Source: Stenopsyche tienmushanensis
Lineage: Eukaryota > Arthropoda > Insecta > Trichoptera > Stenopsychidae
NCBI GenBank assembly: GCA_008973525.1
Contig: WACJ01000059.1
Coordinates: 1,054,001-1,118,000 of the forward strand
Length of the DNA stretch: 64,000 nucleotides
Reading direction: 5' to 3'
Every line of letters begins with the position of its first letter. The stretch's first letter is position 1. This document shows, piece by piece, positions 1 through 64,000 of this stretch. The notes beneath the pieces were generated by a model. The model saw only the letters and a list, made by a program, of their open reading frames with translations. It had not been told where the DNA came from and did no database searches. Made by a program: the position numbers and the translations under genes.

Positions 1-540
1 TGATGTATTTACTATCTATATCAATGGCATTTTAAACAATTAAATTGTTGATAACAGCGTATTATAAGTTAAATTGTTTTACAATCAAAATACGTACAAT
101 AATAAATTTGATCCCGGGTCGCATAAACAGATCCATTTGATTAAATTTGTGATAGTTTTTTTTTTAATAATGACCACACATTGCGATTTGTTTGCAATGC
201 CAAGTAATGTGGTTGTTTGAATGTATGAGGATTATAATTTTCCACATCAATTATTTTATTTGGATATGTATGTGAAATTGATTGACATAATTGAAATGCG
301 ATATTTTAATGTAAGTTCGTTACAAAAAGTATTTACAAACCGGATTAGATTTTTGATGGAAACGTCTCGTTGGAAACCAAAGACGACTTGAGTAAAAGGA
401 GCACGCATATTTTTAGAGCCAGCCGTTCTACATAAACCGTAAGTCATCATAGTAAATTCTTAATTTTGTTATTTCTGCTTATTTTTTTATGTTCAGTTGC
501 TTTTTGAAAATATGCTTCTATTAGTTAGTGTCACATGAAA
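1..540. other. gene-free A+T-rich stretch
   Basis: No reading frame here resembles a known protein, and no splice-bounded coding block or repeat end could be recognised. The short open frames are what random A+T-rich sequence gives. Confidence 0.5.
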
Positions 541-861
541 TTTATAGGTGAGTATGAGAACGACTCAGCTTAATGTAGCCATACCGAATCACCTCCTCAT
601 GCACTTGATATTGAAGGTTGCATGACCTACCTGGGTGAATTCATCGAAAGGCAACCTCTTGCTTTCTCGATATTGAAGATGGCACGTCCTTTGAGTTCTA
701 TTTATAACACACACTCAGCGGGCTACCTGGTTGAACGAATAGAAAAGCGCTTTCGGATCTATCTCGATAGAGATAGTGGGTAATTTGAAAAATCTGAATA
801 GTTTTTCCCGTTAGGTAGTCGATATAATTCGTGTGGAAGGCAACGGGAAACCACCACATTA
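541..861 (-). repeat. LINE 3'-region fragment (RTE-like family), diverged
   Basis: This stretch shares several blocks, in the same order, with the copies near 24.3 kb and 34.5 kb: a block like cacctcctcat, then ctcgatattgaaggt, then a block around ggctacctggttgaacgaat, and a final block near 760-780 around gatagagatagtggg. The other copies end in an (ATC)n run next to a cagtccactgc-type motif. On the opposite strand that reads as the cagtggac...ggctg...(GAT)n tail known from RTE-type insect LINEs. The element is therefore oriented on the minus strand. The tail itself is missing here. Family assignment is from recalled motif similarity, not an alignment. Confidence 0.45.
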
Positions 862-1400
862 AATCATTTCCCATTTATTGAATAAATATGATCCATTCTG
901 TTCTATTACCTTTCTCCATCTCTCTGAAGCCTCATAATGCCTTCTTGCCAAAATTTCCCAGCTTTGTTGGCAAAATATTGATCAAGGTACATTTTTATAT
1001 CATTTTTTGAATTAAAATTTTTACCACGTAAAGAATTTTTCAATGAAAGAAATTTTTAACAGTTAAAGCTTCTGTACCCTTGGTCCAAGACCGTTTACGT
1101 TGGATATTCTCATAGAGTATCTAACTTTCATCTCCAGTGATAAGTCTCTTCAAAAAAGGTTGGTTATTATGTCGTTGGAGAAGAAGATCGGATGTTGAAA
1201 TACGCTGAAGTTCATTTGAGCCAGTCAGTTCATGAGGAAGTCACACATCTGAACGATTGCTGTAGTCCGATTTTATCAGATGATTATGGACGGATGTTCG
1301 TGGATTTTCTAACTTGTTAGCTATTTCGCGAACAGTATATCGCGGGATTTCTTCAGCCATGGCTACGATTAGATCTGTGTTCATTTGCGAAAGAAACTTA
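862..1400 (-). mobile_element. mariner transposase relic, internally deleted and broken by stops
   Basis: Read on the minus strand from about 1390 downward, the translation gives a mariner-type helix-turn-helix region (RYTVREIANKLENPRTSVHN), then the family signatures LPHELT and FLKRLITGDES. The Asp in TGDE is the expected first catalytic acid. A stop precedes LPHELT and another follows TGDES, both at places where mariners have Trp. From about 1050 down to 870 the frame resumes with the transposase C-terminus (KNFNSKND, QYFANKAGKFWQEGIMRL) and, after a frameshift, ERWRKVIEQNGSY. The central part that would hold the other two catalytic Asp residues is absent. Neither terminal inverted repeat was found. 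It is a dead copy. Confidence 0.8.
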
Positions 1401-3389
1401 TAGAACAACCTAATATATAGGGTTATCCATATCATTTTGTTGTTATTCCATTTCGTTGTTTTTAAAAACAACAAATTATAGATTTATGAAATGCAAAATA
1501 TTTACATTGTGTATTTTTTTCCACCAAACATGACTTTTGCGGATCTGTGGAATTTTTTGCCAGTACTCTAAAATTTGTTTTTCTCGATTTTCCCATTGTG
1601 TAACCTGTTGCATTGAAAGCCTTTGATTTGATTGCTGATCACATTACACTAAAGATCTAGGAAGCGGCTAGCACTATAATTGGGTCCAGTTTTCTCAGTG
1701 TTAAGTAATTGATCACTCTTTCCATAGCGGTGCCATTAAATAGTTTTAAGTATTGGAAGAATCATGTAAGAAAGCCATTAAATAGCTATGATTTATCATG
1801 CAGTGATATGCCGTGTTCTCGAAGGAAGTTATGTTTATGTTATGTTATGACATCGTACTACAGACTATAGAATAGTTTTCTTAAAATACAAAAATGTTCG
1901 CAGAATTCGATTTGGAATTTAAACAGGCACAAAAACCAATGGCTCTTTCGTTTATTGAAAATTATCTATTCAGTCTAGAAAATAAATTAAATTCATCTCG
2001 GTTATAACGAGCGCTAAAATATAAATTACTCATAATAATTATAGTTCGACGTTTTTTTATTGTCATTTTATAATATATTCCAGCTTCATCGGTGTTGAGC
2101 ATTTGAAATAATTGTCTCCTGATGCTCTCTACACAATGTCTATGCAGTCGTCTGTTATCTGTATTTACGTCAACAGACTCGTCATTTATCTTATAGTGCG
2201 ACATACACATGTGTTAATCCATAATTACGTACATAATCTGTTTATCGTTTTTCAGAAAAGACTATTAATGGAAAATATGAATTTGAAATCATTTCAGAGG
2301 ACTAGCAACTTTTGGTAGGGTAGCATTTTGCATATTTTCGTCATCCTTTTTAAATTCCATAGCTCGCAAATAATTAAACATTTTGAATGATTCTCCAGAA
2401 CTAGCTATTTTCCACTATCTAAAATTAATCCTATTTTTAAAATTATACAATCTGCTTATTGTGATGAACAATTTTTAGTTCATGTTTATGTATGTTTATA
2501 AAAATAACAATATTCGTTTGGGCTAAACGCGTCTTCCAAATTAAAACTAACAGCGTGGAGGCTTCTTTGTACAACTATAAAATTCATAAATATTGATTAG
2601 GCCACACTTTTCGCATTGAAAATAGCGTACATTTCGACATAAGTAATCGTTCTCTGATCGCAAAACGTTTTGACATATTGCAAAATTGTTACCTAGGCCA
2701 TTCACCCAAAAAACTTTCCAATCTTACTATTTTTTTATTTCGCTATCAAACATAAGCTATTTCACAAATGAGCTATTTATCACGAACTTAAAACGATTTA
2801 ATTTATTAATATTTTTAAAAATCTTGACTTCCTCAATAAGGACTATGAATGTCTAATTCATACAAAGATCCAGAATCATTTATATTAGATATTGTCTTCA
2901 ATATAAGTATATTTTACGGTAGTTGACCAAAATTCATCTTAAAATTATATATCTATTTTATCGATAAAGGAATATCTGTCTTATCTTGATAATTATAGCT
3001 GCTATAATTATTTGTTTTTAATAGCCTTTATGATCCTAGAGTTCACTTAAAATTTTCCGGCTTAAGAAGGATTTCTATTGTTCATATTTCGAATGTTAAT
3101 ATTTTAGGATTGACACTTTCAACATATATAATAGTATGGAAACATATAGTATATAATAAAGATGACTTTAGAAAGTTAGGTGGGTTGGTTATATTCAAGT
3201 TGCTAAAGTGGATTGAGCGAATTTTGGAATAGATGGCATTAAAGATTAAACACTTTTATGCCTGAATTGCAACGATCACCTATGCAGAATTTTGTTTAAG
3301 TCCATCAGAGTGTATCAAATCCACCAGATATTCAATTACATATGTAACATATCTTATTTATTTATGATATCCATACAAAATAGACTTTT
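1401..3389. other. gene-free A+T-rich stretch
   Basis: No coding exon, RNA gene or element end could be recognised in these two kilobases. Small frames on both strands have no family signature, and composition is uniformly A+T-rich. Confidence 0.45.
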
Positions 3390-3570
3390 AGTCGACATAC
3401 GTATAGTCTCGCGATTAAGTAATCGGACGCATAACTCAATTATTTTGGGTTCGAATCCTACAGTAGGTATGACTAGCGACCACATTTTTAAAAATATGTA
3501 TACACGCTATGAAAAACCATGTCAAAATGGTTGGTAATGTCCCATAAAAGGGATTAAAATTTAAAAAAAT
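3390..3570 (+). repeat. tRNA-related SINE candidate or tRNA pseudogene
   Basis: A perfect Pol III B-box, GGTTCGAATCC, sits at 3448-3458 inside a tRNA-like stretch (about 3399-3465): a D-arm-like segment, an anticodon-arm-like segment with cgcataac, and a T-arm with the TTCGAAT loop. The T stem pairs only partly, so this is not a functional tRNA. About 100 bases of unrelated body follow and end in an A-rich tail near 3560-3570, the general plan of a tRNA-derived SINE. No second clear copy of the same body was seen in the window. Confidence 0.4.
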
Positions 3571-3993
3571 GTGCTCTCTTCAACGACGCAACATTTCATG
3601 GTGGATTTAAAGCATCAATTAACGTTTAAGAATATAGAATTAACTCGTTTAATTTATCAGCATACGCTCAATGTTAAAGATATATAATCTTAAGCTTTTT
3701 ATTTGTAAACACGCGTCAACAAATGTGAAATAACATGGCGTAATTCATAAAAATATGCTTTCCGGCACGTAATGTATTAACAAACACTACCGTTATTGTA
3801 TTATATATTGTTCATCAAATATTGCTGATGAATAATGCAATGATAGCTCTCAAGACTTTATTATCATTTTTATACTCCTAAATGTTCAGTGAACACCTTA
3901 GCTTGTAAAAACTTTTCAATACCTGTGAAGTTTTCTGATGAACTGAAAATTTGAATCCAGAATAAGCTAATTTTTCAGCATGGGGTGCATGAC

Positions 3994-4531
3994 TAGGGAA
4001 TCCAATCCCGGTATCCCGGACAGTTTTAGGTGCTCATGAATCCCGGGATTAGTAAACGTAATCCCGAAAATATCGAGATTGAAATTTCTATCTAACAGAA
4101 ATCGTATACCTCACCAGCACGATGAAGGCTAGTAAATCGAGACAATCCCGCCGAAATTTGGACACATGGAAACAATGGCGTAACTACTAATTGGCGAGCT
4201 TAGGTGACGTCTAGGGGTAGTAACTGTCTAATATATGTATATATTTATTCAGGTACATATATGTTTTTCAAATTGTTATATTAACCTTTTCCTACCGGTG
4301 ATGTATTTACTACACCTCGACTCTAATAATGGGAAAATCGATATGAAATATAATAGATACGGGGTTCATAATTTTTATATTCCTCCGTAATATAATTACA
4401 AATCACATCAAAGTATTATAGTATATAAGTATTCATCTGCAGCGACGGAAATAAATAATTTGGGGTCGGGATGGTCTAATGCAATCCCGAAATCTCAGGA
4501 TCGACATTTTGGCTCGGGATTGGACTCCCTA
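3994..4531. mobile_element. non-autonomous hAT element, complete ends (copy 1)
   Basis: The left end reads TAGGGAATCCAATCCCG and the right end, reverse-complemented, TAGGGAGTCCAATCCCG, a near-perfect terminal inverted repeat. The flanks are tgcatgac (3986-3993) and tgcattac (4532-4539): an 8-bp target duplication with one mismatch, the hAT hallmark. The ~540-bp interior has no transposase. It matches, in inverted orientation, the right half of the copy at 11662-12594, including the shared blocks around cctcgactctaataatggg and tcatctgcagcgacggaaat. It is an internal-deletion derivative of that family. Confidence 0.85.
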
Positions 4532-4539
4532 TGCATTAC

Positions 4540-5795
4540 CCATCCGACAAAGTTTTACTAAATTCTAACAATCCGATCTGTAGGATTCTGTGCGATGCAT
4601 TGTTTTATGAAAATTTCTTATAGTAACTCGATATTCCAAACGATTGAAGATCTTTCGTTTCGCTCAATTCAGATCATCACGATTGTAATTTGTTAGGCCG
4701 CCATTATAAAATTTTATAATATTGCTAGTGCTGCTGAAACGATTTATGTTATATGATACACAAACATTTCGCTTGTACTCCTACTATAAATATGATCATC
4801 AAACTTTTAAGTTTGAATTTTGTTACGGATATCGATGTGAAAGAGAATGGTTTCTACGGCAAATTAGCCATTTATCCATAAATGAGTGCGCTGTTATCGG
4901 TGGTTATCGCTGTTATAATGGAGTGAAATTGAAAACGATAGGCTTGAAAATCAAATACATACTATAATTTTGAAAAATTATCCAAGTTAAAACGACGAAG
5001 TTGCGCTTCTGAATTTATAATAATATTTTCAGCTCATGAATATTTTCATCAAATTTGTTTAGCATTTCCTTGGACGTTATTTTCTACTCGTTGACATTGT
5101 ATTGTCTTCGATATTGATGAATCATATTTAATATTTATCGGCGAAAAATATATTGAATTGAAAAGAGCTGAATCAAATGCTGCTTGCTTTGCATATTTAG
5201 TTTTTGCAAAGACTAAAAAAAATCCTATTTTTACCTAGTGAAGATTTTCCCATCTTATAACGGGAAGCATTTCTTCAGATTCACCTTGGGTTCAAGTTAA
5301 TACTAAGCTTTCTGGAGTAGCACTTTTCAGCATGAAAATCGTTTGAAGAGTCAACTTAAATGCAGAACCACACAGCGTATCTTAAGCTTTTACTTTAAGC
5401 AAATTATTGATGTTTAGTGTTTGTCTCTATGATATTGATGATTACGTATAGTTTCCAGATTCCAATGATCAAATGCTTAAAGAAAAAAATGAATTGATAA
5501 GCGTAAGCGTTAATGTTGCAATACTTTGGCTTTTGAGGCAGACATCTCGTCGCCTCTATCTTTATTTACATTAATATTTATTGCTAGTATAAATTTTGCA
5601 TTGTTTATTTTCAAGGTTTGCTGTTGTTTTGTAATATTTTCATACATTTGATAAGTGAAACACCTTGAATAATTATTTATGAGTTTTTCTCCATATGCAA
5701 AATATGATGCAAATAAGTCGATTGAAATTGGATTCAATACCATTCGTTCTTATACCGGTCTTCTAAGGAGCCATTCTGCCATATCATTATTTTAT
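4540..5795. other. gene-free A+T-rich stretch
   Basis: No coding block, RNA gene or transposon end was recognised between the hAT element and the TTAA-flanked MITE. The short open frames here lack any family signature. Confidence 0.45.
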
Positions 5796-6101
5796 TTAAC
5801 CGTTTGAGTGCTAAGCAATTTTTGTAAAATCCTACTGAAAAGTGCTATGCATATTTTGATTACTCTAAAGAAGTGGTTCTTAAACAGGGGTCAGATAAAA
5901 CGCATATATAGAAGAAATATGCATTATATGTATATAATGCATAAAATAGCATAAAAATGTACCGTTCTTATAAATTATGTGTGAGGTACCCCCGCAGAGC
6001 GCCAAAAACGTTTTGAAACTCGCGGCGATTTTGCGCTGCGTCGCACTTTTCGATACAAATCGTCGCAGCGCAAAATCGCCGTTTAGCACTCTAACGGTTA
6101 A
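5796..6101. mobile_element. piggyBac-like MITE with TTAA flanks and internal hairpin
   Basis: The ends are TTAACCGTTTGAGTGCTAAG at 5796-5815 and, reverse-complemented from 6101, TTAACCGTTAGAGTGCTAAA. Both are bounded by TTAA, the target duplicated by piggyBac-superfamily elements. The element is 306 bp and encodes nothing. Inside the right half lies a perfect 18-bp inverted repeat, cggcgattttgcgctgcg at 6023-6040 and its complement at 6064-6081, with a 23-base loop; this arm is much richer in G+C than the surroundings. Superfamily assignment rests on the TTAA and the terminal pattern only. Confidence 0.7.
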
Positions 6102-6169
6102 CTAGCATACAGAGGATATTGGGAATTTTGTTCTGATAATGTATTCATGCATTTATATAATTATTTTTT

Positions 6170-6350
6170 TGATCAAGTGAGTTAGATTCTAGACTTTTAT
6201 TATAAAAATTTGGGCTCAAATCCAGATTGTGGAAAATATTTCATCATACTAATAGATTTGGAAGATCTGAAATATTAATATTTCCGATCGATCGTCTCAA
6301 CTCAGGTTTAGCCTGATTTCCTATATTGAAAAAAGCAAACTCTTTCCTAC
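6170..6350 (+). repeat. short dispersed repeat, SINE-like (copy 1)
   Basis: A degenerate B-box-like segment (gggctcaaatcc) is followed by a body holding ATATTTCCGATCGATCGTC and the block aggtttagcctgattt, then an A-rich end. The body motif recurs near 26.7 kb and 49.8 kb in the same orientation. The order of a tRNA-like head, a conserved body and an A-rich tail suggests a SINE family, but only the body motif is convincingly shared. Confidence 0.4.
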
Positions 6351-6359
6351 ATAAAATCC

Positions 6360-9300
6360 TTATTAAAATAATCTTATCGTAACTTAACCACATGTGGAAG
6401 TAATGGGAAACTACTCGTACATGAAAAAAAACATTTCCCTGAAAATTTTAATAAAATCTTTATGGAAGTAAGTATAAAATCTAAAAAATTAAATCATCAT
6501 CTGTTGAAATTCATCAATGCACCTTGAGGTTTATCAGTGAGTGCAGTCATAGTGCTTGTTTTTATTACGAAGGTATCCAATTTTGTTTGGACAGTTTGTC
6601 GATTTTGATCGTTAATGTTTTTCATATGGTAGACAAATGCTCGCTGGACGAAGTTGTTCATCATTAAAGATCCATCGATGTTTGAGTTCACTCTTTTCCA
6701 AATGCATAATTAATCTCTATAAGAAGCTGCATACATTTTTTATCACAAATTTTTTGAGATGTTCCAAAACTCAATCAAAACACTTTAAAAAACTCGATTG
6801 ACATTTTCATTTTCATCTACCAAATTAAATTTGCCATATTATCAAGTATGGTATTAGCTTACTAATTTTTTTAAAGAATTTAGGACTTGGAAATCTTGAC
6901 GATGTCTTCCAATGTACACTCGTTTTATGGTTCCGCAAAAACGTCGTGTAATACAAGGTTTGAAGTTCATACAAAATTAGGGTTTGCGTTCCAAAAAATA
7001 TCGAAGATAGTTTATATAAGTATGTACTTTATTTTTTTTAAACAAAAACATGTACATTTACGAAATTCATTCATCATCGCTATCATTTATAATTCTATAT
7101 GCTTTATTCTTTTTCGAGATCTGTTGTGGGTTTTCATCATCAGAGAATTCTGGAGTATTTGCATATCTGCAACTGCTTTCTGAGTAATTAATTTTGATAG
7201 ATTCGTTTAATATTTATTCGTTCAATGTTCAACAACTTTTCCAGTAAGAATTTAAAATGGATATCGACACAATTTCGTGTTATACGAGGCCCGAGTTTAG
7301 TTTCGTTTTGACATATTTTCTACACAGACATAATAGTTATTTGTTATAGTTAGTGCTGAAAAAACATTGATAAAGAGGGCTAGTTACTGGATGTCGATGA
7401 TAATCGTTGATGCATGCTACTGCTTTCAATTTTAATCCATATGCAATTTAAAAATAAGCTACATCCGATGGCACAATAAGGAGAGAAGACATTTTTTGCC
7501 AAGTGTTTGAACTTTTGAACTGTCTACTTATTTTTAATCGATTCTTGCTGAATGAAACACCAGTATCTTTGCTGATTAAAACATGTCATAATAATTCAGT
7601 ATACAGTTGTTATAATTAAATTCGCAGTAATTGTGTTTGCTATGGATATCTTGAAAATTTTTGAGAATCGTAAATATTAATTTTTCCATCCGTTTTTGAT
7701 TGATTGCTTGATTTTGTACATTTAAAAAAGTATATAATGAGAATATTTATAAATTCGGACAGAGCAATCAATAAATGACTGGCTTACAATAATCATTTGA
7801 AAATAATGATAATTTTGTCACTCATTTATAGATTTTCTGCCTAAAAATTGTTAGGCACTGGAAAACCACTTTATTAAAGTCTCTGGAAGTTTAATACAAA
7901 CAATAACGGATAATACATATATATAGAAACGATATATGTTAAATGATTGATTATGCCATTTTTTTTAGTTCTTGCAGATAGCAAATCTTTCGAGAGAGAA
8001 TTTAAATTTTAGTCGCAGAGATTAATTTGAATAAACTTACCTAGCTGATGTTTAAGAGCTTGCTAATTACACACCGAGTGACACGCCTGGTTAATTTTTT
8101 CTCAGAAAAATAAACAAGTTCTAAAAAAAAAAATAGCGTCTTTCACGAGCCGCCTTTGGTTTTTTTAAACCTGCTCTAGTATGAATTAGATCACGCGCGT
8201 GACGTCACTGCGTTATTTTTTTTAACACGACTGCTAGACAGCATGGCTCTCGTCTCGCAGCATTCCATGCTAATTTATTTTTTATGCTTAACCCTCAAAC
8301 GACCGGTTTTTATCGTCGACTATTTTTTTGACACTTTTTATCTCTCATTCGAGTACAACGATTATACACATTGCCACATCGATTCATATAATATCTTCTT
8401 AGTCATAAAAAAACGAATTATGCAATATACATTTTCGGCATTGCGATTTTTTCTCCATTGTTCTTTTAATTTATTGCTAAAAAATATGCACGATTGAATA
8501 GCACAATCATAATATATCTGTATGAAAAAATATACAAAGCCATATTCGTAGATTCATAGACATAAGCGCAGACATAGAAATTTTAGTTTGCTTCAAATTT
8601 TTCCAATGAAACTGATATCCGACAAACATTTTAAAGATCATGCAAACAATATCAATTGTAGAATAAGCTGGATTAAGTGTTATCTTCTTAACTCCTTTAT
8701 AACTTTAGAGCCGAACTGCTGATGATATTACAATCATTTGTGGCTGAAGGCCAACACTTTACAGTGTTCAAATGCAATTTTACTTGATTATAAAAAAAAA
8801 ACCGTATTGACAGTTTGAGAAACAACAGATTAAAAATTGGCAAATAAATTGGACCCGAAAGAATTTTTGAGATATATTTAGGTGTAAAGATATTCTCAAC
8901 TCAGCATTTTGTTAATTACCTATAAAGCTGTGTTTGGCCGAAGTAGAAGCTTAGTAATTACCAATTACTAGTTAGTAGACAAGACAATACAAGGACCCAC
9001 TTAGAACTAACAGAATTTAGCATCATAGCATTTCTGGATTTCGATATCTGAATGTTAAGACACTGAATGAAAGCCAAAATATCCATATAGAAATATTTAA
9101 ATGCGGATGATTTAGATATGAGTCTTTAACGATAATAATATTAAATTGGTAACATAATTAATATCTCCTTTCGTTTTAATATTTTAGATTCTTCATATCT
9201 ATTATCGGATTTAGGAAATCTCCATTTATGAAAACTTTTCTAATGAAATCATTTTTCTACTCAAAGAAATCACTTATAAGCGATCTTGCACTTTATGAAT

Positions 9301-11653
9301 CGACTCAATATTTACTTCTTCAGGTCTAGAAAATCAATGCAAACTCACTTGTAGAGTGAAACTTTTCTTTATCTGATGGAATTGGGTATTCGAATATGTA
9401 TCTCCATTATTATGTTATGAACGCGTTATTTTTCCATATTTTTCAAACAAATTATTTTTCCAGTTTCAACATTTTATCATGTAATTGATTTATCATTAGA
9501 CTTTAAAGATATTATTAAAAACCGGTCTCCGGGTGAAACTTTGGTTATTTGATAGAGCTAATAACTTTTTAATTGCCACGTAAAAAATAGGATGAGATCA
9601 TTACGAAGTAGAAATAGTTTCAATCAATCCAATGTTGTTTCGGTTTTATATTTTTTTGCGCATGCATAAGATTCAAGGCAAGTAGCAAACCAATTGCCGC
9701 AACGTTCAAGCACTAATATGATCGATCGTTAAAGAGATCGCGTGGAGGTTTTTTTTTGCCGACGAGATGTCACTTTCATTTTTTAAACTAGTTTCGAAAA
9801 CATTACTCATCGCTATTTTCGGGCATCGCTAGATGAAAGTGCTAAGAGTTCGAAGAGTTAAACGGTTCGCAACTTAGCGTTGTCCAAGTTCTTGCGGATC
9901 GTTCGTCTAATGATGACAAATCTTCTTCGTGGTTGAAGTTGGATCATTAGCGTTTTCTGGGAATCCAAAGTCACGGACGACTAGGACAAAGACGGTCCCG
10001 ACGACCAGATGTCCGTGATCGAGTTTGTCCCACATTTTGGGGTCAACAAATGCTTGTCATCGTCAGAATCGGAATGGGATGTTTGCCAGATATGCTCGTT
10101 TGTTCCACGTTGGTCGCGATTGATATATCAGCTTACAAAACGTCGAGGGAAGATTAAGAACTTCATAATTTAATTCAAATTTTGTATACTCGACTTACGA
10201 CATGGTTTTGTTTTGTCATTGTCAGCGTCTATCTGTATTTGAGTTCATATTTTGAAGGTTTTTGGCATTCAAAATATAACTTAAAAGATCATTGCCGTAT
10301 TCCAAATTCAATTAGTTGAGTAAACTGTACAATAATATTAACCACCTTTTCTATTTAATTTTCTCTATTAAATAATCGCATGTTTTCTCAAATGCCTTTC
10401 ATTCATTTTGGCGTTATTTTATCCTCCTAACAAGATTGCATCTTCTTTTTAAGGTAGCATATTTATAAATGGACGTAGATGTTCTCAACAGGGTGCTTTT
10501 CTAGGAAAAATAGAGGAGAAAAGTTGTGTTCTCCCATTATCTAATTTTCTTAATCAATATGAGTTCCATTTTGGATACGTGATGTCCCAAGTGAAATTCA
10601 AACATACTATTGTCACCAAAATGCTCGAACCATATCTGATGTCTCCTCATCTAGTGTTTTATATCTGTCATTATAAAACTTCGCTGCCAGTCCGTTATGA
10701 TCATAATTAATATTTAATCCGTTCACTTCGCCACATGAGCTGCCCACTACAATTTCAAGCATTTGTCTTTTTTAAGATTCGCATTCTTATTACGACTTAA
10801 TTAATATCTGAGAATCTGAACGCAGAACAGATTGATGATACCATCTTTTAAAATAGCCATATTTTCTATTATCCTACTCTCGTTTGCCTTTCGTAATATG
10901 TGTTATCTAAACATTCGTTGCCTTATCGTTGAACAAAGCTACTGTAATGTCTACATCCTAATAATCATAAGATGCAGCAGACTCACATCGTATGTTTTTG
11001 ATAAACATATACTATATATTTTATAGCAAACGTTCTCTTTATTCCATTCTGTAAATTCATTTCGCCAATTTATAATTAAAATTTAACATCGTAGGTAATG
11101 CATAATGAAGAACGCAATGTGATTAAAACGTGATGATAACCATTTAAACCATAAGCGTTATTTGTATTGACGCATGTAAAATATTCCTTTATTCTAATTC
11201 AAATCATCATTTCGGTAAAGGAAGCTCTCATTATTTTTTTCTAATTTAATCCACGCATTTAGCTACATGTTCATAGTAATTCCACTTCCCTAGGATTCAT
11301 CTATTCATCTAGGTAATATATATAACCTACTTATCGTCATTTAAACTTAAACATATTAACTATGATAATGTAGCAAATCATGTGGAAAATTAAATTTTAC
11401 ATATTGGCTTATCATCCGGTACTGGTTTATAGCATTTGGTTTTTATATTTATCTGGTATATTTTTATTGCTTTGCTTTGTTATCCGCACTTATCTAATTT
11501 GGTTGAATCATTGTGTGAACTCGCAATCGTAAATCATTTTTATGTCTGCGTTGTAAGAGCGCGAAAATGAGTCTTTCGTCTTTTGAAATTTTTGCATCGA
11601 AAATAAAATCAATGGTCTTTTTGTAAATTTTCAATTGAACGTCAAATTGACGG
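6360..11653. other. gene-free stretch with isolated repeat ends and palindromes
   Basis: No coding exon could be supported over these 5.3 kb. Landmarks: two overlapping perfect palindromes, CACGCGCGTG and GTGACGTCAC, at 8192-8208, the latter containing a CRE-type TGACGTCA; a lone piggyBac-like end, TTAACCCTCAAACGACCGG, at 8288-8306, with no partner; and another possible right end of that type near 9835-9862 (gtgctaagagttcgaagag then ttaa). The 9700-10140 block is less A+T-rich than its neighbours, but both strands are broken by stops and no family is recognisable. A 17-bp motif, CACATGAGCTGCCCACT, near 10733 recurs near 17844. Confidence 0.4.
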
Positions 11654-11661
11654 ATTGTGTT

Positions 11662-12594
11662 TAAGGAATCCAATTTCGATCCCGGGATTTCAATAGTTTA
11701 AGAAATTAAATTGATAAATTTGATCAAAAAATTACTAACACGTCCATTTGTTTAATGTAAAAAATAACTTGAAGGTCAAAGAATTTTATTTATTTAAGAC
11801 AAGATAAAAATATTATTCAAAAATAGATAAATAAAACACTAAAAAATCCAAAAATAATTTTGAAAATATGCCCGAAGTAACATTAAAGTATCGAGTGTTT
11901 CGTCATTTAGTCTGGATCTGATTTTGGAAGCCAGGCAACCTGCTGAAAATGCACAATCAGCCTCCGCACTCGTTGGAGGTATCGTCATCAGACATTTAAA
12001 TGCTAGTTCGAGTTGATGACCGCGTGAGCCCTCATTTTCCTATAATATCATCAATGTGACTAATAAAATTCCTTTCTGCTGAGACACGGACTAAAACTCG
12101 CAAAATTCCCGATTTCCCGACAAATTATTTATTTCCGTCGCTTCAGATGAATACATATATACCATAATGCTTTGATGTGATTCGTAATTATATTACGGGA
12201 GAATATAAAAATTCTGAACCCCATATCTATTATATTTCATATCGATATTCCCATTATTAAAGTCGAGGTGTAGTAAATACATCATCGGTAGGGAAAGGTT
12301 AATATAACAATTTGAAAAGCATATATGTACCTGTATATATATATATTGTACATATATTAGATAGTTACTACCCCCAGGCATCACCTAAGCTCTCCAATCA
12401 TTAGTTACGCCACTGTTTCCAAGCGTCCATATTTCGGCAGGAATGCTTTGATTTAGTAGCCTTCATCGTGCAGGTGAGGTGTACGATTTCTGTTAGATTA
12501 AAAATTCAATCCCGATTTTTTCGGGATTACGCTTACTAATCCCGGGATTTATGAGCATCTTAAACTGTCCGTGATCCCGGCATTGGATTCCCTA
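11662..12594. mobile_element. hAT element with perfect 8-bp target duplication and transposase remnant (copy 2)
   Basis: The left end TAAGGAATCCAA and right end TTGGATTCCCTA are inverted repeats, flanked by identical 8-mers attgtgtt at 11654-11661 and 12595-12602. That is a textbook hAT insertion. On the minus strand around 11880-12060 the sequence matches the hAT C-terminal dimerisation region that reads more cleanly in the copy at 51817-52470, but small changes interrupt it here. The remainder is shared with the copies at 3994 and 51817. At 933 bp it is too short to encode a transposase and must have been mobilised in trans. Confidence 0.88.
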
Positions 12595-12602
12595 ATTGTG
12601 TT

Positions 12603-14180
12603 GTATAACTGTGACCTATCATAATATGCCGATCAGATGCATTGCCAATTGGACATTTATTGATATATTAACGTCTAAATGATTTATTTAATTAAATGCT
12701 ACATATTAGATAGGATTACGTTTTGTCCGTTGCATTTTTAGTCTCTTTTTCTATATTAGTCTCTTTTTACACTATTAATTTTTGAATATCCTCGATATTT
12801 ATATTTTTTCATAAAGCAGATTTTTTTAAACATTTTCCAAGGATTCAATCGCTTTATTCTGTAATATAAACTGCTGTATGATTTAAACGCGTTCGTTAAT
12901 AATGTATCAATTTTTTTCGCATTCCATACAAGCTCATAGTACATAGTTTCTTTGAATTATGTAAGACGACGTCTTTTTCCTGGTCTCCCTTTGTCTCTTT
13001 TCCGTTGTAAATTCTAATGTACAATTAACATTTTAATTGATGGACAGACGCGTCACCATCTGGTTCTATAAAACAGTACGTTCATTATTATTCATCCGCA
13101 TTCGCTCCAACGCAATCTCAGCACATTCTGAATAAATCAGACTGACTCATTGTTTATTTTTGATATTTTCCAGAGCCAGTATAACTGACCTGCCCTTCTG
13201 GATTTGTCCCAAGTCCAATAGACTTTTATTTTTGGACTATTAAAGGATTTTACATTTTTTCCTGGACACGTGTCTATGCAAATCAGCGGCTGACCTATAT
13301 ATGAATGACGAGCCGTCATTTTGCTCGTCGTATCCATGAACTAGATTTTGAACTTGCGATACACGATGCTATTGAAATTTAGCATTGTGCTATGGCAGAA
13401 ATTTATTTATGTTCGAGAAATAATCTTGAATAAATACATTTTTTCGTGTGTACTTTTTTTTTATTTTCACGCTCTTGCTGTCAATCAGTCCTGATTTATT
13501 GTGTGTACAAGAAAAATAATTCTAACTTTTCACATAAACAATTCATAATAGAAATCATTTCCTCGTGCATTATCGTTAGATGGATACCTACTTCCTCTTA
13601 TTTATATTTAAAATTCCATGAGAATCATAATTAATTCGAATGCTTGTATCATAAACTTAATAACTTAGGTCAAGTCTTGCCTTCCTGTTATATTTGTTTC
13701 CAACTTCCAAATTCAATGGACTTAGTTATACGTTATGTTGATCTGCTATTATTTCCATCTATTCGATACGGTTTTGATAAATCCTTAACGTATGTTACAT
13801 ACAAATTACTAACATAAATTTATTATCTATGGTTCTTCATCGTATATGATTGATATGCCCCAACGTTTGCAGTTTTTTTTAATGTTGATCGTAATCCTAC
13901 ATAGTTAAAATACGCATGAGATTTCAATAATGTTTCTTATTATACATGGAAGTTTATATTTAAATCATCATCATTTTGCAGCCGCAGTTCTCAGAAAGAT
14001 TAGGGCTTCTTTAAAGGCTAATTCACTTTACTTGGAAGGTAGTGAAAAACCAGTCTAGACCATGCTCAAGTTCATACTAAATGTATATACTATCATAGTA
14101 CGAGTATCAGCGAAAATATTTAAAAATATCATTTATCTACACTTGAACAAGATATTTTTGTTGTTTTTGTCTCTAAAACG
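12603..14180. other. gene-free A+T-rich stretch
   Basis: Small open frames on both strands have no recognisable family signature and no consistent splice context. No RNA gene or element end was identified. Confidence 0.45.
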
Positions 14181-14189
14181 ATGTAAAAT

Positions 14190-14280
14190 GTTGGGATGGA
14201 GTCCGCGAAAAATATGTTGTTCAAGAGGGGATCCGCGGACTACATAAATTTAAGAACCGCTCTACTATAGTATTCTATAA
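14190..14280. repeat. possible hAT-type terminal fragment
   Basis: The block from ggggatccgcggac to taagaaccgctct resembles, on the opposite strand, the agcggttcttaa...gtccgcgg ends common among hAT (Charlie-like) elements. No partner end or target duplication was found, so this is a family impression only. Confidence 0.3.
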
Positions 14281-14479
14281 CTCCTCTATTTACGATGGGG
14301 TTCCAACTAGTTTTAAATATTAAAAATAAAAATGATATATAAAAATTCAGCTGAAGGTGTTGAAAAAGCATTTGCGCTCTTTTTAATAGGGAATTAAGTC
14401 AGTTTTTTAATACGTAGTAATTTTCTTTGGGCACTCGAGCACTCGAGACACTCAAGTGTATCTTGAGAATTGCTCCTAT

Positions 14480-14520
14480 ACCAAGGGTGCCTAACCCTTT
14501 TTGCTTTGGGAGCCACTTTT
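14480..14520. repeat. possible hAT-type terminal fragment
   Basis: The string caagggtgcctaacccttt, followed by gctttgggagccac, resembles the cagggktgcccaaccttttt...ggccac ends of many hAT elements. The opposite end was not located, and the sequence to the right carries no coding signal. Confidence 0.3.
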
Positions 14521-17169
14521 CAATTTAAAATTGTCTCGTTATCGACTTCTAATATGATTCTCATAAGAAAATTATGTGATACAGATGTGTACAGAACAGA
14601 AGAACGTAATAAAATAAGATGTATTTTTAAAATCGATAGTTTTTAAATGCATTGTGAAATCCTTCAATACCTATTTTTCAATGACCGAATGTCATCTTTC
14701 CTACTTTCAACGTGTTTCAGCAACACGACATATTCATTAATAAACTTCTATCATGCATCATTAATCTAAAAAAAAGTGCTTATTTCGAAAAAATAAAACT
14801 CAGAGTATGAAAGCAATGATTAGAGGTCGCGTTCAATGAATGAAATGAATATGTCTGTACTTTAAGACACTCTTTGCATAGTTATTTTTTGGAATCTTAC
14901 TTAAAATATAGGCACCCTCTTTAATATATGTTATATATGTACGTTATACTTAATGACTTCGCTTCTAAGTTTTTCCTCAATTACACTTTTAAGGTCATTG
15001 AGGAAAGTTTGATGAACACATCTTGATAATTTAATACTATTATTTATGTAGAATTTTTTATCAAGTTTTCCACATTTGCGATTATGAATTCATATCGATC
15101 ACATACTTTTATAATTAAATCCTAATTATTATAAAAATTGGATTGTGAGACAATAAAGATCTATATGCGAAATTGACTTTATAGTACTATGCAAGGTAAA
15201 CTATCATAACTTACAGAATATTTCCATATAATTATGCTGAAGTTAATAATAATATATAAATTTGGATTTATCCTATCATTACTATTTCAAAGGATTATGA
15301 GATTGAAATCCATCATTTTATTTTAGAATCATTCAGCTATGTCGTATCAGTGTAATAATGCGATAAGGCGAAAAGTCGCATTTTCAAGACCAATGTCAAC
15401 ACCGTCAATGACATTTTTAAATATTCAGTAGTTTGATTTGATTAGAGTGATCCATATAGCATGGATCCTTTCAATTTTATGGATCATTCTCAAGGCTGAC
15501 AATTCAATGCATCGTGTGCGTCGACCTTGTCCACGATGCACTCTAAAAATATGGCTTTGGAGATAAATTATTCATAAACAACAGAAGGTCGTCACGCTTA
15601 TCAGTAAAATTTAGCAAAAACGGTATTTTGAATCTGATTTGTACATATTATATTTATGGCAAAAAAATGTATACAATTTAATGATATGGCTTGTAGCAAT
15701 AGACACGTTACGATTATATTGGATGCCGGAAAAGATCGTATCTTTGTAAAGTGGCTGTCACAAATTTACTGTCAATTTCATTTCATAAAAAAATGATTTT
15801 TTTGCAAATATCATAGACCTGATTTAAGAGCGCGCAATCTAACATTTTACAGTTAAATCGGGCTTTGTATCATGTTTTTCTGTTTACTTTTAAATATCAA
15901 ACGATGTGGTTTGACGGAAATCGAGGATACGTTTTGATTGCCTAATCCTTGCAATTCATTGTCATGAGTCAACAGCAATATTGATAACATAACCGACATG
16001 AACATTTTTGTGATCACATTGTGGGAATGTCGTCATATTTGTGCAGCAATTCCTCCTTTTGCAGTTTTCTGCAATATTTGCAAGTAAGCGGAATGTATCT
16101 AATCATTGTCTGTTATAAATATTTTCACGGTTTTATAAGTTTTGAGCGAACGAATTGACCGTAATTTGGGGCAGCGTGTTGTCTTAGCTATGCAAGGACC
16201 TGGGAGGATCGTATTTTGGCTCATAATGGTGTATCGCATACAGCCCAAATTTATTATCGAGCAAATTTATCAAGTATTTACAAAAAAGCATCAGATTTTT
16301 CAACTAACAGGGTCGTTTTTTCCAAGTACTTATTTTTAAGCTGTTCTCAGACTAATTCCAATACGATCTTCGTTCATCTTTCATGCAATGCCACGGATGT
16401 AAATCATTTTGCATCATGGCCCTCTGGTTGGTTTTCAATTTCTGACACCTTTTGGCATTCATTTCAATAAATGAATTTTAATAAATTATGACCTCCACTG
16501 TCAATGATTTTATCAGCATATTGGTTGTTTCCTAGATGGGTATCTTCATTTGCGACCTTTATTATATTTTTTTAATTTTGACCTTCTGATTTCGCAAGGC
16601 ACTCCTGATCGGCACCCAAGCGGTCAACTATTGTTTCGTATCGCCATTACGTTTCAGTGATCTAACATGCTTAATATTCTGAAGTCTTGCGTAGATTGCG
16701 TGAAAATAGTGCCAGGTCGTTATTTGCATATGTCTACCATTCACCATCAGATAAAGTGTGAGACTCTCAGTTGTCCATCTTTTGGCCAAGCACGGATGTA
16801 GGTCAAATGACCCTCGGTAATAATAATGAGTGACATTTTTCTATTGAACTATACAATGTCTCTATTTAATCGACTTCAATCATATGGGGCTTATGGTTGA
16901 GAAGATCCTATGCAGACGTGTGCAACAAAAGCACTGCGACGTGCAGCCACAAATACACACTTCCTCTCTTAAACGATTGAATACTTAGCAGAGTTCTTTT
17001 TGAGCGGAGGGTCTTAATGTTATCTTAAATAGTGCATGTTATGTACTTTGTTCGATCTTGTATATTTGATTTAGCATAACAAAGCTAACTTGAAAACTGC
17101 CTGCCATCCTTCATGCATTTGAAGCAAATAACCAAGAAGAGAAAAAATTGGCATAACTCACAATTGATA
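14521..17169. other. gene-free A+T-rich stretch
   Basis: No exon, RNA gene or clear element end was found. Two overlapping open frames near 16.1-16.5 kb lack family signatures and splice context. Confidence 0.4.
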
Positions 17170-17225
17170 AAAGAAACCGTGTTCTTTCCGCCAGTTCCCC
17201 AGCAGTCTCGTAGCTGGGGTCTCAC
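17170..17225 (+). repeat. dispersed repeat with hairpin (copy 1)
   Basis: The block around gttctttccgccagttcc followed by cagtctcgtagctggggtct is shared with the copy at about 43410-43465. It contains a perfect 7-bp stem, ccccagc at 17197-17203 and gctgggg at 17213-17219, with a 9-base loop. Its nature (LTR segment, SINE or other) is unknown. Confidence 0.4.
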
Positions 17226-18531
17226 TTGCCATAAACAATAAAAAACGTCGACGTTTCATAACCACTTGATTTGTCTAATTTTATAAGCCCTATGTTAACT
17301 GTATTTCGCTCAATAGAATTTATATTATATTTAAATATTATAAGATAATGTGGGTGTTTATATGCATATGGCAATTTTTATAGCTATTCATAAAAATTGT
17401 TGAAAACCTTCGTTTAATAATTTCAAGGCTATTATGATATTCATACACAATCTTACGAAGATCAAGTCTTTTAATGTAAAAACGACGAACTTATTTGCTT
17501 TGTCAGCCTAGAAATTATGTCAAAAACGGATAGATTTATTTGCTTTCTTGCTTTTATAGTATTTAAATGGCGCCATTTCAGCAGTCTATAAATTTTCATC
17601 CTAAGTAAAAAACGGCGTTCCTTTGAATATTATAACTCAGTTTTTCAGACGATCTTTAACGTTCGATGTATTGATCAGTATTCTCTTATATGGTTCAATG
17701 AATCCTAGCGCTTGATACACAATATTTATTTAAATTGTTAATTTCATAATAATATATTTTAAAGAGATTTCATACACGTATCTTGTCTTAGAGGTATCAT
17801 TCTATGATGGTCTTTATATATCTTGCATTCATATGGCTTCCCACATGAGCTGCCCACTGATGTATCAAAAGCATCTTTCTATAACTATAGATATTATTAA
17901 GTCATTATATTATTTTATATATATATTGAGTTCTTAATTTGTTGTATAAATATGTATTATTTCTTGCTTGTTTGAGTTTGGTCTAAAGATGGGTGCACAA
18001 ACTCCATGTGATATTGTCGATCAACCTGCATCCAATCGCTCTTAATATTTTGATTTTCACCAATCAATCTGTTGTACATAGAATAGTTATTAAGATCGCG
18101 AAAAGAGGGTCGGAAATATATGCCAAATGTCAAGGTGGAAGTCAGATGAATTTCTCGAGGTGTGCGTTCAATATGAAAAATAGAAGATTGCGATCATGAC
18201 GAGGAGTTGAATTTCAAAGGTTAAATTCTCTTTTGTGTCATTCATTGCCAGCTTCTCATTTCGACTTAATGTTTTTGACGAGGTTATTTGGGTCAACAAT
18301 TTTGGACCGGCGTGATATTGTTCCGTTTGTTTAATATGGTGGACCCATGGGGACAATTACGCTCGAAATTGAAGTGTTAATTCCGATGACGATACTTTTG
18401 AAATTACAGCTTTTCCGACTCCACGTTTAATATTTAGCTCAAAAATAGTTGCGTGTAATTTGATGTAGGGTGTAATCACAAGCAATGACGCAAAAAAGCG
18501 GCGCACTTCATTTTGACGATACTCATTTATG
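17226..18531. other. gene-free A+T-rich stretch
   Basis: Nothing coding was recognised. The second copy of the CACATGAGCTGCCCACT motif lies near 17844; similarity to the first copy (near 10733) appears to continue weakly downstream, so this may be an uncharacterised short repeat. Confidence 0.4.
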
Positions 18532-19267
18532 TACACTCAAACCTCTTATTGTGCGACTTTTTTTTGTGCGATTTCAAAGTTATGCGGTTTTTTTTAAAAA
18601 TTTCATAAAGAGTTCGTATTGAGATATTTTGGATAAAATTGCAAATACATCATCAACGCTAACTGAAAATTGGAAAAAACAATTTGGGACTGTGTAAATT
18701 ATATTACATATGTTATCGCTGAATTTTAAACCCGTTTAGATTTTTGAAAAAATTGATTTCGTTTTTTTTCTTGCATTCTTCCAATTTATTGACTATTAAA
18801 AATACCAACTACTTACAGTTACTTAAAGCTATTTTAGTGACGCGGCAACTTGGCCGGTCCTATTGACTGAGTGTACTATTACTACTATTTTACTAGAGCG
18901 ATTTTAAGTCATATCGAAATCGCAACGAAAACTATCATACAGCGATGACAGTTTGTAATTAAAATAATTAGTATTTCTCTAATAGATGTCAGACATCCTT
19001 AAAATTTTACCAATGATGCAAGACGTCCTTTAAAGATTACCAAAAATGTTATTTTTTTAATTGCCTTATTGTTTACCTGTTTTTTTTTTTTATTAACTTT
19101 TTTTTATGCGATTTTGGATATATTCTATATAGCTGTTTCAAAGTTATGCGGTTTTTAAAACCCATGGAACGCATCTTCACTTTTTGTATGTAAGTCATAG
19201 TTTTTTTTGTGCAATTTATTTTTGTGCGATTTTCAACGGAACGCATCTACCGCACAAAAAAAGTGTA
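18532..19267. mobile_element. pogo/Tigger-like MITE (copy 1)
   Basis: The ends are inverted: TACACTCAAACCTCTTATTG at the left, and on the opposite strand TACACTTTTTTTGTGCGG from the right, each beginning with a TA that fits a TA target site. The left end is close in style to Tigger/pogo termini (cactcaaacctc...gtgcga). A near-terminal direct repeat, TTCAAAGTTATGCGGTTTTT, occurs at about 18573-18592 and 19137-19156. The ~735-bp interior encodes nothing. The reverse complement of the repeated core also occurs in the element at 24506, which makes the two relatives. Confidence 0.65.
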
Positions 19268-20589
19268 CATATCTTTCGTGATATAATAAATTTGATGATT
19301 TCAAATAACATTTGATTAATTTAACTATAAAGTAGATTATTTTTATCTCGTTTTACATCCTGATTTAGTTATTTTTTATTTGTTTAGAGCGTTCCAACGA
19401 AATCACGGACGACAGATATTTGATAAATGTCGCGCTTGGGTTTTTATTGATATGACTACAATTTTTTTGTTAACTACTCTTCAGGTTCGTACTCGTCCTA
19501 GTTCCTATGGCATCTGTCTAATTAAATAATAAAATGCACATATTTTTTTCTGCAAGCAAGGAGAGTACCATTTTTTTATCCTTCTATAATAATTTGGGTT
19601 TAAACCTCTAATAATAATTCTTCAATGGTATCAAATCACATTTGATAATATTGTATTACGATTTATCCAGCACGATAATTGCTTATGCAAACATGATTTT
19701 TAAGGAAATGGCCTTAAAAGTAACAATAGCTCCTAGGTCCATATAAGAAAATGATTGTAACATTACCATTGTCTTACAATTTATAAATTACTGCACTGTT
19801 AGTACAAAATAAAAGCGCATATGCGTGACTTCGATTTATGGAATAAGCAATAGGCGATGGCCGTCTAAATGGACGTTGTTCGCAAAATAGAGAGCAGTTT
19901 GCCTTTGTAAATTTATAGCATAATATCACATGCCTTGGCTGTTGAAAGGCGCCTTCAATCTTCCCAAAACATTAATTAAGAAGTCTATTTCGTACCGATC
20001 GGACTTCTTGATATATTATTATATATCACGCGATTTCTTTTCTCTAGCTCTGAATGAAACACGCGCGTTTGCACATTTGTGTGTTCCGTGAATTAATTGC
20101 TGTTTGCAATCTTCGTCTTTATCGGGAAAAACAATATGTTCGAATCGATGAATTTTGTGATTGCGTCATTCTGCAGGAGGGGATGGTGCCTTTTTGAAGC
20201 GGAACGGGATGATGTTCCGAATATGGGTCAGTAAATTGGGTCACCGGAGGGATGGCCTGCACTCTGAACCTCAGCATGTAGACTGAAATTGAATTGCTGA
20301 ATTACCTAGAAATAGCTCCATCGAATTTCAGTGACCTCCGCATGAATTATTCCCGGGAGGCTCCAATTCTTTTAGATGCCCGTCTTTTTAATTGTTGCTT
20401 CTTGCCGAGAGGAGACAGTGACCAAAACGATTAACGCTCAATTACATCGCCATAGAAGATTTTTCTAGTGATGGATGCTTAATGATGTATTTTTTATACA
20501 TCAATAGTAAATTAAAAAAAAACATAATAACTACTATAAGTTTAAAAACAAGTATGAATACTTTTGATTGCCTAAATTTATTGATGCGG
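19268..20589. other. gene-free stretch
   Basis: No coding exon or element end was recognised. A locally GC-richer segment near 20150-20420 is interrupted in all frames and matches no family I know. Confidence 0.4.
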
Positions 20590-20760
20590 TAAGGTGGCTG
20601 CCCTATAAAAATATAGGGCAGCCACGCGCAGTCCGCTGCAAAACTAGAGCCTCATGGAAAAGGGTCATATCCATATCGTTTCGATATATTGAAAGAAGCA
20701 TGCCCTCTGAATTTTATTTGTAAATACTTATTCAATACCCAGCTGAACATATTGAAGAAT
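20590..20760 (-). repeat. LINE 3'-tail fragment with terminal hairpin
   Basis: From about 20628 the sequence follows the tail family seen at 24.2 and 34.5 kb (cagtccgctgcaaaactaga, then catatccatatcgtttcgat). The outer end carries a perfect 14-bp stem: gtggctgccctata at 20594-20607 pairs with 20612-20625 across an aaaa loop. As in the other copies, the LINE would be read on the minus strand. Confidence 0.5.
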
Positions 20761-23700
20761 ATTTTTAACACTATAATGGCTGATGATACAACATATGTGT
20801 CATAGCTCGGATTCACGACCGATCAGTACATGAGGTATGCCAACATGTATGCAATGTTTTCGCTGATTCGATGCCACAAATCAGGAGCAATATGCAGAGT
20901 AAATAATTTGAGTCTAAATCTTTTTACTTTCAACTAAATAAATTCAATTTTCTTTTTCATGAGACGAATCAAATTTTTACAGCCGTTATGGTTATATTGA
21001 AATTAAACTTGTTTTAAAATATTCATGAATAATTATATAATCTTATCCTTTGTCATGTTTGCGATAAAACGTATTTAATTTACTTTGTATGATATTTCAA
21101 TGTGGATGAACACACAAAAGACTTGTTCGTATAGCAAAAATAAACTAGAAGGGTAAACGAACCCGAATTAAGACAGGGGTGTATTGAAGAAACACCCACG
21201 ACATAGGTAGATTCAAATATCAAAAGAGCTGTCTTTATTAGCATCATATTCCGGAAGTCTCCCTCGGGCTTAATTTAGAATCGACTGAACGTTGTTTGGG
21301 AGGGCAATGCCTCCATATTTTCCCAATTCGAGATGTTTAGCATTCCGACCTTACAATACATCAAGAATATTTTTAAAGCATGCTAATGGCGAAGATTGCG
21401 GATTTCGCATGTGATTAATATAGTTTTTAGGCAAACTGGTTGCAAACTCCAGGGCCACAATTCGATACGTTCCACGACGTCAAAAAACAAATCTACGAAC
21501 TCGACAATTCGCAAGTGGGACCTTGGACTGGGAACAAACTGTTATTGCCCATAAAAACGCAGAATAGGCAATCATAACTGTGTAACTTGTCGTATAGCAA
21601 GGTCTAAAAAGTCGCAAGTCTTCAATAATTGAAGATGCGAAGGAAGGACATGCAGTCCAAGGCGATGATGTAAATTTTCGGACACTCACGAAGGTCGCTC
21701 GCAACATAAGTTCATTGGGTCGATTCGCAAATTTAATTGATCTGGTCCATAAAAGCGGATAGAACACGATTAGTCATAGTTTGAACGAAGACAACAGTGC
21801 TAATCACTACAAATGGATGAAATTTTTGCGTTCGAAGAATGATTTTTGTTGAAGATGTTATATAACAACGCCATGCATGGACGTATCTATCAATGCGTTA
21901 ATGGATAAATCTGCATTTTTAGACGATATTGTTATACATAATGAATATATTTGTATCTCAAAGACGATGGAAAGATTGATAACTCATTGAACTTGACTGC
22001 TTTAATTCAACGTCATTGCCAACGCAGCTCCATCGAGGCATTCTTTTTGTTGAAAGCAATACGAATAAAGTGACCTTTTGTCGAAAAAGGAAATTATACG
22101 GCGTCCTTGCTTTGAGTATCGTGTTATATTATGGATTGTGACCTTTTTTGTTTGATTTTTTTGCATCATTGAAGTGGGAAAAATCATACGAGCAGAGCAA
22201 CGACCTATTGAAATGGCTGTCAAGACTCCTTCTACCGTTTTGTTACTGCTTCTGTGCAGATAATGACGGCGAATAAGAAAACCGGAAATTCAATGAATGA
22301 AATCACTATGTTAATGCAATTGAAATATTAATAATGGATTCATCCTGTCTAATCCAGGCAGCATACATGTGGAAGGGCCGCTTTACTGATCGACGAGCGT
22401 CGTAATCATGTAATGCTTGGTTTTTTTTTACATTATCTATTCCAACGGAGTATTTTTTCCCGACATTGTCAATATGCGAAATTACATGACTATAATTTAT
22501 TTGCTTACATATCTCGACTATCTCTAGCGGTTTCGTATTTATCATGATTTTTTGAAACCGTTATATCGTATATCCTCCCCCATTGCCAGCAATAACGCCG
22601 CTAGTTCTAATGAAACTGTAGAGATTTACAGCATTAATTAAAAATATATAACCCACTTAAAACTTTTAACCACTACCTTTCTTCACACAGGCAATTGTTG
22701 ACGGTCAAAGTTTCCACATTAAATTCTCGCACCTTGCGATTTTCTCGCGCCCATGTCTATATTCATCCTGTTTTTCGCAAAGTTTCTTCCATCGTCATCA
22801 AAACTGGGGCACGCATACCACTCATATTTTGTTTGAATTACATAGGATGTTTGCTGGCTGCTGTTTTTAAACTTTTTCAAGGTCCTCCTTCACGACCGAC
22901 TGAATCGTCTGCAATTTTATCGTTTCACTTCATTTGCTCAAAAGCCTTGATTTTAAAGAAAACAGTCTTATCTCAAAATGTAATCTACCAGTAACGCTGG
23001 CAAATCGTATTGAATTTTACGATAATTTTAAGATTATAGTTTTGTTGAAAATGCACATGAGTTTTCCGACTTATAAATTATGTCGACCCGTGAATAAAAC
23101 CGTCTTTTCTAGTGATATTTATCCATGTTTTCACAGCGATACTTTGCGTCCACCCCGTGACATCATCCTATGACATCATTTATGATATCACCCCCAGTAT
23201 ATGAATTCAGTATATTATGGTTAAACTTGTGTAATATGCTTCGGACCTTGTTCCCAATTCCAGAACAATGGGGTAAATCTTTATGTTGCCCCATAACTTG
23301 TTATTTTGGATAGTTTAATGCCACTTTTTATTTTTATTAAAATAATCTTAAAATTATACACATATGTATGCGCCATACCAAATACTATTAAATTCAAACA
23401 ACGTAATTCAGACTTAAAAGTGAAATTGCCTTATATAATATTTGGCTAGCAAGTCTCAAACAATTGTTATTCGCGAGGTTAAATATCTGAATTTGAACCC
23501 CGTGTGTTTATCGTCATTATACAAAAGTAAAATTAAAAGTCACATGATTTTACAGACCGTTTTTCAATAAACCGTGTTTGAATGATTAGGAATTTCATCA
23601 ATAATTTGAAAACGCGAGGAGCTATGAGAAATCGAGGACTCACTCAGATCTTTATTTGATCTGTGACTATGGAAAATAACTTATTTTTTAAGATATTGAT

Positions 23701-24235
23701 TGGATGTGCACTTACTATGACCGCGTTTAGAATTTGGTTTTATCACCATTTCGAGATTACCATTGGTTTTCATTTCGTAAATTGATTAAAAATAAAATTA
23801 ATGGTGGAATGCTGTAAAGCTACATGTAATGTGTGTCAAAATCTGAGTTATAATGCTTGTAAAATGAGAATTAATATGCTCCATATTAACAACTAATCGT
23901 AAATAAAATTATTCTTACTATCGAAAACAAGAAGCTAAATATTTTGGCTATAGTATGAACCAATATGTCTATGTCAAATGTGTGGGTTAGTCTAATAATT
24001 AGGCCCACACGTTCAAATTTCTAACTGTTATTCAATTCCACATGTACATAAAAGAAGTAGCTGTTTCATTTTAAATTGATAATCATTCAGAAGCCCGATT
24101 GCAAATTTAAGTCTTGAAATATTTATTCGGAATAAATTTGATAGTTTGAAATATTTAAGATCTTGTTTAAGTTAAGATATTTATTATGGCTATTAAATAA
24201 TGAGGTTGACGATATAACTTAATTTCAATGAGGAT
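20761..24235. other. gene-free stretch
   Basis: No exon could be supported. Open frames near 21.5, 22.0-22.5 and 22.7-23.2 kb are short, lack family signatures and have no matching splice context. Two TGACATCAT motifs lie close together at 23158-23179. A weak tRNA-like B-box (tttgaaccccgtg) is seen near 23492. Confidence 0.4.
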
Positions 24236-24405
24236 ATCATCATCATCATAGTGCAGCCACTGACAGTCCACTACAGAACTATGGGCCTCTTCAATATCCA
24301 TTCATAGGAAGGGGTTACATCCATTTCGTTTGAATCATACATTCACCTCCTCATTCGCTCGATATTGAAGGTAGCATTACCACCGACTTTTGTTTCGATT
24401 CAATG
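24236..24405 (-). repeat. LINE 3'-tail fragment (RTE-like)
   Basis: An (ATC)n run at 24236-24250 is followed by gtgcagccactgacagtcca and an actatgggcctct block. Reverse-complemented, this is a cagtggac...ggctgc...(GAT)n end of the kind seen on RTE-type LINEs. It then shares ctcgatattgaaggtagcat with the copy at 34.5 kb. No reverse transcriptase sequence is present. Confidence 0.6.
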
Positions 24406-24505
24406 AGGATATATACCTTCAAATATATAAAAATAATATCATTCCCACAATCATGGCTATTTTATTCTAATTTTTCTCACAAAATGTATAGACTTTATTT
24501 GAAAG

Positions 24506-25149
24506 TACACTTGAGTCTGTTTTTACGCGATAGATACGTTTCACGGGGAATCGCATATAAAAAATTCGCATAAAAAAAGCTTGAACCACATAGAAAACTG
24601 AGGGACAGGTTTCATTATTTTTAAAAACCGCATAACTTCAAATTGATGTGATAGAATGTACCGAAAATCGCACAAAAAAAGTCTTGCGATGATTTAATTA
24701 CTATTTTTTTAACTTATTTTATTGATATGTCGTCTTTTACAATCATTTTGATATGTAAGTCGTTTACAATAAAATAAATACAAAAGTTGACAGTCTTTTT
24801 TTCTGTTTCTTCACTGTCATATCAAACCAATAATATCATCTTAATCCAAAAATCCTTAGTGACTCATTCTCTAGTTCAATGTTTAAAAGTTAAAATGTTG
24901 CCCTGATCTAGTAGCTGAATTATGAATATCGTGTTATGTGGAAGAAACACTATTTTCATATTTGGATGTTCTAAATATGGATAACTTAAACGGTTGTAAC
25001 TTGCATTAGTGTTCATTTTAGATTTTTTTTTAAATCAACATTAATGCAAGTATACTAATGCATATTTTTAATTTTAGAATATTCGTATAAAAAAAGCATA
25101 ACTTCAAAATTGCATAAAAAAGATCCGCATAAAAACAGACCCAAGTGTA
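24506..25149. mobile_element. pogo/Tigger-like MITE (copy 2)
   Basis: The left end TACACTTGAGTCTGTTTTTA and, on the other strand from the right, TACACTTGGGTCTGTTTTTA form a 20-bp inverted repeat with one mismatch, each starting with TA. The interior contains the complement of the TTATGCGGTTTTT core found in the element at 18532, plus several further gcata/gcaca motifs. There is no transposase. The better-preserved ends suggest a younger insertion than its relative. Confidence 0.72.
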
Positions 25150-26689
25150 GTGTTGGTTTATTGTTTCATCTGGATCATTCAAAGTTACGCCTCTAAAGTC
25201 AAGGAAAACAATCAAAATGACTTTGAATTTGAACTTGCTTCGTCCTTTATTCACCAATAATTTTAAATTAATATTGTGACAATTTGCAATAAAACTAATA
25301 ACATAACGTCATTGCAATTTTTATATGTGCTTATCCAAGATCAATGTCACCCAACCTTTTTCTGTATTCGTAATTCGCTCCATATAAGACCTGTCTCATT
25401 ATTTATTAGCCAATCTTATATAAATGAAGTTAAATAAATGTCTACCTATTCGCAAAAGCACAAGTATGTGCTGATGCTAGATAGAAAATACTGCATAAAT
25501 AACAGCTCGACCGTGAAACCATGCATTTTTATTGCGACTTATCATATGGACAATGTGATTTTCCTTTAAAAATACTTATTTCTGACATTAGAAAAACAAT
25601 GACCATATAAAAATGGTTACATTTAAGTTCATAACAAAGACAAATCTTCGTAAATCTGAACCCCAGTAAGACGATATCCGTGGAATGTCGGCTTTCTTGC
25701 CAAATTCGAACACAGCAACTTAGCACACATGAGCTGTCAACCCAAATTAGCCATCTAAACGTCTCGCTCAGCAACGACAGTTTTTTTTATAGCTGATGAA
25801 GAAAATGGACCCCAGAATGGGGTCGCAATTTGATAAGGAAATAGGGCGCCAAAATTTCGTCTCGATTTGGCATGGACTCAAAGCGATCCGCAATTATATG
25901 TTATCATCGACGCTTTTCATCCGATTTAGTGGCATCGAAGTGCGTTATCATCGGCGAAGGATGACTTGTTGAAAGTGCACCAATAGAATGCACATTCGAC
26001 TAATTGTATCAATGAAAAAGACATCTTAGGCGGTGCTTATTAATATGAGCGCTGGCACTAAACGCCTCAATGTTAAAGCTATTTTGCATACTCTGATTGA
26101 GCACCGTGGTTGCTGATTTTTGCAGATACGAATGAGGTCGTTTACGGCGTGTTATTAAACGCTTTTAATAATTGTAATGATGTCTGAGGCTTGTAATTAC
26201 GTGACTTTTGGTCCCGAACGCAGCAGTCGTTGCTGCTAGCATTTTGATTGTGTTTGAGTGCGATTAGAACCTTGGTCACAGAAATTTCGACGGCAAAAAA
26301 ATCAAGCGATTTTTTTGCCCCGCACCGGTACTAGTAGGTTAAAAAAAGTCGGTCAAGGACGCTTTTGAATCGCACTGTGCAAAATGGCAGCTGTTTGTCT
26401 TCAAATTAAATAATTAACAGTGCGGACCTAAGATATTTAACATTGAATATGACAGTGTCGCTTTTGTAGCGGAACGATGATTATCACGCTATTTTATACA
26501 TGGAAAATCAATCAACAAATTGGAGTTTTCCGCTCAGTTCATCCATATGTGCTTTTGTAGGAAACTTGCTATGAGAATTTCAATCTTAATATCGATATTG
26601 TACCACATGTTAATGTTTCTCAACATGGGAACCACCAGCTAAATAGGTTAGCTAAAAGCTTTAAACCATGTGTTTTTAGACATTTATCA
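25150..26689. other. gene-free stretch, partly GC-richer
   Basis: The 25.78-26.45 kb part is noticeably less A+T-rich than its surroundings, but all frames are interrupted and no domain is recognisable. It may be an old transposon body. Confidence 0.35.
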
Positions 26690-26750
26690 TGAATGTTTGA
26701 TATTCCCAATCGATCGTCTCGATTCTGAAATCCTAGAACTAAAAAAAAAC
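26690..26750 (+). repeat. short dispersed repeat, SINE-like (copy 2)
   Basis: It contains GATATTCCCAATCGATCGTC followed by a tcgattctgaaatcc block and an A-run, matching the body motif of the copies at 6.2 and 49.8 kb. The left limit is uncertain. Confidence 0.35.
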
Positions 26751-29700
26751 AACAAACAAACAGTGAAGAAATTAATAAAATCGTGCATAGTCGCCTATTG
26801 GATTTGCAACAATAATTAAAACCTATAGAGATTACAGCAGATATGGCATCCCGCATATAAAGTGTTAAAAGAATATATATTTCGGAATTTTTAATACAAA
26901 AATAATTACATTTCATTCGTTTTTAACAGAGCCGTAACGAGGGTATAAAGCCACCGTAGCAATTATTTATCTTGAACCCCCCCCCCCCCCTTCCAGAAAT
27001 CTATTTTTTTAAAAGTTAAATGATACTATTATAAATGCAATATATTAAATATCATTATAATGTATATTGTAAAATAGCTTCAAGTTTTAAGACGCTACGT
27101 TGTTTAGTATTTGTTTGGCACCCATCAATATTGAACGTTCGCAGTGAATTTGTACATATGGAAAAAAAATTATTATCGTTAAGTGATACAAAACTTTTAT
27201 TTTAAATGTCACGAGCCACCTATGTAAATTAGATCTAACAGATCATAGAAGGCACTGCGTACGCATTTATTCTCGTAAATGCCGCAAAAAGCCCTAAAAG
27301 AGGAGTGTATTCAACCGGTCCGTTTTTCGGACCGCTGATATGACAAATAAGCGACTCGCGGTCTGATCTGTAGACATGTTCAGGTTTAAGCAATAACGAT
27401 TTATTTATTTAACAACACACTTTACTATGTCAAATTAATAGGCAAAAAAGCTGAAAGCTGAATTCCAAAAAGATGAACGAATATATTATGTGCTATCAAC
27501 AGCGTTAAGGTTCATTTATTGAGTTTGATGTCCATGAGGTTCTCATAGTCATTTAAAAAATATATAATTTACATATTTAATTTTTAACTGAATTTGAAAT
27601 ATATAAGAAAAGCATCCGTCATTTAACCGTTTTTGATGGTAGTGCGATTCTTGAAATGTTGCATCCTCGACGTACGTTCTGATTGTAAAATTGTATGGAC
27701 GATTTATTTAAGCAATAATTTAATAAACTGTGTTTTTATAAAAAAAAATACTTAATATGTGTCATCAGCGTATCTTAAATTCATCAGTTTTTAAAACACA
27801 CCATTCGATTTGACAGTAATGATTGACAACAGAATTGGATTGATTCGCATTTATCAATCCATCTCTAATTCTTCACTGATATAAAATGATAATTGTGCAT
27901 GTAATAAAACAGATGTATTCTGAAATTACAGAAGCAAGCGAATTTGAATAATATAATGTTGTCGGAATCACATGTGAAATATTTGATACACATATGAAAT
28001 ATTTACAACGCACTTGAGAATACAAATGACCATACAACAAATAAAATAACCATCAAATTGTTTCCATATGATATTTTATAGCTGAAAAAATACAGAGCAA
28101 CGATATCATACCGTGATACGTTGTTTTATTATGATCGTAGAATGAATCGGCCTGACGCAATCGCGGCTGAAATGCTGAAAGATCGTAAAAGAAGACCTAC
28201 CTCAACGTTGACATTGTGACCTAAATAACATCAAATTGACATGAAATCTTATTGTATACTCAAACCATAAGTTGTTTTGGCAATAATTGATTTTGTCGTT
28301 AATAGGATAATTTACGACGCATCATTGAATAATTCCGACATGTGTTTTGTGGAAAATTTAATGGCGTTTTTCATTGAACGTCGATCGTAAAAGAGTTGTT
28401 AAAATCATCATCATTCTTTAATTAATATAGTCATAAATTATAAATGATTACTTGAATAACCAACATGATCTGTTAAATAAGAAAAGTGTGAAAATAATAT
28501 TTATATTAGGGAGTTTTATTAGCAGTGGTAAGCCTTACCCTATCTTCATATTCAGAATGATTAATGTATTCTATGAATATGAATATGCATTTAACATATA
28601 ACAAAGCTGATTCTGAATGTTTAAGATCAAGAAGAACTACGGATTGCAGTGAGGGCTCACTTTCATCATTAATTGAATCAAATTTGAAACGCTTAATTTA
28701 ATGCACCGCATTGCAGATCCATTAAAATTAATTGTCAAAAGTAAATAGAATAAACCATAATGCAAATACTATAGTTTATGATAATTTTAAACTTATAACA
28801 TAATAGCCTGTTTCGAAAGGACACATTCACTTCTCTAAACCAGGCATAACCCCGGAAAATGTTCTTATGTGCGCTTGTTAAGATACGATCGATAGCCATA
28901 TAAATAAAGTGCATTGTTATATTTTAAGGAAAAATCGTATGAATTGATTTTTATTCATGAAAAACATTAAACGACATATTTTGACCTATATTATTTGCAT
29001 TTTTACATTCAGATACACAAATGACCGCATTTCCTTGCATTGTTTCGTTATTTAATATCTCTTCTTTAGTGACTCATAATGTGATCAACATTTGAATATT
29101 CACATATCTCATGCATCCATATACCCATCTTCCGCTCATATGAAAATAAATAAGAAAATCATAGAGGTTTTCAACGAGATGTTGAGTTTTTTAATGAAAT
29201 TTTATCGTCACAGATCCTAAAATTATGCATGTTCAATATAATATACAACGCTTTATTAAGTTCAACATTCTCCTCTTTACGAGTATTTATACGTGTAATC
29301 TCGTAAAAATATAGGCTATTCTATAAATAGTGTATTTTCATACGATAATCTTTATGGAGTATGGTTTCTCAGCCTTTTATGAATAGCGGCCATTACATTT
29401 GGTGCTTTTTACGTTTGGATATAACTCATATATGACATGTTAATACATCAAAACTGATTCAACAATTTTTCAACGAGAATTTGTTCTGCATATCCAATAG
29501 TTTATCCTGTCCTTCATCGGGAATTATGGCTGCATACAGGGAATCAAGAAATGGGTTTTATGCTCGTGCAGCTTCTCTCGACAATCTCTCTTTAGAAATT
29601 TTATCATATGTTAGTCTCAGCCAAATGAAAATAATCCCTGACGTACTCGTATTAAACTATTAAAGTAATTAGGCAAACTTGAAGCAATTAATTTGCAATA

Positions 29701-31292
29701 CAAAGAACTTTTTTTGGCATTAATATAAGCATGCGATTTAATTCAGAATTACATACAATCTTATCAATATCTAGTTATACCGATAAAGTAGACATAGTTT
29801 TAATACAGAACCACGCCGAGATTTAGCCGACATTACAAAGCCTGTCGAATATTATCTCAACAACAATTTTATTATTCTCTGAGCTCATTTTTATAATTGG
29901 CCTGTTTTGCAATTTTCTGACGTTCGTCTATTGTAATTGCAAAACACTAAATTGTCTATCCTGGGCGTTGCAAGATTATGAACGTCCATGAACTTGGTTG
30001 TTTTTGTTAACGACGACTCTCACATTTGCAAATTGTTATTTTATAGTGGGTGTGTTGTTTATTACCGTTAACCATAAAAATTGAAAAAATGTCTTGATCG
30101 AGATAATAAATTTTATCTACAGCCTTAGTCTTTCCATACTGAATCCAGTTGTTCTCAAATATCTGGTTCGAATTTGTGGCTCATTTGGTTAAGTGCAAAA
30201 ATGTTGTTTATGCTCCTATTCTTTTATCGGTACCTTTCAGTATAATTCCATTACAAATAAGGATGACATCATTCATTTATGTTTGACCTTTTCAAGTGTA
30301 AATACGATGCTTTATATTCCAATATTACGGAATGCTGTATGGAAAGTGTTCCACCTCTGTCTCTCGAAAATACCACCATAATATTCGCATTATTCCGAGT
30401 TTTCCATGGAATCAAATGGAAGTCGTGTATCATTTCTGGGCGAATCTTATTTTTTTTATTAAAAATATAATCGAGCCATATTTCTTGACGATTTTCTGAA
30501 CCCTTCGTTGGATATCTTTTTGTATGATAATAATTCGGAGATTCATAACATCGCCATATGTTATTTATAAATCGGACAGAATGGCTATTTCTGTATTACA
30601 TAATACATTTCTCATGGAAAGATGGAAAAAATATTAGACATTAATAATATATTTGGATTATTTAAACAGCATGACAACTAAAAGCAAGCTATGATTATTT
30701 TTTAAAATACAACTAATTGTTTCAATATCTACATTTTCAGGGATAGTAAATCAGGATGAATTTTTTTCATGACCAACGATTTTTCAATCTTACAAACATA
30801 TTGTTATGCTGAACATTTTTTCCCGTGTGTAAATTTGAATTCGATACTTTATAGTATGAGCTTGGGGTTTATCTTACTGTGATATTGAATTGAATTACGA
30901 TACATAACAAACAAAGAAGATTCTGCCAAATAGTATTGGATAAATTGGTTATATTTATACGATTCAAAATAAATGTCAAAATGTTGCAATCGTAGACGTT
31001 TTCCAGTTTAAGAGATCCAGATTAGCATAAAAACACATTAGATAATCATCGCGGCTCAAATTATGTCCCGAAGGAATATTTGTTATTTTATAGCCGCTCT
31101 CTGTTCCCAATTAAAATAATTAATTATGTTTCGCGGATATGTCAAAACTATTGAAATTATTTATAACATTTAATTGCGAATTTGTGCTTTATTTTAAATT
31201 TAAAACACCATATTTACTATGTCAACAATAGCTAGTAACATTTGGTTTGGACAATTCCGTATTATATTATATACTGAGTTCTAATCTGTTAT
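26751..31292. other. gene-free A+T-rich stretch
   Basis: No coding exon was recognised. Landmarks: a run of 14 C at 26977-26990, which may be real or an assembly artefact; a 7-bp stem with T5 loop at 27316-27334 (cggtccg/cggaccg); and a possible hAT-type end (tggtttctcagccttttatg) at 29363-29382. Confidence 0.4.
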
Positions 31293-31430
31293 ATCATCAT
31301 CGTTTAATGTCTGCAGACGTCTATTGCGAAATTCAGATCCTTCCAATACCCATTCAAGGATAAAAGTCCTGTCGTCTTATTCACACGTTCGTCGAGTCGT
31401 ATGATTGATATTGGAGGTTTTTCCTTTTTT
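31293..31430 (-). repeat. LINE 3'-tail fragment, strongly diverged
   Basis: An atcatcatcg run followed by a cagacgtctattgcgaaattc block and a cttccaatacccattcaagg block lines up with the tails at 24.2 and 34.5 kb in the same orientation. The copy is degraded. Confidence 0.4.
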
Positions 31431-34400
31431 TTACCAGGTCCAATATACTTTTTTCTCGCAAAGGCGGTTAAAGGATATATAAATATATTTATTGCTGTAC
31501 CAAATTGTCTAATATCGAACGAGTATACTCGAAGGAAACAATTACATCTCTTCGATGGACATTAGTTTGGTACTTATTTGTTTTATGATGGCACATCTAT
31601 GGCGCCATTATAATAGCCTCTTCATAAGCGCCGAACCACGAATTCAACTTCGCAGACTTATTTGGACCAAACTTGTATTCGATAGGTGGACTTACGGATG
31701 TGAATATCGGATTGTACGCGTCTTAATCTTGCCGAAAAAAATGGTCATAAAACGATGATGCTGGAGCGTTTTAGCTTATGGTTGATTTGATTCCCAATGG
31801 CGTCGATTATTTAGGTCCCATGTTTCTTTTCCTATTTTGTTTCGCGGTTTACTTGTTCGTCCCATTGGCCCAATACTTTATGGTACTTTGGAATGGCGCC
31901 AGACATCGTAGCTAGAATAACAAGAGGAAACTTTGGCATGAATATTTGTACGAGCTTTTGTTCGGATAAAAGGAAATCTCCGATGTACAGTTTCGATAAG
32001 TACAAATTGCATTGTATTGCAACGCTTTGTTGTCGATGATATGTAAACATTTGGGAGATTTGTGGGTGTTATTAACAGCTTTATTTGTCCTGTAAATAAT
32101 AAGAGGGAATGCGATCGAATCGGATTAAAACTATGTATGTGTGATTCCATCGCTTATTTTGACAATCATGAAATTTCAATCAATAATATAAATTGATAAT
32201 GTTAAACTACCCTTATATTTTATTCTGATGCTCGATGAAACATCCAATAAAAATACTAGATGCGAGATGAATTTGCTATGCCAAATAGCGACTAATCATA
32301 CCGATTTCCAGCCCTAATAATCCGATTTTTCTTCATTTTCTAACGGTATTGATCTTTTACTCTTCACATGCTAAATATTCGATTCGTTTCAATATCCCTA
32401 GAATCGAATGAATCATAAATTATATGTTTTCCCTATGGCTCTGAAGTCGATTTGTTTTCAGAAGTATGTGAATTATTTTGTTGGCTCGATGTATGGCAGC
32501 CGATTGTATTGCGTCATGGAGTGCTTCCTCAACTTTCATTGCTTCGTCCACATCCACCTCTTCGCCCGTCACTTTCAAAATGATGATATCATCTTATTCT
32601 CCATCTAAGCGACGACCATCCAATCAATTATTCGGCAACATTGGTCTACCATTCGAATGTCGAATAGTTTAGTCTTATTTTGTTCTTAAACGCAGCATTA
32701 AGCAATAAAAACGTGCTTAATTGCGTATTCTCAAATCATTTCACGTAGCATATTGACTGCACGTACTCATCTAATATCTATAAGCCTTCAGAGCTAAACT
32801 TTGAATAAATTGTTTGAATATTTTAAGGATAGTAACATTCTGAATATAATTATGATCTTCTCTTTCAGTACTATGTAACTATCAGACGTAGGCAATCTCC
32901 ATTCATGATTTTCCCAGGGATGTGGTTTTTATTGCCTTTCACATATGGTTAATCAAGGATTAGTTTATTTTAACAGGATACTTTAAATAAGAAAGGATAT
33001 ATGAGTGAGTGGTGTTAATATTATCATTTTATATGATGTTTTCATTATTGACGCAAGTCATTCACTCATAAGTGCCCGACGTTATTAATCACATAAGAAT
33101 TAACTTTTTCATTCGTAAAAAATGGACTAGAAATGTTAATATTATAGTTCCAATTTTCTAAATTTGTTGAAACCTTTAATATAATAGTCTTGGAACTTGC
33201 CTACTTTAACCATCAATTAAATGATATGGATGAAATTGTCTACAGATTTGTTTATCTCACTTGTGTACTACATCAATCGGAGGTAACATTGATGCAAATT
33301 TTAAAAGACAGAATCATCACAATTACAACCGATATTTCTCTCTTAAAGGTTTTAGTAATTTCTATATGTTTGTAGAAGATGGATATTTCAACAATTAAAG
33401 AACTAAATAGAAGAATAATCAATTATTTCTGTATGTATTATTGGAAACGGTTATTCAGAATGTAGAAGCACTTCTTCGAAAATATTTAAGGACAGGCTAT
33501 AAGTATTAATCTACAAAACGCAAAAATAATGTAAAGATTTTGTATTAGTATCATCATATGGCCTTACGTCGTATTGAAATTCTATTTAAATTTTGTATAA
33601 ACCTTTATTTTTTTCATTATCACTTTAGGGATATTTCAACGTTACCAAATAGTAACGTTGAATCACTCTGTCTGCCATATTTACACCTGAATGTTGAGCT
33701 ATTTGTTATTTTGACACATGATTATATGAAAGTAATTTGAGAATCTCGACCACGGAAAACACAAACAGAGCTAAAACGCAATTAGTTGTTGAAATGATTT
33801 GTCGAAAATCGACTCCTTGATAGTGCAGGTATTTCTGTCTCATACTCTTATGAATACATTTCTTAGAACGACCCATTATGTTACAATCGTAGCAAAATAT
33901 TTATAACGCAAATGAAATTCAATCACGCTCTTATCATCAAAATTATTTTGAGTGGTGATGCTGTTTATTATTTTGTCAAATTTTATCTGCAGCATATGTG
34001 GCCGCTTTAGATCTACTACTTGCGACTTTTTCCGAAAGCTATTTTGGTGTTTGAGCATGCTAAATGGCAAACGGGCCCGTCAAAGACGAGCGTAACTGTA
34101 CGGCCGTTTGGTTTTTTAAATATATATATTTTAAATTTTCAGTTAAATTTTATCAGTTTATGTGTTCATATCATATGCAAAATTTGTTCATCCATTTAAT
34201 TTATGCTGAACCATCAAAACTCTTCATCCATATATGTATTTTTTAAACCGATGTTGATGATACCTTATTATGGACCTACATGTTTTTTGATTATTTGGCT
34301 CTGATGATACGATTTTGCGCACTCTCTAAAGGTATCGTTTTTTAATCTTTTAACTGCCAATGTTTCTAAGCACAAAAATACTAGCCACAATCGGTTTCAG

Positions 34401-34476
34401 TAAGAAAAATCAAGAAGGCAGTGTGTTTAAGAGAAAACCCTTCAGCAATCAATAGGATCCAGCAGTATATTAGGGT
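31431..34476. other. gene-free A+T-rich stretch
   Basis: Open frames near 31.6, 31.9-32.1, 32.4-32.7 and 33.2-34.2 kb were inspected. None shows a domain signature or consistent exon boundaries. Confidence 0.4.
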
Positions 34477-34790
34477 ATCATCATCATCGTAGTACAGCCA
34501 CAAACAGTCCACTGCAGAACTATGGGCTTCTTCAATATTCATTCACAGGAATGGGTTTCATCCATAAAGTCTGTATCATTCGTTCACCTGTTCATTCACT
34601 CGATATTGAAGGTAGCATTACCACCGAGTTTCATTTTGAACGTGTGGGTAACCCAGTGGTTATCCTGAATGCGTATTGACGAACGCTTTCACGATCGTCT
34701 AGATAGGGAGTGTGGGAGGTTTGTAAATATTGAGTACTGAAGACTCTGAAGGAGTCTGAAGACAGTGGAAAACTACTCTAGACGAACTTT
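34477..34790 (-). repeat. LINE 3' end (RTE-like), longest copy
   Basis: It starts with an (ATC)n run (34477-34488) and gtacagccacaaacagtcca, then ctcgatattgaaggtagcat, a gggtaacccagtgg block and cgatcgtctagatagggagt, ending near gtggaaaactactctagacg. It is the most complete of the dispersed tails and serves as the reference for the others. Reverse-complemented, it ends in the cagtggactg...ggctg...(GAT)n pattern. Confidence 0.6.
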
Positions 34791-37700
34791 TTGATTTTAT
34801 CGGAAAGGACTTTCTGGAATGCAAAGAGTTCAATCCCTCTTTTCCTTTTTATCCTCCTTACTCGAGCAAATTCGAGACTGAGTGGTTTTCCATTTCAGGT
34901 TGACCCTCTCAGTTCGGCGATTTCAAAACGATATAGAAGTTAACGGAAGACAATGCTGTTAACGTTGCAAAGTGAAGTTCTTCATAAGGTTCATAAGGTT
35001 CATCGTGCTCCATATTGTTGACTAAGAAAGGTTCTGTTCAAAATTTTAACTATTTTAAATTGGGATATAAAACAGGTAAAAATATCAGCAGATGTTTCGG
35101 AGAAGGAATGCTGAATAAGGAAATGCTGAATAAGTGAGTGCCGCCCGAACTATCTTGAAGGTCTGTTCTTCGTTGACGATTCGTAATGATTTTACATTAC
35201 TTTTGATGAAAATTGTTTGGATTCTTGGATTGGTTGATATTGGATTATTTAATATCGATCTAAATTACTTGGAGTTTTTAAGAAGGAATATTAAAATTTG
35301 ATACGTTCGAATCATATATTTTGCGATTATGATAAATGCGTTTCAATGAAGCATTTTCGCGCCAAAATAAGCCAATCAGACGATGAATTCGAGCAACAAT
35401 TGAACAGTCTCCGCGTCGATTATTTGGGAGCTATAACGTCGAAAAGTCGCTTTTTAACACTTTACAGTCCGGATCCGCATTTTTGCGTTGTAGCAGAACT
35501 GACGTTTCAATGTCAGTTTAACACGCATTCGTGGGCGGACTTTTATGTTATGATGTTTTCACTCGAAAACGCTGACACGACTCGCAAAAAAACATTAGCT
35601 TTGTGTTTTGCGGGAAGATAGGAGCAATCATTGCCGAGTCTCGTAGTTAGATTCTTTGCTCTCTTCATTATTTTAAATAGTAAATAAACGAACGCTGAAC
35701 AACGCCATCATGTCTCCATTGTCGTCATCTTCGGCCCCTCGTCAATCCTACGCGATTTCTTTGTGCTGAAGTGAAGAATCGCCACCGATTTCAATATGAC
35801 CAAAATACATACTGTAAAATGATATTAACATGAACGCGATGAAATTACATTTTCACGGAAATAATAGCACGTTTTTTTTCCTAGCAGCCTGATATGTTAC
35901 GATATGTTTATTGTCCACTGTTTTAAACGCATACTATTAAAGAGTTCGAAACTGAAAATAGCCACGACTTCCGCAGACGAGAAAATAGGTCACGACATGT
36001 GTTGAAAAATCCATCAGAAAATGTATGCACTGAATCAATTTTCCAACGTCACTCTGCTTGTTTGCTGTGCACTCGCTTTAAGCATTTTCCATGACCTGTG
36101 ATTTATGGCTATGTCGTTTTCCGATTCCTCCGAGTCTCCGGAAAGATACCACGCTGCCAAGGTTTTACACGGTGCAACGGATCCGAGTTCCGGACCAATT
36201 TATGTAATGTACAATTAAACTACATTTTAGATAGTGCTGTAAGACGAGATTGTCCAACGACTCGAGTCATTATATTAGAATTTAGTCGGCCGTTGTCGGC
36301 TTCGAGCAGCTCCCAGTACCGGGCCAATAAGTCAAAGTTGTTAATTTATTGGGGAGTAATGAATGTCTACCAATGGCGAAGGTCTTCCAAAAATAGACAG
36401 CGCGCCAATATCTATAATTTACAAACATTCGCTTGGCACTATCTTTCTTTGTCATAAATTTTACTACCGGGATAGAAGCAGCGCTCGCATTCGTTTAGGC
36501 GCCATCAAAATGTGCTTCGGTTCGCAATAATACGATATTTGCCGTGTCTTTGAATGTGCATTTTTTTGTGCAACAACTTGCACATTTTAAGTACCTGCAC
36601 TGTTATTTCATGGAATTGTGGAATATCTTTTACGATTTTGTAGTATAAATGACAATTAACAAGCGAACAAACAAAGTCATAAAACTGGAACGTAAATACT
36701 AATATATAACGTCTTACATACATTTTATGACTAAAAAAATGTGATATGGAAATTTGTTGAGATATTTATTTTCGAATATTCACAAACTAATTGAACTATT
36801 CATCAAGTCGATATGCGATTATTATTTAATAATGTATAATCATCTCAAAAAGAGATTCTTCAAATCTTCATCATTCAAACGCATCTCTTATTTTAGACTG
36901 TTACAGTAAGAAATTTGATTATTAAAATCTGAATCAGTAACAGTCAATTTGAATTTTGTCAAACATACAGGTATGCACTATCAGCCAGAAGCAGGGCTTC
37001 ACGTTTTAGTACATTTCTCCAGAATCCCAAGATGTTCAAAATTTGATACTTCTGCCAAATGGATTATGTCATTAGTCTCTCTAAATTACCTTAGCAGCTG
37101 ACAGCATAACACATCTTGGATATGTTGCCTATGCAAGCAAAGCAGATATATGCTTCTTTAAATATTTTATCAGCTTGTAAATAGCATTCTTCCACATTAT
37201 CGTTCTTCTTTTAATATCATAGGAACTGTTTCTCTTTCTGGATGGCCTACCTGGTTAATTTCCAATCGGACTGAAAAAGAAGTGTTAATGGGCGGATTGA
37301 GATCAAAAATACAAACAAAAGACTGCTGGTCTGTTCAAGATGATTTTATTTTCAAAAATATTGCCAAATGATGATCTTGTCTTGATATATAATATTATAG
37401 CAATCCTGAGACTTTTGTTGTTTTGAATCAAATTGAGTTTTGCTAAACTAAAGTGTTACAATTATAATAATCCTTATTGAATTTCATGTCTTAATTTGCC
37501 TAACGAAGAGTCGAGATTCAAGAGAAACTTCCATCACAGAACGTGATCTATGCCATAAGCAACGATAAATATTTATCCACTTTTATGAAGATCAGTCGTG
37601 CTCATTTTATGCCGCTGAATGAATACAAACTGAATGGTAATAAAATTGGTATTCATACTCAAATGCACTCAGTCGTATGGCGTTTTATTAGTTTGGACGG

Positions 37701-37895
37701 GATGAGTGTTTTATTTCTTGTCCAAAAATATGGATACATCCATGGTCTATTCCCTTTGTGTCATAATGGTCACTTTTAAGGAAGCAGCGTATTTTTACGG
37801 GCGATATGTCGATGGACTTGTATGCGTAAAGCGTATGTACAATGACCTCATCCTTTATTTTGCTTCTAAAATCTATTTAACAATTGGAATTGGGG
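34791..37895. other. gene-free stretch with two unassigned open frames
   Basis: The plus-strand frame 35298-35621 (107 residues) and the frame 36098-36457 (119 residues) are the longest here. The first is CpG-rich and could be an old element or exon, but it shows no domain and no match to neighbouring exon phases; the second starts without context. Neither is called as a gene. Confidence 0.35.
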
Positions 37896-37904
37896 TCATT
37901 TGAG

Positions 37905-38160
37905 TGCGTAATACGAGTTCATGAGCTGGTTATTTGAGCTGTCGGCTCGAAGGGTCCCAGTTGAACGACCTTGAACCTTCGGTCGATCCGTATTTAGGGA
38001 ACGTGGGGGGCTCAAGGGAGTGAGGGAGGTTTCGTCCTTCGCCGCAGGGTCGATGCTTAAGCACTCCCTTTTTTGCCCACGTCGAGCGCAGGTTGAATGA
38101 TCTGTAGGGACGATTAGGGTCACGATTTGCCCAACCAGGGTGAGCAGTGATTTACTGCAA
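37905..38160. other. GC-rich structured islet, possible non-coding RNA or repeat
   Basis: About 250 bases are clearly GC-rich (58% in 37981-38040 by count) inside A+T-rich DNA. A perfect 9-bp stem, aagggagtg at 38014-38022 and cactccctt at 38062-38070, encloses a 39-base loop with further pairing potential; its 3' arm runs directly into T6 at 38069-38074, a Pol III-type terminator. Upstream, cggtcgatccg at 37980-37990 is close to a B-box but one base short. A 75-residue minus-strand open frame covers it without any family signature. It could be a SINE, an RNA gene or a foreign fragment. Confidence 0.35.
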
Positions 38161-41100
38161 TTTCAATGTAAAAAAATTTAAAAAATGAAATGTACAAAGA
38201 CAACCATTTAGAATTGGAATATTAAATCCCAAAATTAAAATGTGGAAATTACATTTTGGTCTTCAAGTCTTCTTGATTGCTTCACCGTGAGACTAGAAGA
38301 GCTCTTCAATGTGTGCATACAAATTGAAGCATTGGACTTGGTATTGATTGACCCACGAATAGCAAATGAAGGCAGTCCGATATCTGAAAAACAAGAATTT
38401 ATTAAAATATGCTTTTAAGCAGTTTATAATTGATGACGCTTTCATACAGACTGCGATATTGTTTTACTTGATTGCATCCGTCGTTAAAATGATAATTTCC
38501 TATTAATGCTCATTTTTTTTGTTCCTATTCCCCTTACCCTTATATTCTTAAAAGGGTACATCTTTTGAAATACATTTATTTATGTAGTATTATATTTTCC
38601 ACGTGTTGGATCAAAACAAATCAGATGTAGGCTGTCTCCATGGAAAACATTTCTTGGAAAATAATTTTTCATGTGATGTTTTCCGATTATCTTTCACATA
38701 GGATTATGTAAGAATAAAATTTGAATAGGAATTTTAAGTAGGAGAGGTAATATTCTGGTATATTACAACACTGTCGAGAAACTACGTAATTTCTTCTACA
38801 ATGGAATATGTATTTTTTATATCATCAAAATATTTTGTATATGATACTAATTTACTGTGTGTGAAATACGAAGTATTATAATTTACATATTTATAACTCC
38901 AAAATTATATTTATGTCGGATTTTGTTTTATATGGACCAAAATTATATCATTTTTCATACTGAAAAAGTTGTAAAAGACGAATTTTATTGGGCAATTTAT
39001 GCCAAAACTTTATATTGATACTTAAAAATTGTGATGAAATTTTAGAAATGTTTACGGACCATCGTAAAGCAATTTTTTACGCTGTCGAGTGTTTTTGATT
39101 GAAGAAGGCCAAATTATTTTTATTGCGAAAATTTACGGACCTCGTTGCAAATAGAATTTGGCATTATTAGTGTCATATAAGTAAAGGTCGGATGTAATAA
39201 AAACATTATGGAATAAGTGTGCTGTGACCGTTTTGTACTCTCCGTCTTTTGCAGGAGTAGGTGGAAAATCAATAGAAGCAGCATGGCGACTATGCATCTA
39301 TGTTGATGCATCTAAACAAAGAAAATGTCAGCTTTGGTACGCCACAGTGTAAAAGTGTTTTTATTCATGTATCATCATCGATTTTTTTAATATAACATCC
39401 ACATATAACGAGATACAACCCCTATTTTGGTGTATAAATGATAAAAGGTATAATAATATGGCTCATTAATATAAATTTTCATTTAGCTCCATCAGCAAAA
39501 TTGTGCTTTGCTTTAATTAAACCTAAGCAGAAATTCATTGAACAATATTTTACTGGTGATAATTTTATATATTGATGCTAGGTGGCATCAAAAATTGAGT
39601 ATCATCCAGATGATAATAAGCTTAGTCTGCTAGAATCGTATCGACAACAGTTTAGATTACATATACATATGTTTGAGTAAAGCATATTGAATGTCTTTTA
39701 AACTAATGATTCTGTAACATCAAAGCCTTTAAAAACCATCGGCTAATTTGGATTTTATCCTGTTTAATAACACTTTAGATTGGGATGATCCATGTGGTTT
39801 TTTTTATATCGGATCGGGAAAAAGGTATGATGTTCAGGAATCTGTTTGATTCAAGACGGTCATTTGATTTCAAGTCTTCAGATAGAGAAAGAAACCTCAA
39901 CTACTAGACTTTCTGATGTTAATGTCAGCTCTAGGACAACGGGGAGAAGTTGTCTTCTCTCAAGCTCACGATCACTGATTTCCAAATGTCTCAAATCAAA
40001 AATCACTCCCTTACGCAGAACTTCTTCGCATGTTTGGGGGACTAATCGTTCTCGACTTGTTAAGTCTGCTAATCTTTTGGAGCGCTGGAAGAACCAGCAC
40101 ACATCTGACGGCTACGAATTACCTACTAACGGAAACTTACCTCAGATTCTAAATCCTAGAAGAGCTTGTAAATGGCTCTGGGGAAGCATTTAGTAATTCG
40201 GTTCGAGTTCTTGGTTCGCCCTTAACACTTAAGCCGCCCGCGTCTTCTGAAAAACTGGAAGGTCCAAAGGTCTGAAACCTTCTAACGATACAACATGCGA
40301 ACCCTAAGCTGAAAAATAGGAAGAACTGGTGGCCGTAAATCTTGTACATATACATGACATGCTTGAAGAACTCATTGGAAACCGCGAAATTTCGCGGCTG
40401 CTTTGCTTATCAAAGTTATGCTGCACTTTTATTTTTAATTGATCGATCACTTGGCTTGTTATTCTCAATGAAAAAATAATGTATGACCTCCTTTCAATAA
40501 ACACAATGAAATACCGCATAATTAACTGCGCATTACAAAAGACCGATGTAAAATCGACGCAATATCGTGCAATCAATTCAATATCTCGTACAATTTCTAA
40601 ACTTTCTTTTAGGGGTTCGAAATACATAATTCGTCGCTATCGATGTTTTCGAATTATCTTAAATTCGCCCCGATTCGTTCCCCTTTCATGGCGAGCACTC
40701 GAATAGCACGTGGGTTTTTAAATCGAGTTAGCCTCCCAGATGAAGGCGATTTTCATGCCCGGATAATCGAGAGTTAAATTTAGACGACTCTGGATCAAAT
40801 TTAAATTCTCATTTGCATGCCATTTTTAAATGTCGAGCAAACGGGAATGGCTTTCGTCGTATAAACGAATTACAACGTACAAATTTAACGACTGTTTGAT
40901 AATGTTTCTGTCCCACCGAAATGGAATATCATGAATAATTAATGAATCTATTCAATTTGCAGCCTTGGAATTCGCCGAGATTTGAGGTGTAAAATCGAAG
41001 ATCACGTGCATTGTTGATCAGTGATATTAGCCTAATTAAAAGGGTCCACTAGTTAAGGACATTTTTTCCGGAGTGTGTAGGTCTTCATTCATTAATTTGA

Positions 41101-43374
41101 ATCATTTTGCGAGATCATGAATCATATATCGCTTCAGCATATATATTCTGGTGGTTTGATTAGCTAGCTCTTTAACTAGGCTGTCGTGGTGTATGTTTAG
41201 TATTTTTTTTTTGTAATTTTGGCTATAGTTTTCAATCTCCTGTTTCACTGTGACTATGTTTAATTCTTTGTGTATATTGTCATTTGTCATATACCATGGA
41301 ACGTCGGCTATTGTATACAATATTTTGGACTGAAAGCATTGCCGTTGCAATACCTCAGAGCTATATCTCGTATGTACATCCAAATAGGATTTTGTATAGC
41401 AGTATATCATTATCTAGGAATGGTTTTGATTTTCGGCCTATCAGACAATATAACATTATCTTTTTAAGTTAAAAATGTTTTTTTTTTTCAATATGCTTCT
41501 ATTATTGTCGAAAACTCGTCCTTAAACTATTCAAAATCTGTTCTTTTTTAGCGAATACCTTCAACTTTAAAGCTTTTCTGCTTGGTGAAGTAAAGTCTGC
41601 TGCTAATATATAATTCAATAGACAGAATGAGTACCAGGACAGTCAGAGGTTATTGGCGTAAGTCAAACTAGAGGGGATTGATTTCTTCTGATGTTGATTC
41701 TAAAATTCATAATATAGCTCGTTGAGTCCATACATATGAATAACATTAATGCAAAATTTTGATTTTAATATCATTAATTTGTATTAAAGTGTTATTAAAA
41801 TTTTCATGGAATGAAATTGTTATCATTTGATCGCAAACATCCTATATAAATGCGAAACTATTGCATATAATTTTGCCATGATTTTCATAGTTTTTATATG
41901 TGTATGTTTTAAAATTTTGATCGTTTGCTATTTTTCTATAGAATCCAAGATCTTGTGAAAATTCTCCTGAAAATAAAAAAGTAAATATTAAAGGACACGG
42001 GACCTACCTATCTATCCTAAATTAAGCATTCGTGGAAAACAATAGTAAACAAGGACATGAAGAATTAATTCAATTAAGAAGACATATTATTCTAAATATT
42101 AATAATATTATAATATGAAATTATGGAGAGGGTTCTTCATTTAACATAAGAAAATTTTATATAATTTCTTCGCCATTCTGAATAGACGCAAACATATCTA
42201 GAATTTTGAATCAAGAATAATCATCATCATTCAACGTGGTGGTATCTATTAATAACGAATGCACTACAAGTAGTCAACGATGGATTTGAATCCGTTGACG
42301 TAGTACAAGAACACTTCCGGATGACGATTGTCAACGTTATAATACCACATTTAAGAACATGAACTACAACAGTTGCTTGTCTCCTCTAATGGCTTTCTAT
42401 CTTAAGGTGCACAAATATTCAGGAATTACGCTAATACCACCACGCAATGTCAAGTGCTTCGGTCAGTTGCCATTAATTCTTAAACGCCTACCCAGCATCC
42501 CAATTTAAACACCTCGATATACTCCAGAAGTACTACGACGTGACATCTTATCTAACGTTGCTCTCTTATTTGAATATCTCATATTTGCCGGCGAATGACG
42601 CAGATTCAATACTAGCATGAAACGTATTATTGTACAAATCTTGAAGTGCACGAATATTCCTTCTTGCAAGTCGTTTGTTCGGGGGTGGAAACGTCGAGAG
42701 GGAAACCACCCTGGCGCCATCCGAATCTTATCACCATGGCGACGCATCTCGATTTTTATCCGATCTTATTCATGCCGAAAAGAGATCGTGGCTTAAATAT
42801 TGGGTCAGTTCATAAATTCGTACATATCATCGAAGATACGCGATTTACGAAGAGCTGTTTATAAATGCCACTCTTTGATACAATTTTTGCACAATTTGTT
42901 AAATCCTAACAAAGCTAAGATATATTTTAAATGTTTTACAATATATATATACAATCTACTTTAAAACTGAAATGTAGTATGCAATAAAAGTTAAAAATGA
43001 AATATAAATCGGCACGATTTGATCCAATCCCAGCTATAAGTTATTTTTATAAAATGGTCCAAAATATCCACATTGAATATTTTATTCTCGCTATGAAATA
43101 TTCAACTTATAGGTGTCTAATAAACAAGCGTCTTCATTCTCAGACTAGACAAAATTTTATAATCAGTACAGTCAGTGTTGTTGAAATAATGCGAAACCTG
43201 GTCTTAAAATATTAGGGTATTTGTATGATGGATGTTTCGTTGAAGTAGTTTATGAAAGATTTGTAACCACTGATGATGATATTTGGCTACTTTATCATAC
43301 ATAAAAAATGAATCTTTTGCTACATTAACAGCGATCTATTTCTGTTGTTGAAGTGTGAACGCGCATAAAAAAAA
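38161..43374. other. gene-free stretch with a dual-strand open region
   Basis: At 39846-40193 (plus) and 39878-40102 (minus) both strands are open and base composition is less A+T-rich. The minus frame is rich in Glu, Arg and Leu (for example SDRELERRQLLPVV), and I could not place it in a family. It may be an old transposon or a processed copy of something. An 11-bp inverted repeat (CGTGGTGGTAT at 42235-42245, complement at 42434-42444) may mark another small element. Nothing else was recognised. Confidence 0.35.
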
Positions 43375-43560
43375 AGAATGGATTCTCGCTTTGGCAGCGA
43401 GAAGACGCGTTCTTCCCACCGGTTCTTCGGTCAGTCTCGTCGTTGGGGTCTCTCTCTTCGCAAATTCTTAACGAAGAAATTGTCTACATTACCGTCTGCG
43501 ATCCGATAGCAAACGGATCTACGTGACATTACGGTCTTAGTAGATAGTTGCGCGTGTCGG
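43375..43560 (+). repeat. dispersed repeat with hairpin (copy 2)
   Basis: The block gttcttcccaccggttcttc followed by cagtctcgtcgttggggtct matches the copy at 17170. Just upstream is a perfect 8-bp hairpin, ttctcgct at 43383-43390 and agcgagaa at 43396-43403. The whole ~180-bp segment is less A+T-rich than its flanks. It might be part of an LTR or a SINE; no coding sequence is associated. Confidence 0.4.
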
Positions 43561-45097
43561 AAAATAAATGATTTTCCATTTTTTCGGGAATAAAAGAAAT
43601 ATTTGTTGATTTTTTCGCAATGGGAAAATTTTTGATAATTTAAATGAGATTAATAAAAAAATCATGACAATCATATTTATCTAGATTTGACGTTCGATTA
43701 TCTGTCCCACCCATATTCCTCGTCAGATTTATCTCCATTTGGCTTCTGTTGCTTTCCATATCTCTAGCTAGCAGCGATGTTAAATGGTTGCTAAAAAGCA
43801 CATAATGGTTCAGTGGAAATTAACCTCGTTTCTATATTGAACTAAATTATTGTATTTACTTTTGGATGCGTAATAAGACATCAATAAAAACTGCAGCAGC
43901 AATCCAGTTGTGCATTATTATTTCATCGAGTAATTCTTAGAAATCGCATTCTTCAAGAAGCTGCATGCATCAACACCGGTGAGGTGTGCCAAAACTAAAA
44001 AACACTGAATGACAACTGAATAGCTATCTACACCTTGAAAAATAAGATATCATATCGTGATGCACAATCTTGAATGAATTATACGTCATCATATGAATAT
44101 TCTCCAATTTCAACAATAACATTTTTATGCTTGAATTATATTTTGAACAAGAATTTGATGGATTTTTAGCAAGGCATCAACAAATCAGAATGTTTATGCG
44201 TGTTAATCCAGAGGCTCTCAAAAAGTTGCTATTGGAGCATATTTTAAAACATTAACTCTTTGAGTTCTTGTGTTTATATAAGTAATATTATTGATTCAGC
44301 AATTGAAATGTATCATAGGATCTAATGACAAATTCTTGATATCGAATTTTAAATTGACTTTGAATTCCACTTCCAAATAACATTTATTAAAATAAAATAA
44401 AGAGAAGGTTAGGGTATGGAGTAAAAAGCGTTAATTATTTTTTCCCATGATCCTGAAGTGCAATTGAGTATAATTTAGAGTAAATGGTAATAAATAAAGC
44501 ACAAATTTGTATTATAAAGAAGACGCGAATATTTTGTAAGCAGTTCCAGAGGATAATTGTACAAAGATTGATTTAAATCGAAGAAAACTCATTCTCTTCA
44601 TAGAGAACAGACAGACACACGTCGCCGCGCTATGCGTATCTATATTATACTATGATTTATTGGCATTTTAAACATCGGATCCGAAACACCTGATGTTGGA
44701 ATGCTAATTGCAAGGTTGATAATATCCAAAGATAGATCTACAGGTATCGATCGAAATAGAATGATCAGTATGCCCTTTAGCATGCTTCCTCGTTCGGCCA
44801 ACTCGGATTGAACATAAATATTTCGTTTATAAGGTCTGCTTTATTTTCATTATTCCATGGTGATTTGTAATGTATGATATCGTACAACATTATAAGACAA
44901 TCAATTTTCAAAATTGATTTAGATTGCTTGATAATCTATACAGAATTTAACAAGGAATTACTGAACAAATAAATTATCATCGGAGCAACGAAACGATTCC
45001 AGACTAAACTTAATTGACTCATATCAAGGATGTCTGAACGCAGTGTTCCATTAAATGAGTCAAAGTTGGACTCGAGATTGAATTTTTGAGTTGTAAA
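43561..45097. other. gene-free A+T-rich stretch
   Basis: No exon, RNA gene or element end was recognised. Confidence 0.4.
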
Positions 45098-45160
45098 ATC
45101 ATCATCATCAACAGAATGCAGACCAACGTGGTCCACTACAAGTCTAGGACCAAATAAGGC
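45098..45160 (-). repeat. LINE 3'-tail fragment, short
   Basis: An (ATC)n run followed by cagaccaacgtggtccacta and caagtctaggacc corresponds to the outermost part of the tails at 24.2 and 34.5 kb, in the same orientation. Confidence 0.45.
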
Positions 45161-48100
45161 ATTCAAAGCAAATAGTTTTTTGTGCGAACGTAAAGAACCG
45201 ATTTAGCATTTTTCAAATTCATTTATGCGATCTTAAATACCAATCTATCGAATTTACATAAGAGGAATGCGTTTTTTATAACCATGAAGAAATTAACCAT
45301 GTAATTTTCTCAACAGATTTTTTCCCTAAGAAATATTTTTTTGCTAAAATAAAGGGATCTTGTTAATAACGATGAACGATTCATTTTAACAAGCGCTTAA
45401 GGCGCAAATATCTGGAAGTCATATATCAATCATAATTATAGAATTATGAAAAATGAATATAATTTGGGATTGTCCAAATCAAAATTTATGATTTTCTCAT
45501 AAGTACGTAATTTTGCTAAGTGTTAACGCCTAGAAAAAATATATCAACATATTTAATATCAGTCTCAGCGTAAGTATTCTCTATATATATAAAATAGTTC
45601 AACGCAATGAAGATCTAAACGATATTGATTTTTTTTCCTTATATAATTTTTGCGCTGACGTCTTCACATTTTAAATCATTCATTTTATTGTTCATACTGA
45701 ATGCAAATGGAGGTTGTTTATGTTTGTCCCTCGATCGTAGGTCATGTAAGTCGAAACCGGTACAACATGGAGTATTATCAATATTTCATATGGCCAAATG
45801 ATGTCACCCCAAGACCATGAAGGTTATTATGGCCACAACAGCCGCATTCGTTGCATATAAAAATGCAACGAATGCAACAGAAACGACTCGAGAGACATTA
45901 CCGTTTTTTGTGCCTTCATTTTTCAGCAAGTCGACACCCCTACGATGCTGATATGCCCTAAAATATTGTTTTTTAATATATGACGTGCATTGATTATACA
46001 TATCTCGCAACCGTTCATCAACACGAATAAAATGCGTTAATTGAACTTCCTGATCATCGTTCATCTTTTAAGATTTTCTCAAATGTATCGAATTTCTAAA
46101 ACATTTGATAAGACAATATTTTCATTCAGACAACTGGTCAATATTTCTATGAAGTATGATTATATCACTCTGAGAGATAATATCATCAGAAGGAAATAAA
46201 TGTCGCCAATATAGCTGAAAACATTGAGATTTATCTTCGATATTGACGTTTGACAGCTATCTGAATACAGATAATGCAGTTCCAACGCGTGGTTTAGAAT
46301 CGTTATTTATGCAATTCGATATTGAAGGACAGGCTTATAGAAGATGATTAGCATACGAGGGGATCCTTTACCATTTATCCACAACATATTTATTGACGAC
46401 CCCCAGTTTGATGACGCTTCTATTAGGATAGTTCAGATTGTCCATTCTGAACAGTCTTATGGTACGTGTTATGGTAAATTAGATTGAATAATAATGGGAG
46501 TTATATCAGATATTGCTTGAAGCTAGCATTTTCAATTGCTGGATCTCAATTTTGTAGAGATTTAGAGTTCAGTTAAGATTTCTGCAAAAAAATTGGCTCA
46601 TTTCGAATAATAAATTATGAGCTATGGTCGCCATCAAGCGGGCGCGCTCTTTATGGGTTCAAGGCTGATTATTAATATTTCCCAAAGAATGATGACTGAT
46701 GTAAAATATGAACGCTGTGAAGGTTAAGTGCGCCCTTGAGACTCAGAGGACACGGGGGCGAAGCCCTATTAACCTATAGAAGGCATTTTGCCCTTTCTTC
46801 TATTTCGTTTGAATGTCCATAGCAAAGGAAACGAGTCGTTCCATAACATGTTTATTTTACAGAGTCAGCAAGAAATTCATATGACTAATGAATCTCTCGA
46901 TGATATTTTGTTTATGTCTTTCTCATTTTATCAGCGACACTTTGCTAATATTTATATTTGTGAATGCCATTTGATATCTAGGACAGGAAGTGTTTACAAA
47001 AATGCACAAACAGTTGCATTCGACAATAACGTGCTTCGTTCGTTTATGCATTACATAACGTGCATTATGAATATTCACATGCATACGCTTGAATCATAAT
47101 TTTATTGTAAGTCCAATTTTCTCATCTTGTTTATATCAAATAGAATCGTGTTTGATGCAATTTTTGACGTCCTCGTCCTAATTATTCCAATAATGCAATT
47201 AATATCATATACTTGCACCTTTTTGCAATCGAATTTCATCCAGATTAATGAAAATTTATAACGATGGAATTATACATTGGAAATAATATTGTATTTATTT
47301 GAAACCAACATAAGATGATTTTCGCTTGCGATTTGCATTTGTGAGTTTTCTTTAAATTGCATTTTCTATATTCAATAAAAAAATAAATACTGATATGATT
47401 ATACTCAATTCAAAAACCACCATATAGCTCAGAATAATTATTGCAACAATAACAATAAGAATACGTTGATATTATGATCACCGTGTGTAAAGTTCATTAA
47501 CAATTTGAAATATTTTTCTCTGGCACATTGATTCAATTAAATCGAGCGATTGACGTTTTATCTTGTCGCTCATTCCATAAATTAATTTGCCTTGTCCTCT
47601 TAGTTGACCCATTATTTGTTATATGGTGTCAAACGCTAGTGGTAATCAATCAAACTTGACTTTAGCAATACTTTCCTAATGACATAATCTCGTTGAACTT
47701 ACTACAAAATGAAAGCGTTTTATTGAAATTTGATAGCCTCTTACTACGAAATCGATGATCATTGATATGATGCCTTTCGCTAATTTTACATCTGATCATC
47801 TTTTTGAACAATTCATACATTTCAAGGAAAACTGTGCATCCCAATGAACATAATGAAGGACATGACTACAGTTACATTATTTAGAATCATCTTGTTTAAT
47901 AACGTACTTTAAAATCACGTCGGAATTGTGTCAATTTAATAAGCAGATGCTATAATCATATCGGCATAGGGTCCAGGACGGAATGAAATCAGAAATTGAT
48001 AAAAATGACGAATTGTTTTAATCAAATCCGGAGTGAGTCTTTTATTGTTTGTTTTTCTTTGGGAACGCTCGGAAAATGCGCGTTTTGTGTTTTGGATTTA

Positions 48101-48757
48101 GAAAGTGTCTAAGGCATTTAATAGTACTTTATCGAAACGAATGAAGTCTAAGATTGAACAACAATGTCGAAGCTCAATGTTAATTGCTATTTGATGCAAT
48201 TATTTCTACCCTTGACATTTAATTTCATTAGCGGAAATTGAAACCCCCATTGAATTGATGATTTAACGAAAGTGACCTCATAGAAGTTTTAAGGTTAAGA
48301 ATGAATTATTTTTGTATTTGGGTTATTCATGAAGCCTTGTGTTTGGTCAAATTTGGTGTTTATTTTCAAAGGCAGCGTGTCTAATTTTTGCAACGTTCGT
48401 AAGCGGCGTAAAAACCCTGCTTGGGTTTCAATTTTGAACATAATATTCTTCGGCTTTTGCCGTAAATGCGTTAACTTTGACCGACCTTTTGATGTGTAAT
48501 CCTCGCTTAAGGAGATAATGTTATTAGTGTCAAGGATTGTTGTCCATCCGTCTTATCATTGCGCAAATATTTTTCCTTTAATATTACTTATTTTATTATA
48601 TAAGCCAACTATTACTATAGTAAATTGCTAAACAGATTGCTAAAAAATTCACTGCGCCAGCAGATTTAGGATATTGACAATATTGATATTTCTAAATAAT
48701 TTTTTATGGGCATTGTAATGTATTATAATTAATATTCCTTGTTTTCTTTGTTAACAG
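45161..48757. other. gene-free stretch, probably 5' intron or flank of the fusion gene
   Basis: The first visible exon of the downstream gene starts at 48758 in the middle of a domain, so at least one upstream exon must exist. I searched this stretch for a short exon ending in phase 1 with a TPFG-like motif and did not find it. A perfect 13-bp hairpin (gcattcgttgcat at 45844-45856, complement 45863-45875, 6-base loop) lies in an 86-residue minus-strand frame (45804-46064) that I cannot assign. Confidence 0.4.
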
Positions 48758-51700
48758 TTGTATTTTGCGATTACAATGGCTCCGGCAGATCTCTTCAGTT
48801 CTTGGAAGACTACATCCAGAAGGAAGTTTTGCCAACGCACGGAGGAACTTGCTCATCGATGTCAAACACCTCTCTCCAATCAAATTTGTACAAGTGAGTT
48901 TCATCCTATATGGCTATTGTTTATAATTTAAGACTATGAACAATAGAAATCAAGCAAAAAAACATTATCTAAAAATATTTGTATGTAAATAAAGCGCTGA
49001 TTCACTGTTTTCGTTTGCGTTTTCGGCTTGACAGGTTCAACTACCTTTTTGTTCGGGAAATCATTAAATGCGAATATTCAAAGAGACGTTCAGGAAGCGT
49101 CACTTCTGCCAAATATTTGGCAGTCGCATAAATTCGTGCCAAGTGAATTATAAACTTCTGAGAAGCTAAAAAATCGTTCACATTTCTCTTACATATAAGC
49201 TAATCTCCAGCCTTTCAGGAGCGCCAATGTGAATTACTTTTCATCAATCAATTGATTTGAAAACCAAATATATGTGTCATACAAAGACCCTCTTATCTGA
49301 ACAGTGGAAAAATACAAGAGCGTCTGAATCAATAACAAATAATTTATCACAAAATGCAAAATATATTATACGTATGGTAAAAGAGTATCGATAAATATGA
49401 AAATCTTAAACCTGACAACCAAGTGCAGAACTAGTGCCAAAATCATATGCAGTCATGCAGAGTTTCCGTGTTTTAATACAAGCATATATTCAAATATCAT
49501 TTTCATTTTTCCGATTTGATACTTCTAATGTATGAAATTGAGAAAGAATTTATTGGGTTCACAGATAAAGACACGCACGAAAAATGATGGAGTATTTTCC
49601 AATCGAATCCATGCCAAATAATAATGTAGAATTTAAAGATATATTTAGAATATGGAAGAACTTAATCAGTTAACTGCATTCCATTCTAAATAGCACAGAC
49701 TAGAATTGTTCATCGTATATAGCCCTTAATACGACTAGTTAATACAGTAAATCTAGAACTCCTCAGAAAGTCTCTAAATCAGAATCTCTCAAACCACTGG
49801 AATATCTAGAATATCAATATTCCCGATCGATCGTCTCGATCTAAGTTTAGCTTGACTTTTTGGATCTGAAAAGATAAATACTGAAGCGATTATGAAATAA
49901 TGACAATGAAATTATTACGTTAAATCAATTTATACGAATGGATAAAAATATTTTAAAAGGTTCTTCTTGATTATGGATTTAATCACTGCAGAAAAGCTTC
50001 AGCATTATATTATGATACCTTTCTATTTCCATACTCACATATGTTTTTGGATAGTTTCTGTATAGCAAAAGATTGTTTTTCATATACATGCTTCTGAATT
50101 CAATTTATAGCTCCATTATAAGTGCATCTTTCATTCTTCAAGTAATACGGATAACAATTAAATTCAATATTTTTCTTTTATTTTAGTTCATATTGACTTT
50201 TAAACATAGAAGATGATTAAGAAATTCAAAAACTGATTGTTCATAATATTCAAATTATTGTACTGCTAAAATATTTGCAATCCACACGTTTGAATTTGTT
50301 TACAAACTGTGCAAAACACATATTAACTTTTTTTTGTGAAATTATAACCCTGTGTGGGCGTACATTATTAGATTTCCCACTGTCTCCCACAGGACTTTAT
50401 TTATAGATTTGACAAATCTTCAATAGCTGTAACTATTTGTAAACATGAAACTCGATGGAATTGTATTGTAGTTTCGGTTTATCACGGATGGCCAACGTGT
50501 CGATAATGAACCCCCGTACTATTGGAAGACACCGAAACAAATTGTTGATAGATTTTCTGCGGTTTCAGTTTATCGCGATTTTCATCATGCCATTTTTTTT
50601 AAAAGAACATGTAACGTACAGATTGTGGCTAACAATAAGTTATTGTGTTGGGCCGTTATCGGCACGACGATCATATGATGGATCCCTTCAAACGTCGGTA
50701 ACGCAAGAGGCCTTCATATCCATCATAATTGTAGCCTATGTACATTGATCTTTTTTTTTTACAGGGAAGAAGCCCGATCTGTCATACATGGTTCATGCAA
50801 TTGCTCCCAGGAAGATGTCGTCCTGCTCGGAGGCTCTCTATCCTTGTTGGTGAGAACCCTTCGGCCCAGAAGTCCCGTCGTTTTTGTGGGACCTTCGGAG
50901 AGCGCTGCTACTCTAGCACCATGGAACGAATGCGGATCCACGGTAAATATTTATTTTTGCCTAACAAAAATAAAACTATTATTTGTTATCTGTGATTATC
51001 TTGGACGATTCCATAATGTCTTTCTCGTGGAAAAGCACTTTGATATGATAATATTTATTTATTTACGTTTTCATCTTCGATCACGTGGACTTGTTCAAAC
51101 GAAAACATTGCTTATCATACAATAGAAAACTATTTAATTGAAAATCGATGATCCACACATGACCCCTGTCGAATGTTTGTTTTCAATCAACAGATTTTAT
51201 TCCGCTTTTTGTTGAAACCAACGCGGAATAATGTTTGCGTTGATAATTTTATTTACACATTATGTAATCAATTATGTTTGATAACATTGTACTTGGTTAG
51301 AGTTACCTTGTGTTGTGAGCTTAAAACCAGCTATGAGCCAGCTGTAAAATAGTTACATATTAATATCTCGATTTTATCAATAAATACGCTTTACTATCTT
51401 ATTTATATGCCAGAATTCAAGTTCTCTTCTTTATGAAGTGTTTGTCTTGATTTCTATGTAAATACATACATGATAAATATACACATTCCCTGACGAACAA
51501 AAATATTTACCACATGGGTAAAAAATCTTCGACTAGACCAAGTGTTATCATTGTAAAACGCTACAGCGTTTATATATTTTGTAAGGTTTCAATTGAAATT
51601 CTAAAACGGATAATAATAGAAAATTTTAACACATTTTTGTCGGGAAATGATGTGTACCTTTTTATCTCTACAGCGGTCAAAACACGAAAATTTCGCCCAA

Positions 51701-54700
51701 AACACATTAAATTACTTTTATAGGATTCAATCTTTTTTTAAATACATAACTCATGCATGTCAACAGGGCTTATCAGGGGATGCTACCCCGGGCCTCGCAA
51801 TATCAGGGGTCTCAAGTAGGGAATCCAATCCCGAACATTTCGATCCCGGGATCCCGAGATCGAGATTTTCTTTATTAGAAATTTTATTTATTTAAGAAAA
51901 GATAAAAATACAAATCAAAAATTAATAAAAAAATCAAATATTGTTTCGAAAATATACCCGAAGTAACATTGAACATCGAGTGTTTCGTCATTTAGCTTGG
52001 ATCTGATTTTGGAAGCCAGACAACTTGCTGCTGAAAATGCACGCTCAGCTTCCACACTCATTGGAAGTATCGTCATCAGATATTTAAATGCTAGTTCGAG
52101 TTGATGACCGCGTGAGCCCCCATTTTCGTCTAAAACCATCAATGTGACTGATAAAATTCCTTTCTGCTGAGACACGGATTAAAACTTGCAAAAATCCCGA
52201 TTTTCCGACAAATTATTTATTTCCATCGCTGCAGATGAATAATTATATACCAAAACACTTTGATGTGATTCGTAATTATATTACGGAAGAATACGAAAAT
52301 TCTGAATCCCGTATCTATCATATTTCATATCGATATTCCCATTATTAGAGTCGAGGTGTAGTAAATACATCACCGGTAGGGAAAGGTCACTATAACAATT
52401 TGAAAAACATATATGTACTGTATATATGTATTCATAGATTAGACAGTTACTGCCCCTAGGCGTCGCCTAAATTGAATGAAATAACTGTTTCTTTGAAAAA
52501 CAAAATATTTCCTGTATATAATACGCATATTGGAATTGTTAAGCTTCAAGAAACATTTCAAGCATGCCAAGAAATAGCAAAAAACCTTTTGATAATGTAT
52601 GCTGTGAATGATTTATGCCATCACAATAACATATAATAAATCCCAAAAGCAAAAAAAAAATTGAACGTTTGAATTGTATACGTTATTTGTTTTATTTTTG
52701 AGATCATTGCGACCTTTGTTTGATAGTTTGAGTTCAATGTCCATGCGTCTCAGACACGTATAGGTCGTGGCCCTTCAAAATACTAGACAAGTAGGGTCAC
52801 AAACCTGTGCCTTTGACGAAGAAGTTCTGCAATTTTTCCTTAAATTATTGATAATTTAAATATACGACTAATTGTTATATATTTTTATTTTTATAGATTA
52901 TACGCATACCGGAAACCAAAGAAGGATTCTTGGACTTGAACACTCTGGAATTAAAACTTCAACAATTTTCTAGCTGTGGACGCAGACTCATTGGTTGCTT
53001 CGCTGCTGCTTCCAGAGTAACAGGAATTTTAGCTGATGATGTAGCCACAACTTTACTTCTTCACCAATATGGTGCATTAGCTGTTTGGGGTTGTACCTTG
53101 TCTGCTGGTGGAAGAGGTCTTGATATGAACCCACTGGTTCAAGGATTGGAAGAAGGTGGAATAGCAGCTAGAAAGGATGCTGCATTCTTCACATGTGCCA
53201 AATATGTAGGAGGTGTACAAGCACCTTCTGTTTTAATTGTTAAGAAGTCTCTATACAAACAAAACCCTATGTTTTCCTGTGACGATGTACAGGTAATATT
53301 GTTGAAATTATTTACCCAGTAAAAAAATAATAGATAAATTAATAGACATATTTTATTCTAAAATATAATTTATAGGATATTATAATGAAAGAAGAGGATT
53401 GTGGATCTGTAGAGGCCGTCAGAGCCGGTCTAGTTGTTCAACTGAAAGATGCTATCGGACAACGTTCCATTGAAGCTAGACAAAATCATATCACTCGGTA
53501 AAGCAAATATGAACATTTATTTATATATGTAAATAAATTCAAATATTCTAATACACTGAATTATTTAATAATATTAAGAAAAGATATTTGTTTTAACGAA
53601 GCACATTAAAAAATAATTAAAAATATAACTATGCATTCAAGCAAAATGTATTCAAATTCAATATTTTATTACATTTATTTCTTTACATTTCAAAATTTTG
53701 AATATTATTATTTGATCTTTCAGACAAGTTTTATCCCATATTAAAAATTTACCGGAGCTAATTGTTCTTGGAAATGATATACCATCCATGAGAAGATTGC
53801 CGATATTCTCATTACTCATAAAGCATCCACGTGGCACATTTCTTCACCATAATTTTGTGTGTGCTGTCCTTAACGATGTGTTTGGCATACAGGCTAGAGG
53901 TGGTTTGAAAAGTACTACAAACTATGGCCAAGAATTATTAGGAATTGATGAAAACTTGGGTAAAGAATATGCTAAACTTCTCGGTGATGATCCGTGAGTA
54001 CAAAATTTATGTTTAATGTGTATATACACGTATATTGAATACAAATGTATAATAGATAAATTATTATTATAGGCGATCTCAACTCGATTATCAAAATATT
54101 GCAAATTCTTTACCACATTATCATGAGCATCTTCGACCGGGCTTTTTCCGAATATCTCTTCCATACTTTATATCCGATGGTGAATTAGCATTTGTCTTGG
54201 AAGCGTTAAAAATGGTTGCTACGGAAGCTTGGAAGATTTTACCACAATACACCGTTAATCCAGAAACGGGTATTTGGACTCATCATACATTTCCTCCGAT
54301 GCGAGATAGAAAATTAATAAAAAGTATACGATACAACGATGGAAAAATGTGTACAAGCGAAAGAAAATTTTCAGGTTTATATTGATTGTTGTTAAAAGAA
54401 TTTTTAAATTCATAATAATCATTTATTTATAATAATATTTTTTGTTTAGGTAATGGAACGTTTCCTCAGACATATTATGAATGTTTACAAACAGCGAGGA
54501 ATTTGTTTAGTAGAGCTAGAAAATCAGCTCAAAAGTGTCCGCTTACGGAGCAGCATATCAAATTTAATGCCAGAGCAGACTATTTGCGTTGGTATATGCT
54601 ACCAAAAGAAGCACATGATTTGTTATTAGGAAACTCTACAAATGTAAAACATATTATTCCATTTGATCCTGCCATGTATAATAGTGGAAGAAAAAGCGTA

Positions 54701-57700
54701 ACAGCATCGTCTGGACATAACTCACCAATCCCCGGAGGATCTCCTAGACATTACAGTTTATCTGCAATAGATACAAATCAATTTTCAATCTTCAATTCAA
54801 TGTATAGACCTCTCTCAAGAGAACCGAGCCTAACAGAACAATCTATTAAACCTAAGCTAGATAATGTTCAATCATCCCCTGTGAAATTTGTCATCGGTGA
54901 CATTGTTACAACGTCTACGTATTCAAATGTTCCTGTTTCTAATTTAATTAGAGCTGAAAATAGACTTTCAAGAGCTAGATGCCATAGCTTAGGATCTGAT
55001 AGTCCGCCCATTGTGAATACAGATAATATCAATGCCATTAAACCAAACCTTGGTACTAATATTTCAAGAGTTGGTAAATTAGATACTTGTAATTGTGGTA
55101 GTCAAACAGATTTGCCATCATTAGAAGATTTTAATAATTCACCTTCTTCGAGTTTTGGATATTTGCGAAACAATATGTCGAATACAGATTTTAATCAATT
55201 AGGCCGGGCTTCTCCAGCTGTTTCTGTAACATCACAAACTTCAGAAGATCTTCAAGCTTATGTCAAAGAAATGACTAAAGAAATAGCAACTGAACTTAAA
55301 TCAGAAATAAGAGAAGTGATTTCTAGAGTCGAAGATGTATTGGAAAATACTGATTCTATTGATATTTCATGCTTAAACTTTAATAATAATCCAGCAGCTG
55401 CATTACCTGACAGAAATTCTGTTTCGGTATCAGACGTTACTGAATACCTCATGGGAGTTTCCAGAGAAATGGCAAGCGAGGTGAAACATGAAATTAGGGA
55501 AATGGTCAATCAGGTCGATGAAATGATTTCACCGGATATAAACTCTTCAAATTCCAGTTTTTGTATATCTTCATCGCCAAATAGTTCTCGTAAAAGTTCA
55601 CCTCCCGATGCCATAAGACGAAGATATAGATCAGGATCTGAAGTTTCATTTGTTAGAACAAAATCAGCAATCCTCGGTAACGAGAATGTAAATGATAGTA
55701 GAACTTTGAAAAAATCTCCAACTAGCCCAGGTTTTTCTACGATGATTGGATCTAGTCAAGTATTTCAAGAAGAAGATAATTCAACATTTTTTCGAGGTCA
55801 ACAAAAAACAAGTCTACCCTCAACAAGCTCCCTGTCGCCGCAACGTACACCCGATTCTTTATCACACGACATTCTTAGTACTGGAAATTTGTCATTCAAT
55901 TCAAGCGAGACTTCAAGCCCTGATACAATTATTCAAGTCTTAAGCGCTACAACAAACACTAACTTATTACCAAAGTCCAGCAGCTCTCATAAATTATCAG
56001 ATGATGATAATTCTTGTACTGAAAGCGATTGCCAAAGATTATGTTATAAAACTAAAACATGGTACCACAATAATTCTGTTAGCTCTCAAGATAGTGGCAT
56101 AAATATGTCGTTTCATGATCACGATGGCTGTCATGATTTAGGTACACAAAATTGCATTCATTCTTCCAATAGATTAATTAAATAAAATTACATTTTCAAT
56201 AATTAATTACGGATCATATTTGCAGTCAAAAGACGTCCTCATTCTGATACAACTTGCTATAAAAAGAAAAGGACACAATCGCGTTTAAAAAGTGCGTGTG
56301 TCATGCAAAGACAAGAAAAAAGCGAAGTACCCGATATAATTGAAGGAGTACCCGTATGCTCTGGAGAGCATAAGTCTCATTTTAACAAACCGCATTATCA
56401 TGAATCAGAATCTTCTCACGATTGTGGACGCTGTCAAGAATTTGAATCCAGAGAAGAAAAGTATAATTGTAATTCAAATAATTTCTGAATTGTTTTTTAA
56501 TCTGATATTTTTAAATGTGTCTTTATTAATTTTTAGATCTTCATGCTCGACTTCTGATTCGATGAGTACTAAACATACTAATAGGACATCTACTGTAAGT
56601 TCTCTGGATCCAACCGATTATTCTAGGAAATCAAGTTTTAATACTGATTCTTATAGTTCTAATAGATCTAGTTTGGTTACCACTACTGATGATTTTGCCA
56701 GGTAGTTAACATCAACTATTTCACTATTTTACTAAATCATTCATTTATAAATAAAGTAATTTAATTCACTTATTATTATTAATTTTCAGATGTTCAGATC
56801 CGTCATGTTGTCATTTAGAATCTGCTACTGACGTCACTACAACGAGCAATATGTGTCGCAGCAGATTGAGTTCACACAGCAGCAGTAGTACTGAATACCC
56901 GGATGATTTTGTTTTTGAAGATGATGGAAAATGGCACTGTCCACCTAAATCAGTATGGAAAGGAACAATCGAAGTAAGATCCTTTTTTCTCGTCATTTAA
57001 TGTATTTATTCAATCATTTATTGTAATATTTCATAATTTTAATTCTAGGCAGTGCAGGAATATACTATGATTCGACACCAAGACAAAATTTTAGTCTGCT
57101 TATCTGGAGGGGTACATTCTCTTACTCTTCTTCATACATTACACCAATATCAATTCTATGCAAGAGCAAAAGGAATTATTTTTTCAATAGGTTTGTGCAC
57201 GGCAAAATGTTATTATATTTGTTTTTTTTAATTCAACGTGATACGCCTTTTTAATGTTAATATAAACCATTTTAGGCGCAATAACTATTAATGATGGTCA
57301 CTCGGATACAGATCCGTTGCATCTTATGGCATACTGCAAAACTCTCGGCGTTAAATATATATATCAAGACAATAGTTTCAGCGGTCCACCCCAAAATACA
57401 TGTAAGCTGAATTGTTATGATATTACGTTTAATTAGTCGTGTAAGATTTGATCTTTCCTTTTGACTATCCATTATTTAAACTATTTACAGCACTAAGCAG
57501 AACCGTTCGTGATAGAGATCTCTGCAGTTTTACAAATCATTGGATTCGTCGTCAAATCTATAGGTCTGCTAATGAACACGGATATAATGTTGTGGCTACC
57601 GGGCAACATTTAGATGATGTTGCAAGAAGTTTTATAATGTCGGTGTTCAATAACGGGAGACTTAAATCGATGAAAGCACATTATATGATAAGGTTCGTTA

Positions 57701-58525
57701 TTATTAATTTCATCGTCTTTTAGTTAGTTTAACTGCTTTTTAAAAATCATATATTATTCGTCCTTAAATTAACAAATATAATTGAAATAAAGTGTATAAA
57801 CGCTGAATATAAAAAGTATACATTTTTAATTTCGAATTACAGAGAGCAGAATTTAAGAGTTATTCGGCCTTTCATATATGTTAGAGAAAAAAGCTTAACA
57901 CAATTTGCTGATTCCTGTCATCTTCCTTCATTTACTTCTTATCACATTGGAGATCAATCATCTGAATCTTTCATAAATTTGCTCGACGAAGCTACATGTT
58001 CTAACGCTTCAGAAAGTAATGAAAACAGAAACAGCTCTGAACCCATTACATCATCGTCAAGGTATTTTATATAAGATCTTATTAGCTAAAATACACATTC
58101 ATGAATCAATAAAGTAAGTTTGAATTATTTTTATTTCACAGCAAAGTTAATCGCTCTTTATCGGCACCCGCTGATGCTAACAAACAAAAGAAAGAATATT
58201 CTGGTCGAACTCGTGCCACTTCTGCACCTTGCGTGCCTCCGACGACACTTTTGGCTCACCAAGAAGCGTTACATCCTGGATTGTTTGCTAATATTAAATC
58301 TGCATTACATCCACTTATAAGTGCTAGGTAATTTAATACAATTTTTTAATATACGCAATTTTGACTCATTTATAATACAAATTTAAATCCATTTTGTTCA
58401 TTTTTAGAAACATTGAAAAGGATATGAAAGAATATAGGCACCGAAAGCGATCAGTTATCCAAATGAAAAATGGAGTGCCTGTATACAATTCTGATGAAGG
58501 TACTGACGAAGAACCGGTGCCGTGA
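48758..58525 (+). CDS. fusion protein: class V aminotransferase-like domain + linker + TtcA-like PP-loop domain (5' end missing)
   Basis: Sixteen exons: 48758-48893, 50765-50942, 52897-53292, 53376-53497, 53724-53993, 54073-54374, 54450-56141, 56226-56460, 56537-56701, 56790-56973, 57049-57190, 57276-57401, 57491-57692, 57843-58061, 58142-58327 and 58408-58525. Every junction is GT..AG and every phase matches, giving 1,556 residues from the first full codon to TGA. Residues 1-467 show the class V aminotransferase fold (cysteine desulfurase/selenocysteine lyase type), 468-1226 a Ser/Thr/Asn-rich linker, and 1227-1456 a PP-loop domain like TtcA, which thiolates tRNA cytidine. Residues 1457-1556 are a mostly polar tail. 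The first exon lacks an initiator and begins in phase 1 inside the domain, so one or more 5' exons are missing. Key active-site residues are altered in both halves, while the frame is fully open. Exon structure is seen directly; the families are recognised from motifs; the function (sulfur transfer, scaffold or other) is unknown. Confidence 0.93.
49790..49885 (+). repeat. short dispersed repeat, SINE-like (copy 3), in intron
   Basis: It contains TATTCCCGATCGATCGTCTC, then aagtttagcttgactttttg and an A-rich end, matching the body of the copy at 6.2 kb and the motif at 26.7 kb. It lies in the intron between the exons ending at 48893 and starting at 50765, in the same orientation as the gene. 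Confidence 0.45.
51817..52470. mobile_element. truncated hAT element with transposase C-terminal remnant (copy 3), in intron
   Basis: The left end TAGGGAATCCAATCCCGAAC starts at 51817 and the sequence follows the 11662-12594 copy to about 52470, where homology stops abruptly in cgtcgcctaa, so the right terminal repeat is missing. The minus strand (51915-52175) is open for 86 codons and includes FKYLMTILPMSVEAERAFSA and SKIRSKLNDETLDVQCYF. This is the hAT C-terminal dimerisation domain with its conserved Ser-x-Glu-Arg-x-Phe-Ser-like core, here SVEAERAFS. It sits in the intron between 50942 and 52897, antisense to the host gene. No target duplication is visible because one end is lost. Confidence 0.85.
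54450..56973 (+). other. module 2: long low-complexity linker with repeated amphipathic helix
   Basis: The 1,692-base exon 54450-56141 and three short exons encode ~750 residues rich in Ser, Thr and Asn, with many Ser-Pro and Arg-x-x-Ser sites, hence probably disordered and phosphorylatable. Two similar helical segments stand out: AYVKEMTKEIATELKSEIRE (about residues 736-755, genomic ~55256-55315) and EYLMGVSREMASEVKHEIRE (~55443-55502). Each is followed by a short acidic hydrophobic stretch (VISRVEDVL, MVNQVDEMI). This is an internal duplication likely to form a coiled-coil or dimer contact. Later exons hold Cys clusters: DCGRC (~56419-56433) and CSDPSCCH (56791-56814). If the donor at 56142 is not used, translation continues 14 codons to a TAA at 56183-56185 and yields a form without the PP-loop domain. 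Confidence 0.8.
57049..58327 (+). other. module 3: TtcA-like PP-loop ATPase domain with altered motifs
   Basis: Encoded by exons 57049-57190 to 58142-58327. After YTMIRHQDKILVCL comes the P-loop, here SGGVHS (residues 1245-1250; SGGxDS in active PP-loop enzymes, His codon at 57115-57117). The second signature, VATGQHLDDVARSFIMSVFN, keeps the two Asp of the family's GHxxDD. In TtcA an iron-sulfur cluster is held by two Cys of a CxxC and a distant Cys. Here the CxxC is CSFT (1327-1330), followed by the expected IRRQIYR, and the distant region reads HLPSFTSYHIG without Cys. The VIRPFIYVREKSL segment and the later HPGLFANIKSALHPL agree with the TtcA fold. No zinc-ribbon of the CTU1 type was seen. 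ATP hydrolysis and thiolation are therefore uncertain; nucleotide or tRNA binding remains possible. Confidence 0.85.
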
Positions 58526-61500
58526 TCAAAACAATGTTTTTATTTGGTTTTGAATTTGCAAATTTAATTTATTTTACGATGTAGCCTTTCGTCGAGGTTT
58601 CAATAATATGAGTGTGTTATAAATCATGTAATATTTAACGTGAATGTAAATGAATTAACACTTTTAAATAGACATGCATCTATATTTTTGTGTAAATCGA
58701 GAAGTATTTTGTTATTTGCGAGAGTGTAAAAGCATTTAAAATATTGTCATGGTTTCATGACGTTGATTGATTTACACCAAAAAATATTTTTTACGCCTGT
58801 TTTATAAAATAATACGTTCACTGTAAATGTTTACAGCATATTTTATATACAATGAAATTTACACGAGATACAATATTTATTTTCATACTTGTTAACATTT
58901 ATTATATCGAAAGATCTGTACAACAGTTGATACATTTTGTTGTGAATATTGATTCAACGTAAGATGTTTGATTTTTGAAGAAGAGCATGCAGCAAATGCT
59001 GGTTATCTATCAAGTTTGCATCGGACATTAAGTATCGCTCAATTTACATTCAAACCTTATTTAAAATTTGCATATATTATTTCTTAAGTTTTATACTTAT
59101 ATTTAGTTATTTTCATATTTTATATTTATATTAACTATTATTTCATGTATTCTACGTTAAAATGTGTATTTTTTAAAAAGGAAAAAATCATTGGTGATGA
59201 TAAAAGATAGGTTTACGATCAATTTTAATGAATATAATAATAAGAATGCATCTCATCAATATGTTACATACGCTACATAGTATAGTTTAAAAATAGGTAT
59301 CTTGTTTTGATATTATTTGACTTCATTATAAAATAATAATAGAACTGATAGCTCTACCTTTGAACATAGGGTAACTATAAATATGATAGATTTTAATATC
59401 CATATTATATTCGTACAATTAAGGATTTTTAAAATATATTTATTCTTAATTTCCCTATTTTTTTGTAACGTTTAAAATGTAAATATTTTACAGTTAGATT
59501 ATTTTGAAACCCTTCATAATTTTCACCGTTACTATTTGATTTTCATAATTTTATAAATATCAGATTATATATTTAATGTATATAAACATCACAATATACT
59601 ATAAGCTGAAGATTATATTATACTAACAATATTTATAATTCGTTATCTTTTTAAAAATTATATACATGTTTGTTCCTTTTATTATCACATGATTTGAAAA
59701 AGATGGGCTCAAATTAATGGTATGTACTTTATAATTACCATAATAATATACCAAAATAACTCGTTCATATTGAATATTGTCAATGAACGAAATGATAATA
59801 TTTTAACATGGATATGATCCCATTTTAACACTATCGTGGCCGTATCAAATAAGCAAAAACTTACGCTAGCGGCCGGCAACTTCCTTTTAATATTTAGTTG
59901 CAGATATAAAATTAATTCACCGTATTCATTGATTACTGATGTACATGATCATGATGCATATGTGGCATCATGTGGCCGCCAATGATCGAACCCGTGATGA
60001 TGCAAAATTTGCATCACCAGCCACGAATGTGTTTAAACACAAGACTAATTTCATTCTTATAATAATTTATTAATACATTTTAGAATGCCATTGAGAAGTG
60101 CGGCTATCAAGACACTATTTCTGAAATAAGCTGGGTTTAATATTAATATTTTAAGACGAATCTCGATGTTAGATTCTCATCTAAAATAATAAAATAAATC
60201 TGAGTTAGTTTTCGAAAGAGAAAAAACAATTTTATTATTAATATATGTTCTGTTATCATTGCACAATAGTAAAAATGAAAAGTTTATAAGTGTGCAACTA
60301 CTGTTATTATTTAATAATATTATTCAACATTTAATATTAAAATCAAAATAGTATTTAAATAATTGCTTTGTGTATAATCTAGGTATAAACTTCAGATGTG
60401 TTACACAATGAATTGAATTAAATAAGATAGCTGAAAAATAATTTCATAGATTGTTATGAACCAAGTTTTGAACTTTTGGAGTCGGAGTTAAAACATTGCT
60501 TATTGTTATCGACACAAATAGTCATTTACATATGACAAAAATCCTAATCAAATCTGCTACTTTATAAAAAATATAAAAGATATATATTTATTTTAACACA
60601 AAATCGATGAGTTTTATTTTGATTGACGCCCCAATCAAGATAAAACTTATTGTTTAAAAAACTCAATGTTATGTAATTACGAATATATATTTTAACGAAC
60701 CATGAAATTATTGTACTCTAAAATATATTTTATCAAATACTTTTGAATATGTGCCAATTTAAAAATCTATTAAAGTTACAACAGTATTATAACATTTACT
60801 TCAGTAGTTGTTCACGTAAAATATCTAAATAGTTGATTCATAATAGATATATATACACATATTGAAACATTATAAATAGAACTGTTATTGAAAAAAATGT
60901 TTACGGACATCAAAATCCATTTGATGTTTATAGATGTATAATTATATCGATAGTTGATATATATATATTTGTTAATCTCCTGCGTGAATATGTATATTTT
61001 TTTGCACATGTGTTTCACACCGCTAAATTTTTCCTAAAGTTATTTTTCTCGTAGTCATGTAGGAAATAAGGTTGTAACTATTTTTTTAAATTGTTGGAAT
61101 CAATTTAAGCGTATTGTGAATGTTATTTTTATATCTATTAATACATATATGAAAGGATTCATCTTAGGATTGATCATGTAAATTTTTTTCATTTATAATG
61201 GATGTTATAAAGGCATTATATAGTCTTCCTGATTATCAAATGGTGGACCTTTATAATATATCTTTTTATTTTACTCTTACAAAGTAATAATTTGCTTATC
61301 AAATCTGAATCGGTTAATTTCCGGCAAATTAACGTAGATAATCTTAACATTAGACTGAAATGAAATGCTTCAGTTTTTTAGTTGTTTTACTAAAACGACT
61401 TTAAAAATTTAACTAAAAAAGACATCCATCCTCTTTTAGATTTGCTACATTTAATCGTTTGAGTTATCACGTTTGGATAAATAATTTTCATGGCTAGTCT

Positions 61501-61800
61501 TATGTTAATAATGAATTTATATAGATTTCTACAAATTAACATTTAGTTCTTTATACCGAAAATATTTTTTTAATAATGTGAACATTATTGTTTGTGAAAT
61601 ATATGTAAATATACTTTTAAGAAACTGTATTTTGCAAATATTATAAATGTTTCTTTTGCTAAATGATTGTTTTATTATGTCATTTGTCCATTTATGCCTT
61701 AACATTAAAATATATTACATAATTTTTGTTTGTCCATTCATTTTTTATGCTTTTGAGTAAAATAAACATTTACAAACATAATTAAAAAAAGTGTTTTTAT
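58526..61800 (+). other. probable long 3' UTR of the fusion gene
   Basis: No coding signal is seen for 3.2 kb after the stop; the sequence is extremely A+T-rich and free of recognisable transposon ends. A weak polyadenylation candidate, AATAAA at 60193-60198, lacks a GT-rich element. The one at 61761-61766 is followed by gtgtttttattgctatttat and is the better choice. TGTAnATA (Pumilio-type) sites occur at 59478, 59577 and 61604, but at this composition that is near chance. Confidence 0.5.
61761..61766 (+). terminator. polyadenylation signal candidate for the fusion gene
   Basis: Canonical AATAAA, followed about 25 bases later by a GT/T-rich stretch. Inferred from motif and position only. Confidence 0.4.
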
Positions 61801-62515
61801 TGCTATTTATTTTTTATTACATGCATAAATAATTTATGTTCCAGAAATCAAAGTCATCCTAACACTCCGTATACGTTAATATTTGTTATATTTTAATCTT
61901 TTTATTTAAATGCACCATCCCAAAATAGATGCATAAAAAATATTGATTCGTTTTATCAGCACTATATTTTTTACTAATAAGATAAGTCAATTGCAGAATA
62001 CATAAAGGTCATGATAAAAGTGTGCATAAGATTGATTATTAAATTCGACAGCGGTCAAAACGTAAATTGATCATATGAACGTCTTAAATATTTTATGTGC
62101 ATCATGGTCTTGTAATAAAATTTAGGCACATTATAAATATCAATATTATAAAATAAATTTTAAATTTATCATGATCATTTTCAAATGCATATCATATACA
62201 TTAATGTATATAATTGATTAATCCAAATCAAATACTTTAAAAAGCTTTTAATTGTTATATAGATTAGTGATTGCGGGTAAATAAAAGAGTCGAGTGCTAA
62301 AAATAATATTTTATTATGCAAACATAGGGATAATAATAACAAATTCTGGGCATAAATATGAATGTATTATTTTGTATCGTTGTATTTGAATGAATTCATT
62401 GAAATAATAAAAGTGGAGTGATATTTTAGAATCATGTGAGTTGTTCTAGTTAAATATGCTGCGGACGAACAACATAAAAGCTTCTACGGAGGAATTTCAT
62501 TTCATTTTGTGCGGA
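61801..62515. other. intergenic stretch between convergent genes
   Basis: A+T-rich, with no recognisable exon, RNA gene or repeat. It separates the likely 3' ends of the plus-strand fusion gene and the minus-strand metallothionein. Confidence 0.45.
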
Positions 62516-62521
62516 TTTATT
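62516..62521 (-). terminator. polyadenylation signal of the metallothionein gene
   Basis: AATAAA on the minus strand (tttatt on plus), 64 bases past the stop codon; well placed for the short transcript. Confidence 0.6.
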
Positions 62522-62584
62522 CGGTGTTTTCAATTTCGAATTTGTACTCGAGACATTTTACAATGATCTTAGCGGTTGGATTTT

Positions 62585-63015
62585 TTACTTGGTAGGTTTT
62601 TTGCAGCATCCACTGTCGGTTGTCTTCTTTTCGGGGCTGTTTTTAGTGCCGGCACAATTGCACGTCGAGTCGCATTTGCACGAAGCACCACATTTTCCCG
62701 GTGTGCACGTACATTCTATAATCAAATGCCATAGTTATAATTTGGAATCATTGAAAAATACTTCAATCGAGATCGCCTGTGACATAGTGTATGTTTATTT
62801 TTGCTATATAATATAATTATGTAATCTTTAAGCACCTTCTTATTAGAAGATATATTAAAAGATATACAGTATTTGATATGATCTTTTTTTTTGTGTATAT
62901 CATTTATTTGTTAGATTTTATGTGTTTAAAGGTTAAGGGCGTATCCATGCTTAAAATGAAACATTAATAAATAAAAAATATAGTACTTACTATCTCCACA
63001 GCACTTGCAAGGCAT
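62585..63015 (-). CDS. metallothionein, two exons
   Basis: Metallothioneins chelate copper, zinc or cadmium in the cytosol through Cys thiolates. Exon 1 (63015-62991) begins with ATG and encodes MPCKCCGD; a 275-base GT..AG intron splits the next codon; exon 2 (62715-62585) continues KCTCTPGKCGASCKCDSTC and ends ...GCCKKPTK followed by TAA. The 51-residue product has 12 Cys, mostly in CxC pairs plus two CC pairs, no aromatic residue, and the MPCKCC start typical of arthropod metallothioneins. A Cys-free Lys/Thr/Ser-rich spacer of 15 residues (AGTKNSPEKKTTDSG) separates ten N-terminal Cys from the final CC. The first intron after a very short exon 1 is common in insect metallothionein genes. 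Orientation is convergent with the upstream fusion gene. The start is the only ATG consistent with the N-terminal motif. Confidence 0.93.
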
Positions 63016-63118
63016 CTTGTTTGGGAGAGGTATTGTCGAGTCCACTTACAGCTGAGATGGTTCCAAAGCGAATGCGCAATGTCTGAACGTCCAATGGTGA
63101 GAAAACCGGATCGATAAC

Positions 63119-63158
63119 CTTTTATATTGCAAACATTGCTTTCGTACCGTGTGCACCC
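63119..63158 (-). promoter_or_regulatory. metallothionein promoter: TATA box and paired metal-response elements
   Basis: On the minus strand TATAAAAG occupies 63126-63119, about 105 bases before the ATG. Immediately upstream, two overlapping metal-response-element cores (TGCRCNC) lie on opposite strands: TGCACAC on minus (63155-63149) and TGCACCC on plus (63152-63158). Their position just above the TATA box fits MTF-1-dependent induction by metals. The start site is expected near 63095. Motif-based inference; no further cores were found up to 64000. Confidence 0.7.
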
Positions 63159-63159
63159 A

Positions 63160-64000
63160 ATTCTGAATGCTTCGGTTGTTTTGTTAACAATTGATGATGA
63201 TTGTTTTGTGGAATGGAATTCAATGATTGATTTTAAACGTCCGCCGACGCTTAAAGTCACTTGACAATATGAACTTGCTATAGACTTCTAATCTACGATA
63301 CGATGTAATAATTCATTTCTGAAAGGAAGTGGTTTTCAGTCAAAATAATAATATTCGAAGAAAAGCATGAGAAAAATTTAATGAATGAAACATGTCGAGC
63401 GTGAAGGATTTAGCCTGAAATTTAGCATAAACAGCTGAAGGTTAGCTCTTTTATTGTTGATTAAAATTTCAGATTTACAGAATCCACCAGCCAAGCGCCA
63501 AGCATTACCAAATTTACTCCATTAAAGCTTTCAAACTGCAGATAATATATAATTATTTAAGCAATGTGAAGCATTTTGTTTTGATCCAAAAATTAAATAA
63601 GTATTCGCAATAGAATTACATTGAATATTTGCACGTCTTCTTAAACGAGATTATATACGCAATTAAACAGGATAAAAACAATAGTTTTTAATTGAAAACA
63701 AAGTCGTGCGTGACGATCTTTCCATTGGAAGTATTTACTGTGACTGAACAATATGGCCGACAAACACACAGGACCAATGAAACAAACCGTCAGGATCCCC
63801 CCCTACACACCAGGTGCGTGTGCTTCAAAAGCCTTTGTAAACATACTTTCTAGATGATCCTCATATTATTAATAAATTGAGACAATCCTAAATAAACAAT
63901 CAATTTTAATGGCGTGTATATAATATTGACAAACAATAAAAATATGCATTGTGTTGTGACAATCCTGAACAATAAATGCTTAACCTGTATGATAATATGA
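63160..64000. other. upstream flank of the metallothionein gene
   Basis: No coding exon or element was recognised to the window end. A metal-response-like string (gtgcgtgtgct, near 63813) falls one base short of the core. Confidence 0.4.

What the first reader, a model, noticed from the sequence alone, without database searches (positions are those of the whole stretch)
48758..58525. Two-headed fusion of a cysteine-desulfurase-like fold and a TtcA-like tRNA-thiolation fold
Seen: sixteen phase-consistent exons join a class V aminotransferase-like domain to a PP-loop domain in one >1,556-residue protein. Known: class V enzymes of the IscS/SufS type release sulfur from cysteine, and TtcA-type PP-loop enzymes attach sulfur to tRNA C32. 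Inference: the architecture puts a sulfur donor fold and a sulfur acceptor fold in cis, as if derived from a self-contained thiolation machine, yet both heads have lost signature residues. I know of no description of such an arrangement in an animal.
Basis: partly seen in the sequence, partly recalled or inferred. Interest (0 to 1): 0.88.

Follow-up and report, generated by a model that had tools for sequence, protein, structure and literature searches.

The report
Fused sulfur enzyme turned insect scaffold
This moth- or caddisfly-like insect gene is a burnt-out copy of an ancient, apparently undescribed animal protein that joins a sulfur-releasing enzyme to a tRNA-sulfurating enzyme; relatives in sponges, ticks and cockroaches keep both active sites, while the beetle, moth and most wasp relatives seen have lost key residues yet kept the protein.

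Summary
In detail: sixteen GT-AG exons (48758-58525, +) give one open frame of 1556 residues; 12 of 15 junctions, including the doubtful 56141/56226, run on into moth orthologues, 3 lie in poorly alignable sequence. The same two heads form one protein in other insects, sponges, Trichoplax, cnidarians, molluscs, ticks, tunicates and a choanoflagellate, class V first in 211 of 211 proteins with both. Head 1 is SufS-like, head 2 TtcA-like. Eight active-site features are all kept in 10 of 10 non-holometabolan insect rows and 76 of 79 gap-free others, but in 0 of 41 lepidopteran, 0 of 20 beetle and 2 of 32 hymenopteran rows. The window lost catalytic Cys, PLP His and Asp, PP-loop signature and CxxC; it keeps the PLP Lys. 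A long spacer with two amphipathic helices was seen in insects only; between window and Lepidoptera the helices are 82 and 88% identical, the heads 58 and 53%, the reverse of intact insects. Best reading: a former cis desulfurase-thiolase turned pseudoenzyme scaffold. The ancestral chemistry (probably 2-thiocytidine) is inferred, not shown.

The parts
48758..48893 (+). exon 1 of the model (5' neighbour not found): start of class V head, VFCDYNGSG
50765..50942 (+). exon 2, class V head
52897..53292 (+). exon 3, class V head; VWGCTL (53083-53112) has G for the PLP-binding Asp; CAKYVGG (53194-53214) keeps the PLP Lys, A for His
53376..53497 (+). exon 4, class V head; beside junction 3 a loop of intact relatives (GGGTVFFVTR) is missing
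53724..53993 (+). exon 5, class V head; RGGLKST (53896-53922) in place of catalytic-Cys motif RGGCACAG
54073..54374 (+). exon 6, end of class V head
54450..56141 (+). exon 7, post-head region and insect spacer
55241..55357 (+). amphipathic helix A of the spacer (residues 732-770)
55418..55531 (+). amphipathic helix B of the spacer (residues 791-828)
56226..56460 (+). exon 8, spacer; contains DIIEGVPVCSG (56333-56365) shared with Lepidoptera
56537..56701 (+). exon 9, spacer (Ser-rich, poorly alignable)
56790..56973 (+). exon 10, end of spacer and start of PP-loop head (WHCPPKSVWKGTIE)
57049..57190 (+). exon 11, PP-loop head; SGGVHS (57103-57120) for SGGKDS
57276..57401 (+). exon 12, PP-loop head
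57491..57692 (+). exon 13, PP-loop head; LCSFTN (57520 on) for CxxC; GQHLDD (57601-57618) kept
57843..58061 (+). exon 14, PP-loop head end; FTSYHIG (57931-57951) where relatives have the ENCPAC motif
58142..58327 (+). exon 15, variable linker and start of conserved C-tail
58408..58525 (+). exon 16, C-tail ending TDEEPVP and TGA

Best explanation
One gene. Shown: it is an orthologue of an ancient animal protein that joins a SufS-like cysteine desulfurase head to a TtcA-like PP-loop head, and its heads have lost most of the catalytic residues tested while the protein stayed whole. Inferred: in the intact form the first head takes sulfur from cysteine onto its Cys as a persulfide, and the second head, with ATP and a [4Fe-4S] cluster, puts it on tRNA, as bacterial IscS plus TtcA do; the fusion would be a dedicated sulfur channel. 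Inferred: in this insect and in Lepidoptera that chemistry is gone and the protein works as a scaffold. Its folded heads, probably paired as class V folds usually are (recalled), hold two amphipathic spacer helices and a C-tail that bind a partner or membrane, and these carry the selection now.
Against: No transcript, protein or tRNA data for the window species. The PLP Lys is kept in the window and in 41 of 41 named lepidopteran rows, and 40 of 41 show the PLP Asp (the one miss is a gap), so the first head may still bind PLP and do something. The heads are still fairly conserved. The helix models were trained on the insect rows, helix confidence in the model is low (block pLDDT about 50-68), and the short stretch DIIEGVPVC (0.84) is as conserved as helix A. 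In Hymenoptera the class V residues are intact in 32 of 32 rows and CxxC in 31, many deviating from SGGKDS by one residue, so loss of activity there is not certain. No bacterial neighbourhood ties the two heads: 0 of 80 loci. The window's own heads were not folded.
Confidence: 0.72

Rival explanations
1. The first head is still a PLP enzyme with another reaction: PLP Lys kept, catalytic Cys dispensable for non-desulfurase class V chemistry.
For: Lys in 41 of 41 and Asp in 40 of 41 named lepidopteran rows; lepidopteran class V heads 82% alike among themselves.
Against: The window also lost the Asp (VWGCT); window and moths lost the His, five residues at the GHGCTG loop and the GGGTVFFVTR loop.
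Confidence: 0.17
2. The gene is simply decaying, with no function left.
For: Heads are faster than in non-holometabolans; several independent losses.
Against: Frame open in the window and long proteins in 41 named lepidopteran rows (1328-1550 residues, two marked partial); helices and C-tail little changed between window and moths. No dN/dS was computed.
Confidence: 0.05
3. Two neighbouring genes joined by the reader at 56141/56226.
For: The open frame of exon 7 has its own stop at 56185.
Against: Tuta and Pectinophora run through the junction; single-protein models in eight insect orders and intron-free frames on 4.9-6.3 kb lgn contigs.
Confidence: 0.02

Closest known systems
SufS/CsdA-type (group II) cysteine desulfurases
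   Same: Fold and sequence kinship of the first head; PLP Lys column; in intact relatives the catalytic-Cys column.
   Different: Window lacks the Cys, His and Asp; three intact relatives score 115-130 against the NCBIfam SufS cut-off of 475 bits.
TtcA, tRNA C32 2-thiocytidine synthetase
   Same: Best family match of the second head; intact relatives keep SGGKDS, CxxC, CPAC, HLDD, two CXXC as in group I TtcA (PMC3980101, passages).
   Different: Fused behind a desulfurase; animal; window lacks SGGxDS and both CxxC; three intact relatives score 179-191 against the TtcA cut-off of 272 bits.
TtuA / NcsA / Ctu1 thiouridylases
   Same: PP-loop kinship, CxxC plus third Cys positions.
   Different: More distant (E 1.6e-13); group II has five CXXC(H) motifs (PMC3980101, passages).
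Bacillus YrvO with MnmA, and the engineered MnmA-YrvO fusion (PMC10219651, passages)
   Same: A cognate desulfurase serving one tRNA thiolase; a fusion of the two works in cells.
   Different: Laboratory fusion, other PP-loop family, thiolase named first.

Membership tests
Animal class V-TtcA fusion (named here) | class V head before TtcA-like head in one protein | tested here: met
   211 of 211 with both heads in this order
Animal class V-TtcA fusion (named here) | insect spacer with helices A and B | tested here: met
SufS-type cysteine desulfurase | class V fold | tested here: inconclusive
   met for relative P0134; window head only by homology, Pfam PF00266 not reached
SufS-type cysteine desulfurase | PLP-binding Lys | tested here: met
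   CAKYVGG
SufS-type cysteine desulfurase | PLP-binding Asp and the His beside the Lys | tested here: not met
   VWGCT and CAK
SufS-type cysteine desulfurase | catalytic Cys | tested here: not met
   RGGLKST
TtcA | PP-loop SGGxDS | tested here: not met
   SGGVHS
TtcA | Cys ligands of the [4Fe-4S] cluster (two CXXC) | tested here: not met
   LCSFTN and FTSYHIG; the script scored a third Cys for the window through misplaced gaps
TtcA | curated NCBIfam score | tested here: not met
   120 of 272 bits
TtcA | thiolates tRNA C32 | not testable with these tools
   needs tRNA mass spectrometry

The most novel reading that the evidence does not exclude
Animals have inherited from a unicellular ancestor a self-contained desulfurase-TtcA enzyme that makes a thionucleoside not yet reported from eukaryotes, most likely 2-thiocytidine; insects inserted a helix-bearing spacer, and Holometabola then discarded the chemistry several times in parallel (PP-loop head in beetles and wasps, both heads in moths) while keeping the protein as a scaffold.
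Probability: 0.5. Interest if true: 0.9.

Novelty: new variant of a known kind. Interest (0 to 1): 0.8.

Why it matters
A review whose passages I saw lists s2C32 for bacteria and archaea and names no eukaryotic case there (PMC5372739). A fused donor-acceptor enzyme kept intact from a choanoflagellate to cockroaches predicts an unreported animal tRNA modification and a dedicated desulfurase, both directly testable. The insect part offers a case of repeated, parallel loss of catalytic residues in one protein with a shift of selection to a new helical module.

Tried and rejected
A 5' exon was sought by tblastn with orthologue N-termini and by peptide patterns between 20000 and 48760 on the + strand: nothing convincing; the first intron is probably long. 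Two separate genes: rejected. The PP head was not fold-searched alone; the fold-search rows shown are class V only. Presence in Diptera and vertebrates is untested: I saw none named in the rows listed, but each list shows only the best 120 (of 352, 7997 and 850). Insect orders and other groups were assigned by me from genus names. One search's set was ranked by likeness to an intact PP head, which favours intact ones; the insect set was ranked by the first head only. Rows dropped: 142 of 353 proteins failed the two-head criterion (many are fragments or short paralogues taken's length limit); 12 of 91 others were left out of the eight-feature count for a gap at a motif, among them P0214, which reads TPRVDN at the SGGKDS columns. 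Among the 232 non-call-12 proteins, the insect entries P0121, P0122 and P0176 gave no helix hit; they are 495-804 residues long without a PP head. Paper searches for an earlier description (open-licence PMC) listed none; one search was badly worded and uninformative.

Full report
What is in the sequence. Sixteen exons on the + strand between 48758 and 58525 join, with GT-AG borders, into one frame of 1556 residues ending in TGA at 58525. Set against Tuta, Pectinophora, Bombyx and Periplaneta, the model continues at 12 of 15 junctions, including DL|VKRRPHSD against DF|AKWRTSSD (Tuta) at junction 7, where Bombyx and Periplaneta have gaps; junctions 8, 9 and 14 lie in variable sequence that the alignment does not settle. 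It ends at the same TDEEPVP as Tuta. About 65 N-terminal residues, present in Tuta, are missing; no exon for them was recognised upstream.

One gene, widely kept. A search with the model's first 500 residues gave 352 proteins, 120 listed. The 103 named ones are all insects, in Lepidoptera, Orthoptera, Blattodea, Phasmatodea, Thysanoptera, Hemiptera, Coleoptera and Hymenoptera (orders assigned by me from genus names); 17 from the source lgn are unnamed, and the 5 of these placed in a tree fall among insects. Lengths run from 1127 to 1707. Four lgn entries (P0009, P0031, P0033, P0040) have frames of about 1500 codons on contigs of 4.9 to 6.3 kb, which fits spliced mRNA. A search with the cockroach class V head (7997 hits, 120 listed) and one with the PP-loop head of the sponge Oscarella (850 hits, 120 listed) found the same two-head protein in sponges, Trichoplax, cnidarians, echinoderms, molluscs, annelids, a bryozoan, tardigrades, a rotifer, arachnids, crustaceans, tunicates and the choanoflagellate Monosiga. 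Of the 353 proteins in hand 211 carry both heads by BLAST, class V first in all 211; the other 142 are fragments, short class V proteins or otherwise failed the criterion.

What is lost, and where. Eight features were scored: PLP Lys, His, Asp; SufS-position Cys; SGGKDS; CxxC; third Cys; GQHLDD, gaps counting as misses in the insect set. All eight are kept in 10 of 10 non-holometabolan insect rows, 0 of 41 lepidopteran rows (some are isoforms of one species), 0 of 20 beetle rows, 2 of 32 hymenopteran rows and 1 of 17 unnamed entries; and in 76 of 79 gap-free proteins among 91 others with both heads, the 3 exceptions differing in GQHLDD only. The third-Cys score is lenient, the SGGKDS score strict. 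Lepidopteran rows keep Lys (41 of 41) and Asp (40 of 41, one gap) but no His, Cys, SGGKDS or CxxC. Beetles mostly keep the class V Cys (17 of 20) and SGGKDS (16 of 20) but not CxxC (1 of 20). Hymenoptera keep the four class V features in 32 of 32 and CxxC in 31 of 32, but SGGKDS in 2 of 32, often by a one-residue change, and the third Cys in 6 of 32. The window lost His, Asp, Cys, SGGKDS and CxxC and keeps Lys and GQHLDD. On a 55-row tree without the scored columns the window is sister to 14 lepidopteran rows, two of them unnamed (SH-aLRT 100, quick method, no bootstrap), with branches of 0.39 and 0.45, so I take it for a caddisfly or a very early moth lineage; the PP-loop signature changes at least 4 times, CxxC at least 5, the SufS-position Cys twice. 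The window and Lepidoptera share most class V losses (the Asp loss is the window's alone) but differ in the PP head, so part of the decay came after they split.

What is gained and kept. The spacer between heads has a median of 697 residues (390-777) in 120 rows of the insect set and 204 in the 91 others (some values negative, from truncated rows). It holds two stretches of about 35 residues with strong helical moment (0 of 1000 shuffles reach either), predicted as helices in the hemipteran P0118 with low to modest confidence. Profiles of them, built on the insect rows, hit 121 of 121 of those rows and 8 of 232 others; of the 8, three are legibly named and are Hemiptera, two have cut-off names, three are unnamed. 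Between the window and 25 lepidopteran rows (two unnamed) these helices are 82 and 88% identical, the 14-residue DIIEGVPVC stretch 84%, the C-tail 71%, the heads 58 and 53%. Among 9 non-holometabolan rows (one unnamed) the order is reversed: heads 81 and 84%, helices 73 and 57%, C-tail 64%. Helix identity between the window and non-holometabolans (70 and 57%) is about that among non-holometabolans themselves, whereas head identity falls to 54-55%; for Hymenoptera against non-holometabolans the heads fall to 65-66% with helices again at 70 and 57%. The heads sped up; the helices did not.

How it works. For the intact protein the parts say: cysteine to persulfide on the GGCACAG Cys, sulfur to the cluster of the PP head, ATP-activated transfer to RNA. 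Bacterial TtcA depends on IscS and a [4Fe-4S] cluster held by three Cys of two CXXC motifs (PMC5372739, passages). None of this is shown for animals. For the window the likeliest mechanism is a scaffold in which dead heads present the paired helices and C-tail; a residual PLP role of the first head is the main rival.

Known or not. A review lists s2C32 for bacteria and archaea (PMC5372739, passages); I did not search modification databases. Eight paper searches listed no description of the fusion (open-licence PMC only, uninformative). One krill study names a TtcA among transcripts with a sinusoidal daily pattern (PMC3714250, one passage). The protein occurs in databases as 'uncharacterized' or under TtcA names.

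Noticed in passing
51915-52178, minus strand (intron 2): Remnant like a hAT transposase C-terminal dimerisation region, Pfam E 0.0037, below the curated cut-off.
   Followed up: partly
1-48757: Long stretch without an ORF of 130 aa or more and without a recognisable 5' exon; the first intron is probably very long.
   Followed up: partly
60001-62000: G+C falls to 0.233, the lowest 2-kb block of the window.
   Followed up: no
e.g. P0164-P0170, P0229: Stand-alone class V proteins of about 660-810 residues, some named 'probable cysteine desulfurase', in echinoderms, cnidarians, Branchiostoma and a tunicate; several of these animals (e.g. Antedon, Nematostella, Asterias rubens) also show the fusion.
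   Followed up: no
P0113, P0116, P0117 (Pyrocoelia, Abscondita, Photinus): These three beetle rows, genera I recall as fireflies, have N in place of the SufS-position Cys, apart from the moth loss.
   Followed up: no
L001-L080: Bacterial stand-alone relatives of the class V head at 44-50% identity, many titled actinobacterial or Acidimicrobiia, with no TtcA-like match in the flanks read; their own function is unknown to me.
   Followed up: partly
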